A stretch of 64,000 nt of DNA from Owenweeksia sp. (GTDB taxonomy: Bacteria > Bacteroidota > Bacteroidia > Flavobacteriales > Schleiferiaceae). Made by a program: the position numbers and the translations under genes. Of the stretch, positions 1 to 64,000 are shown piece after piece; position 1 is the stretch's first letter, and every line of letters begins with the position of its first letter. Below the pieces are notes generated by a model that worked only from the letters and a program-made list of their open reading frames with translations, was not told the DNA's origin and made no database searches. The DNA is taken from positions 1 to 64,000 of the forward strand of contig JANQHO010000052.1 of NCBI GenBank assembly GCA_028277105.1, in the 5' to 3' direction.

Positions 1-55
1 GCTAAAGTTACTTTTCGGATTGCTTGAATTTCGCATCGGTTAATACCATAGGCAT

Positions 56-418
56 TTGTTAGGGGGTTGGTTAAGTAAGGTGCGTTTGTATTGGTATAAT
101 GGTTATGCCGATATGCGCAAAGGTTTTAATGGGTTGAGTGGTATGGTCACCAATCAACTATCCTCAGACCCCTTAAGTGGGGATGTGTTTATTTTTGTGA
201 ATAGGCGCAGGACCTTGCTCAAGCTGTTGGTCTTTGAGCGGGGCGGTTTTGTGATCTACTACAAACGGTTGGAGCAGGGCACCTTTGAGTTCCCCGCGTG
301 TGATGCCGCCTTACGATCCCTGGAAGTCTCCCGGGAAGACCTTCTGCTGATCCTGGAAGGTATAGACCTGAAAAGCGTACACAAACGCAAGCGGTATACC
401 CCTGTTAAGCCGGGGTAA
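56..418 (+). CDS. tnpB: IS66 accessory protein TnpB
   Basis: A protein of about 120 residues with the TnpB core: a Tyr-rich strand, the ADMRKGF segment, the FVNRRRTLLKLL-like segment, and a C-terminal LEVSREDLLLILEGID region. TnpB is needed for IS66 transposition together with the TnpC transposase; its biochemical role is poorly defined. The start is uncertain: there is no ATG after the in-frame stop at 41-43, so TTG at 56 or GTG at 80 must be used. The N-terminus resembles the family only from about residue 9, which leaves room for slight 5' degradation. It ends 98 bp before tnpC. Confidence 0.85.
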   Translation: MLGGWLSKVRLYWYNGYADMRKGFNGLSGMVTNQLSSDPLSGDVFIFVNRRRTLLKLLVFERGGFVIYYKRLEQGTFEFPACDAALRSLEVSREDLLLILEGIDLKSVHKRKRYTPVKPG

Positions 419-516
419 ACACCAAGAAAAACGGGCTGAAGTTATCCCCCAAAAACAGTGGATTACTCAAGTTTTAAACCGGTCTTTGCCTTGGCACTTT
501 CGGCTATCTTTAACCT

Positions 517-2004
517 ATGAAAACCCAGGGTTTAAGCCGTGCCGAGTTGGTCAATACCATTAACCGCCAGGAACAACAAATCGCCTGGATGGCCCATCAG
601 ATCGCCCAAATGAAGCGGCTGATGCATGGTTCCAAACGCGAACGTTTTATTCCGGCCCCCAATCAAATGAGCCTGCCCTTTGAAGTAGGGCAGCAACAGG
701 AAAGCCCTGCTGAAAAAGAGCAGATCAGCTATAAGCGGGAAAAGAAGAAAAAGGCAGAAAACCATCCCGGGCGTCATGCCCTGCCGGTAGAAGAAATCGT
801 GATAGAACCTACTGACAAACCCCAGGGGGCTGTTAAGATAGGTGAACTCATTACCGATGAGTTGGAATACAAACCGGCCGAGCTTTTTGTGAAACGCTAT
901 ATCCGCCCCAAGTACAGCATCGGTCAACAAGCAGGTATCGTCATAGCCGACCTGCCCACCCGTCCTATCGAAAAAGCCATAGCCGGCCCGGGGCTGTTGG
1001 CCCAAATACTGGTCGATAAATTTGTAGACCACCTGCCCATCTACCGGCAAATCCAACGCTGGAAAAGATGGGAAGTCAAGTTATCGGCCTCCACTATCAA
1101 CTCCTGGCAGGAAAAAACCTGTGAACTACTCAGTCCTTTATACGATTGTTTAAAGCAACAGGTATTGGGCGAAGGTTACCTGCAGGTAGATGAAACCCCC
1201 ATTCGGGTGCTAGACAAAAACAAGAAAGGCAACACTTCGGCTAAGCTCAGTAGAGCAACCCACCAGGGCTACTATTGGGTATATCATAGCCCCATGCGAA
1301 AAGCGGTGTTTTTTGATTATCGAAAAGCAAGAAGTAGAGAAGGCCCTAAGGCATTGCTTGAACACTTTAGCGGCTATCTACAAACCGATGGCTATAAAGC
1401 CTACGATTGGTTTGCTACTCAAAAAGACATCACCCTGCTCTCCTGTATGGCCCATACCCGTAGATATTTTGAGCAGGCCTTAGATAACGATAAGCCCAAA
1501 GCCGAATATGTGTTGACCCATATCCAAAAACTCTACGCCATAGAGCGAAAGGCCAGGGAAGAAAACCTGAGTATGGAACAAAGGCATGCCCTAAGGTTGG
1601 ATGAAGCTTTACCCATATTGAATGAGTTGGGAAAATACATCGCCCAACACAACAAACACTTATTGCCCAAAAGTGCTATTGGTAAAGCTTTTAACTATGC
1701 TATAGAACGCTGGGACAACCTATTGAACTATCTACATGACGGCAGTTTGGAAATAGACAATAATCTGGTGGAAAATGCCATACGGCCTAACGCACTCGGG
1801 AGAAAAAACTACTTGTTTGCTGGTTCACATCATGGCGCCCACAGGGCGGCTATGTTCTACTCCTTTTTCGGTACCTGTAAAGCCCACGGCATCAACCCAT
1901 ACCTTTGGCTCAAATCCGTACTCACCATCATACCCGACCATAAAGCCAATAAACTATACCAACTCCTGCCCTATAACTTTAATCCATTTATAGCCAATAC
2001 GTAG
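517..2004 (+). CDS. tnpC: IS66 transposase TnpC
   Basis: A 495-residue transposase of the usual IS66 length. The N-terminus is helical and contains a short basic segment (KRLMHGSKRERF, about residues 33-44), typical of the leader and zinc-finger-like part of the family. The central DDE region carries VDETPIRVLD (first Asp) and QTDGYKAYDWF (second Asp). The last part has the conserved GSLEIDNNLVENAIRP block with the catalytic Glu, followed by GRKNYLFAGSHHGA. No frameshift or internal stop is visible, so the enzyme could be active. Its C-rich codon use differs from neighbouring AT-richer genes, consistent with recent arrival. Confidence 0.93.
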   Translation: MKTQGLSRAELVNTINRQEQQIAWMAHQIAQMKRLMHGSKRERFIPAPNQMSLPFEVGQQQESPAEKEQISYKREKKKKAENHPGRHALPVEEIVIEPTDKPQGAVKIGELITDELEYKPAELFVKRYIRPKYSIGQQAGIVIADLPTRPIEKAIAGPGLLAQILVDKFVDHLPIYRQIQRWKRWEVKLSASTINSWQEKTCELLSPLYDCLKQQVLGEGYLQVDETPIRVLDKNKKGNTSAKLSRATHQGYYWVYHSPMRKAVFFDYRKARSREGPKALLEHFSGYLQTDGYKAYDWFATQKDITLLSCMAHTRRYFEQALDNDKPKAEYVLTHIQKLYAIERKAREENLSMEQRHALRLDEALPILNELGKYIAQHNKHLLPKSAIGKAFNYAIERWDNLLNYLHDGSLEIDNNLVENAIRPNALGRKNYLFAGSHHGAHRAAMFYSFFGTCKAHGINPYLWLKSVLTIIPDHKANKLYQLLPYNFNPFIANT

Positions 2005-2090
2005 TTGCCCGTAGGGATACGTACATACCATCAAAGAGCGCCTATTAATTGCTTTTAAGAGGAACGAAATGTGTTTTGAACGGGCTGTTA

Positions 2091-2336
2091 TTATTCTCGA
2101 AAAGCCCTTGTCACATTCTTAAAAGCCCTAACAGTTTCAGCAAAGCCATTCAAAAAGTACTTGGAGAGAATGAGGCCACCGAGTACCAAGCCACAGATCA
2201 ATACAGTTTTAGCAATACGTTCTTGTTTTTCTTGAATGGTATAGTGTTCTTTCAAGTGCTTTTCTCTGAGCTTTCCCTTCATCTCTTTGTAGAGTTTTGC
2301 TGGATTCTTACCCCCTTTATGTTTGTTAGGATACAT
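2091..2336 (-). CDS. small single-pass membrane protein, unknown function
   Basis: An 81-residue protein with a strongly basic, lysine-rich first half followed by one hydrophobic segment (about residues 45-65, TVLICGLVLGGLILSKYFL) and a basic tail. I do not recognise the family. The charged-helix-then-TM layout suggests a small inner-membrane protein with a cytoplasmic N-terminus. It lies alone between the IS66 element and the ansA operon. A plus-strand reading frame over the same bases looks less protein-like (Phe/Ser/Leu rich, no domain), which favours this strand. Coding status is likely but not certain. Confidence 0.55.
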   Translation of the reverse strand: MYPNKHKGGKNPAKLYKEMKGKLREKHLKEHYTIQEKQERIAKTVLICGLVLGGLILSKYFLNGFAETVRAFKNVTRAFRE

Positions 2337-2435
2337 GGCTTAGCTCTTTTGACATCATCTACAAAATCGCAGAATCGCCCTAATGTCTTCTGCTAAGAAG
2401 TTCGAAATTGGGAGGCTTGGGCCCGCAAAAACTAG

Positions 2436-2537
2436 ATGATCCCGGCCAGGAATGGCCGGGATTTTTTGTTTTGGTAAGCTGTACGGGTATAAGTGGAAGC
2501 TACTACAAAAGCAAGCGAGTGCAGCGAGCGGGATCAT
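2436..2537. repeat. hairpin-rich intergenic element bounded by 9-bp inverted repeats
   Basis: ATGATCCCG at 2436-2444 is matched by its exact complement CGGGATCAT at 2529-2537. Inside lies a strong terminator-like hairpin (2439-2462) and a GCGAG-N4-GCGAG tandem at about 2513-2528. The whole is 102 bp in a gene-free stretch. This could be a REP-like or MITE-like palindromic element; copy number in the genome is unknown. Confidence 0.4.
2439..2470 (+). terminator. Rho-independent terminator, plus strand
   Basis: A perfect 9-bp stem, ATCCCGGCC and GGCCGGGAT around a 6-base loop, is followed by six T and then GTTTT on the plus strand. No plus-strand gene ends nearby other than tnpC, 435 bp upstream. 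It may end read-through from the IS66 element or a short non-coding transcript from the 2340-2440 region. Confidence 0.7.
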
Positions 2538-2589
2538 AAAGTAACCCCTCTTACAGCTAATAATTAAACCAGCCTGCGTTACTGCTTTT

Positions 2590-3624
2590 TTATTTGCGAG
2601 TAAGCTCCCCTCTTAAAGGAGTTTCAAAGAGAAGCTTAAAGTTTTTATAATCAGCTTCCCTTTCCAGTAAGTACATCATTTTAACCAGGGCTGCTTCAAA
2701 GGTCATGTCATAGGAACTGATAATGCCTGCATCAGCCAGGGCCTTACTGGCTTCGTATTTACCCAGGTTAACGGCTCCCCCGTCACATTGGGAAACGTTG
2801 ACCACTTTAACATTTCTATCCATACAGCCTGTTACGGCATCGATCAGCCATTTATCAGTAGGGGCATTACCGCTGCCAAAGGTGCGCAATAGCAGGCCTT
2901 TCATTTCGGGGTTGTTGAGTACCGATTGCACAAAATGAGGTTGAATGCCGGGAAACATGGTGAGTACCGCTACATCGGTACAGAGTTCAGGGGAACACCG
3001 GAAAGGCTCACCTGGGGGGGTGAGAATGGCCGCTTCATTGAACTTTATGTTTACTCCGGCCTGGGCGAGTAAGGGATAATTGAAGGAATAAAAAGCTTCA
3101 AAATCTTCAGTGCTCGTTTTATGAGTGCGATTTCCACGGTAAAGGTTGTATTCAAAATAAACGCAAACCTCAGGTACCATGGCCAATTGATCTGATCGTT
3201 TGGCAGTAGCTATTTCGATCGTGGTTATCAGGTTTTCGCGGGCATCACTGCGGGGAATGCCGATTGGGAGCTGGGCACCGGTTAAGATGACGGGCTTGGA
3301 GAGGTTTTGCAGCATGAAGCTCAAAGCAGAGGCGGTATAAGCCATGGTATCGGAACCGTGGAGAATAACAAAACCGTGATAATTGTGGTAATCCTGTTCA
3401 ATTCTGCGGGCCAATTTAGTCCAATGCTCAGGTTTAATATTACTGCTGTCTATCGGTGCGTCCAGGCTATCGGTGTCGATAGTGCAATCGATTAACTTCA
3501 ACTCAGGGATTTGTTCCAGCAGGAAATCAAAATCAAAGGGCGCAAGGGTTCCTGTTTTTTCATCCGCCTTCATGCCAATAGTACCGCCAGTGTATAGCAT
3601 CAATATTTTATTGGAGCTTTTCAT
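2590..3624 (-). CDS. ansA: type I L-asparaginase
   Basis: Hydrolyses asparagine to aspartate and ammonia; with no signal peptide it should be the cytoplasmic type I enzyme. The 344 residues match the family length. The first catalytic block is TGGTIGM at residues 12-18, with the nucleophile Thr. The second is HGSDTMAYT at 89-97, with the Thr-Asp pair of the second triad. The start overlaps the stop of the upstream tatD gene by 4 bp (ATGA), so the two are translationally coupled. No clear terminator lies just downstream on the minus strand. Pairing of ansA with a TatD gene is frequent in Bacteroidetes as I recall; no shared function is known. Confidence 0.93.
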   Translation of the reverse strand: MKSSNKILMLYTGGTIGMKADEKTGTLAPFDFDFLLEQIPELKLIDCTIDTDSLDAPIDSSNIKPEHWTKLARRIEQDYHNYHGFVILHGSDTMAYTASALSFMLQNLSKPVILTGAQLPIGIPRSDARENLITTIEIATAKRSDQLAMVPEVCVYFEYNLYRGNRTHKTSTEDFEAFYSFNYPLLAQAGVNIKFNEAAILTPPGEPFRCSPELCTDVAVLTMFPGIQPHFVQSVLNNPEMKGLLLRTFGSGNAPTDKWLIDAVTGCMDRNVKVVNVSQCDGGAVNLGKYEASKALADAGIISSYDMTFEAALVKMMYLLEREADYKNFKLLFETPLRGELTRK

Positions 3625-4379
3625 TTCTCAAAAACCTGTTTAGCGTTGTAGGTGGTTATCTTATCTATCTCTTCCAGGCTTATTTTTTTAATGGTACTCA
3701 GCTTCTCAGCCACCAGCTTCAAGTAAGAAGGCTCATTGCGTTTGCCGCGATAAGGAGCCGGTGCCAGGTAGGGGGCATCGGTTTCCAGTACAAGATGCTG
3801 CAGATCAATGTTCTTTATCACTTTGTCCAAACCGGCATTCTTAAAGGTAAGCACTCCACCTATACCCAGCTTCATATTCAATGAAATAGCGCGGTGGGCT
3901 TGCTCTTCGTTACCGGTAAAACAATGAAAGATACCCCATAGCCTGTCATCGGTGTGATTTTCCAGTATGTTGAATATTGGGTCAAAAGCTTCCCGGCAAT
4001 GGATCACTACGGGTAATTGCAATTCTTTAGCTTTTTCAATTTGCAGGGCAAAAGCTTCCTCTTGTTCCAACTGAAAAGTTTTATCCCAGTATAGGTCAAG
4101 GCCAATTTCACCTACCGCATAGTAGGTACCTTCTTCCAATTCTCTGAAGATAAGCGCCAGTTGGTTTTGATAATCTTCTTTAACCGATCCAGGGTGCAGG
4201 CCCATCATAGGTTTGCAGCGAGAATATTTTTCAGCCGTACTTTTCAATAAGGGAATACTATCAGCATCAATATTGGGAAGGTAGATCTCTTCTATCCCGG
4301 CCTGAGTAGCCCTTTCCAGAATTTGATCAAGATCGTCTTTAAAATCAGGTAAATAGATATGGCTGTGGGTATCGATCAT
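3621..4379 (-). CDS. TatD-family metal-dependent DNase
   Basis: A 252-residue TIM-barrel metal-dependent hydrolase. The metal-binding HSH motif is at residues 5-7, followed by the VGEIGLD block with the ligand Glu, VIHCREA with a ligand His, and ETDAPYL with the catalytic Asp. TatD proteins are Mg-dependent 3'-5' exonucleases linked to DNA repair or turnover; the exact paralogue (TatD, YcfH or YjjV) cannot be told from sequence alone. It is the first gene of a two-gene minus-strand unit with ansA. A TAnnTTTG-like element with one mismatch (4386-4393) lies within 15 bp of the start, so the transcript may have almost no leader. Confidence 0.9.
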   Translation of the reverse strand: MIDTHSHIYLPDFKDDLDQILERATQAGIEEIYLPNIDADSIPLLKSTAEKYSRCKPMMGLHPGSVKEDYQNQLALIFRELEEGTYYAVGEIGLDLYWDKTFQLEQEEAFALQIEKAKELQLPVVIHCREAFDPIFNILENHTDDRLWGIFHCFTGNEEQAHRAISLNMKLGIGGVLTFKNAGLDKVIKNIDLQHLVLETDAPYLAPAPYRGKRNEPSYLKLVAEKLSTIKKISLEEIDKITTYNAKQVFEK

Positions 4380-4385
4380 AGAATG

Positions 4386-4421
4386 CGAAAATAAAAAGGC
4401 TACCCGAAAGGATAGCCTTTT
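4386..4421 (-). terminator. terminator after sucB
   Basis: An inverted repeat of the AAAGGCTA/TAGCCTTT type (4395-4420) sits between sucB and tatD. Read on the minus strand it is followed by a T-rich tract, so it ends the sucA-sucB transcript. The plus strand also has a short T tail. Confidence 0.8.
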
Positions 4422-4447
4422 GAAATAATCTTAATTTATAGATTCAC

Positions 4448-5689
4448 TTATAACTCTAATGCTCTCTCAATTACATTATCGCCTCCCATGAGGTGTTCTA
4501 CCGGGTTTTCCAGGGCTTCTTTGATCTTGACCAAGGTTCCCACAGATTCACGCCCGTCAATTACCCTGTGATCATAGGAAAGTGCCACATACATAATAGG
4601 CCTTACATCAATTTTTCCGTCAATAGCTACCGGGCGCTCTACTATATTGTGCATACCCAGAATAGCACTTTGCGGAGGGTTGAGAATAGGAGTGGAAAGC
4701 ATAGAGCCAAATACACCGCCATTGGTAATGGTGAAAGTACCGCCAGTCATCTCATCGATGGTAATTTCGGCATCGCGTACCCGGGTGGCCAGGCGTTTGA
4801 TCTCTTTTTCGATACCGGCAAAGCTCATATTCTCAGCATTGCGTACCACCGGAACCATTAGCCCTTTAGGGCCGCTAACGGCAATACTGATATCATAGTA
4901 GTTGAAAGTTACCAGTTCATCACCGTCTATCATGGAGTTAACCTGGGGAAACTCCTTTAGGCCGTGGATAACCGCTTTGGTAAAAAACGACATAAAACCA
5001 AGACTTACCCCGTGCTTTTCTTTAAAAGTCTCTTTGTATTTGCTTCGCAGTTCAAAAATGGCGCTCATATCCACTTCGTTGAAAGTAGTGAGCATGGCAG
5101 TTTCATTTTTAACAGAAACGAGGCGTTGGGCCAGTTTTCTGCGCAGCGAAGACATGCGTTTGCGTTCTGAATCGCGGGAGCCACTTCCGGGTGAACCCAT
5201 GGAAACCTCAGCTTTAACAGCATCTTCTTTGGTGATACGGCCATCTTTACCGCTGCCTTTTACGTTTTTGGGATCAATTCCCTTTTCGTCCAGTATTTTA
5301 CGGGCAGCGGGAGAAGGTGTACCACTGGCGTAGGTCTTTTTACCTTCGTCTTTTTCAGCCTGAGGTTCTTTTTTTGTTTCTTCCTTCTGTTCTTTTGGAG
5401 CGCTTTCAGAAGAAGCCTTGTCTTCTTTTTCACCGCTACCCTCAGGAGCTGCTGCATCGGTATCGATAGTACCTATTACCTGACCTACCTCTACAGCTTC
5501 GCCATCGCCAACAGTAATGGAAACAACACCTGCTTCTTCGGCCGGCAGGGCAAGGGTAGCTTTGTCTGAATCGAGCTCAACGATTTCCTGGTCTTTTTCC
5601 ACGTAGTCTCCATCAGAAACAAGCCAGCCTGCTATTTCTACCTCTGATACTGATTCTCCGGGAGATGGGACTTTAATTTCTACGCTCAT
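4448..5689 (-). CDS. sucB: 2-oxoglutarate dehydrogenase E2, dihydrolipoyl succinyltransferase
   Basis: Transfers the succinyl group from E1-bound ThDP through lipoate to CoA in the TCA cycle. The 413 residues show one lipoyl domain with the lipoylated Lys43 in [12 protein letters not shown], a long Glu/Lys/Ala-rich linker (about 80-120), a peripheral subunit-binding domain starting at [10 protein letters not shown] (about 124-160), and the catalytic acyltransferase domain ending with the DHRVIDG active site at 373-379. The gene follows sucA by 9 bp and is closed by a terminator. The E3 subunit (lpd) is not in this window. Confidence 0.96.
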
Positions 5690-5698
5690 GTTTGTGTT

Positions 5699-8461
5699 TT
5701 ATGCGTTAAAGATGTCTTGGATTAGTTTTTCCTGTCGTGATGCAGCCATTTTTGAGGAGCCTGCTGCCGGGCTGGCGCTGGAAGGCGGGGAGATCAGCTC
5801 ATCTACTCTAAGGGGAAAGTTCATCATAATATAATAAGCTGCCCCCATATTTTTGGGCTCTTCCTGCGCCCAGATGATTTTTTCAGCGTTGGGATAGGAA
5901 TCTACCAGGCTCTTAATCTGCTCTTCCGCCAAAGGGTATAATTGCTCTAACCGGATGAAGGCAAACTCACCGTTAAACTGATCATCCCTTTTTTTATCGA
6001 TGTCGTAATAGAGTTTTCCGCTGAGGAAAACCAGCTTTTTCACTTTCTTTTTGTCTTCAATACGAGGATCATCCATTAATTCCATGAACTTGCCTTGGGC
6101 GAGATCTTCGAGAGATGATTGGACCTTTGGATGCCGCAGCAGACTTTTAGGGGTCATAATGACCAGGGGTTTTCTGAAGTCTCTCAGCATTTGTCTTCTG
6201 AGAAGATGAAAGAAATTGGCCGGAGTAGTGGCATTGGCTACCTGTATATTGTACTGGGCGCATTGTTGCAACCATCTTTCCAGGCGAGCGCTGGAGTGTT
6301 CGGCTCCCTGCCCTTCATAGCCGTGGGGTAGATAGAGTACCAAACCACTTTGAACTTTCCATTTATCTTCTGCAGCTGTAATAAATTGATCTACAATAAT
6401 CTGGGCACCATTGAAGAAGTCGCCAAACTGGGCTTCCCAAATTACCAGGGTTTCAGGGGATGCCATAGCATAACCATAGTCAAACCCCATAACACCGTAT
6501 TCGGAAAGCAGGGAGTTGTAAATGGCAAAACGGCCTTCCCGGCCTTTGATATTGTTCAGTAAAATATGAGCTTCTTCAGAATCCTCTTCTTTGATCACTG
6601 CATGACGATGGGAGAAGGTACCGCGCTGACTGTCTTCTCCGCTCAATCTTACATTATAGCCATCCACAATCAAAGAACCATAAGCTAGTAATTCTGCCAT
6701 GCCCCAATCGAGGGAATTTTTTTCATCAACCATTTCCCAGCGCTGGTCCATAAGCCTTTTTATCTTGGAAAAGAATTTTTTATCCTCAGGGAGGGTAGTA
6801 ATGGTTTTGGCTATTTCTATCAACTTGCCTTTATCGAAAGTAGTATCTACTTCTTTATACAGGTCTTCCGGATTGGCTATGGGGTAATGCTTCCATTCAT
6901 CAGCCATAAAAGGGGTAAGGAAGTTCTTCTCGATCTTTTTGGACTGGTCAAACTTCATTTCCAGCATTCCCTTGAAGTCTTTTTCTAACTCATCAACAAA
7001 AGCTTTATCGATGACGCCTTCTTCTAAAAGTTTGTTGCTGTATATTTTTCTAGGGTTGGGATGACGATTGATAGCTTTGTACAAGACAGGCTGAGTAAAG
7101 CGGGGTTCGTCTCCTTCGTTGTGACCATATTTGCGGTAGCACAGCAAATCGATAAAGATATCGCGATTATAAGTTTGACGGTATTCCATAGCAAACTGCA
7201 TGACGTGGATCACTGCTTCCACATCGTCACCGTTAACGTGTAATACCGGAGCCAGTACTACTTTGGCTACGTCAGTACAATAAGTGCTGGATCGCCCATC
7301 GAGATAATTGGTAGTAAACCCCACCTGATTATTGATGACCAGGTGAATAGTGCCCCCGGTTTTATAACCTTCCAGGCGTTCCATCTGGATCACTTCGTAA
7401 ACAATGCCCTGAGCCGCAATGGCTGCATCACCGTGGATAAGGATGGGCATTACCTTACTTTGATCAGTACCGTAATCATTATTGATCTTGGCACGGGTAA
7501 TACCTTCAACTACGGCATCCACTGCTTCAAGGTGTGATGGGTTAGGCGAAAGATTGAGTTTAACGGTATTGCCGTCTTCATAGGTTTTCTCTGTGGAATA
7601 ACCCAGGTGGTATTTCACGTCTCCATCAAATTCGTCTTCGTAGAACTCTTTGCCTTCAAACTCAGAGAAGATATCGCGTTGGGTCTTTCCAAAAATATTG
7701 GAGAGTACGTTAAGCCGGCCACGGTGAGCCATGCCCACTACAAATTCTCTTACTCCCAGTTTAGCGGCAGACCGCATTCCAAAATGTAGGGCTGGGATCA
7801 GGCTTTCGGCTCCTTCAATGCTGAATCTTTTCTGACCTACGAATTTGGTATTGAGGAAGCTTTCAAAACCTACAGCTTCGTTGAGCTTGCGTAGGATCTG
7901 TTTTTTTTCCTCTTTGGTGAAGTTAGGTTGGTTGTCGTTCTTGTTGAGCTTGTTCTTGATCCATTCTACCTTTTCAGGATCCCGGATGTACATGTATTCA
8001 ACTCCGATAGACTGGCAATAGGTTCGCTGTAAGTGGCTGATAATTTCGCGAAGGGTGGTCGCTTTGTGTTCTCCAACTTCATTTCCTGCCTGAAACCTTT
8101 TATCGAGATCAGCTTCGGTAAGCCCGTAATTTTCTATGTCAAGGGTAGGTGTGTAAGTGCGCCTCGAACGCACGGGATTGGTTTTGGTAAAGAGATGACC
8201 ACGGGCACGGTAATCGTCAATCAGGTTGAGTACCTGGAATTCTTTGCGGATCTCTTCTATTATTTCATCGTGGTTAAGAGCTTGTTCTAAGGCTTGTTCC
8301 CGGCCTTCTTCAGTATTTCCATAGTTTTCAAGAGCGAAGTCGTAACCCTGGAAAAAAGCTCTCCAACTGGGCTCTACGGAATCAGGGTATTTGAGGTATT
8401 TCTGATATAGGTCGTCAATAAATGAAGCGTGAACTCCTCCGAGGAAGGAAAATCTGTCCAT
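5699..8461 (-). CDS. sucA: 2-oxoglutarate dehydrogenase E1
   Basis: Thiamine-diphosphate-dependent decarboxylase that starts the 2-oxoglutarate dehydrogenase reaction. The 920-residue length is standard. The N-terminus (FIDDLYQKYLKYPDSVEPSW) is the E2-binding helix region. The active-site block FVVGMAHRGRLNVL, the ThDP/metal site around HGDAAIAAQG, and the transketolase-like half with YNSLLSEYGVMGFDYGYA are all present. It is first in the sucA-sucB operon. The start ATG at 8461 is supported by a -7 element 35 bp upstream on the minus strand. Confidence 0.97.
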   Translation of the reverse strand: MDRFSFLGGVHASFIDDLYQKYLKYPDSVEPSWRAFFQGYDFALENYGNTEEGREQALEQALNHDEIIEEIRKEFQVLNLIDDYRARGHLFTKTNPVRSRRTYTPTLDIENYGLTEADLDKRFQAGNEVGEHKATTLREIISHLQRTYCQSIGVEYMYIRDPEKVEWIKNKLNKNDNQPNFTKEEKKQILRKLNEAVGFESFLNTKFVGQKRFSIEGAESLIPALHFGMRSAAKLGVREFVVGMAHRGRLNVLSNIFGKTQRDIFSEFEGKEFYEDEFDGDVKYHLGYSTEKTYEDGNTVKLNLSPNPSHLEAVDAVVEGITRAKINNDYGTDQSKVMPILIHGDAAIAAQGIVYEVIQMERLEGYKTGGTIHLVINNQVGFTTNYLDGRSSTYCTDVAKVVLAPVLHVNGDDVEAVIHVMQFAMEYRQTYNRDIFIDLLCYRKYGHNEGDEPRFTQPVLYKAINRHPNPRKIYSNKLLEEGVIDKAFVDELEKDFKGMLEMKFDQSKKIEKNFLTPFMADEWKHYPIANPEDLYKEVDTTFDKGKLIEIAKTITTLPEDKKFFSKIKRLMDQRWEMVDEKNSLDWGMAELLAYGSLIVDGYNVRLSGEDSQRGTFSHRHAVIKEEDSEEAHILLNNIKGREGRFAIYNSLLSEYGVMGFDYGYAMASPETLVIWEAQFGDFFNGAQIIVDQFITAAEDKWKVQSGLVLYLPHGYEGQGAEHSSARLERWLQQCAQYNIQVANATTPANFFHLLRRQMLRDFRKPLVIMTPKSLLRHPKVQSSLEDLAQGKFMELMDDPRIEDKKKVKKLVFLSGKLYYDIDKKRDDQFNGEFAFIRLEQLYPLAEEQIKSLVDSYPNAEKIIWAQEEPKNMGAAYYIMMNFPLRVDELISPPSSASPAAGSSKMAASRQEKLIQDIFNA

Positions 8462-8495
8462 GTTAGCGTTTGTGCGTTCTTTGTAAAATGGTCAA

Positions 8496-8503
8496 CAAAA
8501 TTA
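8496..8503 (-). promoter_or_regulatory. -7 element of the sucA promoter
   Basis: TAATTTTG on the minus strand matches the Bacteroidetes -7 consensus TAnnTTTG exactly and lies 35 bp before the sucA start. No clear TTG -33 element is seen at the usual spacing. Confidence 0.5.
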
Positions 8504-8565
8504 AGACTTTTTAGCCTTGGATTAAGTGAAGGACTCCCAGTCTGAAAAAGTAACACTAGCTTTGA

Positions 8566-8573
8566 TAACTTTG
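8566..8573 (+). promoter_or_regulatory. -7 element for the outer-membrane-like protein gene
   Basis: TAACTTTG matches TAnnTTTG exactly and lies 28 bp before the ATG at 8602. There is no convincing -33 element. Confidence 0.45.
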
Positions 8574-8601
8574 TTTCCTTTTAAGCGTTATAGTGCTTAT
8601 T

Positions 8602-9282
8602 ATGACAAATAGAAAGATACAACTACTATTCATCTTCTTCATTGTCGGACAGCTGGTTCTGGCTCAGAATACGGAAAGATTTAAGAAATCTTCGAAAAAG
8701 GAAGAAGCGCCAGTACAAACCGATGAAGAACCGGTTATCAGAGGAAGGGAGGTACAGCAGCCCGAAGTATCCGAGGTCACGGAAGACGGATTTGACTGGG
8801 ATAAACTTGTTTACGGGGGTAATATAAGTCTCACTTTTGGGAATAATTCATTTATTTATCTGGCACCGAGTGTAGGATATAGATTCAGGGAGAATTTTGT
8901 GGCCGGAGCGGGGTTCATTTATCAGTATGCCAGGATCAGTGTAGCCTTTAATCAGATAGGAGGTTCCTTTCAGCAGCTGAGTGAGCCTATTGAAAACCAG
9001 ATCTACGGCCCTAAATTTTTTGCCAATTATTTCCCAACCGATTATCTTTTTGTGGGAACCCAACTCGAATACCTCAATCACGATCTCGCTTTTTTTGACC
9101 CTAATACCAGTAATATTTTTATAGATAATGTATGGACCCCGGTTTTATTTCTGGAAGGGGGATTTACCCAGCAAATAGGCAGCAAGGGTTTTGTGCTTTT
9201 AGGCTTTCGCTATAATGTGTTGCACGATATCGATTCACCGTATATTTCACCCTGGTCACCCGTAATAGGCATTTATTTCTGA
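8602..9282 (+). CDS. secreted, probably outer-membrane beta-barrel protein
   Basis: About 226 residues. ATG 8602 was chosen over GTG 8593 because it gives a clean signal peptide (MTNRKIQLLFIFFIVGQLVLAQ) with cleavage after LAQ. A charged Lys/Glu/Pro-rich spacer follows. Then come alternating hydrophobic and polar strands rich in Tyr, Phe and Gly (FTQQIGSKGFVLLGFRYNVL) up to a C-terminal Tyr-Phe, as in small outer-membrane barrels. I do not recognise a named family. The last 10 bp overlap the 3' end of the convergent gene at 9273. Confidence 0.75.
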   Translation: MTNRKIQLLFIFFIVGQLVLAQNTERFKKSSKKEEAPVQTDEEPVIRGREVQQPEVSEVTEDGFDWDKLVYGGNISLTFGNNSFIYLAPSVGYRFRENFVAGAGFIYQYARISVAFNQIGGSFQQLSEPIENQIYGPKFFANYFPTDYLFVGTQLEYLNHDLAFFDPNTSNIFIDNVWTPVLFLEGGFTQQIGSKGFVLLGFRYNVLHDIDSPYISPWSPVIGIYF

Positions 9283-9584
9283 TGGTACTGAAAGCGGAAC
9301 AAAACTTTCTGTGCCTCACGCAGAAGTATCAACTCGGTAACAGATCTTACAGCATCTTCGGAATGTAGGACATTTAACAGTTTTTTTTCCGGAACGTCTA
9401 CCTGGTAAAGCTGTTGCATGAAATCTGGATTTTTAAGGCGTATTTCTACCGTTTTTTCCAATTCCTCACATAGCGCGGCTATATTCTGGCTTTTCAGTTT
9501 ACAGTCGAGATCTTTTTCCAGTTGTTTTATTAACTGAGGAAAAAGGGCGGGCTTATTTTCAAAAAGCTGTAAATTTTGATGCAT
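9273..9584 (-). CDS. conserved small protein, unknown function
   Basis: A 103-residue, mostly helical, Leu/Glu/Lys-rich protein with no signal peptide or membrane segment, so probably cytoplasmic. It starts 2 bp after the stop of the polyprenyl synthase gene and is therefore almost certainly in the same transcript. I do not recognise a domain. Conservation next to prenyl synthase genes in related genomes would show whether it is a functional partner. Confidence 0.65.
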   Translation of the reverse strand: MHQNLQLFENKPALFPQLIKQLEKDLDCKLKSQNIAALCEELEKTVEIRLKNPDFMQQLYQVDVPEKKLLNVLHSEDAVRSVTELILLREAQKVLFRFQYHQK

Positions 9585-9586
9585 AT

Positions 9587-10534
9587 TTATTGATCTCTTT
9601 CTACCAGTGACCTGGCAAAGTAAACCAGCTCACTTTTCACCTCGGGCTTTCCTTGAATAGCCTCCAGTTCTTTCATGGCTTTATGGTAAAAGCTCTCTCT
9701 TTTTTCTTCAACGTATTGTTTGGCTCCGGTTTCGATAAACCAGTTTTGAAAGCTTTTTATCTTTTGCTCATCAGAGTTTGTATCAGCGGGTAAATTTCTC
9801 GAGTTGTTTCGTGCATAAATGTAGAGTAGTGTTTTCTTGCCGTTGAGTATATCGCCTCCAATTCTTTTGCCAAATTTATCGGCATTACCAAAAGAATCGA
9901 GCAGGTCGTCCTGCATTTGGAAAGCCAGACCTATATTAACGCCAAAATTGTAAAGGGCTTTACAGGCAATATCAGAAGCTCTGGCTATTATTGCACCGGC
10001 TTCCAGGGCCGCACCCAGCAATACTGAAGTCTTAAGGCGTATCATCTCCAGATAATCATCCTCGTTTACGGTATCCTTACTTTCAAAATTCATATCGTAC
10101 TGCTGACCTTCGCATACTTCAATAGCCATTTTGGAAAAAGACCGGAGAAGCTTGGGCAATACCTCCTGTTCTGTTGCGCCCAGGTATTGATAAGCTTTTA
10201 CCAGCATGGCATCGCCTGAAAGTATAGCGATATTGGTATTCCATTTTTCATGTACTGTTTTTTGACCTCTCCTTACGGAGGCATTATCCATTATATCATC
10301 GTGAACGAGGGAAAAGTTGTGAAAAATCTCTATCCCGATGGCAGGCATTAAAGCATCTTCGGTTTTGCCACCCAGCAACTCACATGCCGCCAAGGTGAGG
10401 GCGGGGCGTAAACGCTTGCCTCCCAATGATAGAATATAATGGATGGGTTCATAGAGCTCGCGGGGCTCTGCATCATAATCCTGATGTGCAAGTGTGTTTT
10501 CGATCATTTGCACATACGCTTGAATTTTTTTCAT
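9587..10534 (-). CDS. polyprenyl (isoprenyl diphosphate) synthase
   Basis: Condenses isopentenyl diphosphate with allylic diphosphates to make longer isoprenoid chains. The 315 residues carry the substrate-binding block GGKRLRPAL (39-47), the first Asp-rich motif DDIMD at 79-83, and the second, DDLLD, at 209-213. The residues before the first motif (FHNFSLVH) include a bulky Phe, compatible with a short product (C15-C20), but product length is inference. Long-chain octaprenyl synthases for menaquinone belong to the same family and cannot be excluded. It sits 8 bp after rfbA in a minus-strand cluster. Confidence 0.9.
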   Translation of the reverse strand: MKKIQAYVQMIENTLAHQDYDAEPRELYEPIHYILSLGGKRLRPALTLAACELLGGKTEDALMPAIGIEIFHNFSLVHDDIMDNASVRRGQKTVHEKWNTNIAILSGDAMLVKAYQYLGATEQEVLPKLLRSFSKMAIEVCEGQQYDMNFESKDTVNEDDYLEMIRLKTSVLLGAALEAGAIIARASDIACKALYNFGVNIGLAFQMQDDLLDSFGNADKFGKRIGGDILNGKKTLLYIYARNNSRNLPADTNSDEQKIKSFQNWFIETGAKQYVEEKRESFYHKAMKELEAIQGKPEVKSELVYFARSLVERDQ

Positions 10535-10542
10535 ATTGAGGA

Positions 10543-11406
10543 TCAGGAGTTTATCAAATCCAGCAGATATTCGCCATAGCCACTTTTACGCAGAGGCTGG
10601 GCTATTTCCTCAAGTTGAGCAGCATTTATGAAGCCCTGTCTGTAAGCCACTTCTTCGATACAGCCAATCTTTAAGCCCTGCCTTTCTTCTATTACCTGAA
10701 CAAACTGTCCTGCCTGCATGAGACTGGGGAAAGTACCGGTATCCAGCCAGGCAGTACCGCGGTCTAATATACCTACGTGTAACTGACCGCGTTTGAGGTA
10801 TTCTTTATTGACATCGGTAATTTCGTATTCGCCCCGGGCAGATGGCTTCAGGGACTTGGCGATTTCTACCACATTGTTGTCATAGAAATACAGCCCTGGA
10901 ACTGCATAGCGCGATTTGGGATGCTCGGGTTTTTCCTCTATGGAAATGACTTTGAGGTTTTCATCGAATTCAACTACCCCATAGCGTTTGGGATCGGATA
11001 CCTGATAAGCAAAAACAACTCCTCCCTTGGGATTTAGGCTGTTTTTCAAAAGGCTTTCCATTTCGGTACCGTAAAAAATGTTATCACCCAGAACAAGGGC
11101 AGCGCTACTATTGCCAATAAATTCTTCTCCTAAAACAAAGGCCTGGGCCAAACCATTGGGGATTTCCTGGATGGTATAGCTGAAATTACAACCAATACGG
11201 CTGCCATCTCCCAACAACTTTCTGAAGAGAGGCATATCATGGGGAGTGGATATGATCAGTATATCCTTTATACCTGCTTGCATTAAAGTACTGAGGGGGT
11301 AATAGATCATGGGCTTGTCATAAACAGGCATCAATTGTTTACTTACCGCTAGAGTAAGTGGATGGAGACGGGTGCCGGAACCACCGGCCAGAATAATTCC
11401 TTTCAT
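10543..11406 (-). CDS. rfbA: glucose-1-phosphate thymidylyltransferase
   Basis: Makes dTDP-glucose from glucose 1-phosphate and dTTP, the first step of dTDP-L-rhamnose synthesis for surface polysaccharide. The 287-residue length is typical. The nucleotidyltransferase signature [11 protein letters not shown] is at residues 8-18, followed by [16 protein letters not shown], the GDNIFYG metal-binding block, and GTAWLDTGT. No rfbB, rfbC or rfbD lies nearby, so the rest of the pathway is elsewhere. It starts 3 bp after the stop of the RND exporter gene. Confidence 0.96.
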
Positions 11407-11409
11407 ACT

Positions 11410-13779
11410 TTAAGATTGAACATTTTCTTCCACTTCATCTTCCTCATCATCTACTTCACTGTAAAGGGTTAACAAAGGTTCATCAAATGAGCGGTTAGTC
11501 ACCAGTTTTTCAAGGCTTAGCAATAAACTTGGTAAAAGCAAAAGATTGCTGAACATGGCGATGATAAGGGTAATGGAAACCAAAATTCCCAGCGATACCG
11601 TTCCGCCAAATGAAGAAGCAATAAATACACTGAAGCCAAAGAATAAAATAATAGAAGTGTAGAACATACTAACCCCTGTTTCGCTGATGGCTGCCAGGGC
11701 CGAACGGCCGATGTTCCAGTTGGATTGTCTCAGCTCTTGTCTGTATTTAGCGAGGAAATGAATGGTATCGTCTACCGAAATACCAAATGCTATACTAAAC
11801 ACCAATATGGTGGAGGGTTTTAAAGGAATACCAAAATATCCCATAATGCCGGCTGTCATTAATAAAGGAAAGAGGTTGGGTAAAAGGGAGACAATAACCA
11901 TGGCAAAAGAGCGGAATAACAATGCCATAATAATGGCAATTACAAAAATGGCCAATAAAAGGCTGACGATGAGGTTTCTTATGAGGTAAGATGTTCCTTT
12001 GAGAAAAATAACGGATGCTCCTGTTATGGTAACGTCATAGCGATCAGGAGGGAAGATAACATCGACCTTTTCCTTTATTTGGGCCTGTAAAACTTTGCTT
12101 TCATCAGTACCGAGGTCGGCTATTTGCAGGCTTATCCTGGCCAGTTGTCCGGTGCTGTCTATCAGGGCTCTGAGTAAGTTGAGATTTTCTCTATCTCCCG
12201 GAATGTAAGAGAGTATGAAGTCTCTTTCCTGGGAAGTAGGCAGCGAATAAAAATCTTTTGAACCCCGGTAATAGGCCTGTTTGGTAAATTTCAGACCATC
12301 CACAACAGAGAGGGAACGGGAAAGGTGAGGCAGTTCTGCCAGTTCAGCCTGGAGTTGATCTAGTTTCTTTAAGGTAGAATTTTTCCGTACCCCGTTTTTT
12401 CGCCTGGTATCAATTACAATTTCCAAAGGAACAACCCCGCCAAATTCTTTCTCCAGAAACTTGAGGTCCTTGTACAGGGTTCCGGACTTAGAGAATTCTT
12501 CTGACAAGTTGCCGGTGGTGTAAATTTTAGAAGCTCCGTATAGGGCCAAAGCTATTAGGATAAACATGCTGATATAAACCAAAGGTCTGTATTCTTTTAC
12601 CGTTTTGGTAAGAAAAGTCATCAGATTGTTGAGCCAGCGCTGATCGAGATGGTTGTAGTGCTTGCGCTTGGGGGCAGGGGCAAAGCTGTAAAAAATGGGA
12701 ATTACTATTATCGAGATAAAAAATACGAGTAGGATATTGATTGAGGCAATAACACCAAACTCTTTTAAGATAGTGCTATCGGTGAGAATGAAGGCGGCAA
12801 ATCCGAGAGCAGTAGTAGTATTGGTCATTAAGGTAGCCGCCCCTATTTTCCGGATAACGCGTTGTAAGGCCAACACCTTATTACCGTGTCCTTTATACTC
12901 AGAATGATATTTATTAATGAGAAAAATACAATTGGGAACACCTATTACAATGATCAACGAGGGGATAAGGGAGCTGAGCATGGAAATGGTGTAGTTGAAG
13001 CTGGCAATAAGCCCAAAGGTCCAGCAAACCCCTATAATTACCACCAGAAGCGATATGGCCATAGCCCGGAAACTCCTGAGTAAGAGATAGAGCAAAAGGC
13101 TGGTAACTGCCAGAGCCATTACTATGAAGAGGGAAATCTCTTTGGTGACCTTGCGCGTATTAGCCATACGGATGTAGGGCAGTCCGCTGGCGTGCATCTG
13201 TGCCCCTGACTCTTCCTCAAAGCTGGCAATTACCGCTTTGATACTCTCAATTACCCTGACGATGTTTTTATTGTACAGGTAATCTTTACCGATCTGTACC
13301 AGCATAAGGGGCGATTTTCCGTCTTTACTGTACAGCAGTCCTTTGTAAAAAGGCAGGTCATTGTAGAGTGCACGAGTACTTTCGAGATCATTGCTGATAC
13401 TGTCGAGCAAAACTACTTTCAGTTTCTTCAGGCTGTCGTCTCTCACTAAAGTATAGGAACTGACAGGGGAAAGCACGTTTTCAACCCCAACAATAGTATC
13501 GAGATCCGATTCCAGTTTTTTCCAGTAGCGGTAGTTTTTAGGAGTGAAAATGTCTACATTATCACCGGCCAGTACTACGGTATTGCCAACCTGGTCAAAG
13601 GTTTCCTTAAAGATTTCGTAATCGATCTGTGTAGAATCGGTAACCGGCAACAAGCGGGAAAAATGATAACTCACTTTTACTGAGAAGCCCTGATAGAGCA
13701 TAAAGGCCGTTGCCACCAGCAGAAGCGACAGGATCAGGATCCTGTTTCGCAATATAACTCTGGCAATGATTGTAAACAT
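11410..13779 (-). CDS. RND-superfamily (MMPL-type) membrane exporter
   Basis: About 789 residues with the duplicated RND layout: an N-terminal TM helix, a large periplasmic loop, five TM helices, a second helix-loop, and five more. The GxxxDD-like segment SIAFGISVDDTIHFLAKY in the second half is the signature of MMPL/HpnN-type lipid exporters. ATG 13779 (MFTIIARVILRN) fits homologues best. An upstream ATG at 13836 adds 19 odd Leu-rich residues but has a GGAGG 12 bp before it, so it remains possible. A C-terminal acidic tail (EVDDEEDEVEE) is notable. Substrate unknown; the adjacent outer-membrane protein gene suggests a role in envelope lipids. Confidence 0.88.
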   Translation of the reverse strand: MFTIIARVILRNRILILSLLLVATAFMLYQGFSVKVSYHFSRLLPVTDSTQIDYEIFKETFDQVGNTVVLAGDNVDIFTPKNYRYWKKLESDLDTIVGVENVLSPVSSYTLVRDDSLKKLKVVLLDSISNDLESTRALYNDLPFYKGLLYSKDGKSPLMLVQIGKDYLYNKNIVRVIESIKAVIASFEEESGAQMHASGLPYIRMANTRKVTKEISLFIVMALAVTSLLLYLLLRSFRAMAISLLVVIIGVCWTFGLIASFNYTISMLSSLIPSLIIVIGVPNCIFLINKYHSEYKGHGNKVLALQRVIRKIGAATLMTNTTTALGFAAFILTDSTILKEFGVIASINILLVFFISIIVIPIFYSFAPAPKRKHYNHLDQRWLNNLMTFLTKTVKEYRPLVYISMFILIALALYGASKIYTTGNLSEEFSKSGTLYKDLKFLEKEFGGVVPLEIVIDTRRKNGVRKNSTLKKLDQLQAELAELPHLSRSLSVVDGLKFTKQAYYRGSKDFYSLPTSQERDFILSYIPGDRENLNLLRALIDSTGQLARISLQIADLGTDESKVLQAQIKEKVDVIFPPDRYDVTITGASVIFLKGTSYLIRNLIVSLLLAIFVIAIIMALLFRSFAMVIVSLLPNLFPLLMTAGIMGYFGIPLKPSTILVFSIAFGISVDDTIHFLAKYRQELRQSNWNIGRSALAAISETGVSMFYTSIILFFGFSVFIASSFGGTVSLGILVSITLIIAMFSNLLLLPSLLLSLEKLVTNRSFDEPLLTLYSEVDDEEDEVEENVQS

Positions 13780-13862
13780 AGATAAACTGCTGCGCTGGCC
13801 TAGTAGTAGTAGTAATTGCCCGCAAAGTAACGACATTTAATAGAAAATCCTCCGGCTAAGGA

Positions 13863-16346
13863 TCAGGTTCCAAAGGAGAAATTGAGCTTAATGGCAAGGT
13901 TGTCAGCGAACTCGGGAAGGGTATAAGCACCATAGCGGTAAAATACCCCTAATCCGAAACCTGAAAAATTTGACCGCAGCAGATTTCTGAACTCAAAACC
14001 TGATTCGAAATAACCGTCTATTATTGAGCTGAATTCAATACCACGGTGAGACAAAGGGTTGGCAATATCACCAATGGCAAAACGGTTTACCAGGCTAAAG
14101 CCGGGTTTAAAGCTTCCTTTTCTGAAAAGCCTGGAACCGAAATCCTGCCGCCAGGTAAATCTGATGTATTGATCAGACAGGAACTCATTAAAACGCATCG
14201 TTTCAAAACTATTGCCGTCTACTATGGATAACAGCCTGTCTGAAAAGCTGTTGGAATTGATCATATTAGCTTGATGGACATAGAGTTTTGAATAAGGGAC
14301 ATCGTTGAAGACTTTGCCTGCCCATAAGGTTAAGATCGTTTTTCCCAGACTGATGCTGCGAAGTTGATATTCTATGCTAAAGTCAATTTTTTGATAGGAG
14401 TATTCCCCACTCCATAAACCTTCAAACCCTTGAGTATACTGCAGGTAGAAAACAGGGAAAGCTCGCTTGAAGGTAAATATCCCATCTGGGATACGAATGT
14501 ATTCTTCTTTTGGGGCATAGCGGATAGAGCCTACAAATTCTGTGTAGCTAAAGCTGGCGGGTGAGAAAATAATATCGCCCTCTGTCTGCTGAAAAGAATA
14601 TTCCTCATCAACTATATTGCGGGTTTCATTTTGTAGGCGCCATTCTGTTTGTACTTGCGGTATAGGGTGGTATTCTATACCAGTCCAGAGCTGTTCGGTC
14701 TCATCCCAGTTTTCTATATATAATCTGCGGTAATTGTTTTCCAGCAGACTACGGCTGGGCTTTTGTATGAAGTTTAGGCCACCGCTTTCCAATATCTCAA
14801 AGGAGTAACCACCTTTTAATTTGAGATTTACCTTGCTGCTAAGTATGAGTTCGGCATTGGTGCCGTATTTCCAGGTTTCATCTTTAAAACCGTAAGCAAA
14901 ATAACCACCAATGCTAAATAATCTTGAAAGGCGGTTGTTAGTATGGCCGCCCAGACCTAGGCGGTAGCCTTCGTAAGTATTATAATTAAAAAGTTTGCTG
15001 AGTTCCAGGTCTACCCACCATAAAGGTATTTCCCCTTGCAGTAAAGTGCCCAGGTTACCAAGGCGCCTATCCAGATTTTCGGCCTCTCCAAGAGAATCAA
15101 TCACCCGGTAGGTTTCCAGGTCTTTATCACTGAGAGGATTTACCCGGTACTGATCAATTACTTTCAAAGCGCTATCGTTGGTATTAATTGAAATATCTAC
15201 CCTTTCAATGTCTCTGCGTTTCAGAGAGGTGTTGATGTTGATATCACTTAAATAGGTACGCAGGGTAGCAAAGGGCTTTATACCGTTAATACTTATACTT
15301 TGAAAAATAAGATCGGCATTGAGCTGAACGGGGAACCAGGTTTCGTCAAAGCGTTGATACAATTGTTCAATTTTCACTTCCACGCCTTCATTTTCAAAAG
15401 GTTCGGCCAGTACATTCTGGATGGCCCAACTGGAAGTATTGATGTAGAGTAAACCCTTCAAAGGTTTGAAACCATAATCAGGGCGGGGTCTGAATGATAT
15501 GATAAAAATAGTGTCGGAAGCAGAATTGTAAAGCGTATCTTCCAATAAAAAGAAGTAGCGTTTGGTACTACCCGGGGTAATGGGGTTGAGATATTCATTT
15601 CCTGTGATCCTTATGTAATCCTCATAAAACGAAAACGATTGTAATTCGGTTGCAATAAGGGCAAAGGTGGGGTTCTTAAAACCGGAAGTCTTATTGGCAA
15701 TCACTGTTTCATTATCCCGTGAGGGAGCAAGGAACTTCCGTTCAGTTACGTTTTCCATCAAAAACAGATCTTGCTTTTCCATAAAGGAGATGAGCTCAAA
15801 ATCAGATGAATCAATCTGGGTGTATGAAGTATCTTTTTTAACCACCTCAACGTTATCTGCTTTGGGATTTAGTGAGTCGATATTTAGGCTAACGATAAAT
15901 TTTGAATAAGACTTATAAGCAAAAGAGTTGAGGTTGAGGGGATCGTTTAACTGGCGGTGATCAACGGCATTTTGAATGATGCGATGAGCGGGGTTTTCTC
16001 CGGGAAAAACATCTACCTCATTAAGACGGGAAATGTCTTCATTCAAAGACAGTTGAATGAAATTTCCTTTTAAAGTATCCAATAAAACGGTTTTGCTTTT
16101 ATAACCGATAAAGGAAAAAAGTAAACTTCCTTTTTGGGGCACTTTAAGCCGGAATTTACCGTCAATATCAGAAGAAGTGCCGGTTTTAGTATTATTTACT
16201 GTAATGTTTACAAAAGGTAAGGGTTTACCGGTTTTGGCATCATTTACAACACCTTCTATATTTCTGTTTTGTGAATATGCGTTGAAGCAGATTAAGACAA
16301 GAACACAGAATAAAAAATTTTTCAAATTAAGAAGTTTTGTTTTCAC
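13863..16346 (-). CDS. DUF5686-type outer-membrane protein with carboxypeptidase-regulatory-like domain
   Basis: About 827 residues. After a signal peptide (FLFCVLVLICFNAYSQ) comes an Ig-like CarboxypepD_reg domain (IEGVVNDAKTGKPLPFVNI onward, about 75 residues), then the DUF5686 region and a long beta-barrel-like part. I chose GTG 16346 over TTG 16382, because the latter lies in the T-run of the hppD terminator and would sit before any new transcript could begin. DUF5686 proteins are common in Bacteroidetes outer membranes; their function is unknown. The RND exporter gene begins 26 or 83 bp downstream, so the two may form one export unit (inference). Confidence 0.85.
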   Translation of the reverse strand: MKTKLLNLKNFLFCVLVLICFNAYSQNRNIEGVVNDAKTGKPLPFVNITVNNTKTGTSSDIDGKFRLKVPQKGSLLFSFIGYKSKTVLLDTLKGNFIQLSLNEDISRLNEVDVFPGENPAHRIIQNAVDHRQLNDPLNLNSFAYKSYSKFIVSLNIDSLNPKADNVEVVKKDTSYTQIDSSDFELISFMEKQDLFLMENVTERKFLAPSRDNETVIANKTSGFKNPTFALIATELQSFSFYEDYIRITGNEYLNPITPGSTKRYFFLLEDTLYNSASDTIFIISFRPRPDYGFKPLKGLLYINTSSWAIQNVLAEPFENEGVEVKIEQLYQRFDETWFPVQLNADLIFQSISINGIKPFATLRTYLSDININTSLKRRDIERVDISINTNDSALKVIDQYRVNPLSDKDLETYRVIDSLGEAENLDRRLGNLGTLLQGEIPLWWVDLELSKLFNYNTYEGYRLGLGGHTNNRLSRLFSIGGYFAYGFKDETWKYGTNAELILSSKVNLKLKGGYSFEILESGGLNFIQKPSRSLLENNYRRLYIENWDETEQLWTGIEYHPIPQVQTEWRLQNETRNIVDEEYSFQQTEGDIIFSPASFSYTEFVGSIRYAPKEEYIRIPDGIFTFKRAFPVFYLQYTQGFEGLWSGEYSYQKIDFSIEYQLRSISLGKTILTLWAGKVFNDVPYSKLYVHQANMINSNSFSDRLLSIVDGNSFETMRFNEFLSDQYIRFTWRQDFGSRLFRKGSFKPGFSLVNRFAIGDIANPLSHRGIEFSSIIDGYFESGFEFRNLLRSNFSGFGLGVFYRYGAYTLPEFADNLAIKLNFSFGT

Positions 16347-16385
16347 CTGACACTTCAAAAAGGGTGCAAGTTGTCCGGTCAAGAT

Positions 16386-16412
16386 AAAAAAAGCCGCTCT
16401 TATGGAGCGGCT
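16386..16412 (-). terminator. terminator after hppD
   Basis: An 8-bp perfect stem (AGCCGCTC and GAGCGGCT, 5-base loop) is followed on the minus strand by a run of T. It separates the hmgA-hppD operon from the next minus-strand gene and decides that gene's start. Confidence 0.9.
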
Positions 16413-16419
16413 AAATGCT

Positions 16420-17565
16420 TTAAAGGGTTCCGCGATTGTCTTGTTCCCGTTCTATAGCTTCAAACAAAGCCTTGAAATTTCCTTTGCCAAAGGATTTAGC
16501 TCCTTTGCGCTGTATGATCTCAAAGAAAAGGGTAGGGCGATCCGCTACTGGCTTGGTGAAAAGCTGTAAAAGATAGCCTTCGTCATCGCGATCTATCAGT
16601 ATGCCCAATTCTTTCAGTTCTTTCAGCTCTTCGTCAATTTCACCAACCCGGTCGAGTACGTCATCGTAGTAATTATCGGGTACATAAAGGAACTCCACCC
16701 CCCGGTCTTTCAGGGCAGTAACGGTTTCAATGATATTATCAGTAGCTACCGCTATGTGTTGTACACCAGGGCCATTGTAAAAGTCGATGTATTCTTCAAT
16801 CTGAGATTTTTTCTTGCCTTCGGCCGGCTCATTGATCGGGAATTTGATCCTGCCGTTGCCGTTGGTCATTACCTTACTCATCAGAGCAGTATATTCTGTA
16901 GAAATGTCTTTATCATCAAAAGAAATGAGCTGGGCAAAACCCATTACCCGGGCGTAAAAATCCACCCATTTATTCATTTCGTTCCAACCTACATTACCTA
17001 CCATATGGTCGATATATTTTAAGCCGGCATCAGAGGGGTTATAATGTGATTTCCACTTGCGATAGCCTGGCATAAAAGGCCCGTTATAGGCAGAGCGTTC
17101 CACAAAAATGTGGACGGTATCACCATAGGTTTCAATCGCAGAGAGTACAACTTTGCCATTCTCATCTTCTATGGTTTTGGGTTCAAAGACTGATACAGCT
17201 CCCCTCTTAGTTGTTTCCTGCCAGCTTTTGGTGGCATCGTCTACCCACAGGGCTACATTTTTAACCCCGTCACCGTGTTTGTTAAGGTGAGCGTTGATCT
17301 CCCCGCTCTCGCTTAGAGGAGAGGTGAGGACCAACCTGATCTTATCCTGTTGTAAAACATAAGATACCCGGTCTTTCATACCGGTTTCCAGCCCGGCATA
17401 GGCCACGGACTGAAAGCCAAAGGCTGTTTTATAAAAGTGAGCGGCTTGTTTGGCGTTTCCAACGTAGAGCTCTACGTGGTCAGTTCCATTGAGAGGCAAA
17501 AAGTCTTCCGCCTCGGGAAACTCTTTTTTGAGTTTTAGTGAAGTAGTATCAGTCAGTGTGCTCAT
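16420..17565 (-). CDS. hppD: 4-hydroxyphenylpyruvate dioxygenase
   Basis: Converts 4-hydroxyphenylpyruvate to homogentisate in tyrosine breakdown, using Fe(II) and O2. The 381 residues hold two glyoxalase-fold halves. The iron ligands are visible as the His in YIDHMVGNV, the His in GPGVQHIAVATDN and the Glu in LFFEIIQRKG near the C-terminus. The C-terminal FGKGNFKALFEAIEREQ helix that gates the active site is intact. It follows hmgA by 37 bp on the same strand, so product-forming and product-using enzymes share a transcript. Confidence 0.97.
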   Translation of the reverse strand: MSTLTDTTSLKLKKEFPEAEDFLPLNGTDHVELYVGNAKQAAHFYKTAFGFQSVAYAGLETGMKDRVSYVLQQDKIRLVLTSPLSESGEINAHLNKHGDGVKNVALWVDDATKSWQETTKRGAVSVFEPKTIEDENGKVVLSAIETYGDTVHIFVERSAYNGPFMPGYRKWKSHYNPSDAGLKYIDHMVGNVGWNEMNKWVDFYARVMGFAQLISFDDKDISTEYTALMSKVMTNGNGRIKFPINEPAEGKKKSQIEEYIDFYNGPGVQHIAVATDNIIETVTALKDRGVEFLYVPDNYYDDVLDRVGEIDEELKELKELGILIDRDDEGYLLQLFTKPVADRPTLFFEIIQRKGAKSFGKGNFKALFEAIEREQDNRGTL

Positions 17566-17602
17566 CTTTTTTTGCTTTTAGTAAAATTAAACTTTAAGCT
17601 GT

Positions 17603-18757
17603 TCATAACCAGCTTTTCCAATAGTCATCCAATTCCAAAGTCAAGGCTTCTTCGGTAATGCGCAAGGGTCTGAATGTATCAACCATTACTGCCAGTTCTT
17701 CGGTTTTGGTTTGGCCCACGCTGCGTTCGGTAGCTCCGGGATGGGGACCGTGGGGGATTCCTGCCGGGTGCAAACTTATGAATCCCTTGTCTACATGGTT
17801 GCGGCTCATAAAATCACCGTCAACATAATACAATACCTCATCGCTATCGATATTACTGTGGTTGTAGGGTGCGGGTATAGCCTCGGGGTGGTAATCGTAT
17901 AAACGGGGACAGAAAGAACAAACTACAAAGTTGTGGGCTTCAAAGGTTTGGTGTACGGGTGGTGGTTGATGAACCCGGCCGGTAATGGGTTCAAAGTCTT
18001 TTATATTGAAGGCATAAGGATAATTATAACCGTCCCAACCTACTACGTCAAAAGGATGGGTGGCGTAAACGAGTTGGTGCAAGTGATTTTCCTTTTTGAG
18101 CTTGATAAGGAAATCACCCTTTTCGTCATGGGTTTCAAGCTCTGAAGGGCGCCTGATGTCGCGTTCGCAAAAGGGCGAATGTTCCAGTAGCTGCCCGAAA
18201 TGGTTGCGATAACGTTTAGGAGTATAAACCGGGCTGAACGATTCAATGATGAACAAGCGGTTATCTTCCGTATCAAAATTTATCTGGTAGATCATTCCCC
18301 GGGGAATAAGGAGGTAATCACCGTAACTGAATTCTATATTTCCCAAAAGAGTTCTTAAAGTACCGCTCCCTTTATGTACAAATAACACTTCATCGGCATC
18401 GCCATTCTTATAATAGTAATCGGTAAGGCTTTTTTGAGGGGCAGCCAAGCTGAGATGAACATCATCGTTAACCAGCACCCTTATCCGCGCTTCCAGAAAA
18501 TCAGCTTTGGGAGCAATATTCCAGCCTTGTAACATACGGCTGGTAATGTTCTTGGCCACCGCTATTTTAGGCGATACATCTACGGCATCGCCTATGCTTT
18601 TTACCTGGGTAGGACGGTGCAACTGATATAAAAGGGATGACATGCCACTGAAACCTTCTGTGCCAAACAATTGCTCATAGTGCAGCGATCCGTCAGCTTT
18701 CTTAAAGGTAGTATGTCTTTTATGGGGAAATTTCCCAAGGGAGTGATAAATAGGCAT
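17603..18757 (-). CDS. hmgA: homogentisate 1,2-dioxygenase
   Basis: Opens the ring of homogentisate to maleylacetoacetate. The 384-residue protein belongs to the shorter bacterial form of this cupin-type family. The metal-site region DEVLYYVDGDFMSR plus HPAGIPHGPHPGATE supplies the conserved His and Glu ligands. It is first in an operon with hppD. A perfect -7 element lies 20 bp upstream. The later steps (maleylacetoacetate isomerase, fumarylacetoacetase) are not in this window. Confidence 0.96.
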   Translation of the reverse strand: MPIYHSLGKFPHKRHTTFKKADGSLHYEQLFGTEGFSGMSSLLYQLHRPTQVKSIGDAVDVSPKIAVAKNITSRMLQGWNIAPKADFLEARIRVLVNDDVHLSLAAPQKSLTDYYYKNGDADEVLFVHKGSGTLRTLLGNIEFSYGDYLLIPRGMIYQINFDTEDNRLFIIESFSPVYTPKRYRNHFGQLLEHSPFCERDIRRPSELETHDEKGDFLIKLKKENHLHQLVYATHPFDVVGWDGYNYPYAFNIKDFEPITGRVHQPPPVHQTFEAHNFVVCSFCPRLYDYHPEAIPAPYNHSNIDSDEVLYYVDGDFMSRNHVDKGFISLHPAGIPHGPHPGATERSVGQTKTEELAVMVDTFRPLRITEEALTLELDDYWKSWL

Positions 18758-18776
18758 TACACAAATGTTTATCCAT

Positions 18777-18784
18777 CAAAAGTA
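18777..18784 (-). promoter_or_regulatory. -7 element of the hmgA-hppD promoter
   Basis: TACTTTTG on the minus strand fits TAnnTTTG exactly, 20 bp before the hmgA ATG. The -33 position has only a weak match. Confidence 0.5.
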
Positions 18785-18841
18785 GGGATAAGCACCTGCT
18801 CCGAAAAATGATATTCGTCAGGTAAAGACTTGAGATGAAAT

Positions 18842-20545
18842 TTATCTGACCAGTATTTTTACAGACTGACGCCCTTGTAATTCCCTTAAAATCCAAATGC
18901 CAGACGGATACGAAGAAGTATTGATAGAAGCGTGACTATTGGGAAGCAAAGAAATATCGGTTATTTTTTGACCATTGATAGAATAAGCTTCAAGTTGAAG
19001 ACTGATTCTACTATTATTGATAAGCTCTATACTTTTTTTATTGTAGTCATAGTAATAATCAAATAAGGATAATTTTTCTTCTGTAAGGCCAATTGTAGAA
19101 GGAATACAATTAAAGGCATTGATCTGAGGGTCATAATTGGTTTTTACTCTTCTTACTTTGTTCAGAAGCCCGCCCAGGCCAGCATCAACAGAGCTTTGAG
19201 CAGAGTCAGCATGGTGCCAGGTATAGGCTACACTCAGTTCTATGGAACTGCCAATGTCAAGATCAAAAGGACCACTCCCTCCAAAAGCTTTTATATCTCC
19301 ACCATTACCTGGGGGTTGGAACCAGTTTAAATCCACATAAGGCTTAAATGTTCCGGTAGGGTCAAAAGAGTTGCCGGTATATACAAAATCTACAATAGAA
19401 CCAGGTGGAGGAGAGCAGGAAAAAGGAAGGTTTGAAAAATCCCACAGGCCTGCGCCATTACCTTCTGTTTTAGGCATTCCATTATGACAATTACCCATTA
19501 GCAGGTGAGTAAATATCTGAGGGTCGTTTTCGGGAGAAATTGCAGGAGTACTGAAGCCCTCGTAAACAAATGAGTTGCTTAATTCCCAGTGTTCATTTAT
19601 TCCACTAGCAGGATCTTCAGGTACACAATTACCATTAGGGTCGATTATTCCATCAATACAGCCATCACGATCATTATCGATGGCATCAAAATAAGGGGCA
19701 TCTGGCCCTTTGAGCCATATCATAGCAGCAGAAGCCAGGGAATAGCCAAAGCCTGCTAACGGTTGACTATCATTTCGATCAGAATTATAGCCGTAGATAG
19801 CACTGTGCTGAATATCTGTTCCTATAAGATCATCGCCAGATCCACCAATATCAAAATCGGAAAATAGACCCAGCCTCATATTGGTATATTTTTTTGTGGA
19901 ACGGTTAAATATCTTATAATCAATGAAAAAGGTGCTATCCATATAACCTCCTTGATCCAGAACATAAGCCATACCATGTATTTCTATTCCCATATCAGTA
20001 GCAAGTCCGTTAAGGTCATTAAACATGAAGAATATAGCCTTATCCCCAGGGATACAGGGATAATCACCATTTTGGGGATCGTATATGCCGTCATTGTTTA
20101 CATCTACAAAGGGTGCCAGGTTAGTTGCTTCTCCAAAAGAAGTATCTCCATGGGCAGGCCAATCCGCAATAATGCTGGGAATAGGTGCCCCGGGGTTCGC
20201 TCTGAAGTCAGAAATGGTTTTCTTGTTAATTAGCCAAACCCTGTCGTATTTGGCAGAGGCATTGGGGTCATTAGAAATTGGCCCGGGTAGAAAATCAACC
20301 CTGTTGCCATAGGTTTGAGCGGCAGTAAATAACTGGAATTGATCATCTACACCTTGCAGCCATATCTGACAGGAGTAAAGTAAAGACCTGAACTCAATAT
20401 CTTGTTTACTGAAATCTCTGACAGTACCATCCGAATAAACCTGAAAGTAAAAGTTTTTAAAAGCTAAAAGATCTACGCCATTGGTAGACTGGGTGAAACC
20501 GGAAAGGGATAAGCAAATGGCCAGAGGCAAAATAAAATTCTTCAT
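18842..20545 (-). CDS. T9SS-secreted protein, tandem paralogue A
   Basis: About 567 residues. ATG 20545 gives a signal peptide (MKNFILPLAICLSLSGFTQS); the longer frame to 20644 adds an unlikely charged leader. The body holds repeated Asp-rich calcium-binding-like loops (VDVNNDGIYDP, IDNDRDGCIDG), reminiscent of thrombospondin type 3 repeats. The C-terminus (PSGIWILRE then SVKILVR) resembles a type A T9SS sorting domain, so it should be exported and cell-surface attached. No enzymatic motif is visible. It is clearly paralogous to the next gene, 136 bp away, along its whole length. Function unknown. Confidence 0.82.
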   Translation of the reverse strand: MKNFILPLAICLSLSGFTQSTNGVDLLAFKNFYFQVYSDGTVRDFSKQDIEFRSLLYSCQIWLQGVDDQFQLFTAAQTYGNRVDFLPGPISNDPNASAKYDRVWLINKKTISDFRANPGAPIPSIIADWPAHGDTSFGEATNLAPFVDVNNDGIYDPQNGDYPCIPGDKAIFFMFNDLNGLATDMGIEIHGMAYVLDQGGYMDSTFFIDYKIFNRSTKKYTNMRLGLFSDFDIGGSGDDLIGTDIQHSAIYGYNSDRNDSQPLAGFGYSLASAAMIWLKGPDAPYFDAIDNDRDGCIDGIIDPNGNCVPEDPASGINEHWELSNSFVYEGFSTPAISPENDPQIFTHLLMGNCHNGMPKTEGNGAGLWDFSNLPFSCSPPPGSIVDFVYTGNSFDPTGTFKPYVDLNWFQPPGNGGDIKAFGGSGPFDLDIGSSIELSVAYTWHHADSAQSSVDAGLGGLLNKVRRVKTNYDPQINAFNCIPSTIGLTEEKLSLFDYYYDYNKKSIELINNSRISLQLEAYSINGQKITDISLLPNSHASINTSSYPSGIWILRELQGRQSVKILVR

Positions 20546-20681
20546 AGTATAGGGATTGTCTAAATAAAGTTCAGACTTATTGACTCCTGCTGAGAACAAG
20601 GTTGCCCGAATAGGCTTTTCCCCTTTTTTTGACACGTGATCCAAAAAACAACCTATAAGAATATGAAACCCGAGGTGAGAT

Positions 20682-22352
20682 CTATCTGACCAATATTTTA
20701 ACGGCTCTTGGACTATTAGCTTCTCTCAATATCCATATCCCGGATGGAAAGCCGGAAGCATCTAATGAAAAATTACCGTGAGGCAATAGTTTAATATCTG
20801 TCAGCTTTTGCCCGGTGATAGTATAAATATTGATATCAATTGGAGTATTCCTCTTATTGAGGAGCTCTAAAGTTTTATTGGAGTAATTGTAAAAATACTG
20901 GAAAGAGGAAAGCTTTTTTTCCGGCAAGCTTATGTTGAATGCTTTGCAGGAAGGGGGCTGAGAGCTGTAGTTATTCCTTACCCGTCTGATCTTTTGGAAT
21001 AACCCGCTCAGTCCGGCATCAATAGAGCTTTGAGCAGAATCAGCTTGATGCCAGGTATAAGCTATACTTAATTCCGCAGGGAGTTGGTTATTCAAATTAA
21101 AATCTCCTGATCCTCCAAAGGCTCTCATATCACCCCAATTATTGGGGTTTTGGAACCAGTTCACATCCAGTGAAGGCTGATAAGTACCGCTATGATCATA
21201 ACTATTACCGGTATATACAAAATCAGTGTAGTTACCTGAGCCAATACAGCTGTAAGGCGTATTAGATGGGTCCCAAAGCCCGCTTCCATTCCCCATCGTT
21301 TTAGGCATCCCATTAGGGCAATAGCCGGATAATAAATATGAAAATACAGAAGGGGTACTTTCAGAGATGAAACCAGGCTGGGTATAGGAATTGCTGAGTT
21401 GCCAATTTTCATTGGTGTTATTTGCCGGGTCTTCTGCTATACAATTGCCAATTGGGTCTTTAATCCCGTCAATACAGCCATCGCGATCGTTATCTATCCC
21501 ATCAAAATAGGGGGCTGCCGGACCTTTAAGCCATATCATAGCAGATGAACCTAAGGAATATCCCAAAAAGGGAGCATTCCTATAGGCATTATAGCTGTAG
21601 ATGGAACTTTGCTCTACTTCCGTTCCTACTAAGTCGTCAAATACGCTTCCAATATCAAAATCAGAATAGATGCCAATATTAACCTCAGTAAAATTCCTTG
21701 GTGAACGATTATATATCTTGTAATCGATAAAAAAAGTACTATCCAGATAATCACTACTGTCGATCACATAAGCCATTCCATGGATCTCTATGCCCATGTT
21801 CGGAGAGGGACCATTGTTGTCGTTAAACATAAAAAAGATGGCCTGATCTCCGGGAATACAGGGATAATCCCCGTTTTGAGGGATATACTGCCCATTATTA
21901 TCAACATCTACAAAGGGGGCGAGGTCAGCAGCCTCACCAAAGGTGGGGTCACCGTGAGCCGGCCAGTTTAAAATGGCATGGGGAATAGGAGCATTGGGGT
22001 TATTGATAAAGTCAGTGATCATTTGGCTGCTTATTTTCCAAACTTTATCATATTTCATAGTTGCATCAGGGTCGTTGGAAACGGGTCCGGGGGTGTAATC
22101 TGTTCTATGTATACCGGAGGTTTGTCCTGCAAAATGGATCATAGACTGATCATCCAGACCTTGAATCCACAGCTGATGGGAATAGAGAAGCAATTTATGG
22201 GCAGTGTCGTTTTCTCGGAAATCACGAACAGTGCCGTCTGAAAAAACAGTAAAAGTCAAACTCTTAAAAGTAATACTGTCCTTGGCTGTAGTGGATTGAG
22301 CAAATCCAGTTATAGAAAAACAAAGTGAAATAGCAAGTAAGCGAGCAATCAT
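20682..22352 (-). CDS. T9SS-secreted protein, tandem paralogue B
   Basis: A 556-residue protein with signal peptide MIARLLAISLCFSITGFAQ. It shares with its neighbour the FSDGTVRDF start, the GDYPCIPGD-QAIFFMFND block, MGIEIHGMAYV, the DNDRDGCIDG loop, the AYTWHQADSAQSSIDAGL block and the C-terminal sorting region (FPSGIWILRE then AVKILVR). The identical architecture shows a tandem duplication. The conserved acidic loops suggest Ca2+-stabilised folding outside the cell. No known enzyme family is recognised. It is first of the pair in the direction of transcription. Confidence 0.82.
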   Translation of the reverse strand: MIARLLAISLCFSITGFAQSTTAKDSITFKSLTFTVFSDGTVRDFRENDTAHKLLLYSHQLWIQGLDDQSMIHFAGQTSGIHRTDYTPGPVSNDPDATMKYDKVWKISSQMITDFINNPNAPIPHAILNWPAHGDPTFGEAADLAPFVDVDNNGQYIPQNGDYPCIPGDQAIFFMFNDNNGPSPNMGIEIHGMAYVIDSSDYLDSTFFIDYKIYNRSPRNFTEVNIGIYSDFDIGSVFDDLVGTEVEQSSIYSYNAYRNAPFLGYSLGSSAMIWLKGPAAPYFDGIDNDRDGCIDGIKDPIGNCIAEDPANNTNENWQLSNSYTQPGFISESTPSVFSYLLSGYCPNGMPKTMGNGSGLWDPSNTPYSCIGSGNYTDFVYTGNSYDHSGTYQPSLDVNWFQNPNNWGDMRAFGGSGDFNLNNQLPAELSIAYTWHQADSAQSSIDAGLSGLFQKIRRVRNNYSSQPPSCKAFNISLPEKKLSSFQYFYNYSNKTLELLNKRNTPIDINIYTITGQKLTDIKLLPHGNFSLDASGFPSGIWILREANSPRAVKILVR

Positions 22353-22424
22353 GGTAGTCGGTATTAGGGTTATACCACTATAGACTAATTGAAAGCACAG
22401 GGTTGTCCCAGATAAAATTTCAGC

Positions 22425-23462
22425 TTATCTGAGCAAAGGCTTACGATGGCTGGAAAAACGCTTTTTTTGTTCCTTGCCTTTCCGTTTTTCTTTTTGTTCT
22501 TCTTCGGGTAGGTGGATAATTTCCTGACATTCTGCCGAACAGGTGTCTTCATGCTTTTCGGCACATTCAGCACATTGGATAAAGAGTAAGTTACACTCTT
22601 TATTGGCGCAGTTCACATGAGTATCACAAGGCTTACCGCATTGGTGGCAATGAGCAATTATTTCGTCTGAAATACCTTCACCCAGGCGGTCGTCAAACAC
22701 AAAGTTTTTGCCTTTAAACTTATTGGGCAATTCCTGGACTTTGATCTGGCGGGCGTAGTCTATAATCCCACCGTGGAGCTGATTGACATCCTTAAAGCCG
22801 TGGTGTTTTAAAAAAGCACTGGTTTTTTCGCAGCGGATACCTCCGGTGCAGTAAAGCAAAACTTTTTGTTCTTCTTTTCCTTTCAGCATTTCCAGCACTT
22901 CGGGAAGTTCGTCCCTGAAAGTTTCGGCTTCCGGTAAAAGTGCTCCTTCAAAATGGCCAATCTCACTTTCGTAGTGATTTCTTATATCTACTACTATAGC
23001 CTTGCCGCTTTCTATGGCTTCGTTCCATTCTTGGGCGCTGAGGTGTTTACCTACATTGGTCACGTCATAAGTGCCATTCTCCAATCCGTCAGCTACAATT
23101 TTAGAGCGCACTTTTACGGTGAGTTTCAAAAAGGATTTACCGTCATCTTCTACGGCCAGTTTAAAGGGGGTGTCTTTAAATTCAGGATAACTGTACAGTT
23201 TTTCTACAAAGCTTGCCCAGTGGTGTTCCGGCACGTTCATCTGAGCATTAATGCCTTCTTTGGCCAGGTAAATACGTCCCAGGCAGTTAAGTTGGTTCCA
23301 TTCCGTAAATAATTGGTCGCGTAAGGCCTCCGGATCATCAATGATCACATAGCGATAAAAGGAAACCGTTCTCCTGCTAAAATCTTCGGCTTCCAGTTTC
23401 TTCAGCAATTGCTCACGCCCCAGCTTGTTGTAGAGGTTCTTTTTTCCGGCATTGGGATCCAT
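22425..23462 (-). CDS. trhO: rhodanese-type tRNA uridine hydroxylase (TrhO/YceA family)
   Basis: Members of this family hydroxylate U34 of certain tRNAs with O2 as substrate. About 345 residues: an N-terminal acylphosphatase-like domain (to about 100), a rhodanese domain with the catalytic Cys in [12 protein letters not shown], and a C-terminal Cys-rich segment ([34 protein letters not shown]) that looks zinc-binding, ending in a Lys/Arg-rich tail. ATG 23462 was chosen because a -7 element lies at 23483-23490, inside the longer frame that begins at 23513. Divergent from the SDR gene. Confidence 0.93.
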
Positions 23463-23482
23463 CCTGATAATTTTTCGGCCTG

Positions 23483-23490
23483 CAAATTTA
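23483..23490 (-). promoter_or_regulatory. -7 element of the trhO promoter
   Basis: TAAATTTG on the minus strand is a perfect TAnnTTTG match 20 bp before ATG 23462. It excludes the upstream candidate start at 23513. Confidence 0.5.
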
Positions 23491-23565
23491 CAAAAGCTAA
23501 TTATCAGTAACATATGAGATTCATCAGCTTTTGCTTCAAGGTAGTGATCAGAATAATCGGATTGT

Positions 23566-23573
23566 TATTTTTG
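23566..23573 (+). promoter_or_regulatory. -7 element before the SDR gene
   Basis: TATTTTTG matches TAnnTTTG exactly and ends 6 bp before the ATG at 23580. If used, the transcript would begin at or next to the start codon (leaderless), or translation starts at the second ATG (23589). Confidence 0.4.
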
Positions 23574-23579
23574 CGGGAA

Positions 23580-24524
23580 ATGGCGAGTATGCGAGATACT
23601 GTTTTAATATTGGGCGCATCAGGTCAGATCGGTACGGACCTGGTACATTCCCTGAGAGAGACCAAAGGAAGTCCGAATGTGATTGCTTCCGATATACGCA
23701 AACCCAGTGAAGAGCTGCTGCAATCAGGCCCCTTTGAAGAGATTGACGTGCGTGACAGGGAGAGGCTGTTTGAGGTGATCAAAAAGTATAAGGTTAGTGA
23801 AGTGTATCATCTGGTGGCTATGCTCTCAGCTACAGCCGAGAAAACCCCCATGAAGGGTTGGGATCTGAATATGCAAAGCCTGTTTAATGTGTTGGAACTG
23901 GCAAGGGAAAAGCACGTACAAAAAATTTACTGGCCCAGTTCTATTGCTGCCTTTGGCCCCACTACGCCTAAAGAGGATACACCTCAGTTCACAGTGATGG
24001 ACCCGGGAACAGTTTACGGTATCAGCAAATTATCAGGGGAGCTGTGGTGCGATTACTACTTCAAAAAATACGGGGTAGATGTGCGCAGTATCCGTTACCC
24101 GGGTTTGATCTCTTATAAAACGGAGCCCGGTGGAGGTACTACGGATTATGCGGTAGAGATCTTCCACCGGGCAAAAAATGCCGGGCAGTACACCTGCTAC
24201 CTGGCAGAAGATACAGCCTTACCGATGATGTATATGCCAGACGCCATAAAAGCTACCATAGGAATTATGGATGCCCCGGCAGAAAAAATAAAAATCAGGA
24301 CTTCGTATAATGTAGCAGCTTTTAGCTTTGACCCTCATACCCTGGGTGAGGAGATCAAAAAGCATATACCCGATTTTGTAATAAATTACAAAGTAGATGA
24401 CCGCAATGAAATTGCCCTGGGCTGGCCACAGAGTATCAATGATACTGAAGCCCGTGAACACTGGGGCTGGCAGCACGATTACAATTTGAAGACTATGGTT
24501 GGGGATATGCTAAAAAAAATATAA
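23580..24524 (+). CDS. SDR-type NAD-dependent dehydrogenase, probably L-threonine 3-dehydrogenase
   Basis: About 314 residues of the extended short-chain dehydrogenase family. The NAD-binding LGASGQIGTDL motif stands close to the N-terminus, the catalytic Tyr and Lys are in VYGISKLSGE, and the PGLISYKTEPGGGTTDYAVEIF block is typical of the SDR-type threonine 3-dehydrogenases that oxidise threonine to 2-amino-3-ketobutyrate. The longer frame from 23514 adds a hydrophobic leader not expected for this enzyme, so ATG 23580 or 23589 is preferred. A kbl-type lyase is not adjacent, so the substrate call is from family resemblance only. Confidence 0.85.
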   Translation: MASMRDTVLILGASGQIGTDLVHSLRETKGSPNVIASDIRKPSEELLQSGPFEEIDVRDRERLFEVIKKYKVSEVYHLVAMLSATAEKTPMKGWDLNMQSLFNVLELAREKHVQKIYWPSSIAAFGPTTPKEDTPQFTVMDPGTVYGISKLSGELWCDYYFKKYGVDVRSIRYPGLISYKTEPGGGTTDYAVEIFHRAKNAGQYTCYLAEDTALPMMYMPDAIKATIGIMDAPAEKIKIRTSYNVAAFSFDPHTLGEEIKKHIPDFVINYKVDDRNEIALGWPQSINDTEAREHWGWQHDYNLKTMVGDMLKKI

Positions 24525-24558
24525 AGAGGTGTCACCTTTTTAAAGCCCACCTCTTTAT
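24521..24558. terminator. bidirectional terminator between convergent genes
   Basis: ATAAAGAGGTG (24521-24531) is the complement of CACCTCTTTAT (24548-24558), with a 16-base loop. It overlaps the stop codon of the SDR gene and lies 14 bp before the 3' end of the convergent lipoprotein gene, so it can serve both. Confidence 0.7.
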
Positions 24559-24572
24559 GCTATTACACTTAA

Positions 24573-25115
24573 CTACTGTAATATTGTATAGGACTGGTTT
24601 GAAAAAAGGCCCTGCGTAAATACTATTGAATCACCGGTATTGAAATCTTCGACCATGAAATTAAACTCTCCTGATACTTGATTATTTGAACAGTTGGTGA
24701 TATTAAGATAACCATCAACAACAAAACCCGCAAAAGAAGATGAATTTTTGGTATAGGTGAATAGGACTACCTGATTTTCATTTCCAGTAGCTTCGTTTAC
24801 ATCTACGTAATCATCACCCGTTACTACACAGTTACCACTAACGCCATTATTTAGATCAGTAGCAGTTATTATAATAGTTTCCCCGTTACTATTAGATGCT
24901 CTGATATCTAACCTTTTACCTTCATCTTGAGTTTGAGCATCTACTCCCTTGAAAAGGGTGTTGGTAAAACTGGAGCCTGTCCAGGTTTGTCCGTCAACTT
25001 TAACAGTAAAAGAAGCATTCCCATTAGAAGGGTTATCATCATCATCATCGTCTTTATTGCAGGCAAATGATGATATTATTATAGTGGCTAATAATAGTCT
25101 TGATATGTTTTTCAT
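24573..25115 (-). CDS. small lipoprotein, tandem paralogue
   Basis: A 180-residue protein with a lipoprotein signal (ISSFAC, lipidated Cys at about residue 19) followed by a run of six Asp residues. The rest is a beta-rich domain: VKVDGQTWTGSSF, GKRLDIRASNSNGETIIITATD, CVVTGDDY, SGEFNFMVED. The same order of blocks occurs in the next gene. This resembles the small DUF6252-like lipoproteins common in Bacteroidetes, though I cannot confirm the family. Likely outer-membrane anchored. Function unknown. Confidence 0.75.
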   Translation of the reverse strand: MKNISRLLLATIIISSFACNKDDDDDDNPSNGNASFTVKVDGQTWTGSSFTNTLFKGVDAQTQDEGKRLDIRASNSNGETIIITATDLNNGVSGNCVVTGDDYVDVNEATGNENQVVLFTYTKNSSSFAGFVVDGYLNITNCSNNQVSGEFNFMVEDFNTGDSIVFTQGLFSNQSYTILQ

Positions 25116-25162
25116 GGTAAGGAAGGACTTGATTTATTAAAAAAATTGAATGTATGTGGTCT

Positions 25163-25684
25163 TTATTGCGTTATAAAATAGCTTTGATTGGCAAATTGAC
25201 CACCTGAAAAATTCAAAGTGTCGCCAGTAGAAGGATCCTGTACAATAAAGGCAAATTCGCCTGATATTCTTTTATCCTGTTCATTGCATTCGGTAATGTT
25301 GAGGAACCCACCGTAAGCAAAGCTTCCGGCAGAATTGTTGGGATCTTTGTTGTAATTAAAAGCCAGGGAAAGGCTATCAAATGAGGGAAGAATGTATCCA
25401 TCACCTAAAGTAATACAGTTCCCGGCAGTACCGGTTTTAATATCGGTGGCTGTAATTACGATATTTTCTCCGTCCTTATTACTGACTCTTATATCCATTC
25501 TTTTACCGGTAATTAGAATAACGGTGTCTGAAAATTTTTCTAAGGAATTGATAAATCCTACACCTTCCCAGGTTTGTTGTCCGTTAACAACAACTGAAAA
25601 GGTGGGCTCAGGACCAGAGTTTGAATCATCGGAACAGCTCACCAGAAAAAGGCTTAATAATGCTAAAGCAATATATCTTTTCAT
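25163..25684 (-). CDS. small lipoprotein, tandem paralogue
   Basis: A 173-residue protein with a lipobox at FLVSCS and a short acidic spacer. Its beta-rich body (VVVNGQQTWEGVGF, GKRMDIRVSNKDGENIVITATD, CITLGDGY, SGEFAFIVQD, TGDTLNF) aligns block by block with the product of the following gene 47 bp downstream, showing a tandem duplication that has since diverged. Two Cys residues in equivalent positions in both proteins could form a disulphide. Function unknown. Confidence 0.75.
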   Translation of the reverse strand: MKRYIALALLSLFLVSCSDDSNSGPEPTFSVVVNGQQTWEGVGFINSLEKFSDTVILITGKRMDIRVSNKDGENIVITATDIKTGTAGNCITLGDGYILPSFDSLSLAFNYNKDPNNSAGSFAYGGFLNITECNEQDKRISGEFAFIVQDPSTGDTLNFSGGQFANQSYFITQ

Positions 25685-25753
25685 AGATGTCTGGGTTAAA
25701 GTTAGATTGTTAATGCAATTGAAGTATTTATTCTACAAAGAAAATATTATAAA

Positions 25754-26263
25754 TTATTTACGAAGAACAATAGTTACGTCTACCACGGTACGGGCTCCGG
25801 CAGAATCTATATCGAAGGAAGAAATGGTGCTAAAACCACTGCTGGATTTTTCCGTAACCTGGTATTCAACCAAACCAAAGTCAGGGTCATTTATGGTAAA
25901 AGTATTGTCGCCTGTGATATTGAAATCACCCGAGTTGTCAAAAGAAACAGGGAATTCAAAGCTTTGTCCAAACACCTCCTGTTCTATGGTGGTGCTGAAG
26001 TCATAATCTACCTCATTAGTATTGGAAGTGAACTCATAAGTGCCGGAAGTGTTTTTACCCACACCGTCAATGTCAAAAGAACCAAGGAAAGTACGTATTT
26101 CACCGGTGTACGAAGCACTGGTTACATTGTATGAACCGTTCAGGAGGGTATTTAAACTCAAATCATCAGAACCGTTTTCCTTACCTTTATCTTTGGTACA
26201 GGACAGAGTAGTTATAAGAATAGCAAAGGTGCTAATAGCTAATATTTTATGTGGAGATTTCAT
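25754..26263 (-). CDS. small lipoprotein, unknown function
   Basis: A 169-residue protein with lipobox LITTLSC and a charged Lys/Asp/Gly spacer. The body is predicted all-beta (LNGSYNVTSASYTGEIRTF, GTYEFTSNTNEVDYDF, VVDVTIVLRK), like a small lipocalin-like or immunoglobulin-like domain, but I do not recognise a family. It is the first of three lipoprotein genes in a row on the minus strand. Gaps of 69 and 47 bp leave co-transcription open. Confidence 0.7.
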   Translation of the reverse strand: MKSPHKILAISTFAILITTLSCTKDKGKENGSDDLSLNTLLNGSYNVTSASYTGEIRTFLGSFDIDGVGKNTSGTYEFTSNTNEVDYDFSTTIEQEVFGQSFEFPVSFDNSGDFNITGDNTFTINDPDFGLVEYQVTEKSSSGFSTISSFDIDSAGARTVVDVTIVLRK

Positions 26264-26311
26264 AAATGTAAATATGAGGCTTTTTACAATAATACAAAAG
26301 CTAAAATTATA

Positions 26312-27550
26312 TCAGGCTTTCTTTAACTGCAGTAGCGTTATCTCTGGCCATATTCCCACTCTACCTGGGAAAGCGAGAAAGCCGAACCCCCTGTTTACAT
26401 ATAAATATTTTCCCGCTTCTTCATACAGGCCAGCCCATTTGGGATAGCGGTATTTCACCGGGCTCCATTTTATGAAACCGGGTATTTCTATCCCAAATTG
26501 CATCCCGTGGGTATGCCCGCTCAAGGTGAGGTGCATTTTTTTTTGGTGCGACTTTACAACAGCATCAAAATGTGAAGGGTCGTGTGACATCAGGATATTA
26601 AAATCACCGTCTTTTACATTAACGCAAGCTTGTTCCAGATCGCCATATTTTGCAAAACCACCACTACCCCAGTTTTCTACACCTAATATATTGATGTGAT
26701 CGTTGTCTTTTTTGAGTTGAATACTGTCATTATTTAAAAGCTTAAACCCAAGCTCCCGATGAATATCAAACAGTTGCTGCAAATTACTTTGTTTAGCCTG
26801 GGGGCTTTCCCAGTCTACGTAGTCACCGTAATCGTGATTGCCAAGAATGGAATATTTACCCAGAGGAGCCTTCAGTTTTGAAAAAACTTCGACCCAGGGT
26901 TCCATCTCTTCCGCTCTGTTATTTACCATATCTCCGGTAAATAGAATAAGGTCAGATCGCTGCTGATTGATAAGATCTACGGCATACTCAATTTTATCCC
27001 TGTTGTCAAAACTACCCGAGTGAATGTCTGATATCTGGGTGATGGTAAGCCCGTCAAAAGATTCAGGCAGATCGGGAAAGGTGAGTGTTTTACGGATAAC
27101 CCGGTAGTTGTATTTACCTTTCCACATTCCGTGAAGGATACCGGCAAAAGGAATAGCTGCCAGGATTAAGCCTGTTTGACTGATAAACTTTCTGCGGCTG
27201 GGGATAAAGGAATCTGTTTGGCTGCCGGAAACTTTATAAACAATGCCTTCTCCAAGACGCCAGATATCTTCGCCCAGCATAGCCACAATCAATAACAATT
27301 TGGGAACAAAGAAGAGTATCAGCAATCCCAAGAAATTACTGAATATCCCCTGAGGTCCGGCATTACGGTTGAAGTTTACCAGGATATACAGCAAAAAAAG
27401 GAGTACGCCAATTGAAATACCCCAGTACAGATAACGGGCAGCATGGCCCTCCTTAAAAGTTGTCTTAACTGCCTGGTAAGCGTACCAGTCAACCAGTATG
27501 AGAAAAATGGCGATAAGTAAAGAACGGATGATAATAGTGGATGTGCTCAT
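26312..27550 (-). CDS. membrane-anchored metallophosphoesterase
   Basis: A 412-residue protein. The first about 110 residues hold three hydrophobic segments (about 8-26, 40-60 and 72-92). An SRRKFIS twin-arginine-like motif at 118-124 and another hydrophobic stretch (127-140) follow. Then comes a calcineurin-like phosphoesterase domain with the metal-binding motifs SDIHSG, FTGDMVNN, LGNHDYGD and SGHTHGMQ. This resembles the YaeI/YkuE-type phosphoesterases that act on lipid or nucleotide substrates outside the membrane. The substrate is unknown. Divergent from polA. Confidence 0.88.
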   Translation of the reverse strand: MSTSTIIIRSLLIAIFLILVDWYAYQAVKTTFKEGHAARYLYWGISIGVLLFLLYILVNFNRNAGPQGIFSNFLGLLILFFVPKLLLIVAMLGEDIWRLGEGIVYKVSGSQTDSFIPSRRKFISQTGLILAAIPFAGILHGMWKGKYNYRVIRKTLTFPDLPESFDGLTITQISDIHSGSFDNRDKIEYAVDLINQQRSDLILFTGDMVNNRAEEMEPWVEVFSKLKAPLGKYSILGNHDYGDYVDWESPQAKQSNLQQLFDIHRELGFKLLNNDSIQLKKDNDHINILGVENWGSGGFAKYGDLEQACVNVKDGDFNILMSHDPSHFDAVVKSHQKKMHLTLSGHTHGMQFGIEIPGFIKWSPVKYRYPKWAGLYEEAGKYLYVNRGFGFLAFPGRVGIWPEITLLQLKKA

Positions 27551-27623
27551 GGGCTATGAATGAAGAAAACGAGGGGTATGACCTGCCGGATTAATATTAT
27601 TTTTACCTCATTAAAGTGAACAA

Positions 27624-30398
27624 ATGTCTGAAAACGAGAAAAAACTCTTTTTATTAGATGCTTATGCATTGATATTCCGCTCTTATTTTGCATTTATCAG
27701 TAACCCCAGGGTAACATCTAAAGGGCTTGATACCTCTGCCATATTCGGTTTTACAACCACCTTATTGGAAGTGCTTGAAAAACAGAAACCCACTCATATT
27801 GCAATTGTTTATGATACAGATGCCCCCACCAAAAGGCATGAAGAATATAAGGAATATAAAGCTAACAGGGACGAGACCCCTGAGGCCATAAAGATCTCTG
27901 TTCCCTACATCAGAAGGATAGCGGATGCTTTTAATATTCCCTTTTTAGGCGTAGATGGCTACGAAGCTGATGATGTTATAGGAACCCTGGCAAAAAAGGC
28001 GGAGAAAGAGGGTTTTGAAGTTTTTATGATGACGCCTGATAAGGATTTCGCCCAGTTGGTGAGTGATCAGGTAAAAATGTACCGCCCGGGAAGACAGGGA
28101 AACCCGGCTGAAATTTGGGGGGTAGAAAAAGTGCTGGAAAAATTTGATATTGATGAGGTAGGCCAGGTAGTGGATTATTTGGGAATGATGGGCGATTCAG
28201 TAGATAACATTCCCGGTTTTCCGGGAGTGGGTCCCAAAACAGCTTCCAAACTTTTAAAACAATACGGTAGCCTGGAAAGTATGCTGGATCACGCTGATGA
28301 GATAAAGGGTAAACTGGGAGAGCGCATCAGGGATAATGAAGAGCAGGGCCGTTTATCAAAAAAACTGGCCAGGATTATGATCGATGCCCCGATCGATTTT
28401 GACGAGCAAGCATTTGTGAAAGAAGATCCCAATGAGGAAAAAATAAAAGAACTTTTTAGTGAGCTGGAGTTTCGTACCCTGCTAAAAAGAGTAACAGGTG
28501 AACAAACACAGAAACCTGCTGTCCAGGGCGGACAAACTGACCTTTTCGGTAATGCTGAGCTCCTGAGCCAGGAGGAAACAACAGGGAAATTCAAGAATAT
28601 TGAGAGTACCGATCATTTTTACCAGTTGGTAAGCCATCCAAAAGAAAGAGCTTTACTGTTGGAAAACCTTATGAAGCAGGAAGAGGTTTGCTTTGATACA
28701 GAAACTACTGATATTGAAGCTTCTGATGCAGAGTTGGTAGGAATAGCTTTTAGTTATGCACCTGGCATAGCTTATTATGTGAATACTCCTCAGGGAAAAG
28801 AAGGCGAGATAGCCAACGAGTTTAAGCCATTTTTTGAGAATAATTCCATTCTGAAAATAGGCCAGAACATAAAATACGATATTACTGTCTTAAAAAATTA
28901 CGGCATAGAGGTTAAAGGAGAAATGTTCGATACCATGCTGGCCCATTACCTCATCCAGCCCGATATGCGGCACAACATGGATATTCTGGCCGAAACCTAC
29001 CTACATTACCAGCCGGTGAGCATAGAAAGTCTAATAGGGAAAAAAGGTAAGAAACAAGGTAATATGCGTGATGTAGAGCCCGCTAAAGTGAAAGAATATG
29101 CGGGAGAGGATGCCGATATCACTCTGCAATTAAAACACATTTTTGAGCCTAAGCTGAAGGAGGCAGAAACACTTCCGGTTTTTGATGATATTGAAATGCC
29201 TTTGGTTCCTGTTTTGGCTGATATGGAGTCAGAGGGTATTAACCTGGACCGTGAGGCCCTGGAGAAATTATCCATCGAGTTGAGTAGTGATATTGAAAGG
29301 CTGAAGAAAGAGATCATTGAAATAGCTGGTATGACATTTAACATAGCTTCGCCCAAGCAACTGGGAGAGGTTTTGTTTGACCGGATGAAACTGGTAGAAA
29401 AACCTAAAAAGACCAAGAGCGGTCAATATGCCACTTCAGAAGACATACTCATAGAACTGGCAAAAGAGCACGAAATAGCAAAGAAGATCCTGGATTACCG
29501 CCAGCTTTCCAAATTGAAGAGTACCTATGTAGATGCCTTACCTCAAATGATCAGCCCGGTAACTAACAGGGTACATACCTCTTTTAGCCAGGCGGTAGCC
29601 GCAACTGGCAGGCTCAGTTCCAATAACCCCAATCTGCAAAACATCCCCATCCGTACCAAGAGAGGTCAGGAGGTTCGCAAAGCCTTTATTCCCAGGAGTG
29701 AAGATCACCTGATATTAGCAGCAGACTACTCACAAATAGAATTGAGATTAATTGCAGAACTGAGCGGTGACAAAACCATGATGGAAGCCTTTCTGCAAAA
29801 CCAGGATATTCATGCTGCTACAGCAGCCAAGATATTTGGAGTGAAACCCGAAGAAGTAAGCCGCGAACAACGCAGCAACGCCAAAACCGTGAATTTTGGT
29901 ATTATATACGGGGTAAGTGCGTTTGGATTAAGCCAGCAAACCTCTTTGAACAGGAATGAAGCTTCAGAGATCATCAAATCTTACTTCAGGACCTATCCCG
30001 GTATCAGAGACTATATTGAAGCCCAGAAGGAATTTGCCCGCCAGCACGGTTACGTGGAAACCATTATGAAGAGAAAAAGGTATCTCAAAGATATCAGCTC
30101 GAGGAACCATACCGTAAGAAGCCATGCTGAGCGCAACGCTGTTAATGCTCCCATACAGGGCAGTGCAGCGGATATTATCAAACTGGCCATGATCAAAATA
30201 CACCGTGAGCTAAAAGAAAATGGCTTTGAGGCCAAAATGGTTTTACAAGTACACGATGAATTGGTTTATGATACCCCGCAATCGGAGATCGAGGAAATAA
30301 AACCCATAATAAAGGAAAGCATGGAAAATGCGGTGCAGACCAAAGTACCCCTTATAGTAGATTTTGGCGAGGGAAAGAACTGGCTGGAAGCGCACTGA
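27624..30398 (+). CDS. polA: DNA polymerase I
   Basis: A 924-residue repair and replication polymerase. All three domains look intact. The 5'-3' exonuclease is at about 1-290 (GYEADDVIG, TPDKDFAQLV, DNIPGFPGVGPKTA). The 3'-5' proofreading domain is at about 340-520, with the acidic residues still present in CFDTETTDIE, NIKYD and the YAGEDADI block, so proofreading should work. The polymerase domain carries motif A (ADYSQIELR), motif B (RSNAKTVNFGIIYG) and motif C (VHDELVYD). It ends 1 bp before the convergent lipoprotein gene. Confidence 0.98.
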   Translation: MSENEKKLFLLDAYALIFRSYFAFISNPRVTSKGLDTSAIFGFTTTLLEVLEKQKPTHIAIVYDTDAPTKRHEEYKEYKANRDETPEAIKISVPYIRRIADAFNIPFLGVDGYEADDVIGTLAKKAEKEGFEVFMMTPDKDFAQLVSDQVKMYRPGRQGNPAEIWGVEKVLEKFDIDEVGQVVDYLGMMGDSVDNIPGFPGVGPKTASKLLKQYGSLESMLDHADEIKGKLGERIRDNEEQGRLSKKLARIMIDAPIDFDEQAFVKEDPNEEKIKELFSELEFRTLLKRVTGEQTQKPAVQGGQTDLFGNAELLSQEETTGKFKNIESTDHFYQLVSHPKERALLLENLMKQEEVCFDTETTDIEASDAELVGIAFSYAPGIAYYVNTPQGKEGEIANEFKPFFENNSILKIGQNIKYDITVLKNYGIEVKGEMFDTMLAHYLIQPDMRHNMDILAETYLHYQPVSIESLIGKKGKKQGNMRDVEPAKVKEYAGEDADITLQLKHIFEPKLKEAETLPVFDDIEMPLVPVLADMESEGINLDREALEKLSIELSSDIERLKKEIIEIAGMTFNIASPKQLGEVLFDRMKLVEKPKKTKSGQYATSEDILIELAKEHEIAKKILDYRQLSKLKSTYVDALPQMISPVTNRVHTSFSQAVAATGRLSSNNPNLQNIPIRTKRGQEVRKAFIPRSEDHLILAADYSQIELRLIAELSGDKTMMEAFLQNQDIHAATAAKIFGVKPEEVSREQRSNAKTVNFGIIYGVSAFGLSQQTSLNRNEASEIIKSYFRTYPGIRDYIEAQKEFARQHGYVETIMKRKRYLKDISSRNHTVRSHAERNAVNAPIQGSAADIIKLAMIKIHRELKENGFEAKMVLQVHDELVYDTPQSEIEEIKPIIKESMENAVQTKVPLIVDFGEGKNWLEAH

Positions 30399-30399
30399 T

Positions 30400-30891
30400 C
30401 TATGGATTCACCTGGAAACTGACCCTTTGCGTATCTTCAGCTACGATGAGATCGATGTCATTCACCAGCCTGAGTGTAAAATCATAGTCAGCTATAGTGT
30501 TATTTTCCCAGTATTTACCACTGTTAAGGGTGTAATTACTCAAATTGTAATTGAGCCTAAATGAAGTATCTATAACATCTTCCTGAAAAGGATTATTGTT
30601 TTCGGGAATGCTTATTTCCAGTATAGCAATTTTCCCCCACTCAGACCTCAAACGGTTGAGATATTGACTGTCGATACTATAATTTATAGTAGGAGCTGAA
30701 AAAACTTTATTATCGACTATCCTGGTGCGGTAGCTGATACCGTCAATTGCAACCGCAAATTGTTCAAATTCATTATTGTAAAAGTCAGATTGCAAAAAAT
30801 TTGAGCCGGGATCGAATTCCAGAGCATCATTTTTCAGACAGGAAATAATTAATAAGGGGAGCAGGAGAAAAAACAACAACTTCAGTTTCAT
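30400..30891 (-). CDS. small lipoprotein, unknown function
   Basis: A 163-residue protein with a Leu-rich signal and lipobox LLIISC. The body is beta-rich with regular hydrophobic alternation (YRTRIVDNKVFSAP, GKIAILEISIPE, YDFTLRLVNDID) and no catalytic motif. It starts 4 bp after the stop of the 233-residue membrane protein gene, which itself starts 6 bp after the metalloprotease gene, so the three almost certainly share a transcript. Its role with the protease is unknown. Confidence 0.75.
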   Translation of the reverse strand: MKLKLLFFLLLPLLIISCLKNDALEFDPGSNFLQSDFYNNEFEQFAVAIDGISYRTRIVDNKVFSAPTINYSIDSQYLNRLRSEWGKIAILEISIPENNNPFQEDVIDTSFRLNYNLSNYTLNSGKYWENNTIADYDFTLRLVNDIDLIVAEDTQRVSFQVNP

Positions 30892-30895
30892 TTCC

Positions 30896-31597
30896 TTAGT
30901 CGAGGTTAAAAATCAGACATAAGTTTATCCCTCCTGTGTAAGGGTCACTTTTAATATCAATACCATTAAAAGCAAAAGGATTTTCTTCACTGACGAAATC
31001 AGGGAATGTATTTTTTTGAAGCCATACAATACCCTTGTACAAAAAGTAGGCGCTTACAGCCAGAGCACCGGCTTGAATGTAGTAAGACCAATAAGTTCTG
31101 CGATAGCTATCCTGAGCAGCAGTGAAGTCAGCTTCAGCAGAAGAAACATTACTGATCGAATTGATGTAATCGTCATACTTGTCCAAAACTTCCTGGTGTT
31201 TATTTCTGGCTGAAAAAAAAGTATAGATCATGGTTCCGGTGAGAATAGTAGTAGTAGCTACCGGCAGCCCGAAACGGATAAGCTTTTTGTTGTTGTGAGA
31301 TGTTTTTCTTTTTTCCCAGGTTTTATAGGCCTCAGAACGGTCAAACCGGTAAAAGAACTGTTTGTTTTCGGCAGCCTTTATTGCTATTACAGTGTCCAGT
31401 GGGCTGTAGCCTGGCACCCAGGCCCTGATCCTGTGGTTCCCTTCAGGTAGGTCCATTTTATTTCCTTTAATCAGTAAGGAATCATTAACCCATACCACTT
31501 CAGGAGTAGTGTGGATAAAAAGTGATAGCCGGGCATCTTGACCTTTGATAAAACCGGACAAAAGAACCAGAAAAAATAAAAATAAAAGCTTTTTCAT
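30896..31597 (-). CDS. envelope protein with PEGA-like domain and two membrane segments
   Basis: A 233-residue protein. A signal peptide (MKKLLFLFFLVLLSGFIKGQ) is followed by a short beta domain (WVNDSLLIKG, GNHRIRAWVPGYSPLDTVI) of the PEGA type, often found at the cell surface. Then come a Tyr/Lys-rich linker, a hydrophobic segment (about 110-128) and a second one (about 170-190). It lies between the secreted protease and a lipoprotein in a tight minus-strand cluster. PEGA assignment is by the PEG/NHRI-type pattern and is tentative. Confidence 0.7.
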   Translation of the reverse strand: MKKLLFLFFLVLLSGFIKGQDARLSLFIHTTPEVVWVNDSLLIKGNKMDLPEGNHRIRAWVPGYSPLDTVIAIKAAENKQFFYRFDRSEAYKTWEKRKTSHNNKKLIRFGLPVATTTILTGTMIYTFFSARNKHQEVLDKYDDYINSISNVSSAEADFTAAQDSYRRTYWSYYIQAGALAVSAYFLYKGIVWLQKNTFPDFVSEENPFAFNGIDIKSDPYTGGINLCLIFNLD

Positions 31598-31603
31598 TAC
31601 TTA

Positions 31604-33679
31604 CTACTTGACCACGATCTTTTCTTCCGTTATCGCTTTTCCTGATTTTAATCTGATAAAATAAACACCGGCAGGCAGTTTCTCTTCCACATGAAGTTCT
31701 TTCACGCCTTCGGTATGGAGGAGGCTCTCAGAATATACTTTTCGGCCTTCGATAGTATAGATATCAACGTCAACGTCATTTTCAAACTCTCGCGTGAATT
31801 CAACTGTAAACCTTCCATTATTAGGATTGGGATAAACGGAGAACTCTTTTTGACTTATATTTTCATCCAACCCCACATTATTACTGTTAAAGTTGATATT
31901 GTCTAAATAAAAGTTATTACCACCACCGCCATTTAATTCAAACTTCAGGAGTATGGGATCAAATATTCTGTAGATAGAAAGGTCTATAACTTCGTTTTTC
32001 CACTCACTGCTGTTTTGAGGAACAAAGGGACTGGTAGTATTGGAAGCGGTTCTCAATTGTGCACCCTGATAAGCTCGGACAATTATCCATGATTCCCCGC
32101 AATTGATGGAAACAGAAACTGTAAAAGCGTCATTATTAGTATTATCCTTAGCAGCAAAGGCATAATCAAAAGAGAGGTTCAAGTTTCTGGTAAACGTGGT
32201 GTACAGAGCCGGAGAGATAACGGCATCAACATCACCCGCTATTGCCGAAAAATTATCTATTGATATTGACTGTGCACTGGATTGCCCTACAGAGTTGTTT
32301 AGATCAAAGTTAATATTGTCAAAGTCAGAGGTAACAGAAAGGTCAGGTTTGGGCAGCTGGGATTTTCCTTCAAAATTCTCACTCCAATTGGCATGAAAAC
32401 TTGGACTAAGGCTTTTGACATTTATGTGGCGCAATTTGGTGATAGAATTATTTCCTGCTGAATTGGAAACGGTCAGAGAAATTCCGTAAGTACCAGCGTT
32501 GGGATAATGTACAACTGGATTTTGATCGGTAGAACTCGCTGGTATTCCTCCCGGGAAACTCCAGCTCCAACTGGTTGGAGTGCCCAATTTTGAGTCATCA
32601 AAAAACTGAATGGTGTCGTTTTCACAAATAGAAGACTCCTGCACAAAAAAATCAGCTTCCGGCTGGCAAAGTGGAGGGTTGATTACACCGGTTTCCGTCA
32701 GATTTTGCTGGCTTACCAGATTTTCCCTTAGGAAGGACGATTCAACTACTGCTCTCATTCTCAGTTTTTGCCCTTCACTAAACATATTTACACAATCATC
32801 ATCGGTATAGTCCATGTAGTTTTCAGTCATATCAACGAGGTTGGGAAAATCGGTAGAACAGCTGTTCCTGCTGGAAGGACAACCCGAAGTGGAGTTGGCT
32901 ACGGGAGGAGTATCGGAAACCCTGTCACCCTGGCCGTTACAGCCGCCCTGAAACGTATGGAAAAGATTGAGATAATGCCCTACTTCATGGGTCAGGGTCC
33001 TACCTTCAGAAGAAGAGGTTCCGATGGTGCCCAGTTGGTCGTGACGAATGACAATACCATCTATGCTGGGATTAGTTCCGGGAAAAGTGGCGAAACCGAG
33101 AACTATACCCTGGGCAGAAAAATTTTCAATAGAACGTACAACCCATACATTCAAGTATTTATCAGGATCCCACTGAATGAGGGATTTAACATTATTACGG
33201 GCGTTTACTGTAAGAGAAGACTGGGTCCTGGTAATACCTTCCGTACAGTTGCCCTGAGGATCTTTCTGGGCCAGGGCAAATTCAATTTCAATATCGGCAG
33301 CTATATTCTGAAAAATGGTACGTGTATTTACGGTATCGGCATTCATTCTTCTGAAGTCATTGTTGAGTACACGCATGCCATCTTCTACTTGTGCTCTTGT
33401 AATATTGTCTTCCAGGCTATTGTATATTACATGAAAAACAACTGGAACAGTGTAAACAGTAGCATTGGTTTTATTTTTCCGGCTTTTGATGTCAGCTATG
33501 GTGTTTTGGATGATTTCTTCCACCCGGTCGTATATCATCTGTTGATCAGGATTGTTCTGAACAACCGCTTCACGGTATTCATCCGTTGCACACCAATGAG
33601 GGTTATTGTGCTTGTGTTGGGCACTGGTAAATAGGGCTGGCAGCAAAAAGAGAGCTGCTACTATAAGTCTTTTTGTCAT
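31604..33679 (-). CDS. secreted M43-type zinc metalloprotease with PKD domain and T9SS sorting signal
   Basis: About 691 residues from ATG 33679, which gives a good signal peptide (RLIVAALFLLPALFTSAQ); the frame to 33718 starts before the promoter element. The zinc motif HEVGHYLNLFH (about 231-241) places it in the pappalysin/cytophagalysin group (M43), with a later Met-turn-like region near YMDYTDDDCVNMF. A PKD domain (ADFFVQESSICENDTIQFF to HINV), a beta-sandwich region and a C-terminal type A sorting domain (FSVYPNPNNGRF to EEKIVVK) follow. Exported by T9SS; the target protein is unknown. Confidence 0.92.
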   Translation of the reverse strand: MTKRLIVAALFLLPALFTSAQHKHNNPHWCATDEYREAVVQNNPDQQMIYDRVEEIIQNTIADIKSRKNKTNATVYTVPVVFHVIYNSLEDNITRAQVEDGMRVLNNDFRRMNADTVNTRTIFQNIAADIEIEFALAQKDPQGNCTEGITRTQSSLTVNARNNVKSLIQWDPDKYLNVWVVRSIENFSAQGIVLGFATFPGTNPSIDGIVIRHDQLGTIGTSSSEGRTLTHEVGHYLNLFHTFQGGCNGQGDRVSDTPPVANSTSGCPSSRNSCSTDFPNLVDMTENYMDYTDDDCVNMFSEGQKLRMRAVVESSFLRENLVSQQNLTETGVINPPLCQPEADFFVQESSICENDTIQFFDDSKLGTPTSWSWSFPGGIPASSTDQNPVVHYPNAGTYGISLTVSNSAGNNSITKLRHINVKSLSPSFHANWSENFEGKSQLPKPDLSVTSDFDNINFDLNNSVGQSSAQSISIDNFSAIAGDVDAVISPALYTTFTRNLNLSFDYAFAAKDNTNNDAFTVSVSINCGESWIIVRAYQGAQLRTASNTTSPFVPQNSSEWKNEVIDLSIYRIFDPILLKFELNGGGGNNFYLDNINFNSNNVGLDENISQKEFSVYPNPNNGRFTVEFTREFENDVDVDIYTIEGRKVYSESLLHTEGVKELHVEEKLPAGVYFIRLKSGKAITEEKIVVK

Positions 33680-33700
33680 CACAGTAATTTCAGGGAAACG

Positions 33701-33732
33701 CAAATTTAATATTAACAAAATATTAACGGCAA
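33701..33732 (-). promoter_or_regulatory. promoter of the metalloprotease operon
   Basis: On the minus strand, TTG (33732-33730) is followed after 21 bp by TAAATTTG (33708-33701), an exact TAnnTTTG. The 22 bp from there to ATG 33679 fit a short leader. This is one of the best full promoter matches in the window. Confidence 0.65.
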
Positions 33733-33797
33733 TAAATTTTGGATTAGTACCTTATAGTAAGACATGATACAAGGCTAAAAGTTTAAGCTTAAGTTGT

Positions 33798-33829
33798 TTG
33801 GTGGATTTAAAAATTTAATCGTAAATTCG
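33798..33829 (+). promoter_or_regulatory. probable promoter of rplM-rpsI
   Basis: TTG (33798-33800), a 21-bp spacer and TAAATTCG (33822-33829, one mismatch to TAnnTTTG) precede rplM. A leader of about 50 nt would contain GAGGAGG at 33842-33848, too far (38 bp) from the GTG start to act as its ribosome binding site. Confidence 0.5.
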
Positions 33830-33886
33830 CAGCCCCTTTTTGAGGAGGTAAATACGTTATTATAATCAGTTAATTACAAAACAGTT

Positions 33887-34342
33887 GTGGATACTTTAAG
33901 CTATAAGACTGTATCAGCTAACAAGCAAACAGTTAACAAAAACTGGCTTTTGATAGATGCCGAAGGAAAAACCCTTGGAAGACTGGCATCAGGTATAGCC
34001 TTTTTACTCCGGGGTAAGCATAAAACTGATTTCACTCCACACGTTGACTGCGGAGATAATGTTGTTGTGATCAATGCTGAAAAAATAAAATTCAGCGGGA
34101 ACAAATACGAAGATAAAGAGTACGTTTCGCATACCGGTTATCCTGGAGGGCAACGTTTTACGAATCCAAAAGAGCTTTTGACCAAGCAACCTCAAAAAGT
34201 AGTTGAAGCAGCAGTAAAAGGTATGCTGCCAAAGAACAAGTTGGGACGTCAGCTTTTCCGCAACCTCTATGTATACATAGGTGCTGAACACAAGCAAGAA
34301 GCTCAACAACCCCAACCCATAGACTTAAATAAAATTAAATAA
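33887..34342 (+). CDS. rplM: 50S ribosomal protein L13
   Basis: A 151-residue large-subunit protein. The N-terminus ([15 protein letters not shown]) is the Bacteroidetes form, which fixes the GTG start at 33887; an in-frame stop at 33863 and no ATG in between leave no other choice. [15 protein letters not shown], the [16 protein letters not shown] block and [12 protein letters not shown] are conserved. It heads the ribosomal operon and is 5 bp from rpsI. Confidence 0.98.
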
Positions 34343-34347
34343 GAATA

Positions 34348-34734
34348 ATGGCTGTAACGCATACCATAGGAAGACGTAAAACATCTGTAGCCCGCATTTT
34401 TATGAAAGAAGGCAAGGGCGCTATTACAGTAAACAGTAAAGATTACAAGTCTTATTTTAATACGGCTACCCTACATTATAAAGTAGAGCAACCATTAAAA
34501 GCTACTGATACACAGGGTTCTTATGATATTGATGTCAACATAACAGGTGGCGGAATCACTGGTCAGGCCGAAGCCATACGCCTGGGAATTTCCCGCGCTC
34601 TTTGCGATATCAATCCTGATTTCAGGGCTGCCCTTAAACCCGAAGGCTTTTTAACCCGCGATCCAAGAATGGTGGAGAGAAAGAAATTCGGCCAGAAAAA
34701 AGCCCGTAAGAAATTCCAGTTCAGTAAGCGTTAA
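34348..34734 (+). CDS. rpsI: 30S ribosomal protein S9
   Basis: A 128-residue small-subunit protein with GRRKTSVARIF at the start, the GGGITGQAEAIRLGISRAL block, and the basic C-terminal tail (KKARKKFQFSKR) that reaches into the P site and contacts tRNA. It follows rplM by 5 bp, the usual pairing. An 87-bp gap then leads to rpsB. Confidence 0.98.
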   Translation: MAVTHTIGRRKTSVARIFMKEGKGAITVNSKDYKSYFNTATLHYKVEQPLKATDTQGSYDIDVNITGGGITGQAEAIRLGISRALCDINPDFRAALKPEGFLTRDPRMVERKKFGQKKARKKFQFSKR

Positions 34735-34821
34735 TATCTGGTTTAGTATCCAAACTTGCCGGGCGAAACTGATAAGGATGACCACCGGCAGGTTGTTTTT
34801 AGTGAATGTAAACAATAAAAA

Positions 34822-35601
34822 ATGGCAAACGACAAAGTCAAGGAAATGCTTGATGCCGGAGTTCACTTCGGCCACCTTACCCGCAAATGGAATCCCCAAA
34901 TGGCTCCCTACATCTTCATGGAGCGGAATGGTATTCACATTATTGACCTTTATAAAACCCAGGCTAAGTTAGAACAAGCCTCAGAAGCTCTTCGGAAAAT
35001 AGCAGCTTCCGGCAGAAAAATCCTGTACGTAGCTACTAAAAAACAGGCCAAAGACATTGTAGCAGAGAATGCCGGAGAGGTTAACATGCCATATATTACA
35101 GAACGTTGGCCCGGAGGGATGCTTACTAACTTTGTGACTATTCGCAAAGCGGTCAAAAAGATGCAGGGTATCGACAAAATGAAGGAGGATGGAACCTTTA
35201 ATACCCTCTCTAAAAAGGAAAGATTACAGGTAGACCGTCAAAGGGCCAAGCTGGAGAAACAGCTCGGTTCCATTGCCGATATGACCCGCCTGCCTGCCGC
35301 TTTATTCATTATAGATATCAATAAAGAGCATATTGCGGTAAAGGAAGCGCAGAAGCTTGGTATCCCAACATTTGCTATAGTTGATACAAACTCTGACCCC
35401 AGCCAGGTGGATTTTGCCATACCAGGTAATGATGATGCCACTAAGTCCATTCAGATTTTAGTGAGCCGTGTAACGGAAGCTATAAAAGGAGGCCTGGCTG
35501 AGAGAAAAGCCGATAAGGAAAAAGCTTCCAACGAAAAGCTGAAAAAAGCGGCTAACAAGAAGACCGCTGAGCCTGTAGAAGAAGCAGAAGGCAACGAATA
35601 A
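34822..35601 (+). CDS. rpsB: 30S ribosomal protein S2
   Basis: A 259-residue protein with the signatures LDAGVHFGHLTRKWNP, ILYVATKKQAKDIV and TNFVTIRKAVKKM. The C-terminal extension is rich in Lys, Ala and Glu (KADKEKASNEKLKKAANKK), common for this phylum. A hairpin in the 104-bp gap before tsf may lower read-through to tsf. Confidence 0.97.
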   Translation: MANDKVKEMLDAGVHFGHLTRKWNPQMAPYIFMERNGIHIIDLYKTQAKLEQASEALRKIAASGRKILYVATKKQAKDIVAENAGEVNMPYITERWPGGMLTNFVTIRKAVKKMQGIDKMKEDGTFNTLSKKERLQVDRQRAKLEKQLGSIADMTRLPAALFIIDINKEHIAVKEAQKLGIPTFAIVDTNSDPSQVDFAIPGNDDATKSIQILVSRVTEAIKGGLAERKADKEKASNEKLKKAANKKTAEPVEEAEGNE

Positions 35602-35638
35602 CTTGATAAACATTTCTTAACGATAGTTTGACACAGGG

Positions 35639-35672
35639 GAAGGGATGAAAAGCAATTTTTATCCCTTTCTTA
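35639..35672 (+). terminator. attenuator-like hairpin between rpsB and tsf
   Basis: AAGGGAT (35640-35646) is complementary to ATCCCTT (about 35661-35667), and the AAAA/TTTT parts extend the stem. A T-rich stretch (TCTTAATTTTT) follows. The hairpin is weaker than the other terminators here, so partial termination is more likely. Confidence 0.45.
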
Positions 35673-35705
35673 ATTTTTAAAATTAAATTTTAATTATTTA
35701 TAAAA

Positions 35706-36527
35706 ATGGCAATAACAGCAGCAGACGTAAATAAGCTAAGAAAGCAAACCGGTGCCGGTATGATGGATTGTAAAAAGGCATTGGAAGAAGCTAACGGAGA
35801 CTTTGAAAAAGCGATAGATATTCTTCGCAAAAAAGGTCAGAAAGTTGCCGCCAAACGTGCCGACCGTGAAGCTACTGAAGGTTGTGTTCTCGCGGGAACT
35901 ACTGGCGGAAACAGCTTTGGTGCTATTGTTAGCTTGAATTGCGAAACAGATTTTGTAGCTAAAAATGAAAGCTTCATAGAGCTTACCCAAAATATCTTAA
36001 ACCTTGCTTTGGAGCAAAAAGCTGTTGATAAGAACAGCCTTTTGAAGTTGAATATCAACGGGATGTCTGTAGAGGATAAACTCACCGAACAGACTGGTGT
36101 GATTGGTGAAAAATTGGAAATAGGGGCCTATGAAGTACTTGAGGCGCCTTTTGTAGCAAATTATATTCATGCGGGCAATAAACTGGCCACCATTGTAGGA
36201 ATGAGTGAAGATGCTGATGAAGCCGGTAAGAACGTAGCTATGCAAGCCGCAGCTATGAATCCGGTTGCCCTCAATCGCGAAGAAGTGCCTCAAGAGGTAA
36301 TAGAGCGCGAGCTTGAAGTAGGTAAAGACCTGGCCCGGCAAGAAGGTAAGCCTGAAGAGATACTGGACAAAATAGCCCAGGGTCGCTTGAATAAATTCTT
36401 TAAAGAAAATACTTTGTTAGAACAGGAGTATATCCGTGATAACAAATTAAATATTACCAAATATCTCGATACTGTTAAGAAAGGCCTTACTCTTACCGGT
36501 TTTAAAAGAGTAGGTTTGGGAGTATAA
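35706..36527 (+). CDS. tsf: translation elongation factor Ts
   Basis: Nucleotide exchange factor for EF-Tu. The 273-residue protein starts with the UBA-like domain containing LRKQTGAGMMDCKKAL, the residues that contact EF-Tu, followed by VSLNCETDFVAKNE and the dimerisation core. Length and the C-terminal NKLNITKYL segment are normal. A terminator lies 25 bp after the stop. Confidence 0.98.
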   Translation: MAITAADVNKLRKQTGAGMMDCKKALEEANGDFEKAIDILRKKGQKVAAKRADREATEGCVLAGTTGGNSFGAIVSLNCETDFVAKNESFIELTQNILNLALEQKAVDKNSLLKLNINGMSVEDKLTEQTGVIGEKLEIGAYEVLEAPFVANYIHAGNKLATIVGMSEDADEAGKNVAMQAAAMNPVALNREEVPQEVIERELEVGKDLARQEGKPEEILDKIAQGRLNKFFKENTLLEQEYIRDNKLNITKYLDTVKKGLTLTGFKRVGLGV

Positions 36528-36551
36528 AAGACCGATTTCAACTTTAATACT

Positions 36552-36582
36552 AAAAGGGAAGCTGTTATGCTTCCCTTTTTTA
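36552..36582 (+). terminator. terminator after tsf
   Basis: An 11-bp perfect stem (AAAAGGGAAGC and GCTTCCCTTTT, 6-base loop) is followed by T-rich sequence. It closes the rplM-tsf block; pyrH has its own -7 element downstream. Confidence 0.9.
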
Positions 36583-36643
36583 TATGTTGGTTTTTCTAAT
36601 CGGGTAACCACCAAAATTTTAGGTGTAGGTAATTTCTTCCTTT

Positions 36644-36651
36644 TATATTTG
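36644..36651 (+). promoter_or_regulatory. -7 element of the pyrH-frr promoter
   Basis: TATATTTG matches TAnnTTTG exactly and lies 26 bp before the pyrH ATG, just after the tsf terminator. The -33 region shows only TTTT. Confidence 0.5.
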
Positions 36652-36677
36652 CTTCAATTATTCCTAAAAAAAGCCTC

Positions 36678-37385
36678 ATGAAGTATAAGCGCATCCTTTT
36701 AAAATTAAGTGGAGAGGCCTTGATGGGCGATCAACAATATGGCATTAACGGACAGCGATTAAGGGAGTATGCTGACGAAATTAAGGAAGTAGCCGATGCC
36801 GGAGTTGAAATAGCCATAGTTATTGGAGGAGGGAATATCTTCAGAGGTCTTAAAGGAGCCAGTGAAGGAATGGACCGTACCCAGGCTGACCACATGGGTA
36901 TGCTGGCTACGGTAATTAATGGCTTGGCCTTACAATCTGCTCTGGAGGAAATAGGAGTGAAAACTCGCTTACAGAGTGCCATTGAAATGGATAAAGTAGC
37001 CGAGCCTTTTATCAGGCGTAGGGCAATTCGTCACCTAGAGAAAGGCCGGGTGGTAATCTTTGGAGGTGGAACCGGAAATCCATATTTTACAACAGATACC
37101 GCAGCTACCCTGCGGGCTATAGAAATAGATGCTGAGGTAATACTGAAGGGAACCCGGGTGGATGGTATTTACAGTGCTGATCCCGAGAAAGATAAGAGTG
37201 CAGTTAAATACGATACCCTTTCTTTTAGGGAAGTCTATGAAAAGGGGCTTAATGTGATGGATATGACGGCCTTTACCCTCAGCAAAGAAAATAAACTGCC
37301 TATTTTAGTTTTTGATATGAATACTCCCGGGAATCTTAAAAAAGTGGTTTCCGGTGAATCTGTAGGAACCCTGGTTGAGAACTGA
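36678..37385 (+). CDS. pyrH: UMP kinase
   Basis: Phosphorylates UMP to UDP in pyrimidine synthesis. The 235 residues carry KLSGEALMG at the N-terminus, [10 protein letters not shown], the [22 protein letters not shown] block and [16 protein letters not shown], all conserved in the bacterial hexameric enzyme. It is co-transcribed with frr, 20 bp downstream, as in most bacteria. Confidence 0.98.
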
Positions 37386-37405
37386 AAGTTTAAATCTCAA
37401 AAATA

Positions 37406-37960
37406 ATGGAGGAATTAGATCTGATTTACGAAGAAGCAGAGGACAATATGAAGAAGTCCGTTGCCCACCTTGAAAAAGAACTGGTTAAGATAAGGGCTGG
37501 TCGTGCCAACCCCAGTATGCTTGACGGTGTTAAGGCGGAATATTACGGTTCCCTTACACCACTTAACCAGGTTGCCAATATCAATTCAACGGATGCCAGA
37601 ACACTTACAGTACAACCCTGGGAGAAATCTTTGATCCCGGAAATAGAAAAGGCCATTTTAAACGCTGGCCTGGGTTTAAACCCCCAGAACAATGGTGAAA
37701 TGGTGATCATCAATATCCCGGTTTTAACCGAGGAAAGGCGTAAAGACCTGGCCAAACGTGCCGGATCCGAAGCTGAAGACGCACGGGTAGGCATCAGAAA
37801 CTCCCGCAAGGAAGCTAACGATATGATAAAAAAACTCGAAGGCGTTTCAGAAGACATCATTAAAGATGCTGAAGATGAGGTACAGAAAATAACCGATAGC
37901 TATATTCAGAAAGTAGATAATATATTGAAGAAAAAAGAAGAAGAAATAATGCTGGTTTAA
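37406..37960 (+). CDS. frr: ribosome recycling factor
   Basis: Splits post-termination ribosomes together with EF-G. The 184-residue protein shows the three-helix bundle pattern, with KIRAGRANPSMLDGV, the NIPVLTEERRKDLAKRA block and RNSRKEANDMIKKLE. It is second in the pyrH-frr operon. Its terminator lies inside the coding region of the convergent rsmI gene, whose stop is 1 bp away. Confidence 0.98.
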   Translation: MEELDLIYEEAEDNMKKSVAHLEKELVKIRAGRANPSMLDGVKAEYYGSLTPLNQVANINSTDARTLTVQPWEKSLIPEIEKAILNAGLGLNPQNNGEMVIINIPVLTEERRKDLAKRAGSEAEDARVGIRNSRKEANDMIKKLEGVSEDIIKDAEDEVQKITDSYIQKVDNILKKKEEEIMLV

Positions 37961-37961
37961 G

Positions 37962-38639
37962 TTACGATTTACCCGCTACACAAATAACGAATTCCCCTTT
38001 TGGGGAATTTTTTTTGACCTGTTCTTTCAATTCAGCGATGCTGCCTCTTACTGTTTGCTCAAATTTCTTTGAAATTTCCCGCGAATAGGAAGCCTTTCGA
38101 TCAGCTCCGAAATAGTTTTCAAGATCAGTAAATGTTTTGAGCAGGCGATAAGGAGACTCGTAAAAAATCATGGTTCTGCTTTCATTGGCTAAAAATTCCA
38201 GGCGACTTTTCCGTCCTTTTTTTGCCGGTAAAAACCCTTCAAAAACAAAGCTATGTGAGGGGAGTCCTGAATTGACCAGGGCCGGAATAATAGCATTGGC
38301 TCCCGGCAGGGTTTGTACCTCTATGCCGTTGTTTATGGCAGCTCTTACCATCAAGTAACCAGGATCAGATATTCCAGGAGTTCCAGCATCACTGACCAGG
38401 GCAAGGGTTTTACCGGATTTCATTTCTTTAACTAATGATGCTGTGATTTCATGCTCATTATGCATATGATAAGAACGCATGGGAGTGTTTATTTCAAAAT
38501 GCTTTAAGAGTTTTCCGCTGGTCCGGGTATCTTCGGCTAAAATAAGATCAGCTTCCTTTAACACCTCGATCGCCCTGGGAGTAAGATCACTGAGGTTCCC
38601 GATGGGGGTGGGTACAATAAACAACATTCCGCTCATCAA
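37962..38639 (-). CDS. rsmI: 16S rRNA (cytidine(1402)-2'-O)-methyltransferase
   Basis: Methylates the ribose of C1402 in 16S rRNA. The 225-residue protein of the tetrapyrrole-methylase fold has IVPTPIGNLSDLTPRA, AEDTRTSGKLL, VSDAGTPGISDPGY and the C-terminal PKGEFVICV. The region encoding NSPKGEF also forms, on the other strand, the frr terminator. Its start overlaps the end of the MGMT-like gene by 4 bp, so the two are translationally coupled. Confidence 0.96.
   Translation of the reverse strand: MMSGMLFIVPTPIGNLSDLTPRAIEVLKEADLILAEDTRTSGKLLKHFEINTPMRSYHMHNEHEITASLVKEMKSGKTLALVSDAGTPGISDPGYLMVRAAINNGIEVQTLPGANAIIPALVNSGLPSHSFVFEGFLPAKKGRKSRLEFLANESRTMIFYESPYRLLKTFTDLENYFGADRKASYSREISKKFEQTVRGSIAELKEQVKKNSPKGEFVICVAGKS
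37990..38015 (+). terminator. frr terminator embedded in rsmI
   Basis: AATTCCCC-TTTT-GGGGAATT followed by T6 is a perfect 8-bp-stem terminator on the plus strand, 30 bp after the frr stop and wholly inside the rsmI coding region. Confidence 0.85.
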
Positions 38640-38983
38640 ATAAAATTTTCCCTGTCCAGGTGCTCCGAAGGATCCCAGAAAAGCTCATTCCACTCTTTAA
38701 CCTGATCGTCAATCACCTCTATACCTTCAGATTCGAGTAAGTCTTTCATAACATTGCTACCGCCAAAGTGATGCTTCCCGGTCAGTAAACCGTTACGGTT
38801 CAAAACCCGGTGAGCGGCTATATCGGGCATACCCACAGAAGCATTCATGGCGTAACCTACCATGCGTGCACTGTTAGCAGCACCAATAAACCTGGCAATG
38901 GCGCCATAGCTGGTTACTCTGCCGTAGGGTATTAGCCTTACCACCTCATAAACGCGTTCAAAAAAATCAGTACTTTTTGTCAA
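38636..38983 (-). CDS. alkyltransferase-like protein (MGMT family without the acceptor cysteine)
   Basis: A 115-residue protein matching the DNA-binding C-terminal domain of O6-alkylguanine-DNA alkyltransferases: VRLIPYGRVTSYGAIA with the recognition helix, ARMVGYAMNAS, and the active-site strand. Where repair enzymes have Pro-Cys-His-Arg, this one has Ala-Ala-His-Arg (residues 56-59), so it cannot accept an alkyl group. Alkyltransferase-like proteins of this kind bind alkylated bases and flag them for nucleotide excision repair. It overlaps trmB by 17 bp and rsmI by 4 bp in a three-gene minus-strand unit. Confidence 0.88.
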   Translation of the reverse strand: MTKSTDFFERVYEVVRLIPYGRVTSYGAIARFIGAANSARMVGYAMNASVGMPDIAAHRVLNRNGLLTGKHHFGGSNVMKDLLESEGIEVIDDQVKEWNELFWDPSEHLDRENFI

Positions 38984-39647
38984 AACAGAATTGAATGTAA
39001 GTTATAGTTTTATTTTTTTTCCGGTACATCATCTCGTAATGGGTTTTAACCTGATGAAGAATATGATTGGACTCATTGAGCTGGAGATCAATATCGTGAT
39101 AAGCTTCCAAAATTGGATACCCCAGTATTTGTAATACCCCATGAGTGTAGCCGTGAAGAAATTCACTATCTGTTTTAAGATGAACAATTCCTTCAGGTTT
39201 CAGTATTTTTCTGTATTTATCCAAAAAGTCCGGATTGGTTAAACGGTGTTTGGCCCGTTTATATTTAATCTGTGGATCGGGAAAAGTGATCCATATCTCA
39301 TCTACTTCGTTCTCAGCAAAGCAAAAGTCAACTAACTCAACCTGGGTTCTGAGGAAAGCTGCATTTTTCAATTCTGCCTGTTCTACTTCTTTGGCTCCAT
39401 ACCACAGCCGGGCTCCTTTAATATCGATACCGATGAAGTTCTTAGAAGGAAAGCGTTTAGCCATGGCAACAGTGTACTCTCCTTTTCCACAGCCTAGCTC
39501 CAAAACCAACGGTTTATCATTCTTAAAAAACCGCTGTTTCCAACAGCCTTTTAAACTATACTTACTCATTACTTCCTCCCTGCTGGGCTCCAATACGTGA
39601 GCGAAGTTTTCGTTTTCCTTGAAGCGGCTCAATTTCTTTCGCGTCAT
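38967..39647 (-). CDS. trmB: tRNA (guanine(46)-N7)-methyltransferase
   Basis: Makes m7G46 in the variable loop of tRNA. The 226-residue class I methyltransferase has the SAM motif LELGCGKGEY, FIGIDIKGARLW, and a FPDPQIKYKRAKHR segment equivalent to the FPDPWPKKRHHKRR signature of other TrmB proteins. It is first in the trmB / MGMT-like / rsmI unit and divergent from the glycosyltransferase, whose start is 43 bp away. Confidence 0.93.
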   Translation of the reverse strand: MTRKKLSRFKENENFAHVLEPSREEVMSKYSLKGCWKQRFFKNDKPLVLELGCGKGEYTVAMAKRFPSKNFIGIDIKGARLWYGAKEVEQAELKNAAFLRTQVELVDFCFAENEVDEIWITFPDPQIKYKRAKHRLTNPDFLDKYRKILKPEGIVHLKTDSEFLHGYTHGVLQILGYPILEAYHDIDLQLNESNHILHQVKTHYEMMYRKKNKTITYIQFCFDKKY

Positions 39648-39690
39648 GAGGCAAAATTAAACAAGCTATTTTTTGCAACTTGCCTCGCAG

Positions 39691-40776
39691 ATGCAGAATA
39701 GCGGAAAGATACTTTTTGGTGTTTTGAATTGGGGCCTGGGTCATGCCACACGTTCGGCTATCCTTATCAAAAAACTGGCGGAAAGCAGCTGGGAACCTAT
39801 AATAGCCAGTGATGGCGAGGCGTTATTGTATTTAAAGAACCAATTTCCCCAATACTCTTTTCTCGAATTACCCTCTTATCACATAGCTTACAGCAAGCAT
39901 AGCAATCAGTTGGGAATAGTATTCCGGCAGTTGCCAGCAATCTACGGGGCCGTTTCAAAAGAAAAAGAAATAGTAAGAGTATTTATACGGGAAAACCCCA
40001 GTGTAAAAGGAGTAATATCTGATAATCGTTTAGGCTTTTATCATCCGGGCGTTCCCTCGGTTTACATTACTCACCAGCTTAATCTCCAGGCTGGTTGGCT
40101 TAACGGGTTGGCCTCAAGATCTCACCGTTTTTTCATCCATAGGTTCAGTGAATGCTGGGTGCCTGATTTTGAAGATCCGCTCAAAAGCCTTGCAGGCAAA
40201 CTCAGCAAGGGATCAGATATACAGATACCCTTGAAATACTTAGGCCCGTTGTCCCGCTTTAGCGAAACGGGTGTTATCCCAGTGAAAAAAAAATACCTCT
40301 ACTCAGCTGTATTGAGTGGTCCCGAGCCTCAGCGTAGCATACTGGAAAGAAAAGTTGTTGATTTTTTTTCGGACAGTAAAGAACCCTGTGTGTTGGTAAG
40401 AGGTACAAAAAAGGCTACAGTTTTAAATGCCGGAACTAATGTAAAAGTGATTGATATGGCTGGAACAGAAGAACTATATGATGTTATAACTTCTTCTAAG
40501 CTACTGATCAGCCGTAGTGGCTATTCTTCGATTATGGATTATTACTATTTACAGGCTAAAGCCCTGCTTATTCCTACACCTGGCCAAACAGAACAGGAAT
40601 ATCTTGCCCAAAGACTAAGAGATAAAAAGTTGTTTTACAGTTCGGATCAAAAAAAACTGAATTTTGCGGAAGACCTTAAAAAGGCGATGAGCTATTCGGG
40701 GTTTAGAAGTTTTGAGAGCAAAATAACTTCCTGGGAAGAATTATTTTCCCTTTTTGAGGGTAAAAGAAAATGTTGA
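39691..40776 (+). CDS. glycosyltransferase of the MurG/UDP-glucuronosyltransferase fold
   Basis: About 361 residues. ATG 39691 is preferred over TTG 39673. The N-terminal VLNWGLGHATRSAILI is the glycine-rich nucleotide-sugar fold opening, and the late SRSGYSSIMDYYYLQAKALLIPTPGQTEQEYLAQRL block is the donor-binding Glu/Gln region of GT28-like enzymes. The acceptor is unknown; homologues are generally annotated only as glycosyltransferases. It has no signal peptide. The last 36 bp overlap the 3' end of the convergent histidine kinase gene. Confidence 0.85.
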   Translation: MQNSGKILFGVLNWGLGHATRSAILIKKLAESSWEPIIASDGEALLYLKNQFPQYSFLELPSYHIAYSKHSNQLGIVFRQLPAIYGAVSKEKEIVRVFIRENPSVKGVISDNRLGFYHPGVPSVYITHQLNLQAGWLNGLASRSHRFFIHRFSECWVPDFEDPLKSLAGKLSKGSDIQIPLKYLGPLSRFSETGVIPVKKKYLYSAVLSGPEPQRSILERKVVDFFSDSKEPCVLVRGTKKATVLNAGTNVKVIDMAGTEELYDVITSSKLLISRSGYSSIMDYYYLQAKALLIPTPGQTEQEYLAQRLRDKKLFYSSDQKKLNFAEDLKKAMSYSGFRSFESKITSWEELFSLFEGKRKC

Positions 40777-41787
40777 ACCCGCATCTTCGCTACTCCTTAC
40801 ATTAATGCTTTGCTTATGAGCCTCCAGAATGTGTTTTACTATGGAAAGGCCAAGTCCAGTGCCTCCCGCTTCCCGGGAACGGCTTTTATCAACCCGGTAA
40901 AAGCGTTCAAATATCCGGGGAATATCCTCCTGGGGTATACCTACACCATCGTCTGAAACCTCTGTCAGTATGTTATTATGCATGTCATAAAAGCGAACTT
41001 CAACTTTTCCTTTTTCCTTACCGTACTTAATTGCATTAGTTATCAAATTGATGATCACCTGTTCGATTTTTCCGCGATCGGCATAAACCTTAATGGGCTT
41101 TTCGTATTCTTTTTTGAGTTTCAATTTTATTTTCCGGTTTTTAGCCTTGTCTTCCAGGAGCTCAAATACTTCGTGAAGCAGGATAACAATATCAAAATTA
41201 GACAGATTGAGCTGAACCCTGTTGGACTCGAGCGCGCTAATGGTTTCCAGGTCTTCTATAATGTTGATCATCCGGTCTACCGATTTATTAGCTCTTTTTA
41301 AATACTTCCGGTTGATCTCGGGGTCGTCTAAGGCACCATCCAATAGAGTGAGCAGGTAGCCCTGGATGTTAAATACCGGGGTTTTTAACTCGTGGGAAAT
41401 ATTGCCTATAAATTCTCTGCGGAAAGACTCTCTTTCCTTGAGTTCCTGTATTTCGTTACGCCTTTGCTCGGCCCATTCTGATACCTCGCGGGTAACCATG
41501 TCCAGGTCAGAACTGCGTACAATTTCGTCCTCATCCAAATCATCTCCAACCTTTAGCTCGTGTATATTTTTGTAAATGATCTTTACTTTGTTGTAAATAA
41601 ACTGTTCTACGGAAAAGCGCACCAATAAAAATGAAATAATAGTAGCCCATAAGGTGAGCATTGTAATGGCGGTCCAATCGAGATCGGCCTTGGTGAAAGT
41701 GTTGATAAGAATGACAGAACCCAGTACCAGTAAACCGAGTAAAAGGGATACGCTTAAGGCCAGTATGTTGGGACGTTCAAAACGCAT
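40741..41787 (-). CDS. PhoR-like sensor histidine kinase
   Basis: A 348-residue kinase with two membrane helices (about 9-30 and 39-57), almost no periplasmic loop, a short linker (61-110), then HisKA with the phosphoacceptor His132 in ISHELKTPVFN. The ATPase domain has N box INLITNAIKYG, G1 DDGVGIP and G2 GGTGLGLSIVKHI. The lack of a periplasmic sensor is like PhoR, which senses phosphate through the transport machinery. It lies 17 bp after the response regulator gene. Other PhoR-like kinases share this layout, so the phosphate role rests on the locus. Confidence 0.93.
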   Translation of the reverse strand: MRFERPNILALSVSLLLGLLVLGSVILINTFTKADLDWTAITMLTLWATIISFLLVRFSVEQFIYNKVKIIYKNIHELKVGDDLDEDEIVRSSDLDMVTREVSEWAEQRRNEIQELKERESFRREFIGNISHELKTPVFNIQGYLLTLLDGALDDPEINRKYLKRANKSVDRMINIIEDLETISALESNRVQLNLSNFDIVILLHEVFELLEDKAKNRKIKLKLKKEYEKPIKVYADRGKIEQVIINLITNAIKYGKEKGKVEVRFYDMHNNILTEVSDDGVGIPQEDIPRIFERFYRVDKSRSREAGGTGLGLSIVKHILEAHKQSINVRSSEDAGSTFSFTLKKGK

Positions 41788-41804
41788 TAAGGGAAAGGTA
41801 AGGT

Positions 41805-42488
41805 TTATGCTTCAAACTTATACCCCACTCCTTTAACGGTTTTGATGTATTTATCTCCGATTTTTTCGCGCAGCTTGCGGATATGAACGTCTATGGTTCT
41901 TCCACCAACCACTACTTCATTACCCCATATCTTATCCAGTATCTCATCGCGGTGAAATACTTTTCCCGGGCGGGAAGTCAGGAGTGAGAGCAGCTCAAAT
42001 TCTTTACGAGGCAAATCCAGTTTTTTATCTTTATAGCGTACCTGGTATTTATCCAGATCAATGGTAAGGTTGCCAAACTCCTGGATAGAAGATGATTTTT
42101 GCGATTGCCCGTATCGTCTTAATAAGGCTTTGATCCGGCTTACCAATACTTTAGGTTTTATAGGCTTGGTAATATAATCATCAGCTCCGGCATCAAATCC
42201 TGCTACCTGCGAGTAATCCTCGCCCCGGGCAGTTAGAAAAGCTATAAGGGTTTCGTTGAGTTCAGGGGTATTTCTGATCTGGTCACAAGTTTCAATTCCA
42301 TCCATACCCGGCATCATTACATCCAGTAAAATGAGGTGCGGGTTTTCCTTTTTGGCTATTTTCAAGCCTTCTTCTCCGTTAGAAGCAGTAATTACTTCGT
42401 AATTTTCCTTTCTTAGATTATAACTGACAAACTCAAGTATGTCAGGCTCATCATCAACCAGAAGAATTCTATAGTCGTTGTTTTTCAT
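41805..42488 (-). CDS. PhoB/PhoP-like response regulator
   Basis: A 227-residue OmpR-family regulator. The receiver has Asp11-Asp12 as acidic pocket, phosphoacceptor Asp56 (LILLDVMMPGMDG) and Lys108 (YITKPIKP). The C-terminal winged helix has RKEFELLSLLTSRPGKVFHRDEILDKIWG and the recognition helix VVGGRTIDVHIRKLREKIG, followed by VKGVGYKFEA. This is close to PhoB/PhoP. A promoter with TTG and TAATTTTG lies upstream. Phosphate as signal is inferred from the repeats and genes across the intergenic region. Confidence 0.93.
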   Translation of the reverse strand: MKNNDYRILLVDDEPDILEFVSYNLRKENYEVITASNGEEGLKIAKKENPHLILLDVMMPGMDGIETCDQIRNTPELNETLIAFLTARGEDYSQVAGFDAGADDYITKPIKPKVLVSRIKALLRRYGQSQKSSSIQEFGNLTIDLDKYQVRYKDKKLDLPRKEFELLSLLTSRPGKVFHRDEILDKIWGNEVVVGGRTIDVHIRKLREKIGDKYIKTVKGVGYKFEA

Positions 42489-42505
42489 GCTTCTGTAATT
42501 TTTCC

Positions 42506-42538
42506 CAAAATTATATATATAAGACGTAGCCCTTCCAA
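42506..42538 (-). promoter_or_regulatory. promoter of the response regulator/kinase operon
   Basis: On the minus strand TTG (42538-42536), a 22-bp spacer and TAATTTTG (42513-42506, exact TAnnTTTG) precede the ATG by 17 bp. TTAACA and TTAATA, 11 bp apart in the opposite orientation (42541-42557), abut its -33 element and could allow autoregulation. Confidence 0.55.
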
Positions 42539-42814
42539 CCTTAACAAATCTTTAATACAGTATTATGAATATTATCCCATTGTTAAATAAGGGTTTTAGA
42601 AGTGTTTTGGGGCAGTTGTAATATTAAGTTATAATAACATTGCGAATATAAAGTTGATTGTATATTTATGAATCAGAAAATCAACTTGTTGGCTTTGGAA
42701 ATAGCCCTTTAGACAAATAAATGGCCTGCCAAAATGAAAAATTATAACCAACCATATTGTTTTTTTCTTTTACTCAGGCGGTTATCAGTTATTTACTTCA
42801 ATTGTTTTTCAAAG

Positions 42815-42859
42815 GTAACAGTTCATTAACAGAGGCTTAACACTACTCCTCTAATATTG
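42815..42859 (+). promoter_or_regulatory. Pho-box-like triple repeat and -7 element
   Basis: TAACA occurs at 42816, 42827 and 42838, exactly 11 bp apart; the last two are full TTAACA, the first GTAACA. TAATATTG (42852-42859), one mismatch to TAnnTTTG, begins 9 bp after the last repeat. This is the geometry of PhoB/PhoP-activated promoters, where 11-bp direct repeats replace the -35 element; Bacillus PhoP binds TT(A/C/T)A(A/C/T)A-type repeats. The 38 bp to the ATG give an ordinary leader. Confidence 0.6.
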
Positions 42860-42897
42860 CACTCGATTTTAATCTTAATCCTAAATTTTATTAAATC

Positions 42898-44151
42898 ATG
42901 AGAAAATTATTTTTCGGTTTTGTAGCGGTAAGCGCTATGATATTCACTTCTTGTAGTGATGATGACGATGAACCCAACAATAATAATGACAACAACACTG
43001 CAGTAGTTGTTAAATCAGGTTCTATTACTTCTGACGAAACCTGGACTTCAGACAATATATACCGTCTTGACGGTAGAGTATTGATTACAGGTGGAGCTGA
43101 GCTTACTATTGAGCCAGGAACTATCATTAAAGCATCTCCGGGAACAGGTTCTTTCGCCTCTGCTCTTATTGTTACTCGCGAAGGTACTATCAACGCTCAG
43201 GGTACAGCTGAAGCTCCTATTATCTTCACCTCTATTGCTGATGACATTGAGCCAGGTCAAATTGAGAGTCCTAACCTAGATCCTACTAATAGTGGTCTTT
43301 GGGGTGGTGTTATCATCTTGGGTGATGCTCCAATCTCTGCTCAAAACTCTGGTGGTACAGATGTTACTGAATTACAAATTGAAGGAATTCCTACTTCTGT
43401 AGATGCAAAATACGGTGGTAACAATGCCTCTGATAACTCAGGGACTTTCACTTATGTTTCTATTCGTCACGGAGGTTCTAATATCGGTGCTGGTAACGAA
43501 ATCAACGGTCTTACTTTAGGTGGTGTTGGTTCAGGTACTACTATCAACAATATCGAAATTGTAGCTAATCAAGATGATGGCGTTGAATGGTTTGGTGGAG
43601 ACGTTGACGTTTCTAATGTTTTAGTTTGGAATAGCGGTGATGATGGTCTGGATACTGACCAGGACTGGATTGGTACTTGTTCTAACTTCTTGGTAGTAAC
43701 ACCTAGAAGCGGTTCCGCATTTGAATTAGATGGTCCTGAAGGTTCTTTAAACCGTGGTTTCCACACTTTCACTGACGGTGTTGTTTACGCTGGTGAAGAT
43801 ATTGATCACTTAGTAGACTGGGACGGTAGCACTAATGCTGCTGTTAGTAATGTATACTTTTTCGGAATACCCGCTTCTTACAGACAAATCTTAGATAATC
43901 CTGCTACTCCAGATGATGATGAGTCATTTGATCCAATTGAATCTTTTGGAGGTGATGGTTCAGGAACATCTACTAATTGGGAATATACACTAGCTGCTGG
44001 TGGTGCAACTGTAGCTGAGATATTCATTGGCGTTACAGCTACTATCTTAACTGAAGTAGGTCAAAACCAAAATACTGTTGGTTACAACGCTGACTTTGGT
44101 TGGACATGGGCTAGCCAATCTAATGCTCTTGCTTCAATCGGCCTGATGTAA
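42898..44151 (+). CDS. surface lipoprotein with beta-helix-like repeats
   Basis: A 417-residue protein. Lipobox MIFTSCSDDDD (Cys19) and an Asp/Asn-rich spacer precede a body of short repeating strands (GAELTIEPGTIIKAS, LIVTREGTINAQGTAEAPIIFTS, GGVIILGDAPI, EINGLTLGGVGSGTTINNIEIV) like a right-handed beta-helix. Such proteins are often encoded beside TonB receptors in Bacteroidetes and sometimes mislabelled as multidrug transporters. Codon choice is biased to T-ending Gly, Ser, Thr and Val codons, as in abundant proteins. It has a Pho-box-like promoter and is followed by a strong terminator, so it can be expressed more highly than the receptor downstream. Confidence 0.85.
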   Translation: MRKLFFGFVAVSAMIFTSCSDDDDEPNNNNDNNTAVVVKSGSITSDETWTSDNIYRLDGRVLITGGAELTIEPGTIIKASPGTGSFASALIVTREGTINAQGTAEAPIIFTSIADDIEPGQIESPNLDPTNSGLWGGVIILGDAPISAQNSGGTDVTELQIEGIPTSVDAKYGGNNASDNSGTFTYVSIRHGGSNIGAGNEINGLTLGGVGSGTTINNIEIVANQDDGVEWFGGDVDVSNVLVWNSGDDGLDTDQDWIGTCSNFLVVTPRSGSAFELDGPEGSLNRGFHTFTDGVVYAGEDIDHLVDWDGSTNAAVSNVYFFGIPASYRQILDNPATPDDDESFDPIESFGGDGSGTSTNWEYTLAAGGATVAEIFIGVTATILTEVGQNQNTVGYNADFGWTWASQSNALASIGLM

Positions 44152-44171
44152 GTCTTATTGACACTATTGTA

Positions 44172-44215
44172 AAAAGGCTTGCTTTATAAATTTTTATAAA
44201 GCAAGCCTTTCTTGT
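44172..44215 (+). terminator. strong hairpin between lipoprotein and TonB receptor genes
   Basis: AAAGGCTTGCTTTATA and its complement TATAAAGCAAGCCTTT (stem of at least 16 bp, about 44173-44210) followed by a short T-rich tail. The receptor gene starts 35 bp later with no clear promoter between, so partial read-through probably feeds it. Confidence 0.85.
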
Positions 44216-44244
44216 TTAACATACAAACTAAGAGAACAACAGCA

Positions 44245-47136
44245 ATGGACATAACAATTAAAAAAACCTTCCTAATCCTGATATCATTTTTTTTATTGTG
44301 CAATATGGCCTATAGCCAAAAAGGAACAATTAGAGGGCAAATTATCGATGGAGAAAATGGGGAACCTTTATTTAGCGCTAATGCCATTCTTGTAGGTACT
44401 CAAAATGGAGCCACTTCAGATTTTGACGGGAATTTTGAAATTATTGCTGACCCTGGCACCTATGACCTTGAAATATCATTTATAGGTTTGAGTAGTGTAA
44501 CCATTACAGGCGTTGAGGTTAAAGCCGGTGAAGTAACAATTATTGATGTAATTCAATTGAAGCCAGCTACTAATGAGCTAGCTGCAGTAACGATTACAGC
44601 CGAAGCTGTTAGAAATACGGAAGAAGCCTTGATTACAGCCAAACGAAAATCTGCCAATGTGATAGATGGTATATCAGCCTCTAAACTTCGTAAAACGGGC
44701 GACTCAGATGCTGGTGATGCAGTGAAGCGTGTTACGGGAGTTTCTGTAGAAGGTGGGAAGTACGTTTATGTGAGGGGATTAGGAGACAGGTATACTAAAA
44801 CTATGCTTAATGGAGTAGATATCCCCGGTCTCGATCCAGATAAAAATAGCATACAGATAGATATTTTTCCTACGAACCTGATCAGTAATATGACAGTCCT
44901 CAAATCAGCATTGGCTGAGCTTCCAGCGGATTTTACAGGAGGAGTTGTAAATATTGAAACCCAAGAATTTCCCGTGGAAAAGATTTTTGAGGTTTCTGTA
45001 GGTGTAAGTTTTAACCCTGCAATGCACTTCAACAACAATTATGTCAATTACGATGGAAGCGGAACAGATTTTTTGGGTTTTGATGGTGGTGATAGAACAA
45101 TACCAGATAGGTCAGGCGTAGCCCCACGTGCTAACTTTGAATCTGATGCAGAAGTAAATGAATTTGTAAAGAAGTTTAATAGAACTCTTGGCGCAGATAT
45201 CCAGACTAGCCCGATGGATTTTGACTTGGGAATTTCTACCGGTAACCAGTACAATTTGAGTAATGGTAATAAGTTGGGTTATATTTTCTCAGCTACCTAT
45301 AAAAACTCAACCAGGTTTTACGAAGAAGTAGAATTTGGCGAATATCAGCGTCCCACACCAGCTGGTGAGTATGAATTGTTAACTGCTGCTACTCAAAGGG
45401 GTAGTATGGGAGAAAATAATGTTTTGCTTGGCGGTTTGGGAGGTCTTTCTTATAAGACACCGGATTCAAAGTATAAACTTACCGTAATGCATCTGCAAAA
45501 TGGAGAAAGTAAAGCTGCTCAATTACGCATTGATGTACCACAAGATATCCCGGGAACATCGGATTATCAAGCTTTTTCTAATAACCTAGAGTATGGTCAA
45601 AGGGGCCTCACCAATGCTTTACTAAGTGGTCAGCATTATATAAACGGAGGAAAGTGGCAGATAAACTGGACAGTTTCTCCTACTTTATCTAATATAACAG
45701 ATCCGGATATCAGGAAAACGGCTTTTACTATTACAGCTGGGGATTCAATTTTTGCACCAGGTCAGGGTGGTAATCCTTTAAGAATCTGGCGTTATCTCAA
45801 TGAAATTAACGCGGTTGGTAAAATTGATGTCATTAGAGAACATAGTCTATTTGAAAATGATGCTAAATTTAAATTTGGCGCTAGTCACGTATTCAAGGAC
45901 AGAGATTATGAAATTATCCAGTATGATTTGGTTCCTAATGGGTTAGCCCCTGATTTCAGTGGTGATCCTGACGAAGTACTTATTGATGAGAACATATTTC
46001 CTGAAGGGGAATTATACTATCAGTCTTCAGTCCAGGCAGGCAAACCTAACCCCAATGAATATCAATCTAATGTTCATTATTCATCCTTATATGTATCTGA
46101 AGAATTCACCCCTGTTTTTAGGTTAAAGGCTATCGTTGGCTTAAGGGGCGAACTCTTTTTACAAAGACATACAGGTAGAGATGCAGACGGAGCAAACGAT
46201 CCAAATAACCCTGAAGCCAATATACTGGATAATGAACTTGTGTTAGATGCTTTTGATTTATTCCCTTCTATAAACTTGATTTATCAGTTGAATGAGAATA
46301 TGAATTTAAGAGGTTCATATTACAGATCAATTGCTCGTCCGTCTTTTAAGGAACTTTCTTTTGCCCAGATTTTAGATCCTATATCCAATAGAACATTTAA
46401 TGGAGGCTTGTTTCAATACCCCGATTGGGATGGAAATTTAATTTCAACCCGAATTAACAATTTTGATATTAGATGGGAGCTTTTTATGGAAAGAGGAGAG
46501 TTGCTTTCAGTAAGTGTATTCTACAAGCAATTTAACAGCCCTATAGAACTGGTTAGGATACCAGCTGCCCCTAATAGTAACGACTTTCAACCTAGAAATG
46601 TGGGTGATGGTCAATTATTTGGAGCTGAATTTGAAATAAGAAAGTCACTTGCTTTTATAACCGAAAGCTTGAGCAATTTCATTTTTAGCGGCAATGTTAC
46701 TTACACCTATTCAGAAATTGATATGACTGATGCAGAATTTTTTGCCAGGTTGGGAGCTGAAAAAGAAGGAGAAACCATAGAAAAAACCAGGGCAATGGCT
46801 GGACAGGCACCTTATATCATCAATGGTGGATTTTCTTACGACAATCGTAAATTAAACTTAAGTTCAGGAGTATATTATAATGTTAGAGGACGTACTCTAG
46901 AGGTTGTTGGTGGGCAATCTGTGCCAGATGTTTTCACAGAACCATTCCACAGTTTGAATTATACTTTGAATAAAACATTTGGAAAGGACAATAATATGTC
47001 TTTAAACTTTAAGGTTACCAATATCTTAAATGATGCCAGGGAGAGCTTCTTTGGTGCTTTTGGAGCTGAAGACCAGGTTTTTACAAGGCTTTTGCCTGGA
47101 ACCGCCTTTTCTTTAGGCTTCGGTTACAAGTTCTAA
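44245..47136 (+). CDS. TonB-dependent outer-membrane receptor
   Basis: About 963 residues. ATG 44245 gives signal peptide MDITIKKTFLILISFFLLC-NMAYSQ; the TTG at 44212 lies at the end of the terminator. A CarboxypepD_reg-like domain (about 30-115), a plug with DAVKRVTGVSVEGGKYVYVRG and LAELPADFTGGVVNIET, and a long barrel ending in LGFGYKF with the terminal Phe follow. No SusD partner gene is adjacent; the upstream lipoprotein takes that place. The substrate is unknown. Position between a PhoB-like regulator and a Na+/phosphate symporter suggests phosphate-containing ligands (inference). Confidence 0.93.
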   Translation: MDITIKKTFLILISFFLLCNMAYSQKGTIRGQIIDGENGEPLFSANAILVGTQNGATSDFDGNFEIIADPGTYDLEISFIGLSSVTITGVEVKAGEVTIIDVIQLKPATNELAAVTITAEAVRNTEEALITAKRKSANVIDGISASKLRKTGDSDAGDAVKRVTGVSVEGGKYVYVRGLGDRYTKTMLNGVDIPGLDPDKNSIQIDIFPTNLISNMTVLKSALAELPADFTGGVVNIETQEFPVEKIFEVSVGVSFNPAMHFNNNYVNYDGSGTDFLGFDGGDRTIPDRSGVAPRANFESDAEVNEFVKKFNRTLGADIQTSPMDFDLGISTGNQYNLSNGNKLGYIFSATYKNSTRFYEEVEFGEYQRPTPAGEYELLTAATQRGSMGENNVLLGGLGGLSYKTPDSKYKLTVMHLQNGESKAAQLRIDVPQDIPGTSDYQAFSNNLEYGQRGLTNALLSGQHYINGGKWQINWTVSPTLSNITDPDIRKTAFTITAGDSIFAPGQGGNPLRIWRYLNEINAVGKIDVIREHSLFENDAKFKFGASHVFKDRDYEIIQYDLVPNGLAPDFSGDPDEVLIDENIFPEGELYYQSSVQAGKPNPNEYQSNVHYSSLYVSEEFTPVFRLKAIVGLRGELFLQRHTGRDADGANDPNNPEANILDNELVLDAFDLFPSINLIYQLNENMNLRGSYYRSIARPSFKELSFAQILDPISNRTFNGGLFQYPDWDGNLISTRINNFDIRWELFMERGELLSVSVFYKQFNSPIELVRIPAAPNSNDFQPRNVGDGQLFGAEFEIRKSLAFITESLSNFIFSGNVTYTYSEIDMTDAEFFARLGAEKEGETIEKTRAMAGQAPYIINGGFSYDNRKLNLSSGVYYNVRGRTLEVVGGQSVPDVFTEPFHSLNYTLNKTFGKDNNMSLNFKVTNILNDARESFFGAFGAEDQVFTRLLPGTAFSLGFGYKF

Positions 47137-47159
47137 ACTTTAAATTTTTGGATTAAGAT

Positions 47160-47190
47160 AAAAAGCCCGCTATTAGTGGGCTTTTTTTTA
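47160..47190 (+). terminator. terminator after the TonB receptor gene
   Basis: AAAAGCCC (47161-47168) pairs with GGGCTTTT (47178-47185), extended by GC/GT in the loop, and is followed by a long T run. Confidence 0.9.
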
Positions 47191-47191
47191 T

Positions 47192-47246
47192 TTAATAATT
47201 ACTTAACAATCAAAACAAAAAACCATTGTAAAGAGTAATAATTTTG
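47192..47246 (+). promoter_or_regulatory. possible Pho-box pair and -7 element before the cupredoxin/lamin-tail gene
   Basis: TTAATA (47192-47197) and TTAACA (47203-47208) are 11 bp apart and both fit the PhoP-type consensus. An exact -7 element TAATTTTG lies at 47239-47246, 23 bp before the ATG. The distance from repeat to -7 (30 bp) is larger than at 42838, and the region is AT-rich, so this site is less certain. Confidence 0.35.
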
Positions 47247-47268
47247 CAATTCACAAAATCTCAATCTT

Positions 47269-50178
47269 ATGAATAAAAAGTTACTATGTTCCTTGCTGGG
47301 TGCACTTGTCAGTGTCAGCACCTTTGCAACGGTACACAATGTTTCTGTTAGTTCCAACGTATTCACTCCCAGTAATCTGGTAATTAATGAGGGAGATACA
47401 GTTATTTGGACTAATATGGGTGGTAATCACAATGTCAACGGTTCTACTACTACTTACCCTTCCAATCCCGCTTCTTTTTCCAATGGTGGGGCATCTTCAG
47501 CTATGTGGACCTATCAGTTTGTTTTTCACGTCCCCGGAAATTACAGCTATCAATGCGATCCTCATGTAGGCCTGGGTATGACGGGTACCATCACAGTTAA
47601 TGCCCTTTCAACTACATCAGATCTAATCCTGACAGGAGTAATAGATGGCCCTCTTCCCGGAGGTTTGCCCAAAGCGGTTGAATTATATGCCACTGCCGCT
47701 ATCGCTGACTTAAGTGAGTATGGAGTAGCCCGTGCCAGTGGAGGTAGTGGAAGTTTAGGTCAGGCGGCTTATGTTATGCCTCCTGCATCGGCAACACAAG
47801 GTCAGTTTATATATATTACCGATGATTCAGCTGGTTTTAATAACTTTTTTGGATTTGATGCCGACTATGTGGATACCAATACCAGCTTTGATGCTATAGC
47901 GGGTAACGGGGATGATGCCTATGAACTGTATAGAAATAATATAGTGGTTGATGTAATGGGTGACGTGAACGTAGACGGTACCGGAGAGCCCTGGGAATAC
48001 CTGGATAGCTGGGCGTACAGGCTTAATGGAACCGGACCTGATGGTTCCACCTTTATATTACCAAACTGGACTTTTGGTGGCCCTAATGTTCTGGATAACG
48101 AAACTTCCAATGCTACTGCTGCCACTCCATTTCCTATTGGAACGTATTCTCCTGTAGCTCCTCCTGCCCCTTCAGTGCCTATCTATAGTGTGGCTACAAT
48201 TACTACCAATGATGTTGACAATATACCAGATTCACTTAATGTTAATTGTGGTATAGAAGGTATAGTTTTCTCAATCGATTTTGACGGAAACAATGGATAC
48301 AGTTTTTATCTCGATGATGGTACCGGGGGTATCAATGTATTCAGCTTCAATGATGTATCGGGTTATACTAGCCCTATGGCAGGCGATTCACTTACTGTAT
48401 GGGGTATCGTTGCTCAATTTAACGGCCTGACAGAATTAATCCCGGACTCAATAAGATTAAACAGCACCGGAAATGCTATCCCCAGTCCCAGTGATGTTAC
48501 TACTCTCGATGAAACTACAGAGGGTGAGTACATTGAACTGAGAGACTTTAGCCTGGTAAACCCTGCTCAATGGCCTACTACCGGTAATGATGCTAATCTG
48601 GAGATTACCAATGGCAATGACACTTTAGTGATGCGTATTGACAGGGATACCGATATAGATGGAACTCCTGCTCCTACCGGAAGCCTGATTATCAGGGGAG
48701 CGGGTACTCAATTTGACGGAGGTACCGTGCCTTTGGATAGCGGCTACCAGATCTTGCCTTCTTCTTTGCTGGATATTATTGAAGTACCTAGCTATACCAT
48801 TGCTGATGTCACCGGCTTTGATCCGGTTACAGGGGAAGCAGATTCTCTTGGTGTTATTTGCGAACTCAGAGGTACCGTATTTACTATCGACTTTGATGGC
48901 AATGCGGGTTACCAAATATACATGTATGATCAAACCGGAGGAATCAATGTCTTTAGCTTTAGCGATGTCAGCGGTTATACTAACCCTCAAATTGGTGATT
49001 CACTTCGAATAGTCGGGGAGATTTTGCAATTCAGGGGCCTCACGGAAATAGGGCCATATACGGTTTTGGTAGAAGCTACTGGTGTTCCCTTGAAATCACC
49101 AGAAGTTGTAACCACTCTTGATGAGTCAACCGAAAGTGAGTATATAAGACTCAATGGCTTTACCTTGGTCGATCCCAGTCAGTGGCCTACATCTTCTGGT
49201 GGAAGTGGTGTAAATTTAGATATTACCAATGGGCATGATACCTTAGTAATGCGTATTGACAGCGATACCGATATTTATGGTAATACTACACCCCCTGCCG
49301 GAGCATTTGACATTATCGGGGTAGGAGGACAGTTCGACAGCAATCCACCTTTACTGGATAATCATCAGATTTTCCCCAGGGATTCCAACGACATTATACC
49401 GGTAGACTTGCCTCAGTTGGCTATTACAGAGATAATGCCCAACTCAGGCCATCCGGCATCTATCAATGGCGATTGGTTTGAGGTAACCAATTATGGTACT
49501 ACCAGTATCGACCTTTTAGGATTTAGCTGGGACGATGAAAGCCGTGAAGCCGGTAAGCATACCGTTACCACCAGCGTGGTATTGCCAGCCGGTGTGTCTG
49601 CTATTTTCCTGGAGGAAGAAAACCCTGATGATGCAGACTGGGCACAATCATGGGCACAGGCAGGGAATAACATCATCATCTTAAATGAAAATGATGAATT
49701 TGTTGACTTTTCAGGATTTAGCTCTAACGGTGACGAAGTAAGCTTGTGGGATGATGGCTTCAGATTATTGTCTTGCGTTGCCTATGACGCATCGGATGTT
49801 AATGCAGGTTTCTCTATAGAGGTTGACAACTCAGGGAATATTCTCGGCAGTTCAGTAAATGGTGTTAACGGAGCATATACTTCTGCTGACAGTGATGTGG
49901 GTAGCCCTGGCAACCTTCCTCCTTTTTCCCTTAGAGAATTGACAGATGATCGCATAGAGCTTTATCCCAACCCTACTTCTGATGTAGTGTTTATCAATAC
50001 CGGGTCTAATGCTACCAAAAACATCCAGTTGATAAGCCTGGTAGGAAGAGTAGTATACAGCAATAGCACCACTGATGAAGTGATCGAAATAAACCTTAAT
50101 AGTGTGCCTGCCGGTATTTATATTGTTTCTGTTGATAACGGAGAAGAGAAGATTACTGCACAGTTAATCGTGGAGTAA
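47269..50178 (+). CDS. secreted multidomain protein: cupredoxin, duplicated OB-like repeat, lamin-tail domain, T9SS sorting signal
   Basis: A 969-residue protein. After the signal peptide (to about 20) comes a plastocyanin-like domain with a full type 1 copper ligand set: His54, Cys96, His99, Met104. A lamin-tail-like domain follows (about 115-285). Two repeats of about 200 residues each share DFDGNxGYxxYxxDxTGGINVFSF-DVSGYT and GEYIELRDF/SEYIRLNGF blocks; they look like the OB-fold parts of secreted nucleases. A second lamin-tail domain (TEIMPNSGHPASINGDWFEV) and a sorting domain (IELYPNPTSD to TAQLIVE) end the protein. No nuclease catalytic domain is seen. Function unknown. Confidence 0.85.
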   Translation: MNKKLLCSLLGALVSVSTFATVHNVSVSSNVFTPSNLVINEGDTVIWTNMGGNHNVNGSTTTYPSNPASFSNGGASSAMWTYQFVFHVPGNYSYQCDPHVGLGMTGTITVNALSTTSDLILTGVIDGPLPGGLPKAVELYATAAIADLSEYGVARASGGSGSLGQAAYVMPPASATQGQFIYITDDSAGFNNFFGFDADYVDTNTSFDAIAGNGDDAYELYRNNIVVDVMGDVNVDGTGEPWEYLDSWAYRLNGTGPDGSTFILPNWTFGGPNVLDNETSNATAATPFPIGTYSPVAPPAPSVPIYSVATITTNDVDNIPDSLNVNCGIEGIVFSIDFDGNNGYSFYLDDGTGGINVFSFNDVSGYTSPMAGDSLTVWGIVAQFNGLTELIPDSIRLNSTGNAIPSPSDVTTLDETTEGEYIELRDFSLVNPAQWPTTGNDANLEITNGNDTLVMRIDRDTDIDGTPAPTGSLIIRGAGTQFDGGTVPLDSGYQILPSSLLDIIEVPSYTIADVTGFDPVTGEADSLGVICELRGTVFTIDFDGNAGYQIYMYDQTGGINVFSFSDVSGYTNPQIGDSLRIVGEILQFRGLTEIGPYTVLVEATGVPLKSPEVVTTLDESTESEYIRLNGFTLVDPSQWPTSSGGSGVNLDITNGHDTLVMRIDSDTDIYGNTTPPAGAFDIIGVGGQFDSNPPLLDNHQIFPRDSNDIIPVDLPQLAITEIMPNSGHPASINGDWFEVTNYGTTSIDLLGFSWDDESREAGKHTVTTSVVLPAGVSAIFLEEENPDDADWAQSWAQAGNNIIILNENDEFVDFSGFSSNGDEVSLWDDGFRLLSCVAYDASDVNAGFSIEVDNSGNILGSSVNGVNGAYTSADSDVGSPGNLPPFSLRELTDDRIELYPNPTSDVVFINTGSNATKNIQLISLVGRVVYSNSTTDEVIEINLNSVPAGIYIVSVDNGEEKITAQLIVE

Positions 50179-50206
50179 TACCGTTTTCTTTAATTTATAA
50201 CATTTA

Positions 50207-50248
50207 TAAAAAAAGGGGTGTCTTGGTATAAAAGACATCCCTTTTTCT
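50207..50248 (+). terminator. terminator after the cupredoxin/lamin-tail gene
   Basis: AAAAGGGGTGTCTT pairs with AAGACATCCCTTTT (one G-T pair) around a 6-base loop, followed by T5. Confidence 0.85.
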
Positions 50249-50289
50249 AATTTTACATATTTGTCCTTTCAAGTAGCAGTTGATTAAAA

Positions 50290-52017
50290 ATGAGTTTCGG
50301 TCTCTTTGATTTTTTAAAAGTTATAGGTTCACTGGGCCTTTTCATCTATGGGATGAAGGTGATGAGTGAAGCTATACAGAAAGTGGCCGGGAACAAAATG
50401 CGCCAGGTTCTGGGGGCTATGACCTCTAATCGGTTTTTCGGGATTTTTTCAGGTTTATTGATTACTACCCTGGTTCAATCTTCATCAGCTACAACTGTTT
50501 TGGTAGTGAGCTTTGTAAACGCAGGTCTTATTACTCTGGCTGAATCAATAGGGGTTATTATGGGTGCCAATGTTGGTACTACGGTTACCGCCTGGTTGGT
50601 TTCGCTTTTAGAATTAGGCAGTTTTAGTATCAGCTTACTTTGTTTGCCCATTATTGCCTTTGGATTTCCCATGATGTTTTTTTCGCGGGAAAAGGTGAGG
50701 CTTTGGGGAGAAGTACTGATAGGCTTTGCCCTACTTTTTTTAGGGCTGTCGTTTATGAAGGAAATAGTACCTGATTTTAGCAGTAATCCCGAGGTTCTCA
50801 GCTTTTTGAGCGAGTCTAATTACAGCGACAGATCACTCTTAGGAAAATATATCCTTAGCCTGGGTTTTGTAATAGTAGGTATTGTTATTACAGTTATTGT
50901 TCAGTCTTCCAGTGCAGCTATGGCTCTTACATTGGTAATGTGCAATCAGGGTTGGATTTCTTTCCCCCTGGCAGCAGCATTGGTATTAGGAGAAAACATT
51001 GGTACAACGGTAACGGCAAATCTGGCTGCATTAGTGGGCAATGTTCACGCTAAAAGAGCCGCCCGTTCTCATTTGATCTTTAACGTAATGGGAGTAGGCT
51101 GGGCTTTATTGATCTTACCTGTTTTTCTGAAGCTTATAGCCTATTTATCAGAATTAGTTACCGGAGCCAATCCATTTGATGAGTTTACGGGCATACCTAT
51201 AGCCCTGGCCTTATTCCATACTATTTTTAATATAGTTAATGTATTGTTGTTAGTGAGTTTTATACCCTTGATAGCCCGAATAGCTATATGGATGGTTCCC
51301 TCCAAGAAAACAGAAGATGAGGAATTCAGCCTCGATTACATTGGTAGCGGCTTAATGGAAACCCCTGAGCTCTCTATAGTTGAGGCGAGAAAGGAGCTCA
51401 TAAAATTTGCGGATCTTATGCGCAGAGCTTTTAAGTATATCCCTTTACTGGTAACAGAAATGGATGAAAAAAAACTACAGCAGTATACAGATCAGTTGCG
51501 CAAATACGAAGACATAGGAGACCGCATGGAAATTGAGATATCGGATTACCTGAGTAAAGCTTCCAAAGGAGAGCTTAGCTCTGACGCAAGCAATACCGTA
51601 CGAAGTATGCTTAACATAGCCAATTATCTGGAGCGAATAGGTGATATATACCTGGAAGTAAGCCGAAATCTTACCAACAGAAAAAGAAAGAAAGCCTACT
51701 TTACCCAGGAAATGAGAGATAATATATTGAAATATGCTACTAAAGTGTCTCTTTCTCTGGATATGATGGTAAAGAACATTGAATCTCCCGAAAACAAAAT
51801 AAATCATATTGAGGCCAATGCCCTGGAAGATGAACTGAATGAGTATTACCAACAACTCAGGGAAGATTATATTAAAAAACTTGAAAAGGGAAAATTCCGT
51901 TTGGAGAGCGGTATATATTACAGTGATTTACTTGCCGAAATGGAACGTATAGGCGATCATGCTGCCAGTATAAGTCAAAGTTTGACCCGTTACGATGATC
52001 CTATAGTTCAGGAATAA
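50290..52017 (+). CDS. Na+/phosphate cotransporter with PhoU-like domain
   Basis: A 575-residue member of the NptA/YjbB family. The two inverted transport repeats carry QSSSATT (63-69) and QSSSAAM (205-211), each followed by a GANVGTTVTAW or GENIGTTVTANL segment; about eight to ten TM helices reach to about residue 340. The last about 220 residues form a PhoU-like helical domain, with NIANYLERIGDIYLEV and LLAEMERIGDHAASIS repeats. It imports or exports phosphate coupled to sodium. It stands at the end of the proposed phosphate locus. The final 17 bp overlap the convergent lipoprotein gene. Confidence 0.93.
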   Translation: MSFGLFDFLKVIGSLGLFIYGMKVMSEAIQKVAGNKMRQVLGAMTSNRFFGIFSGLLITTLVQSSSATTVLVVSFVNAGLITLAESIGVIMGANVGTTVTAWLVSLLELGSFSISLLCLPIIAFGFPMMFFSREKVRLWGEVLIGFALLFLGLSFMKEIVPDFSSNPEVLSFLSESNYSDRSLLGKYILSLGFVIVGIVITVIVQSSSAAMALTLVMCNQGWISFPLAAALVLGENIGTTVTANLAALVGNVHAKRAARSHLIFNVMGVGWALLILPVFLKLIAYLSELVTGANPFDEFTGIPIALALFHTIFNIVNVLLLVSFIPLIARIAIWMVPSKKTEDEEFSLDYIGSGLMETPELSIVEARKELIKFADLMRRAFKYIPLLVTEMDEKKLQQYTDQLRKYEDIGDRMEIEISDYLSKASKGELSSDASNTVRSMLNIANYLERIGDIYLEVSRNLTNRKRKKAYFTQEMRDNILKYATKVSLSLDMMVKNIESPENKINHIEANALEDELNEYYQQLREDYIKKLEKGKFRLESGIYYSDLLAEMERIGDHAASISQSLTRYDDPIVQE

Positions 52018-52519
52018 AGATCATAGGGCTGCTGAGCATATTACTCACATTACCATTACGATCAAATAACTGAAAATCAAAGCGCACCGAATCTACATTG
52101 GCATTTTCAGGATAAGCCAGGTAACTAAAGGTAGTAATCAGGTCACCCTCCAGCGTTTTATTTTGACCTTCCGGTGTGAGGTTAGGAATGATATTGTGGA
52201 AGAAGAGGCAGGTGTCATTGGGAGTGATTTCTACTAAAGAACCGCTTACCTGCTCAAAGTATTTTATTCTGAGATCATAGCTGTTGACGTTACACGGATC
52301 CAGATTGTTCGTATTATCCCTGCCAATGTCTCCATCGCCATCAGTAAAATAAACGGTAAGGAGTATTTCTCTTCGGTTGGTACTGGGATCGTCCACTATT
52401 TCATGCGATCTCCATTCCAATTTGGGAGTATCGGAAAAGTTTTCATTCTTCCGGCAGGAAACCACTGACAAGAACAGGCTAAGAGATAATACTATTACTT
52501 TTGAGTTGAAATTGATCAT
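52001..52519 (-). CDS. lipoprotein, unknown function
   Basis: A 172-residue protein with lipobox LSVVSC followed by a charged spacer. The body is beta-rich with an Asp-rich loop (FTDGDGDIGRDNTNNLDP) that could bind calcium, and a YLAYPENANVDSVRFDFQLFDRNGN segment. Small Bacteroidetes lipoproteins with the GDGDIG motif are common; no function is established that I know of. Its 3' end overlaps the symporter gene by 17 bp. Its start lies 13 bp from the start of the divergent LuxE-like gene, so its promoter must lie within that gene. Confidence 0.75.
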   Translation of the reverse strand: MINFNSKVIVLSLSLFLSVVSCRKNENFSDTPKLEWRSHEIVDDPSTNRREILLTVYFTDGDGDIGRDNTNNLDPCNVNSYDLRIKYFEQVSGSLVEITPNDTCLFFHNIIPNLTPEGQNKTLEGDLITTFSYLAYPENANVDSVRFDFQLFDRNGNVSNMLSSPMIFIPEL

Positions 52520-52532
52520 ACAGGATTTACCA

Positions 52533-53540
52533 GTGTTAAAGCCAACGGTGAAAAACCGCCATTATTTCAAAAATAAGATTTTCAAACTTGAAAATGATAA
52601 TGATTTTGCCTTAACCGCTTTGGAGCTTTTTTATTACCAGGCTCTACACAATAAAATTTACAGCCACTACCTGGATCTGTTAGGTATTGAACCTCAAGAT
52701 ATCACACGATTTGAACAGATACCACATTTACCTATTTCTTTTTTCAAAAGCCAGGTAGTGAAATCCGGCAATTTCAAAGAAGATATGATCTTTACCAGTT
52801 CAGGCACTACTTCAACCGGGCAAAGCCATCATTTCGTTAGAGAGGTAGCGTTATATGAACAGTCCTTTACAAAAGCCTTCCGGCTTTTTTACGGCAATAT
52901 TTCAAACTGGTGTATTATAGCGCTATTGCCTTCTTACCTGGAGCGTGAGGGTTCTTCCCTGGTGTATATGGTTGATAAGCTCATCCAACTATCGACCGAT
53001 GAAGACAGTGGCTTTTACCTTTACGAACATCGCCAGTTGCTGGAGGTACTGGAACGGAAAAAGATTGATAAAAGAAGTACTTTGCTGTTTGGTGTGAGTT
53101 TTGCCTTGCTGGATTTAGCTGGAGAAAACCACCTTAAAATGCCTGAGCTTGCCATTGTGGAAACCGGAGGCATGAAAGGCAGGCGCAGGGAAATGACCAG
53201 GAAGGAATTACACCACCATATAAAAGCTTCCTTTGGAGTTGAAAATGTACATTCAGAATACGGCATGACCGAACTACTTTCCCAGGCGTATTCTACTGAA
53301 AAGGGCAGGTTTAAAACCCCACCCTGGATGAAAATAAGCATCAGGGACACCAGGGATCCCTTTTCAAAAGCCGGTCATCAGAAAACGGGTGGTATCAACG
53401 TTATGGATCTGGCCAACATTGATAGTTGTGCCTTTATAGAAACAGAAGACCTGGGTAGGTTAATGCCTGATGGTAGCTTTGAAGTTTTAGGTAGATTTGA
53501 CCAGGCCGAAGTAAGAGGCTGTAATCTTTTAGTTGTATAA
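52533..53540 (+). CDS. LuxE-like acyl-protein synthetase / adenylate-forming enzyme
   Basis: About 335 residues resembling the LuxE family, which activates fatty acids as acyl-AMP and transfers them. It contains LPISFFKS, the phosphate-binding loop FTSSGTTSTGQSHH, VETGGMKGRRREMTR, and SEYGMTELLSQAYS (the YGMTE adenylation motif). A C-terminal LGRLMPDGSFEVLGRFDQAEVRGCN segment matches the hinge of adenylating enzymes. The longer frame reaches back to 52377 inside the opposite gene; GTG 52533, with AGGA 8 bp upstream, is the likeliest start. Substrate unknown. Confidence 0.82.
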   Translation: MLKPTVKNRHYFKNKIFKLENDNDFALTALELFYYQALHNKIYSHYLDLLGIEPQDITRFEQIPHLPISFFKSQVVKSGNFKEDMIFTSSGTTSTGQSHHFVREVALYEQSFTKAFRLFYGNISNWCIIALLPSYLEREGSSLVYMVDKLIQLSTDEDSGFYLYEHRQLLEVLERKKIDKRSTLLFGVSFALLDLAGENHLKMPELAIVETGGMKGRRREMTRKELHHHIKASFGVENVHSEYGMTELLSQAYSTEKGRFKTPPWMKISIRDTRDPFSKAGHQKTGGINVMDLANIDSCAFIETEDLGRLMPDGSFEVLGRFDQAEVRGCNLLVV

Positions 53541-53542
53541 AT

Positions 53543-54286
53543 ATGAGATCATTATTCTTAAGTGTTTTTCTCGCATCAGGGTTATTTGCCAGTGCTCAAT
53601 TCCTGGAAGAAACGACTTCTGTACTTGATAAAAAGAATGGAGCCCCCCTTTTTGAACTCAGGGAAGGCGAAAGCATTTATACTGCACAGCCAGCAGAGGG
53701 TTGGTATAAGATCAGTAAGAAAGTTTGGATAGACCCGTCAAACCTCTTTGAAAAGAAAATAATGGCCGGGACTAAATTGATGAATAAAGAAGGGGAAGAA
53801 ATAGGCCATACCATGACAGAAGTAAAAGCTTACGACATCAAAGAAGTAGAAAAATTTCGCGGTAAAAACTTACAAACAGCTATCATCAAGGGTTACGTGT
53901 TTAAAACCAAAATTAAAGACGGCTCTATTCCCGAAGAAAAGGTGGAAGAGCTACTGGGCATTAAAAACAGAAGGGATCAGATAAAAGGATTTGAAGAGCT
54001 TTTTGATATGTATCAGTTTGAAGAAAGAACTTTTGATGATCTCAATGTAAAAGTGCTCCGGGCTTTCAATACTACTACAGGAGATGAAGCTGATTTTAGG
54101 TTAATATTGGTTTATCGCAGTGAAACCAGCCTATATGCCATAATTACTAACGATCACACTATCGATGCACCCAGGGTAAAAGATGAAAAGGAAGAAGGTG
54201 ATTTCAGGATTATCTATTTCTACAAACCCAGCCAAAGCCAGCGGGAGTTAATGGATACTATTTTGTATACCTATCTGGCTTTATAG
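53543..54286 (+). CDS. secreted protein with SH3-like N-terminal region
   Basis: A 247-residue protein with signal peptide MRSLFLSVFLASGLFASAQ. The first part (REGESIYTAQPAEGWYKI then SKKVWIDPSNLF) resembles a bacterial SH3-like domain; the rest is mixed and charged, with no catalytic motif recognised. It starts 2 bp after the LuxE-like gene stop, so it is cotranscribed. It ends 1 bp before the convergent anti-sigma gene. Function unknown. Confidence 0.72.
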   Translation: MRSLFLSVFLASGLFASAQFLEETTSVLDKKNGAPLFELREGESIYTAQPAEGWYKISKKVWIDPSNLFEKKIMAGTKLMNKEGEEIGHTMTEVKAYDIKEVEKFRGKNLQTAIIKGYVFKTKIKDGSIPEEKVEELLGIKNRRDQIKGFEELFDMYQFEERTFDDLNVKVLRAFNTTTGDEADFRLILVYRSETSLYAIITNDHTIDAPRVKDEKEEGDFRIIYFYKPSQSQRELMDTILYTYLAL

Positions 54287-54287
54287 T

Positions 54288-55094
54288 TTATAAAGCTCTG
54301 AGAGGAGTTCCATAAACGTACATTTCTTCTAAATTGGGGCTTACAGAACCGCCTTTAGGTTCCAGGGTTACAGCAAAAGCCTCAGCCTCCGGAACTTCCC
54401 CTACTTCCAAAAGCGTATTAGCTTCTGTTAGCATGCGAAATACTCCCATATCAATGGGTTGTCCGTCTTTTAATGCCCACAGCTGGTAATCTTTGTCAGG
54501 AGGAGGGGCGGGTAGCTTCTTCACATCGAGATAAACTTTTTGATTGGAGGCATTCCAATATACATCAGCCCTGAGGTTAGAGTCTCGGTTGGTCACACCT
54601 TTCATAGCAAAAATGGCTGTATTAGGATCGCGTAATATTTCAAGATTTTTTTCCAGTAGCTGGTAATTGGTTACCATAATTTGTTGATCCTGTTCCAGTT
54701 CAGAAATTCGCAGGTTTAATTTCAGTAGTTTATCTTCATATCTCTCAACAGATTGATGTTGAGTAACGTTAATTCCAAGGCTCGCAATAAGAGCAATGGA
54801 AACAGCTACCAGCCAAGGGCTAAAATACTTTTTTGGCGCCTTATTGATTCTGGAAGTCTTGGCAGAGTCTTTGTCAAATGCTGCTTTCAGTATCTTATTT
54901 TTCCATTCTGGCTTAGGGTTTATGGCATAAGCTCTGGATAGGTCTTCAAGTGTTTTTTGAGCCTTCTCAAGCACTTCTTTTATTTCAGGATGGGCCGCGG
55001 CCATCTTTTCCAATTCCTGGGATTCGGCTTCAGAAAGAGCACCTACTGCGTATGCTTCGATAATTCCAGATCCTATGTATTCTTTAATATCCAC
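54288..55094 (-). CDS. anti-sigma factor (RskA type)
   Basis: A 268-residue membrane protein. The N-terminal zinc-less anti-sigma domain (IGSGIIEAYAVGALSEAESQ, about 7-26) is followed by one TM helix (about 93-110), a coiled coil of about 40 residues, and the periplasmic RskA domain (WNASNQKVYLDVKKLPAPP, YQLWALKDGQPIDMGVF). It should hold the sigma factor inactive until a signal outside the membrane triggers release, often by proteolysis. It follows the sigma gene by 8 bp. The signal is unknown. Confidence 0.9.
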   Translation of the reverse strand: MDIKEYIGSGIIEAYAVGALSEAESQELEKMAAAHPEIKEVLEKAQKTLEDLSRAYAINPKPEWKNKILKAAFDKDSAKTSRINKAPKKYFSPWLVAVSIALIASLGINVTQHQSVERYEDKLLKLNLRISELEQDQQIMVTNYQLLEKNLEILRDPNTAIFAMKGVTNRDSNLRADVYWNASNQKVYLDVKKLPAPPPDKDYQLWALKDGQPIDMGVFRMLTEANTLLEVGEVPEAEAFAVTLEPKGGSVSPNLEEMYVYGTPLRAL

Positions 55095-55102
55095 TTCTGT
55101 TA

Positions 55103-55672
55103 TCAGCCGTGATTAAATATCTTCCTTAGTTTTTCCAAAGCAGCTTTTGTTCTGCTCTTAACCGTACCTATCGGTATATTGTAATCTTCAGAAATCTCTT
55201 TTTGAGTATAGCCTTCAAAATAAGACAGCTGTATAATCTGTTGTTGCTCCTCGGGCAATTTTTTGAGCAATTCATTTAACCCGATGTGCTGAGGATCAAA
55301 TTTTCGATTGCTTTCCAGGCTATATACGAAATTACTGATCTCACGGTTTTGGAGGTCGTTCCGATTAGCTTTAGACCGCAGGTAATCGATACAATGATTT
55401 CGTGTAAGATTAAGCATCCAGGTGTAAAGGGAGCCTTTAGACTGGTTGTAATGATTGCGCTTTTTCCAGATCTTTATGATCACATCATGCAAGATGTCCT
55501 GGCTTAATTCTTCATTGCGTACTATTTTTATAATGATACCGTACAAGGCGGCAGAGTAAGAATCATAAATATAAGAGAGGGCAGCCTTGTTTCCTTTGCT
55601 GAACTCTTCTATGAGGTTTTCTTCGGTTATTTGGAGGCGTCTTACCGGCAAAGCGTCATAATTACAAAACAA
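55103..55672 (-). CDS. ECF-type RNA polymerase sigma factor (SigK-like)
   Basis: About 189 residues, with region 2 (AALSYIYDSYSAALYGII, DILHDVIIKIWKKR, GSLYTWMLNLTRNHCIDYLRSK) and region 4 (LLKKLPEEQQQIIQLSYFEGYTQKEISEDYNIPIGTVKSRTKAALEKLR). These match ECF factors paired with RskA-type anti-sigma proteins. The start is uncertain: TTG 55672 begins the open frame and no ATG is in frame before the conserved part. It forms an operon with the anti-sigma gene and may also receive read-through from tyrS, whose stop is 57 bp upstream. Confidence 0.9.
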   Translation of the reverse strand: MFCNYDALPVRRLQITEENLIEEFSKGNKAALSYIYDSYSAALYGIIIKIVRNEELSQDILHDVIIKIWKKRNHYNQSKGSLYTWMLNLTRNHCIDYLRSKANRNDLQNREISNFVYSLESNRKFDPQHIGLNELLKKLPEEQQQIIQLSYFEGYTQKEISEDYNIPIGTVKSRTKAALEKLRKIFNHG

Positions 55673-55729
55673 GATGCTTAAAAAAAATGATACTGAGAAA
55701 TCTTTAAGCCGGTAGCCAGGAAATTAAAA

Positions 55730-57007
55730 CTATATAAAGGTAAGGAGGAAGTAGTTCTTTTTTCCCTTTTGCACTATGACATAACGATCTTTTACCAGGT
55801 CATCAGTTTCAAGCTGTTTATCGAGGCTTATTTTTGTTTTATTGATACTTACTCCGTTGGCCTGTATCATTTTACGGGCTTCACCTTTGGAGGAAAAAAC
55901 GCTGGTTTCACCGGCTAATAATTCCAAAATGGGTATACCGTTATTTAGTAAAGAACGGGAAACTTCAAATTGAGGAACTCCGGCAAATACAGCCAATAAG
56001 GTTTTTCCATCCAACCTTCTCAATACCTCTTCGGTAGCTTTACCAAATAAAATATCCGATGCCTGCTGTGCTTTTTCCAGTTCTTTTCTGGAATGAACCC
56101 TTTCGGTAATTTCTTCCGCCAGAGCCTTTTGCAGTTTTCTCAAATGAGGAGCTTCGCGGTGCTCTGCAATTAAAGAGTTTATTTCGTCTTGTTCCCGCAG
56201 TGAAAATATTTTGATAAAGTTCTCGCAATCTTCATCTGCTGCATTGAGCCAGAACTGGTAAAACTCATAAGGAGTGGTCTTTTCGGCACTCAACCAAATA
56301 TTGCCTTTTTCCGATTTGCCAAATTTAGTCCCATCAGCCTTTTTAATTAAAGGGGTGGTAAGGGCAAAAGCTTCGCCTCCGCTTTTCTTCCTGATGAGTT
56401 CTGTCCCTGTAGTAATATTGCCCCACTGATCGCTACCACCCATCTGAAGTTTTACTCCCTTGTTTTGGTGAAGGTGATGAAAATCATATCCCTGCACCAG
56501 TTGGTAGGTAAACTCAGTAAAAGACATACCATTCTCAAGGCGGTTTTTAACCGAGTCTTTGGCCAACATATAATTAACGGTGATATACTTGCCTACATCC
56601 CTGATGAAATTTAAAAAGGTAAAATCTTTGAACCAGTCGTAATTATTGACAATCTCAGCAGAATTTTCACCACAGTTAAAGTCGAGGAATTTTTCGAGTT
56701 GAGCCTTTTGGCAGGCCAGATTATGCTGTAATACTTCTTCGGAAAGTAAATTGCGTTCTTGTGATTTACCCGAGGGGTCGCCTACCATGCCAGTAGCACC
56801 CCCAACTAAAGCAATGGGCTTGTGACCAGCCCTTTGAAAGTGAACCAGGGTCATGATCTGCACCAGATTGCCCACACCCAAAGAATCGGCAGTAGGGTCA
56901 AAACCGATGTAACCGGTTACCATCTCTTTATTGAGCAGTTCCTCAGTGCCGGGCATGATATCGTGAAGCATACCCTTCCACTTCAAATCCTCTACAAAAT
57001 TTTTCAT
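55730..57007 (-). CDS. tyrS: tyrosyl-tRNA synthetase
   Basis: Charges tRNA-Tyr. The 425-residue class I enzyme is of normal length, with [57 protein letters not shown] equivalent KFGKS (228-232) and a C-terminal S4-like RNA-binding domain ([13 protein letters not shown]). The HIGH motif is replaced by Gly-Val-Gly-Asn (44-47). The first His, which stabilises the transition state in the Bacillus enzyme, is missing; the fourth residue Asn is a known natural variant. The rest of the active site looks intact. A clear promoter lies upstream. Confidence 0.95.
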
Positions 57008-57018
57008 AAGGGTTTAAA

Positions 57019-57050
57019 TTGCTGGCTTGCCGCGCAAAAGTATAACTTCG
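57019..57050 (+). promoter_or_regulatory. probable promoter of the SDR gene, overlapping that of tyrS
   Basis: TTG (57019-57021), a 21-bp spacer and TAACTTCG (57043-57050, one mismatch). It overlaps the tyrS promoter in opposite direction, so the two cannot both be occupied at once. Confidence 0.45.
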
Positions 57051-57065
57051 CATAAGCTTAACAAA
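57035..57065 (-). promoter_or_regulatory. promoter of tyrS
   Basis: On the minus strand TTTG (57065-57062), a 19-bp spacer and TACTTTTG (57042-57035) match both elements of the Bacteroidetes consensus. The start codon is 27 bp downstream. Confidence 0.7.
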
Positions 57066-57072
57066 GGCAAAG

Positions 57073-58086
57073 ATGATAGTTGTTACCGGAGGAACAGGGC
57101 TTTTAGGCTCTCACCTCATCTACCAGTTAGTATGCAGTGGTTCAAAAGTGAGGGTAATTCACAGAAAAAGCTCGGATTTAAACCTTTTAGAAAAGGTATT
57201 TGGGTATTATTCACAGAACACAGTGACTTTATTGCAGAATGTGGAATGGTTTGAAGCTGATCTTATGGATATCACTGCTGTAACAGATGCTTTAAACGGA
57301 GCCAGGCAGGTTTATCATTGTGCAGCAATAGTTTCATTTGAGGGGAAAAAGGCCGGCCCAATGCTGCACTTCAATCCTGAAACTACAGCCAATGTGGTGA
57401 ATGCAGCTCTTGCCAATAATGTTGAAAAGCTGGTTTATGCCAGTAGTGTAGCTGCTTTGGGGCGCAAAGAAAGCAGCGAGTACATCGATGAACAAACAGA
57501 ATGGGTCGAAAGCAAACACAATAGTGCTTATGCAAAAAGTAAGTACTTAGCTGAGCTGGAAGTTTGGAGGGGTTTTGAAGAAGGGTTAAAAGCGGCTATA
57601 GTAAACCCTTCCATTATTCTGGGCCCAGGTAATTGGAAACAGGGTAGTTCCGCTATTTTTGACCGGATTGCAAGGGGATTTAAGTATTATACTCTGGGTA
57701 CCAATGGGTTTGTTGATGTAAGAGATGTTGTACAGTCTATGATTTTGCTGATGAATAGTAATATCAGCGGAGAACGCTTTGTAGTGGTTTCAGAGAACCT
57801 AAGTTACAAACTTGTCTTTAGCTGGATAGCAGAAGAAATGGGATTAAAAAAACCATCGGTGGAAGTGCAACCATGGATGAGTGCATTACTCTGGCGGCTT
57901 GAGAAATTGCGTACTACCATTTTTGGCGGCAAGCCTTTTCTTACCAGGGAAACCGCCCGTACTGCTCAAAATGCCTATTTTTACGATAATGGTAAAATAA
58001 GGAATGAGCTAGATCTCGAATTTCGGCTCATTTCAGAATCCGTTAAGGATTTTTCCCGTCTTTATCAGAAGGATTTCCCATCTTAG
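57073..58086 (+). CDS. SDR-family NAD(P)-dependent epimerase/dehydrogenase
   Basis: A 337-residue extended SDR protein. VTGGTGLLGSHLIYQL at the N-terminus binds NAD(P), and the catalytic Tyr and Lys are in AYAKSKYLAELEVWRG. The INPSIILGPGNW-like block (VNPSIILGPGNW) and FVDVRDVVQSM resemble dihydroflavonol-4-reductase-like enzymes, so the substrate may be a steroid, ketone or nucleotide sugar; it cannot be named. Its 3' end overlaps the convergent DUF4296-type gene by 44 bp. Confidence 0.82.
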   Translation: MIVVTGGTGLLGSHLIYQLVCSGSKVRVIHRKSSDLNLLEKVFGYYSQNTVTLLQNVEWFEADLMDITAVTDALNGARQVYHCAAIVSFEGKKAGPMLHFNPETTANVVNAALANNVEKLVYASSVAALGRKESSEYIDEQTEWVESKHNSAYAKSKYLAELEVWRGFEEGLKAAIVNPSIILGPGNWKQGSSAIFDRIARGFKYYTLGTNGFVDVRDVVQSMILLMNSNISGERFVVVSENLSYKLVFSWIAEEMGLKKPSVEVQPWMSALLWRLEKLRTTIFGGKPFLTRETARTAQNAYFYDNGKIRNELDLEFRLISESVKDFSRLYQKDFPS

Positions 58087-58522
58087 AAGGCTTTTTTTTG
58101 AGCACATTCTTTTCAAGGGAGTCGATGATGGCCTGGTGTTTATTGTTCAGGCTATCGTTGTGCTGCAGATTTTTGGCAGGTAGGATTTCTATTGAATTGA
58201 GCTCTTCGATAACCAATTCATATATTTCATCCATCACTGCGGGGTTATGGTTGTAAAAATCAAAGCTCTTTTCAAATTTTTCCTTAGAGATATTGTGCTT
58301 ATCGTAAACCTTGTGATAGTAATGCTCAACCGTTAAAGTATCCCCCATTATTTTACGGCCTATTTTGGCTCCTTCTACCAGATGAACATCAGTGAGAATA
58401 GCTACCATGCTATCTTGACTCAAAATACCAGGGGGAGGGGTGAAATTGTTATCCTTATTGCTACAAGCTATTAAAAGAACAATAACAAAAAGCTTAACGT
58501 ACAAATTCAAGTCGCTGGGCAT
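58043..58522 (-). CDS. DUF4296-type lipoprotein
   Basis: About 159 residues. A lipobox at VLLIACSNK is followed by the DUF4296-like core (DSMVAILTDVHLVEGAKI, YHKVYDKHNISKEKFEKSFDFYNHNPAVMDEIYELVIEEL) and a long Asn/Lys-rich tail. ATG 58522 or 58534 is likelier than 58546 because the earlier residues would only lengthen the cytoplasmic leader. The start lies within the end of pyrC (overlap of about 29 bp), so translation is coupled. The family is common in Bacteroidetes next to dihydroorotase genes; function unknown. Confidence 0.8.
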   Translation of the reverse strand: MPSDLNLYVKLFVIVLLIACSNKDNNFTPPPGILSQDSMVAILTDVHLVEGAKIGRKIMGDTLTVEHYYHKVYDKHNISKEKFEKSFDFYNHNPAVMDEIYELVIEELNSIEILPAKNLQHNDSLNNKHQAIIDSLEKNVLKKKPSKMGNPSDKDGKNP

Positions 58523-59834
58523 TGCGTTTTTCATTGAAACGGCCATTTTCGTAAGCCAGCTGTCCGTTTAAAAAAGTGTGGGTTATCCGCGAACGGAAAG
58601 TGGTTCCGTCAAAAGGGCTCCAGCCGCATTTATACAAAATGTTATCTCGTTTTACCGTCCAGGGGCGTGAAGCATCTACTAATACCAAATCAGCAAAGTA
58701 GCCTTCGCGTATAAAACCACGTTCTTTTATGTTAAAGAGTATGGCCGGATTATGACACATTTTTCTCACCAGCATTTCTACACTCATATGTTCATCCCGT
58801 ACAAATTCCATCATAGCGGGAAGAGCGTGCTGCACCAAGGGGCCACCACTGGGGGCTTTGGTGTAGACATTTTTCTTTTCTTCCAGTGTGTGAGGGGCAT
58901 GGTCTGTAGCTATAACGTCAATTCGCCCATCTACTACAGCTGCAAAAATAGCCTGCCGGTCATTTTCGGTTTTAACAGCGGGGTTCCACTTGATAAAAGT
59001 GCCTTTCTTCCGGTAATCGTGTTCATTAAACCAAAGGTGATGAATACAGGCCTCAGCGGTGATCTTTTTTTCCGCGAGAGGAATTTTGTTAGTGAAAAGC
59101 TCGGTTTCCTCAGCTGTACTTATGTGATATATATGTAAGCGGGCATCGTATTTTTGAGCCAGCTCCACCGCTTTGTTCGAAGATTTAAGGCAGGCTTCCC
59201 GGCTGCGGATCTCGGGATGGTACTCTATGGGAATGTCGTCTCCATAGCGATCCCTAAACTGCTCTTCATTAAAGGTGATAATATTTTCATCTTCACAATG
59301 CGTAATGATCATTAAAGGGCTCTCTGCAAAGATCCGGTCAAGGGCATTTTCTTCATCGACCAACATGTTGCCGGTACTGCTTCCCATAAAAACTTTGAGC
59401 CCCGGGATTTTAGAGGGGTCGGCTTTTTTGATCTCTTCAATATTGTCATTGGTAGCCCCGAGGTTAAAACCATAATTAGCCCATGAACTCTGTTTGGCGA
59501 TATTGTATTTGGCCTCTAATAGTTCAATTGTAGTAGCCTGTGGCAGTGTATTAGGTTGCTCGATAAAAGAGGTAATACCACCGGCCAGGGCTGCTCTGGA
59601 TTCAGATTCAATGGTAGCTTTATGCGTAAGTCCGGGCTCTCTAAAATGAACCTGGTCGTCAATTATCCCAGGTAACAGGAATTTACCTTCGGCATCGACC
59701 AGTTCGGTGTCACCATCTCGCTGGTTGAGATTACTATCGATCTTGGTTATTCTTTCACCTTCTATGTAAAGATCACCTTCTCGTACTTCCCCTTCGTTTA
59801 CTATCCTGGCATTCTTTATCAGGATTTTTTTCAT
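58494..59834 (-). CDS. pyrC: dihydroorotase
   Basis: Ring closure of N-carbamoyl-aspartate in pyrimidine synthesis. The 446-residue amidohydrolase carries FREPGLTHKATIESE, GLKVFMGSSTGNM, the metal-binding Asp in IATDHAPHTLEEK, plus THCED and LHIYHIST histidines. The first metal motif reads Asp-Asp-Gln-Val-His (59-63) where other dihydroorotases have His-x-His; the same DDQVHFREPG occurs in the Porphyromonas gingivalis homologue as I recall, so this is a lineage form. It lies 13 bp after the glycosyltransferase gene and overlaps the DUF4296-type gene. Confidence 0.93.
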   Translation of the reverse strand: MKKILIKNARIVNEGEVREGDLYIEGERITKIDSNLNQRDGDTELVDAEGKFLLPGIIDDQVHFREPGLTHKATIESESRAALAGGITSFIEQPNTLPQATTIELLEAKYNIAKQSSWANYGFNLGATNDNIEEIKKADPSKIPGLKVFMGSSTGNMLVDEENALDRIFAESPLMIITHCEDENIITFNEEQFRDRYGDDIPIEYHPEIRSREACLKSSNKAVELAQKYDARLHIYHISTAEETELFTNKIPLAEKKITAEACIHHLWFNEHDYRKKGTFIKWNPAVKTENDRQAIFAAVVDGRIDVIATDHAPHTLEEKKNVYTKAPSGGPLVQHALPAMMEFVRDEHMSVEMLVRKMCHNPAILFNIKERGFIREGYFADLVLVDASRPWTVKRDNILYKCGWSPFDGTTFRSRITHTFLNGQLAYENGRFNEKRNAQRLEFVR

Positions 59835-59847
59835 TCTATTGGAAAAC

Positions 59848-60573
59848 TTATTTATAACGTCTCAGCAAATTTCGGAGTTTAAGTTGTAATACTCCAAAAA
59901 CAGCTTCACGAATAATGTTTTTAGACATTTTAGACTTACCTGCCGTTCGATCGGTAAAGATCACAGGTATCTCTTTGAGCTTGAACCCCAGCTTCCAGGC
60001 AACATATTTCATTTCTATCTGGAAAGCATAACCTACAAACCTGATTTTATCAAACTTGATCTTTTCCAGCACTTTTCTGCGATAACAAATAAAGCCTGCA
60101 GTAGTGTCCTCTACGGGTATTCCAAGGATAACCCTCACGTAGCGGGAAGCAAAATAGCTGAGCAACACCCGGCTCATAGGCCAGTTAACGACATTAACTC
60201 CTTTTATATAACGCGAACCAATAGCCACGTCAAATTCTTCCAAACGGCATACACTATCGAGGCGTACCAAGTCTTCCGGGTTATGCGAAAAGTCGGCATC
60301 CATTTCAAAAAAATATTCGTAATCCCTTTCAAGACCCCACCTAAAAGCATCTAAATAAGCTGTTCCCAGGCCGAGTTTACCCACTCTTTGCAAAAGATGT
60401 AAACCAGAATATTCTTTTTGCAGGGATTTAACTATTTCGGCAGTTCCATCAGGAGAGTTGTCGTCAACTATCAGAATATCAAAAGGTTTAGGTAGGTCAA
60501 AAACCTTTCGGATGATCTTTTCGATATTCTCTTTTTCGTTATAGGTTGGTATAACAACTATTGCGTCAGACAA
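59848..60573 (-). CDS. polyprenol monophosphomannose synthase-like glycosyltransferase (GT2)
   Basis: A 241-residue GT2 enzyme resembling Dpm1: VVIPTYNEKENIEKIIRKV, LIVDDNSPDGTAEIV, the metal-binding EMDADFSHNPEDL, and TAGFICYRRKVLEKI, ending without TM helices as in the soluble Dpm1/Ppm1 group. Such enzymes load mannose or glucose from a nucleotide sugar onto a lipid carrier for protein or surface glycosylation. It is first of the pyrC-containing minus-strand unit. Confidence 0.9.
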   Translation of the reverse strand: MSDAIVVIPTYNEKENIEKIIRKVFDLPKPFDILIVDDNSPDGTAEIVKSLQKEYSGLHLLQRVGKLGLGTAYLDAFRWGLERDYEYFFEMDADFSHNPEDLVRLDSVCRLEEFDVAIGSRYIKGVNVVNWPMSRVLLSYFASRYVRVILGIPVEDTTAGFICYRRKVLEKIKFDKIRFVGYAFQIEMKYVAWKLGFKLKEIPVIFTDRTAGKSKMSKNIIREAVFGVLQLKLRNLLRRYK

Positions 60574-60600
60574 TGTACAGTTTCCTTAAATAGTGATTGC

Positions 60601-60608
60601 CAAAAATA
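60601..60608 (-). promoter_or_regulatory. -7 element before the GT2-pyrC operon
   Basis: TATTTTTG on the minus strand is an exact TAnnTTTG, 27 bp before the start at 60573. No good -33 element is seen. Confidence 0.4.
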
Positions 60609-60733
60609 ATTAAACTAAGTTCTCACGCTTCCCGAAAGGAAAAAACGGCTTATTTAGTAAACTATTTCAGATAAAGCAGCAGCAATATTTAATAGTTTAC
60701 TTTGTTTTTCAATTTTAACAATTATTGAGCCGA

Positions 60734-61894
60734 ATGGATTTTTACGGTAAAAAGAATCTCTGGAAGTTTATATTGTTGTCTTTTGCTGTATTGATTGGCG
60801 CGGCAACCTTGTGGTATACAGAAGATTTTCTTGAGCAATTGCGCAAAGAAGAGATCAAAAAAGTAAACCAGTATGCCGAAGCTATAAACTTCATATTACA
60901 AGCTGATAATGATGATAACCTGAACCTGGCTTCCAGTATTTTGGAAGATTATACAGCTACCATTCCCATGGTACTTACAGATGCAGAAGGAAAAATCATC
61001 AGCATAAGCAACCTGGATGAAAAAAGATCCACAGACACCGCCTGGATAAGGCACAGAATGCTGGAAATGGCTAGCGAGAGGGAACCTATTGAAGTATTGG
61101 ACAACGGCAAGCCGCGCAGTTATATATATTACGAAAACTCCCTGCTTCTTACTAAACTCCGGCTTTACCCTATCGTTTTACTGATCGTTATTTCTGTTTT
61201 TGTGGGGATTGCGTATATCGCTTTTAGCAACGCCCGCAAAGCAGAACAGAACCAGGTTTGGAACGGATTAGCCAAAGAAACCGCACACCAGATAGGAACC
61301 CCGCTTACCTCTTTAATGGGGTGGATTGAATTGTTAAAGGACAAGGATGTAGGAGAGGAGATGATAAAGGAAATGGAAAAGGACATTATCAGGCTTAATA
61401 CGATTACTGACCGTTTTTCTAAAATTGGTTCCAAGCCTTATTTACAACCTTATCCGGTGAAAAAAGTAACGGCTGATGCCGTTGAATATCTCAGAAACCG
61501 CAGCCCGAAGAAAATAGAAATGACCTTTGCAGCTGAACCAGAGACGGAAGCGCTTGTCCTGAGGCTCAATAAACCTTTATTTGAATGGGTAATTGAAAAC
61601 CTGATCCGCAACGCTGTAGATGCCATTGAAGGCACGGGAAAAATACAGATACGCCTGTCAGATCATCCTCGCTTTGTTCGCATAGAAGTAGAAGACAACG
61701 GTAAAGGTATATCATCCAATAAGCAAAAAGCTGTTTTCAGACCCGGTTATTCTACTAAAAGCAGAGGTTGGGGGCTGGGTTTGAGCCTGGCTAAGAGAAT
61801 CATAGAAGAGTATCACAATGGTAAAATAATGATCGCACGCTCAGAAGTAGGCAAAGGAACGACTTTTCGTATTCAGCTTAAAAAAGAACAATAA
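60734..61894 (+). CDS. orphan membrane sensor histidine kinase
   Basis: About 386 residues; ATG 60734 is preferred over TTG 60725. Two TM helices (about 10-28 and 144-165) enclose a periplasmic domain of about 115 residues with a short PAS-like pattern (LTDAEGKIISISNLD). The phosphoacceptor His is in LAKETAHQIGTPLTSLMGW (about 185), an unusual HisKA box with His-Gln-Ile-Gly-Thr-Pro. N box WVIENLIRNAVDAIEG, G1 DNGKGI and G2 GWGLGLSLAKRIIEE are intact. No response regulator lies beside it. It ends 1 bp before hemW. Confidence 0.9.
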   Translation: MDFYGKKNLWKFILLSFAVLIGAATLWYTEDFLEQLRKEEIKKVNQYAEAINFILQADNDDNLNLASSILEDYTATIPMVLTDAEGKIISISNLDEKRSTDTAWIRHRMLEMASEREPIEVLDNGKPRSYIYYENSLLLTKLRLYPIVLLIVISVFVGIAYIAFSNARKAEQNQVWNGLAKETAHQIGTPLTSLMGWIELLKDKDVGEEMIKEMEKDIIRLNTITDRFSKIGSKPYLQPYPVKKVTADAVEYLRNRSPKKIEMTFAAEPETEALVLRLNKPLFEWVIENLIRNAVDAIEGTGKIQIRLSDHPRFVRIEVEDNGKGISSNKQKAVFRPGYSTKSRGWGLGLSLAKRIIEEYHNGKIMIARSEVGKGTTFRIQLKKEQ

Positions 61895-61895
61895 C

Positions 61896-63023
61896 TTGAG
61901 CGGTCTGTACATACATATTCCCTTTTGCCGTAAGGCCTGCATATATTGTGATTTTCACTTTTCAACCTCGCTAAAGCTAAAAGAGGAAATGGTAACCGCA
62001 TTGAGCGATGAGATTGACTTGAGAAGCGATTATTTATCCAATAAACAATTGAGCAGCCTTTATTTTGGTGGTGGTACTCCTTCTGTTCTTGAAGAAGAAG
62101 AAATAGAACTGCTCCTTGAAAAGACAAAACAGCATTTTGAGTTAAACAAAGAAGCTGAAATAACCCTTGAAGCGAATCCGGATGACCTTGGTATAGAAAA
62201 GCTGGATGTCATTAAAAGAGTTGGTATTAATCGCTTGTCAATCGGAATTCAGTCGTTTGATGATAAGCAACTGAAATTCATGAATCGTACACACACAGCT
62301 GAGCAGTCGCTTTGGGCTGTTGAAAATGTACGGAAGATGGGGATTGAAAACTTTAGTATTGACCTTATATACGGTTTGCCGGGTATGAGTGTAGAAGAAT
62401 GGAAGGGACAATTGAAAAAAGCCCTGCAATTAAAACCACCTCACATTTCGGCTTATGCCTTAACAGTTGAGCCTCGAACTGCTTTGAGCAATTGGGTCAA
62501 GAAGGGAAAAATAACAGAGGGAAAAGATGAAATTGTAGCCAGTCATTTTGAATTGACCCAGGAAATGCTGGGTGAATCCGGATACGAACAATATGAGGTG
62601 TCTAACTTTGCCTTGAAAGGTAAAAAAGCGGTACACAATTCTTCTTACTGGGAGGGAGAGCCCTATCTGGGAATAGGACCCTCTGCTCATTCCTTCAACG
62701 GTAGCAGCAGACAGTGGAACATTACTAACAACCATATTTATATCAGAGAGCTATCCGAAGGCAGGCTGTCGGCCGAGAAAGAAATGTTGAGCACCAAAGA
62801 CCTGTATAATGAAATGGTAATGACCTCTCTGAGAAAACGCGAAGGTTTATCATTGCTTAGCGTAAGAGAAAGATTTGATGAAATTTTGTGGCAGCATTTG
62901 CTGAAGGAGTCGGCCTCGCTAATAGAAAAGGGAAACCTGGTAGAAGAAAAAGGCTATTTATACATTCCTGAGAAGCGCAGATTTTACAGTGATGGCATAG
63001 CAGCCGGCCTTTTTTATATTTGA
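61896..63023 (+). CDS. hemW: radical SAM heme chaperone HemW
   Basis: A 375-residue protein of the HemN/HemW group. The 4Fe-4S/SAM motif Cys-x3-Cys-x2-Cys is at residues 11, 15 and 18 (FCRKACIYCDFHF); the preceding IYIHIPF is family-typical. YFGGGTPSVL, TLEANPDDL and GIQSFDDKQLKFMNR follow. The N-terminal residues of true HemN that bind a second SAM are lacking in HemW, which inserts heme into proteins rather than oxidising coproporphyrinogen. TTG 61896 is the start that fits homologues. Cotranscribed with the kinase and the next gene. Confidence 0.93.
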   Translation: MSGLYIHIPFCRKACIYCDFHFSTSLKLKEEMVTALSDEIDLRSDYLSNKQLSSLYFGGGTPSVLEEEEIELLLEKTKQHFELNKEAEITLEANPDDLGIEKLDVIKRVGINRLSIGIQSFDDKQLKFMNRTHTAEQSLWAVENVRKMGIENFSIDLIYGLPGMSVEEWKGQLKKALQLKPPHISAYALTVEPRTALSNWVKKGKITEGKDEIVASHFELTQEMLGESGYEQYEVSNFALKGKKAVHNSSYWEGEPYLGIGPSAHSFNGSSRQWNITNNHIYIRELSEGRLSAEKEMLSTKDLYNEMVMTSLRKREGLSLLSVRERFDEILWQHLLKESASLIEKGNLVEEKGYLYIPEKRRFYSDGIAAGLFYI

Positions 63024-63027
63024 ATTC

Positions 63028-63768
63028 ATGCAAGTTACTATCGAACATCTGGGTAGAAAATATCATACTGATCTCAACAAAGGGATCGATCTGTCTTCGG
63101 TTTATGGCAATGCCAAAAGGGAATTAAAAGCATGGGGAACCCCTCCGGTGAGTATAGAACCCGTAAAAAACGGTGATTGGGTAGGAGATGTAAACCAGGG
63201 TAGTTCGGTTAACTTTTACAACGTAAGTTTTAACCCTCATGGCAATGGTACCCATACTGAGAGCCTGGGACATATCTCTTCAGCCCGGGAAAGTGTTAAC
63301 CGTTTTTCACGCTATCATTTTGTAACCTATTTGGCTCTAATTGATCCGCAAAAGGAAAATGGTGATTTGGTCATAAAAGCAACTGATCTCAAGGCTAAAC
63401 TCAAAAAATGGAACTTTGAGGCATTGATCGTGAAGACCGGAAATTATGACGCAGATCACGATTTTACAGGTACTAACCCTCCTTACTTTGAAAAAGAATT
63501 TATGGACTTTATGAGGGAGATGGGGGTTATTCATTTTATAACCGATCTTCCTTCGGTTGACAGGGAACAGGATGGAGGTAAACTTGAGGCTCATAAATCC
63601 TTTTGGGATTTTCCGGAAAGAGAACGGCTGCATTGCACTATTACTGAATTAGCTGTTATACCCCCGGATGTAAAGGAAGGTCTTTATTTACTCAACTTGC
63701 AAACGGCCCCCTTTGAAAACGATGCCACACCATCCCGTCCGGTAATTTTTCCTCTACATGAAATTTAA
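63028..63768 (+). CDS. cyclase-family hydrolase (kynurenine-formamidase-like)
   Basis: A 246-residue protein of the metal-dependent cyclase/formamidase fold. The motif HGNGTHTE with a His four residues later (71-82) corresponds to the family pattern HxGTHxDxPxH, which binds zinc or manganese. A later block KTGNYDADHDFTGTNPPYF and HCTITELAVIPPDV fit the rest of the fold. Known members hydrolyse N-formylkynurenine or act in polyketide cyclisation; the substrate here is open. It starts 4 bp after hemW. Confidence 0.85.
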   Translation: MQVTIEHLGRKYHTDLNKGIDLSSVYGNAKRELKAWGTPPVSIEPVKNGDWVGDVNQGSSVNFYNVSFNPHGNGTHTESLGHISSARESVNRFSRYHFVTYLALIDPQKENGDLVIKATDLKAKLKKWNFEALIVKTGNYDADHDFTGTNPPYFEKEFMDFMREMGVIHFITDLPSVDREQDGGKLEAHKSFWDFPERERLHCTITELAVIPPDVKEGLYLLNLQTAPFENDATPSRPVIFPLHEI

Positions 63769-63811
63769 ATAGACTGTAACTATTGGTTTTTTGAGCTGAT
63801 AAATTTTATAT

Positions 63812-63840
63812 TTAGAAAGAGTCTAAGTTGCGTACTTTTG
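63812..63840 (+). promoter_or_regulatory. promoter of the Mrp-like gene
   Basis: TACTTTTG (63833-63840) matches TAnnTTTG exactly, with TTTA near 63811 at about 18-19 bp spacing as a weak -33. The ATG is 19 bp downstream. Confidence 0.5.
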
Positions 63841-63859
63841 TATAAATTATCAACGCTGT

Positions 63860-64000
63860 ATGGATTATTCCAAAAAAGCCGTAGTTGAAGCTTTGGGAAA
63901 AGTAAAATCAACCGAAGGTAACAAGAGCCTCACCGAGGCGGCCCACGTAAAAAATATTCAGATTTTTGGCGATGAGGTGGTAGTGGATGTAATTAGTACT
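63860..64000 (+). CDS. Mrp/ApbC-type Fe-S carrier ATPase, 5' part only
   Basis: The first 47 codons are open from ATG 63860 to the window end without a stop. The encoded MDYSKKAVVEALGKVKSTEG start and the NIQIFGDEVVVDV strand match the N-terminal MIP18/DUF59 domain that precedes the P-loop ATPase domain in Mrp/NBP35-type Fe-S cluster carriers. The ATPase domain lies beyond the window, so the assignment is based on this domain only; a stand-alone DUF59 protein is the alternative. The gap to the previous gene holds a likely promoter. Confidence 0.7.
   Translation, partial: MDYSKKAVVEALGKVKSTEGNKSLTEAAHVKNIQIFGDEVVVDVIST

Follow-up and report, generated by a model that had tools for sequence, protein, structure and literature searches.

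ORF checks and Pfam searches of the window, i.e., the whole 64-kb stretch of Owenweeksia sp. DNA that was analyzed, recovered in place and in the same order all six genes which an earlier note had assigned to this locus: a phoR/phoB pair and the genes for a beta-helix lipoprotein, a TonB receptor, a secreted 969-residue protein and a Na+/phosphate symporter. The features of the locus are as follows:

39673..40776, + strand: glycosyltransferase (Glyco_tran_28_C, Pfam), counterpart of Fjoh_0541, kept beside phoR in 24 loci
40741..41787, - strand: phoR-like histidine kinase, 348 aa (ORF, Pfam, NCBIfam)
41805..42488, - strand: phoB-like response regulator (ORF, Pfam, NCBIfam)
42541..42568, + strand: phoB-proximal array of three TTAACA-like half-sites with 11-bp period, its distance of about 57-60 bp to phoB being shared by several relatives
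42815..42842, + strand: GTAACA-N5-TTAACA-N5-TTAACA, a putative Pho box in the lipoprotein promoter
42852..42859, + strand: predicted Bacteroidota -7 element, TAATATTG, its TTTG conserved 13 nt past the last half-site in relatives
42898..44151, + strand: surface beta-helix lipoprotein, FII/ElpS-like, with invariant Cys19 lipobox (ORF, family alignment, predicted fold)
44173..44210, + strand: terminator/attenuator-like hairpin in the lipoprotein-receptor gap, where relatives have comparable hairpins
44245..47136, + strand: TonB-dependent receptor, TIGR01782-like, no SusD partner beside it (Pfam, NCBIfam, synteny), ATG 44245 being the better start
47160..47186, + strand: strong intrinsic-terminator-like hairpin past the receptor gene
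47269..50178, + strand: T9SS-exported multidomain protein, 969 aa, with cupredoxin, LTD/ExeM-like region, two DUF5689/OB repeats, LTD and sorting domain
50210..50246, + strand: terminator-like hairpin preceding the symporter gene
50290..52017, + strand: Na+/phosphate symporter family protein with PhoU tail (Na_Pi_cotrans and PhoU, Pfam)

The kinase contains HisKA and HATPase_c and the regulator Response_reg and Trans_reg_C domains (Pfam); no PAS domain was found in the kinase. Against the NCBIfam PhoR model the kinase scored 248.6, under the cut-off of 334.2, and the regulator remained under the cut-offs of the curated PhoB models TIGR02154 (225, cut-off 296.2) and NF053854 (217.5, cut-off 270), although these two were its top-scoring models. 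As the curated cut-offs were missed by both proteins, the names phoB and phoR rest on neighborhood and best hits. The phoB product is 57-89% identical to those encoded next to the lipoprotein and receptor genes of relatives, except for one match of 33% (L086). On the far side of phoR, convergent with it and overlapping by 36 bp, lies the gene for the PF04101 glycosyltransferase (33.8 bits, Pfam cut-off 22), which probably has a role in glycolipid synthesis and is part of the conserved locus, having been omitted by the earlier note.

A survey for co-occurrence with phoB/phoR found the genes clustered in relatives, where the order trmB-glycosyltransferase-phoR-phoB / lipoprotein-receptor-969-type-Na/Pi is kept. 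The complete order recurs in six genera, and the arrangement phoBR / lipoprotein-receptor-969-type protein, without the symporter, in about 10. The cluster is thus strongly conserved, well beyond a chance neighborhood. Phosphorus genes (phoB, phoR, pitA, OprO/P porin, Na/Pi, phoU, pst) occur within 10 kb of the lipoprotein gene in 29 of 80 loci. The remaining 51 loci, many of them short, have no recognized phosphorus genes nearby, which counts against a role of the locus in the core of the Pho regulon.

Most of the locus has a counterpart in the phoBR/PUSIV region of Flavobacterium johnsoniae (Fjoh_0541-0549), which likewise combines a glycosyltransferase, phoR, phoB, a TonB receptor and a beta-helix lipoprotein, the latter of the same kind with a pectin-lyase-type fold; phoB and phoR lie side by side and divergent from the receptor and lipoprotein pair in both. 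Of Fjoh_0541 (glycosyltransferase), 0543 (PhoR), 0544 (PhoB), 0545 (TonB receptor) and 0546 (FII), all except 0543 show clear induction on depletion of Pi (PMC8115612). The probable homology to Fjoh_0545 and Fjoh_0546 rests on order, domains and two Flavobacterium-like genomes (L093/L094) which carry the published PUSIV gene order and serve as proxies, their receptors aligning at 31-33% and their lipoproteins at 30-31%. In contrast to PUSIV, the Owenweeksia lipoprotein gene precedes the receptor gene, there is no OprP porin next to phoR, and no counterpart of Fjoh_0549 (PF07705) was seen. We therefore regard the locus, with a probability of about 0.78, as a phosphate-starvation cluster belonging to the Pho-regulon core of a Bacteroidota bacterium and homologous to the F. 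johnsoniae region induced at low Pi. The earlier suggestion of an undescribed acquisition system does not hold, as the core is PUSIV (PMC8115612); extra beside it are the genes for the 969-residue T9SS surface protein with its copper site and for the PhoU-tailed Na+/phosphate transporter.

The lipoprotein promoter carries direct TTAACA repeats with an 11-bp period upstream of the -7 box, for which the Bacteroidota consensus is TAnnTTTG. In the upstream regions of 78 loci, TTAACA pairs occurred 66 times at a distance of 11 bp (3.3 expected) and 38 times at 22 bp (2.7 expected), the expected counts being taken from shuffles of the same upstream regions in place of coding-heavy controls. A weight matrix trained on relatives ranked the lipoprotein-promoter site first in the 64 kb, where it is also the best three-repeat array; arrays that match at 15 or more of 18 positions number just two in the window (0.14 expected), and the two lie in the stretch separating phoB from the lipoprotein gene. 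In the Owenweeksia sp. genome the motif also lies 52 bp upstream of pitA, which it precedes in relatives as well. Genome-wide, the three-repeat pattern gave 16 matches against 9 with the reversed control, a noisy set with mostly no recognizable phosphorus genes, and was rejected as a means to define the Pho regulon; only the lipoprotein and phoB sites were trusted. Two repeats plus TTTG gave 7 matches against 5 with the control, the notable ones being the lipoprotein site and pitA. Pho-type repeats were absent from the Na/Pi, glycosyltransferase and most 969-type promoters. For Riemerella anatipestifer PhoPR (PMC9603813), another Bacteroidota regulator pair, studied for virulence, the DAP-seq motif of PhoP is built on TTTAACA as its most conserved part; the text consulted does not mention 11-bp arrays before a -7 box. 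Taken together, the conserved repeats, the published induction in F. johnsoniae and the phosphorus genes near 29 of the 80 loci make the predicted phosphate-responsive control, which the earlier note had proposed, well supported. In Owenweeksia sp., a drop in cytoplasmic phosphate would lead PhoR to phosphorylate PhoB, which would bind the TTAACA repeats, located where a -33 element would otherwise be, and transcription would start some 30 bp upstream of the lipoprotein gene.

All three gaps among the four plus-strand genes hold terminator-like hairpins, so that gene order does not imply a single transcript; judged from these predicted structures, the four genes do not make up a single simple operon. 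Some of the transcripts may end at the hairpin past the lipoprotein gene and fail to reach the receptor gene, which would yield much lipoprotein and less receptor.

The beta-helix that had been proposed for the lipoprotein found no support in Pfam, but the AlphaFold2 model (49 sequences, pLDDT 87.4) is a beta-helix. It matched pectate-lyase-type folds (Z ~20, VIA-align), with alginate epimerases/lyases, polygalacturonases and tailspikes as its nearest neighbors (Z ~19-21). A profile search of solved structures with the lipoprotein family returned nothing, and no enzyme family was assigned from the fold match, as Z values of about 20 were spread over lyases, epimerases and tailspikes. At least nine acidic residues (D226, D227, E230, D248, D249, D252, D254, E276, D278) are invariant in the 49 sequences. 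These residues, the fold neighbors and the modeling of FI/FII on a polygalacturonase by Lidbury et al. would also fit a unit for uptake of polygalacturonide- or alginate-like glycans, Pho-controlled for the sake of phosphorylated or wall-bound phosphorus, with the lipoprotein as polysaccharide lyase or hydrolase. We consider this unlikely, as such Z values among beta-helices say little on function, Foldseek with the model found nothing at E 0.001 or better, Pfam gave no enzyme domain in the lipoprotein, and neither a glycoside hydrolase nor a SusD domain was found in the neighboring ORFs (Pfam). The receptor has CarboxypepD_reg, plug and barrel domains (Pfam); with no SusD domain in the ORFs adjoining it, the locus does not qualify as a SusCD-type utilization locus.

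Throughout the phylum the lipoprotein and receptor genes adjoin each other, in 78 of 80 loci. The pair may tentatively be seen, at somewhat less than even odds, as a phylum-wide class of outer-membrane importer for phosphorus-bearing polymers, in which the beta-helix lipoprotein replaces SusD and which is controlled by a Pho box specific to Bacteroidota (TTAACA repeats with 11-bp period ahead of TAnnTTTG). In the main reading of the locus, the lipoprotein, on the outer face of the outer membrane, would bind or cleave a phosphorus-containing polymer or ester, and the partner receptor would import the product. ElpS of Caulobacter crescentus (PMC2996285) is likewise a surface lipoprotein of phosphate starvation, likened here through the published identities of 31-36% to FI/FII/FIII (Lidbury et al.); ElpS differs in that its release depends on type II secretion.

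Pfam identified Copper-bind, OB, two DUF5689 stretches, LTD and Por_Secre_tail in the 969-residue protein. The two DUF5689/OB repeats are 56% identical to each other (a fold model of the repeat reached pLDDT 39 and was discarded), and the type-1 copper ligands H54, C96, H99 and M104 are intact, as in relatives with the domain. The earlier remark that no catalytic domain is visible was confirmed, also for seven relatives of 1051-1597 aa, so that a secreted nuclease of the EndA/ExeM type is not supported. The protein might be unrelated to phosphate, e.g., a gliding or adhesion surface protein placed by chance between receptor and symporter: a strong terminator-like hairpin separates its gene from the receptor gene, only a minority of relatives have Pho-type repeats before 969-type genes, and the repeat number and length of these proteins differ widely. 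This appears less likely than not, since a 969-type gene lies directly downstream of the receptor gene in about 20 loci, and the 21 upstream regions of such genes contain 6 repeat pairs at 11 bp (0.4 expected). In a role connected to phosphate, the protein may aid capture as a surface protein with bound copper, acting as an adhesin or by binding polyanions. The earlier note had tied its reading to clustering in related genomes, which holds, and to a phosphate response of both receptor and secreted protein; in F. johnsoniae, published data show such a response for the counterparts of receptor and lipoprotein, and none were found for the 969-residue protein.

The symporter shares its architecture, a Na/Pi cotransporter domain with C-terminal PhoU, with NptA of Staphylococcus aureus (PMC13170248) and YjbB of Escherichia coli/Salmonella (PMC11389368). 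In contrast to them, it adjoins phoBR, and neither PstS nor PstC could be detected in its genome, in which a weak PstS match turned out to be a LysR-type regulator and the symporter tail contains the only PhoU domains found. The protein may be a YjbB-like phosphate exporter or overflow valve, made at plentiful phosphate and outside scavenging, a possibility that falls a little short of an even chance. It aligns with E. coli YjbB over the full length, PhoU tail included, at 24% identity (E 9e-38), a level which leaves the subtype unsettled; YjbB is reported to promote export of Pi, and expressing it in Salmonella activates PhoB/PhoR (PMC11389368). Pho-type repeats upstream of the symporter gene were found in 0 of 12 relatives, so that induced uptake is unsupported, and a Na+-dependent phosphate transporter of Bacteroides fragilis is down 101-fold under Pi limitation in a PhoB-dependent manner. 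On the other hand, S. aureus NptA, with its PhoU-like tail, is a Pi importer induced by PhoPR, which its PhoU domain modulates (PMC13170248), and a second importer besides PitA would be useful where PstS/PstC are not detectable. In the main reading, the symporter would carry phosphate over the inner membrane, and its tail may report phosphate status to PhoR. However, no PhoU domain was found in several relatives carrying the locus with phoBR, suggesting that the tail is not required for PhoR signaling there and weakening such a requirement in general. Given the missing repeats, the hairpin before the gene and the behavior of the B. fragilis transporter and YjbB, the inner-membrane uptake of the earlier proposal is not supported as an induced step; the symporter would rather be a neighbor outside the control of the lipoprotein promoter. 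Overall, the earlier interpretation is partly supported.

Bacteroidota rank among the main degraders of marine and soil habitats, and their phosphorus acquisition is poorly known. Many of them, including Owenweeksia sp., have no detectable Pst importer. New here are the phylum-wide adjacency of lipoprotein and receptor, the TTAACA repeat code, and a case in which the sole PhoU domains found form part of a Na+/phosphate protein. The lipoprotein and receptor form a conserved, testable unit, and the promoter code could serve to list the phosphate regulon across Bacteroidota genomes.

The genes that the earlier note had placed together beside a PhoR/PhoB-like pair, and their clustering, were confirmed by open reading frames, Pfam matches and a conserved order in relatives; the glycosyltransferase, which had been overlooked, is part of the conserved gene set.

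39673-40776, + strand: glycosyltransferase gene (ORF, Pfam)
40741-41787, - strand: phoR-like gene (ORF, Pfam)
41805-42488, - strand: phoB-like gene (ORF, Pfam)
42898-44151, + strand: lipoprotein, 417 aa, next after the regulators and first of four + strand genes (ORF; the only gene of the set without support in the Pfam search)
44245-47136, + strand: TonB receptor (ORF, Pfam)
47269-50178, + strand: type IX-secreted protein, 969 aa (ORF, Pfam)
50290-52017, + strand: Na+/phosphate symporter with PhoU tail (ORF, Pfam)

PhoB and PhoR models were among the best NCBIfam matches of both regulators, yet scored below the model cut-offs, so that the naming leans on context. A neighbourhood survey demonstrated that the cluster is conserved together with phoB/phoR: among the 40 loci annotated, the order trmB, glycosyltransferase, phoR, phoB, followed by lipoprotein, receptor, 969-type protein (counterparts of the 969-aa protein) and symporter, occurred in six genera; in about ten, it was the same except that no symporter followed. 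Across 99 related genomes, the top matches to receptor and lipoprotein adjoin each other, as do the two genes in 78 of 80 named loci across Bacteroidota. Known phosphorus genes lay within 10 kb in 29 of these 80; Lacinutrix, for instance, has an OprO/P porin and a PHO4-type Pit transporter there, and a Bacteroidales MAG has PhoU together with Pst genes. Second phoB-like genes flank the lipoprotein-receptor pair in L214 (9146-9811), L242 (6465-7142), L233 and L245, some adjoining a Na/Pi gene. In Algoriphagus and relatives (L191, L195, L200, L211, L212, L255), a 323-aa MoxR-type AAA ATPase gene (Pfam for L191 only) precedes the lipoprotein gene. About a dozen relatives keep two further genes with the locus: one for a small lipoprotein (52001-52519, - strand), which overlaps the end of the symporter gene, and one for a LuxE-like acyl-protein synthetase (52377-53540, + strand).

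The system had been considered possibly undescribed. However, the F. johnsoniae cluster PUSIV (Lidbury et al., PMC8115612) has counterparts of the core genes, namely Fjoh_0541 (glycosyltransferase, PF04101), 0543 (PhoR), 0544 (PhoB), 0545 (TonB receptor) and 0546 (lipoprotein FII), alongside Fjoh_0542 (OprP); the core has therefore already been described. Transcriptome and proteome both show induction of Fjoh_0541, 0544, 0545 and 0546 at low phosphate (PMC8115612), and FII was related by these authors to ElpS, a phosphate-starvation lipoprotein of Caulobacter (PMC2996285). The Flavobacterium-like L093 and L094 have glycosyltransferase, a 432/447-aa ORF, phoR and phoB, followed by receptor, lipoprotein, a short T9SS protein and a LuxE-like gene. 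Compared with PUSIV, the window locus adds the 969-aa protein and the PhoU-tailed symporter, for which no description at this place was found in the literature consulted; it is thus a newly seen form of a low-phosphate locus already known from Bacteroidota.

In the 969-aa protein, the four copper ligands of a plastocyanin-like domain are all present, and they are kept in those relatives that have this domain; the protein also has two tandem DUF5689/OB repeats (56% identical), an LTD and a T9SS sorting domain. The same kinds of domain, none of them catalytic, make up seven relatives (1051-1597 aa), and the suggested resemblance to secreted nucleases is thus unsupported as to function. In one genus (L076:8632-15875, L077, L078), four long, closely packed ORFs (466, 709, 742 and 494 aa) follow the receptor where the 969-type gene would otherwise stand. 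The lipoprotein is predicted to form a beta-helix (pLDDT 87.4, 49 sequences), and at least nine of its acidic positions show no variation across the 49 sequences. VIA-align matches of the model to alginate epimerases, lyases, polygalacturonases and tailspikes (Z 19-21) settle the predicted fold, not the function. Small-genome relatives have two such domains in tandem within very long ORFs (1372-1538 aa; G025:C1, G034:C20, G026:C3, G012:C7).

PstC was not found in this genome, and the sole weak PstS match, a LysR-type regulator, was rejected; within the family, neither scored above cut-off in 37 genomes sampled. PhoU domains of this genome occur only in the symporter tail, and most Pst-carrying genomes of the order have a free-standing PhoU of 220-240 aa. 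Because the PhoU domain of S. aureus NptA modulates PhoPR (PMC13170248), the tail could, by analogy, report to PhoR here; that no PhoU domain was detected in some relatives with phoBR counts against this. The symporter might also be a YjbB-like exporter, as it is 24% identical over its whole length to YjbB, which exports phosphate (PMC11389368), and as Pi limitation lowers a Na+-dependent transporter of B. fragilis 101-fold (PMC3547664), but NptA, unlike YjbB, imports phosphate (PMC13170248).

Upstream of the lipoprotein gene, relatives have TTAACA repeats 11 bp apart, followed 13 nt further by the TTTG of the Bacteroidota -7 box. A weight matrix trained on 22 relatives, with the window held out, gave its top score in the 64 kb at 42815 (15.1; next 11.2 and 7.4). 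In 78 phylum-wide upstream regions, pairs of TTAACA-like hexamers (at most one mismatch) occurred 66 times at 11 bp and 38 times at 22 bp, whereas dinucleotide shuffles gave 3.3 and 2.7. The window has just two arrays of three repeats that reach 15/18 matches or more (0.14 expected in shuffles). Hairpins with T-rich tails separate all neighbouring + strand genes, and similar hairpins occur in relatives.

42541-42568: three-repeat array near phoB (at least 15/18 matches)
42815-42842: three-repeat array near the lipoprotein gene (at least 15/18 matches)
44173-44210: hairpin between lipoprotein and receptor genes
47160-47186: hairpin between receptor and 969-aa genes
50210-50246: hairpin between 969-aa and symporter genes

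In the same genome (G000), a two-repeat site with TTTG is located 52 bp upstream of pitA (G000:C91:6254-6287), the pitA-like phosphate transporter gene at 1807-3348 of L177, with counterparts in relatives G028 and G015 (L135, L120). In Riemerella, which belongs to the same phylum, the DAP-seq motif of PhoP is most conserved at the letters TTTAACA (PMC9603813). We take the repeat pattern to be a predicted Bacteroidota Pho box. An array of TTAACA-like half-sites every 11 bp also precedes a 479-aa TPR-like lipoprotein gene (G000:C148:31639-31677), which may be a further PhoB target or a coincidence.

In relatives, 11-bp pairs are frequent before the lipoprotein gene (36 vs. 1.3 expected) and occur in some before the receptor (6 vs. 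0.55) and 969-type genes (6 vs. 0.4); none were found in 12 symporter and 24 glycosyltransferase upstream regions. Judged from this distribution, control by phosphate seems likely for lipoprotein and receptor and, in some members of the family, for the 969-type protein, but not for the symporter. The earlier interpretation of a phosphate-responsive acquisition system was right in part: it is supported for lipoprotein and receptor, but neither an induced symporter step nor the novelty of the core is. No description of the repeat-based promoter code was found in the literature consulted, and this strong motif is the most useful addition to the described locus.
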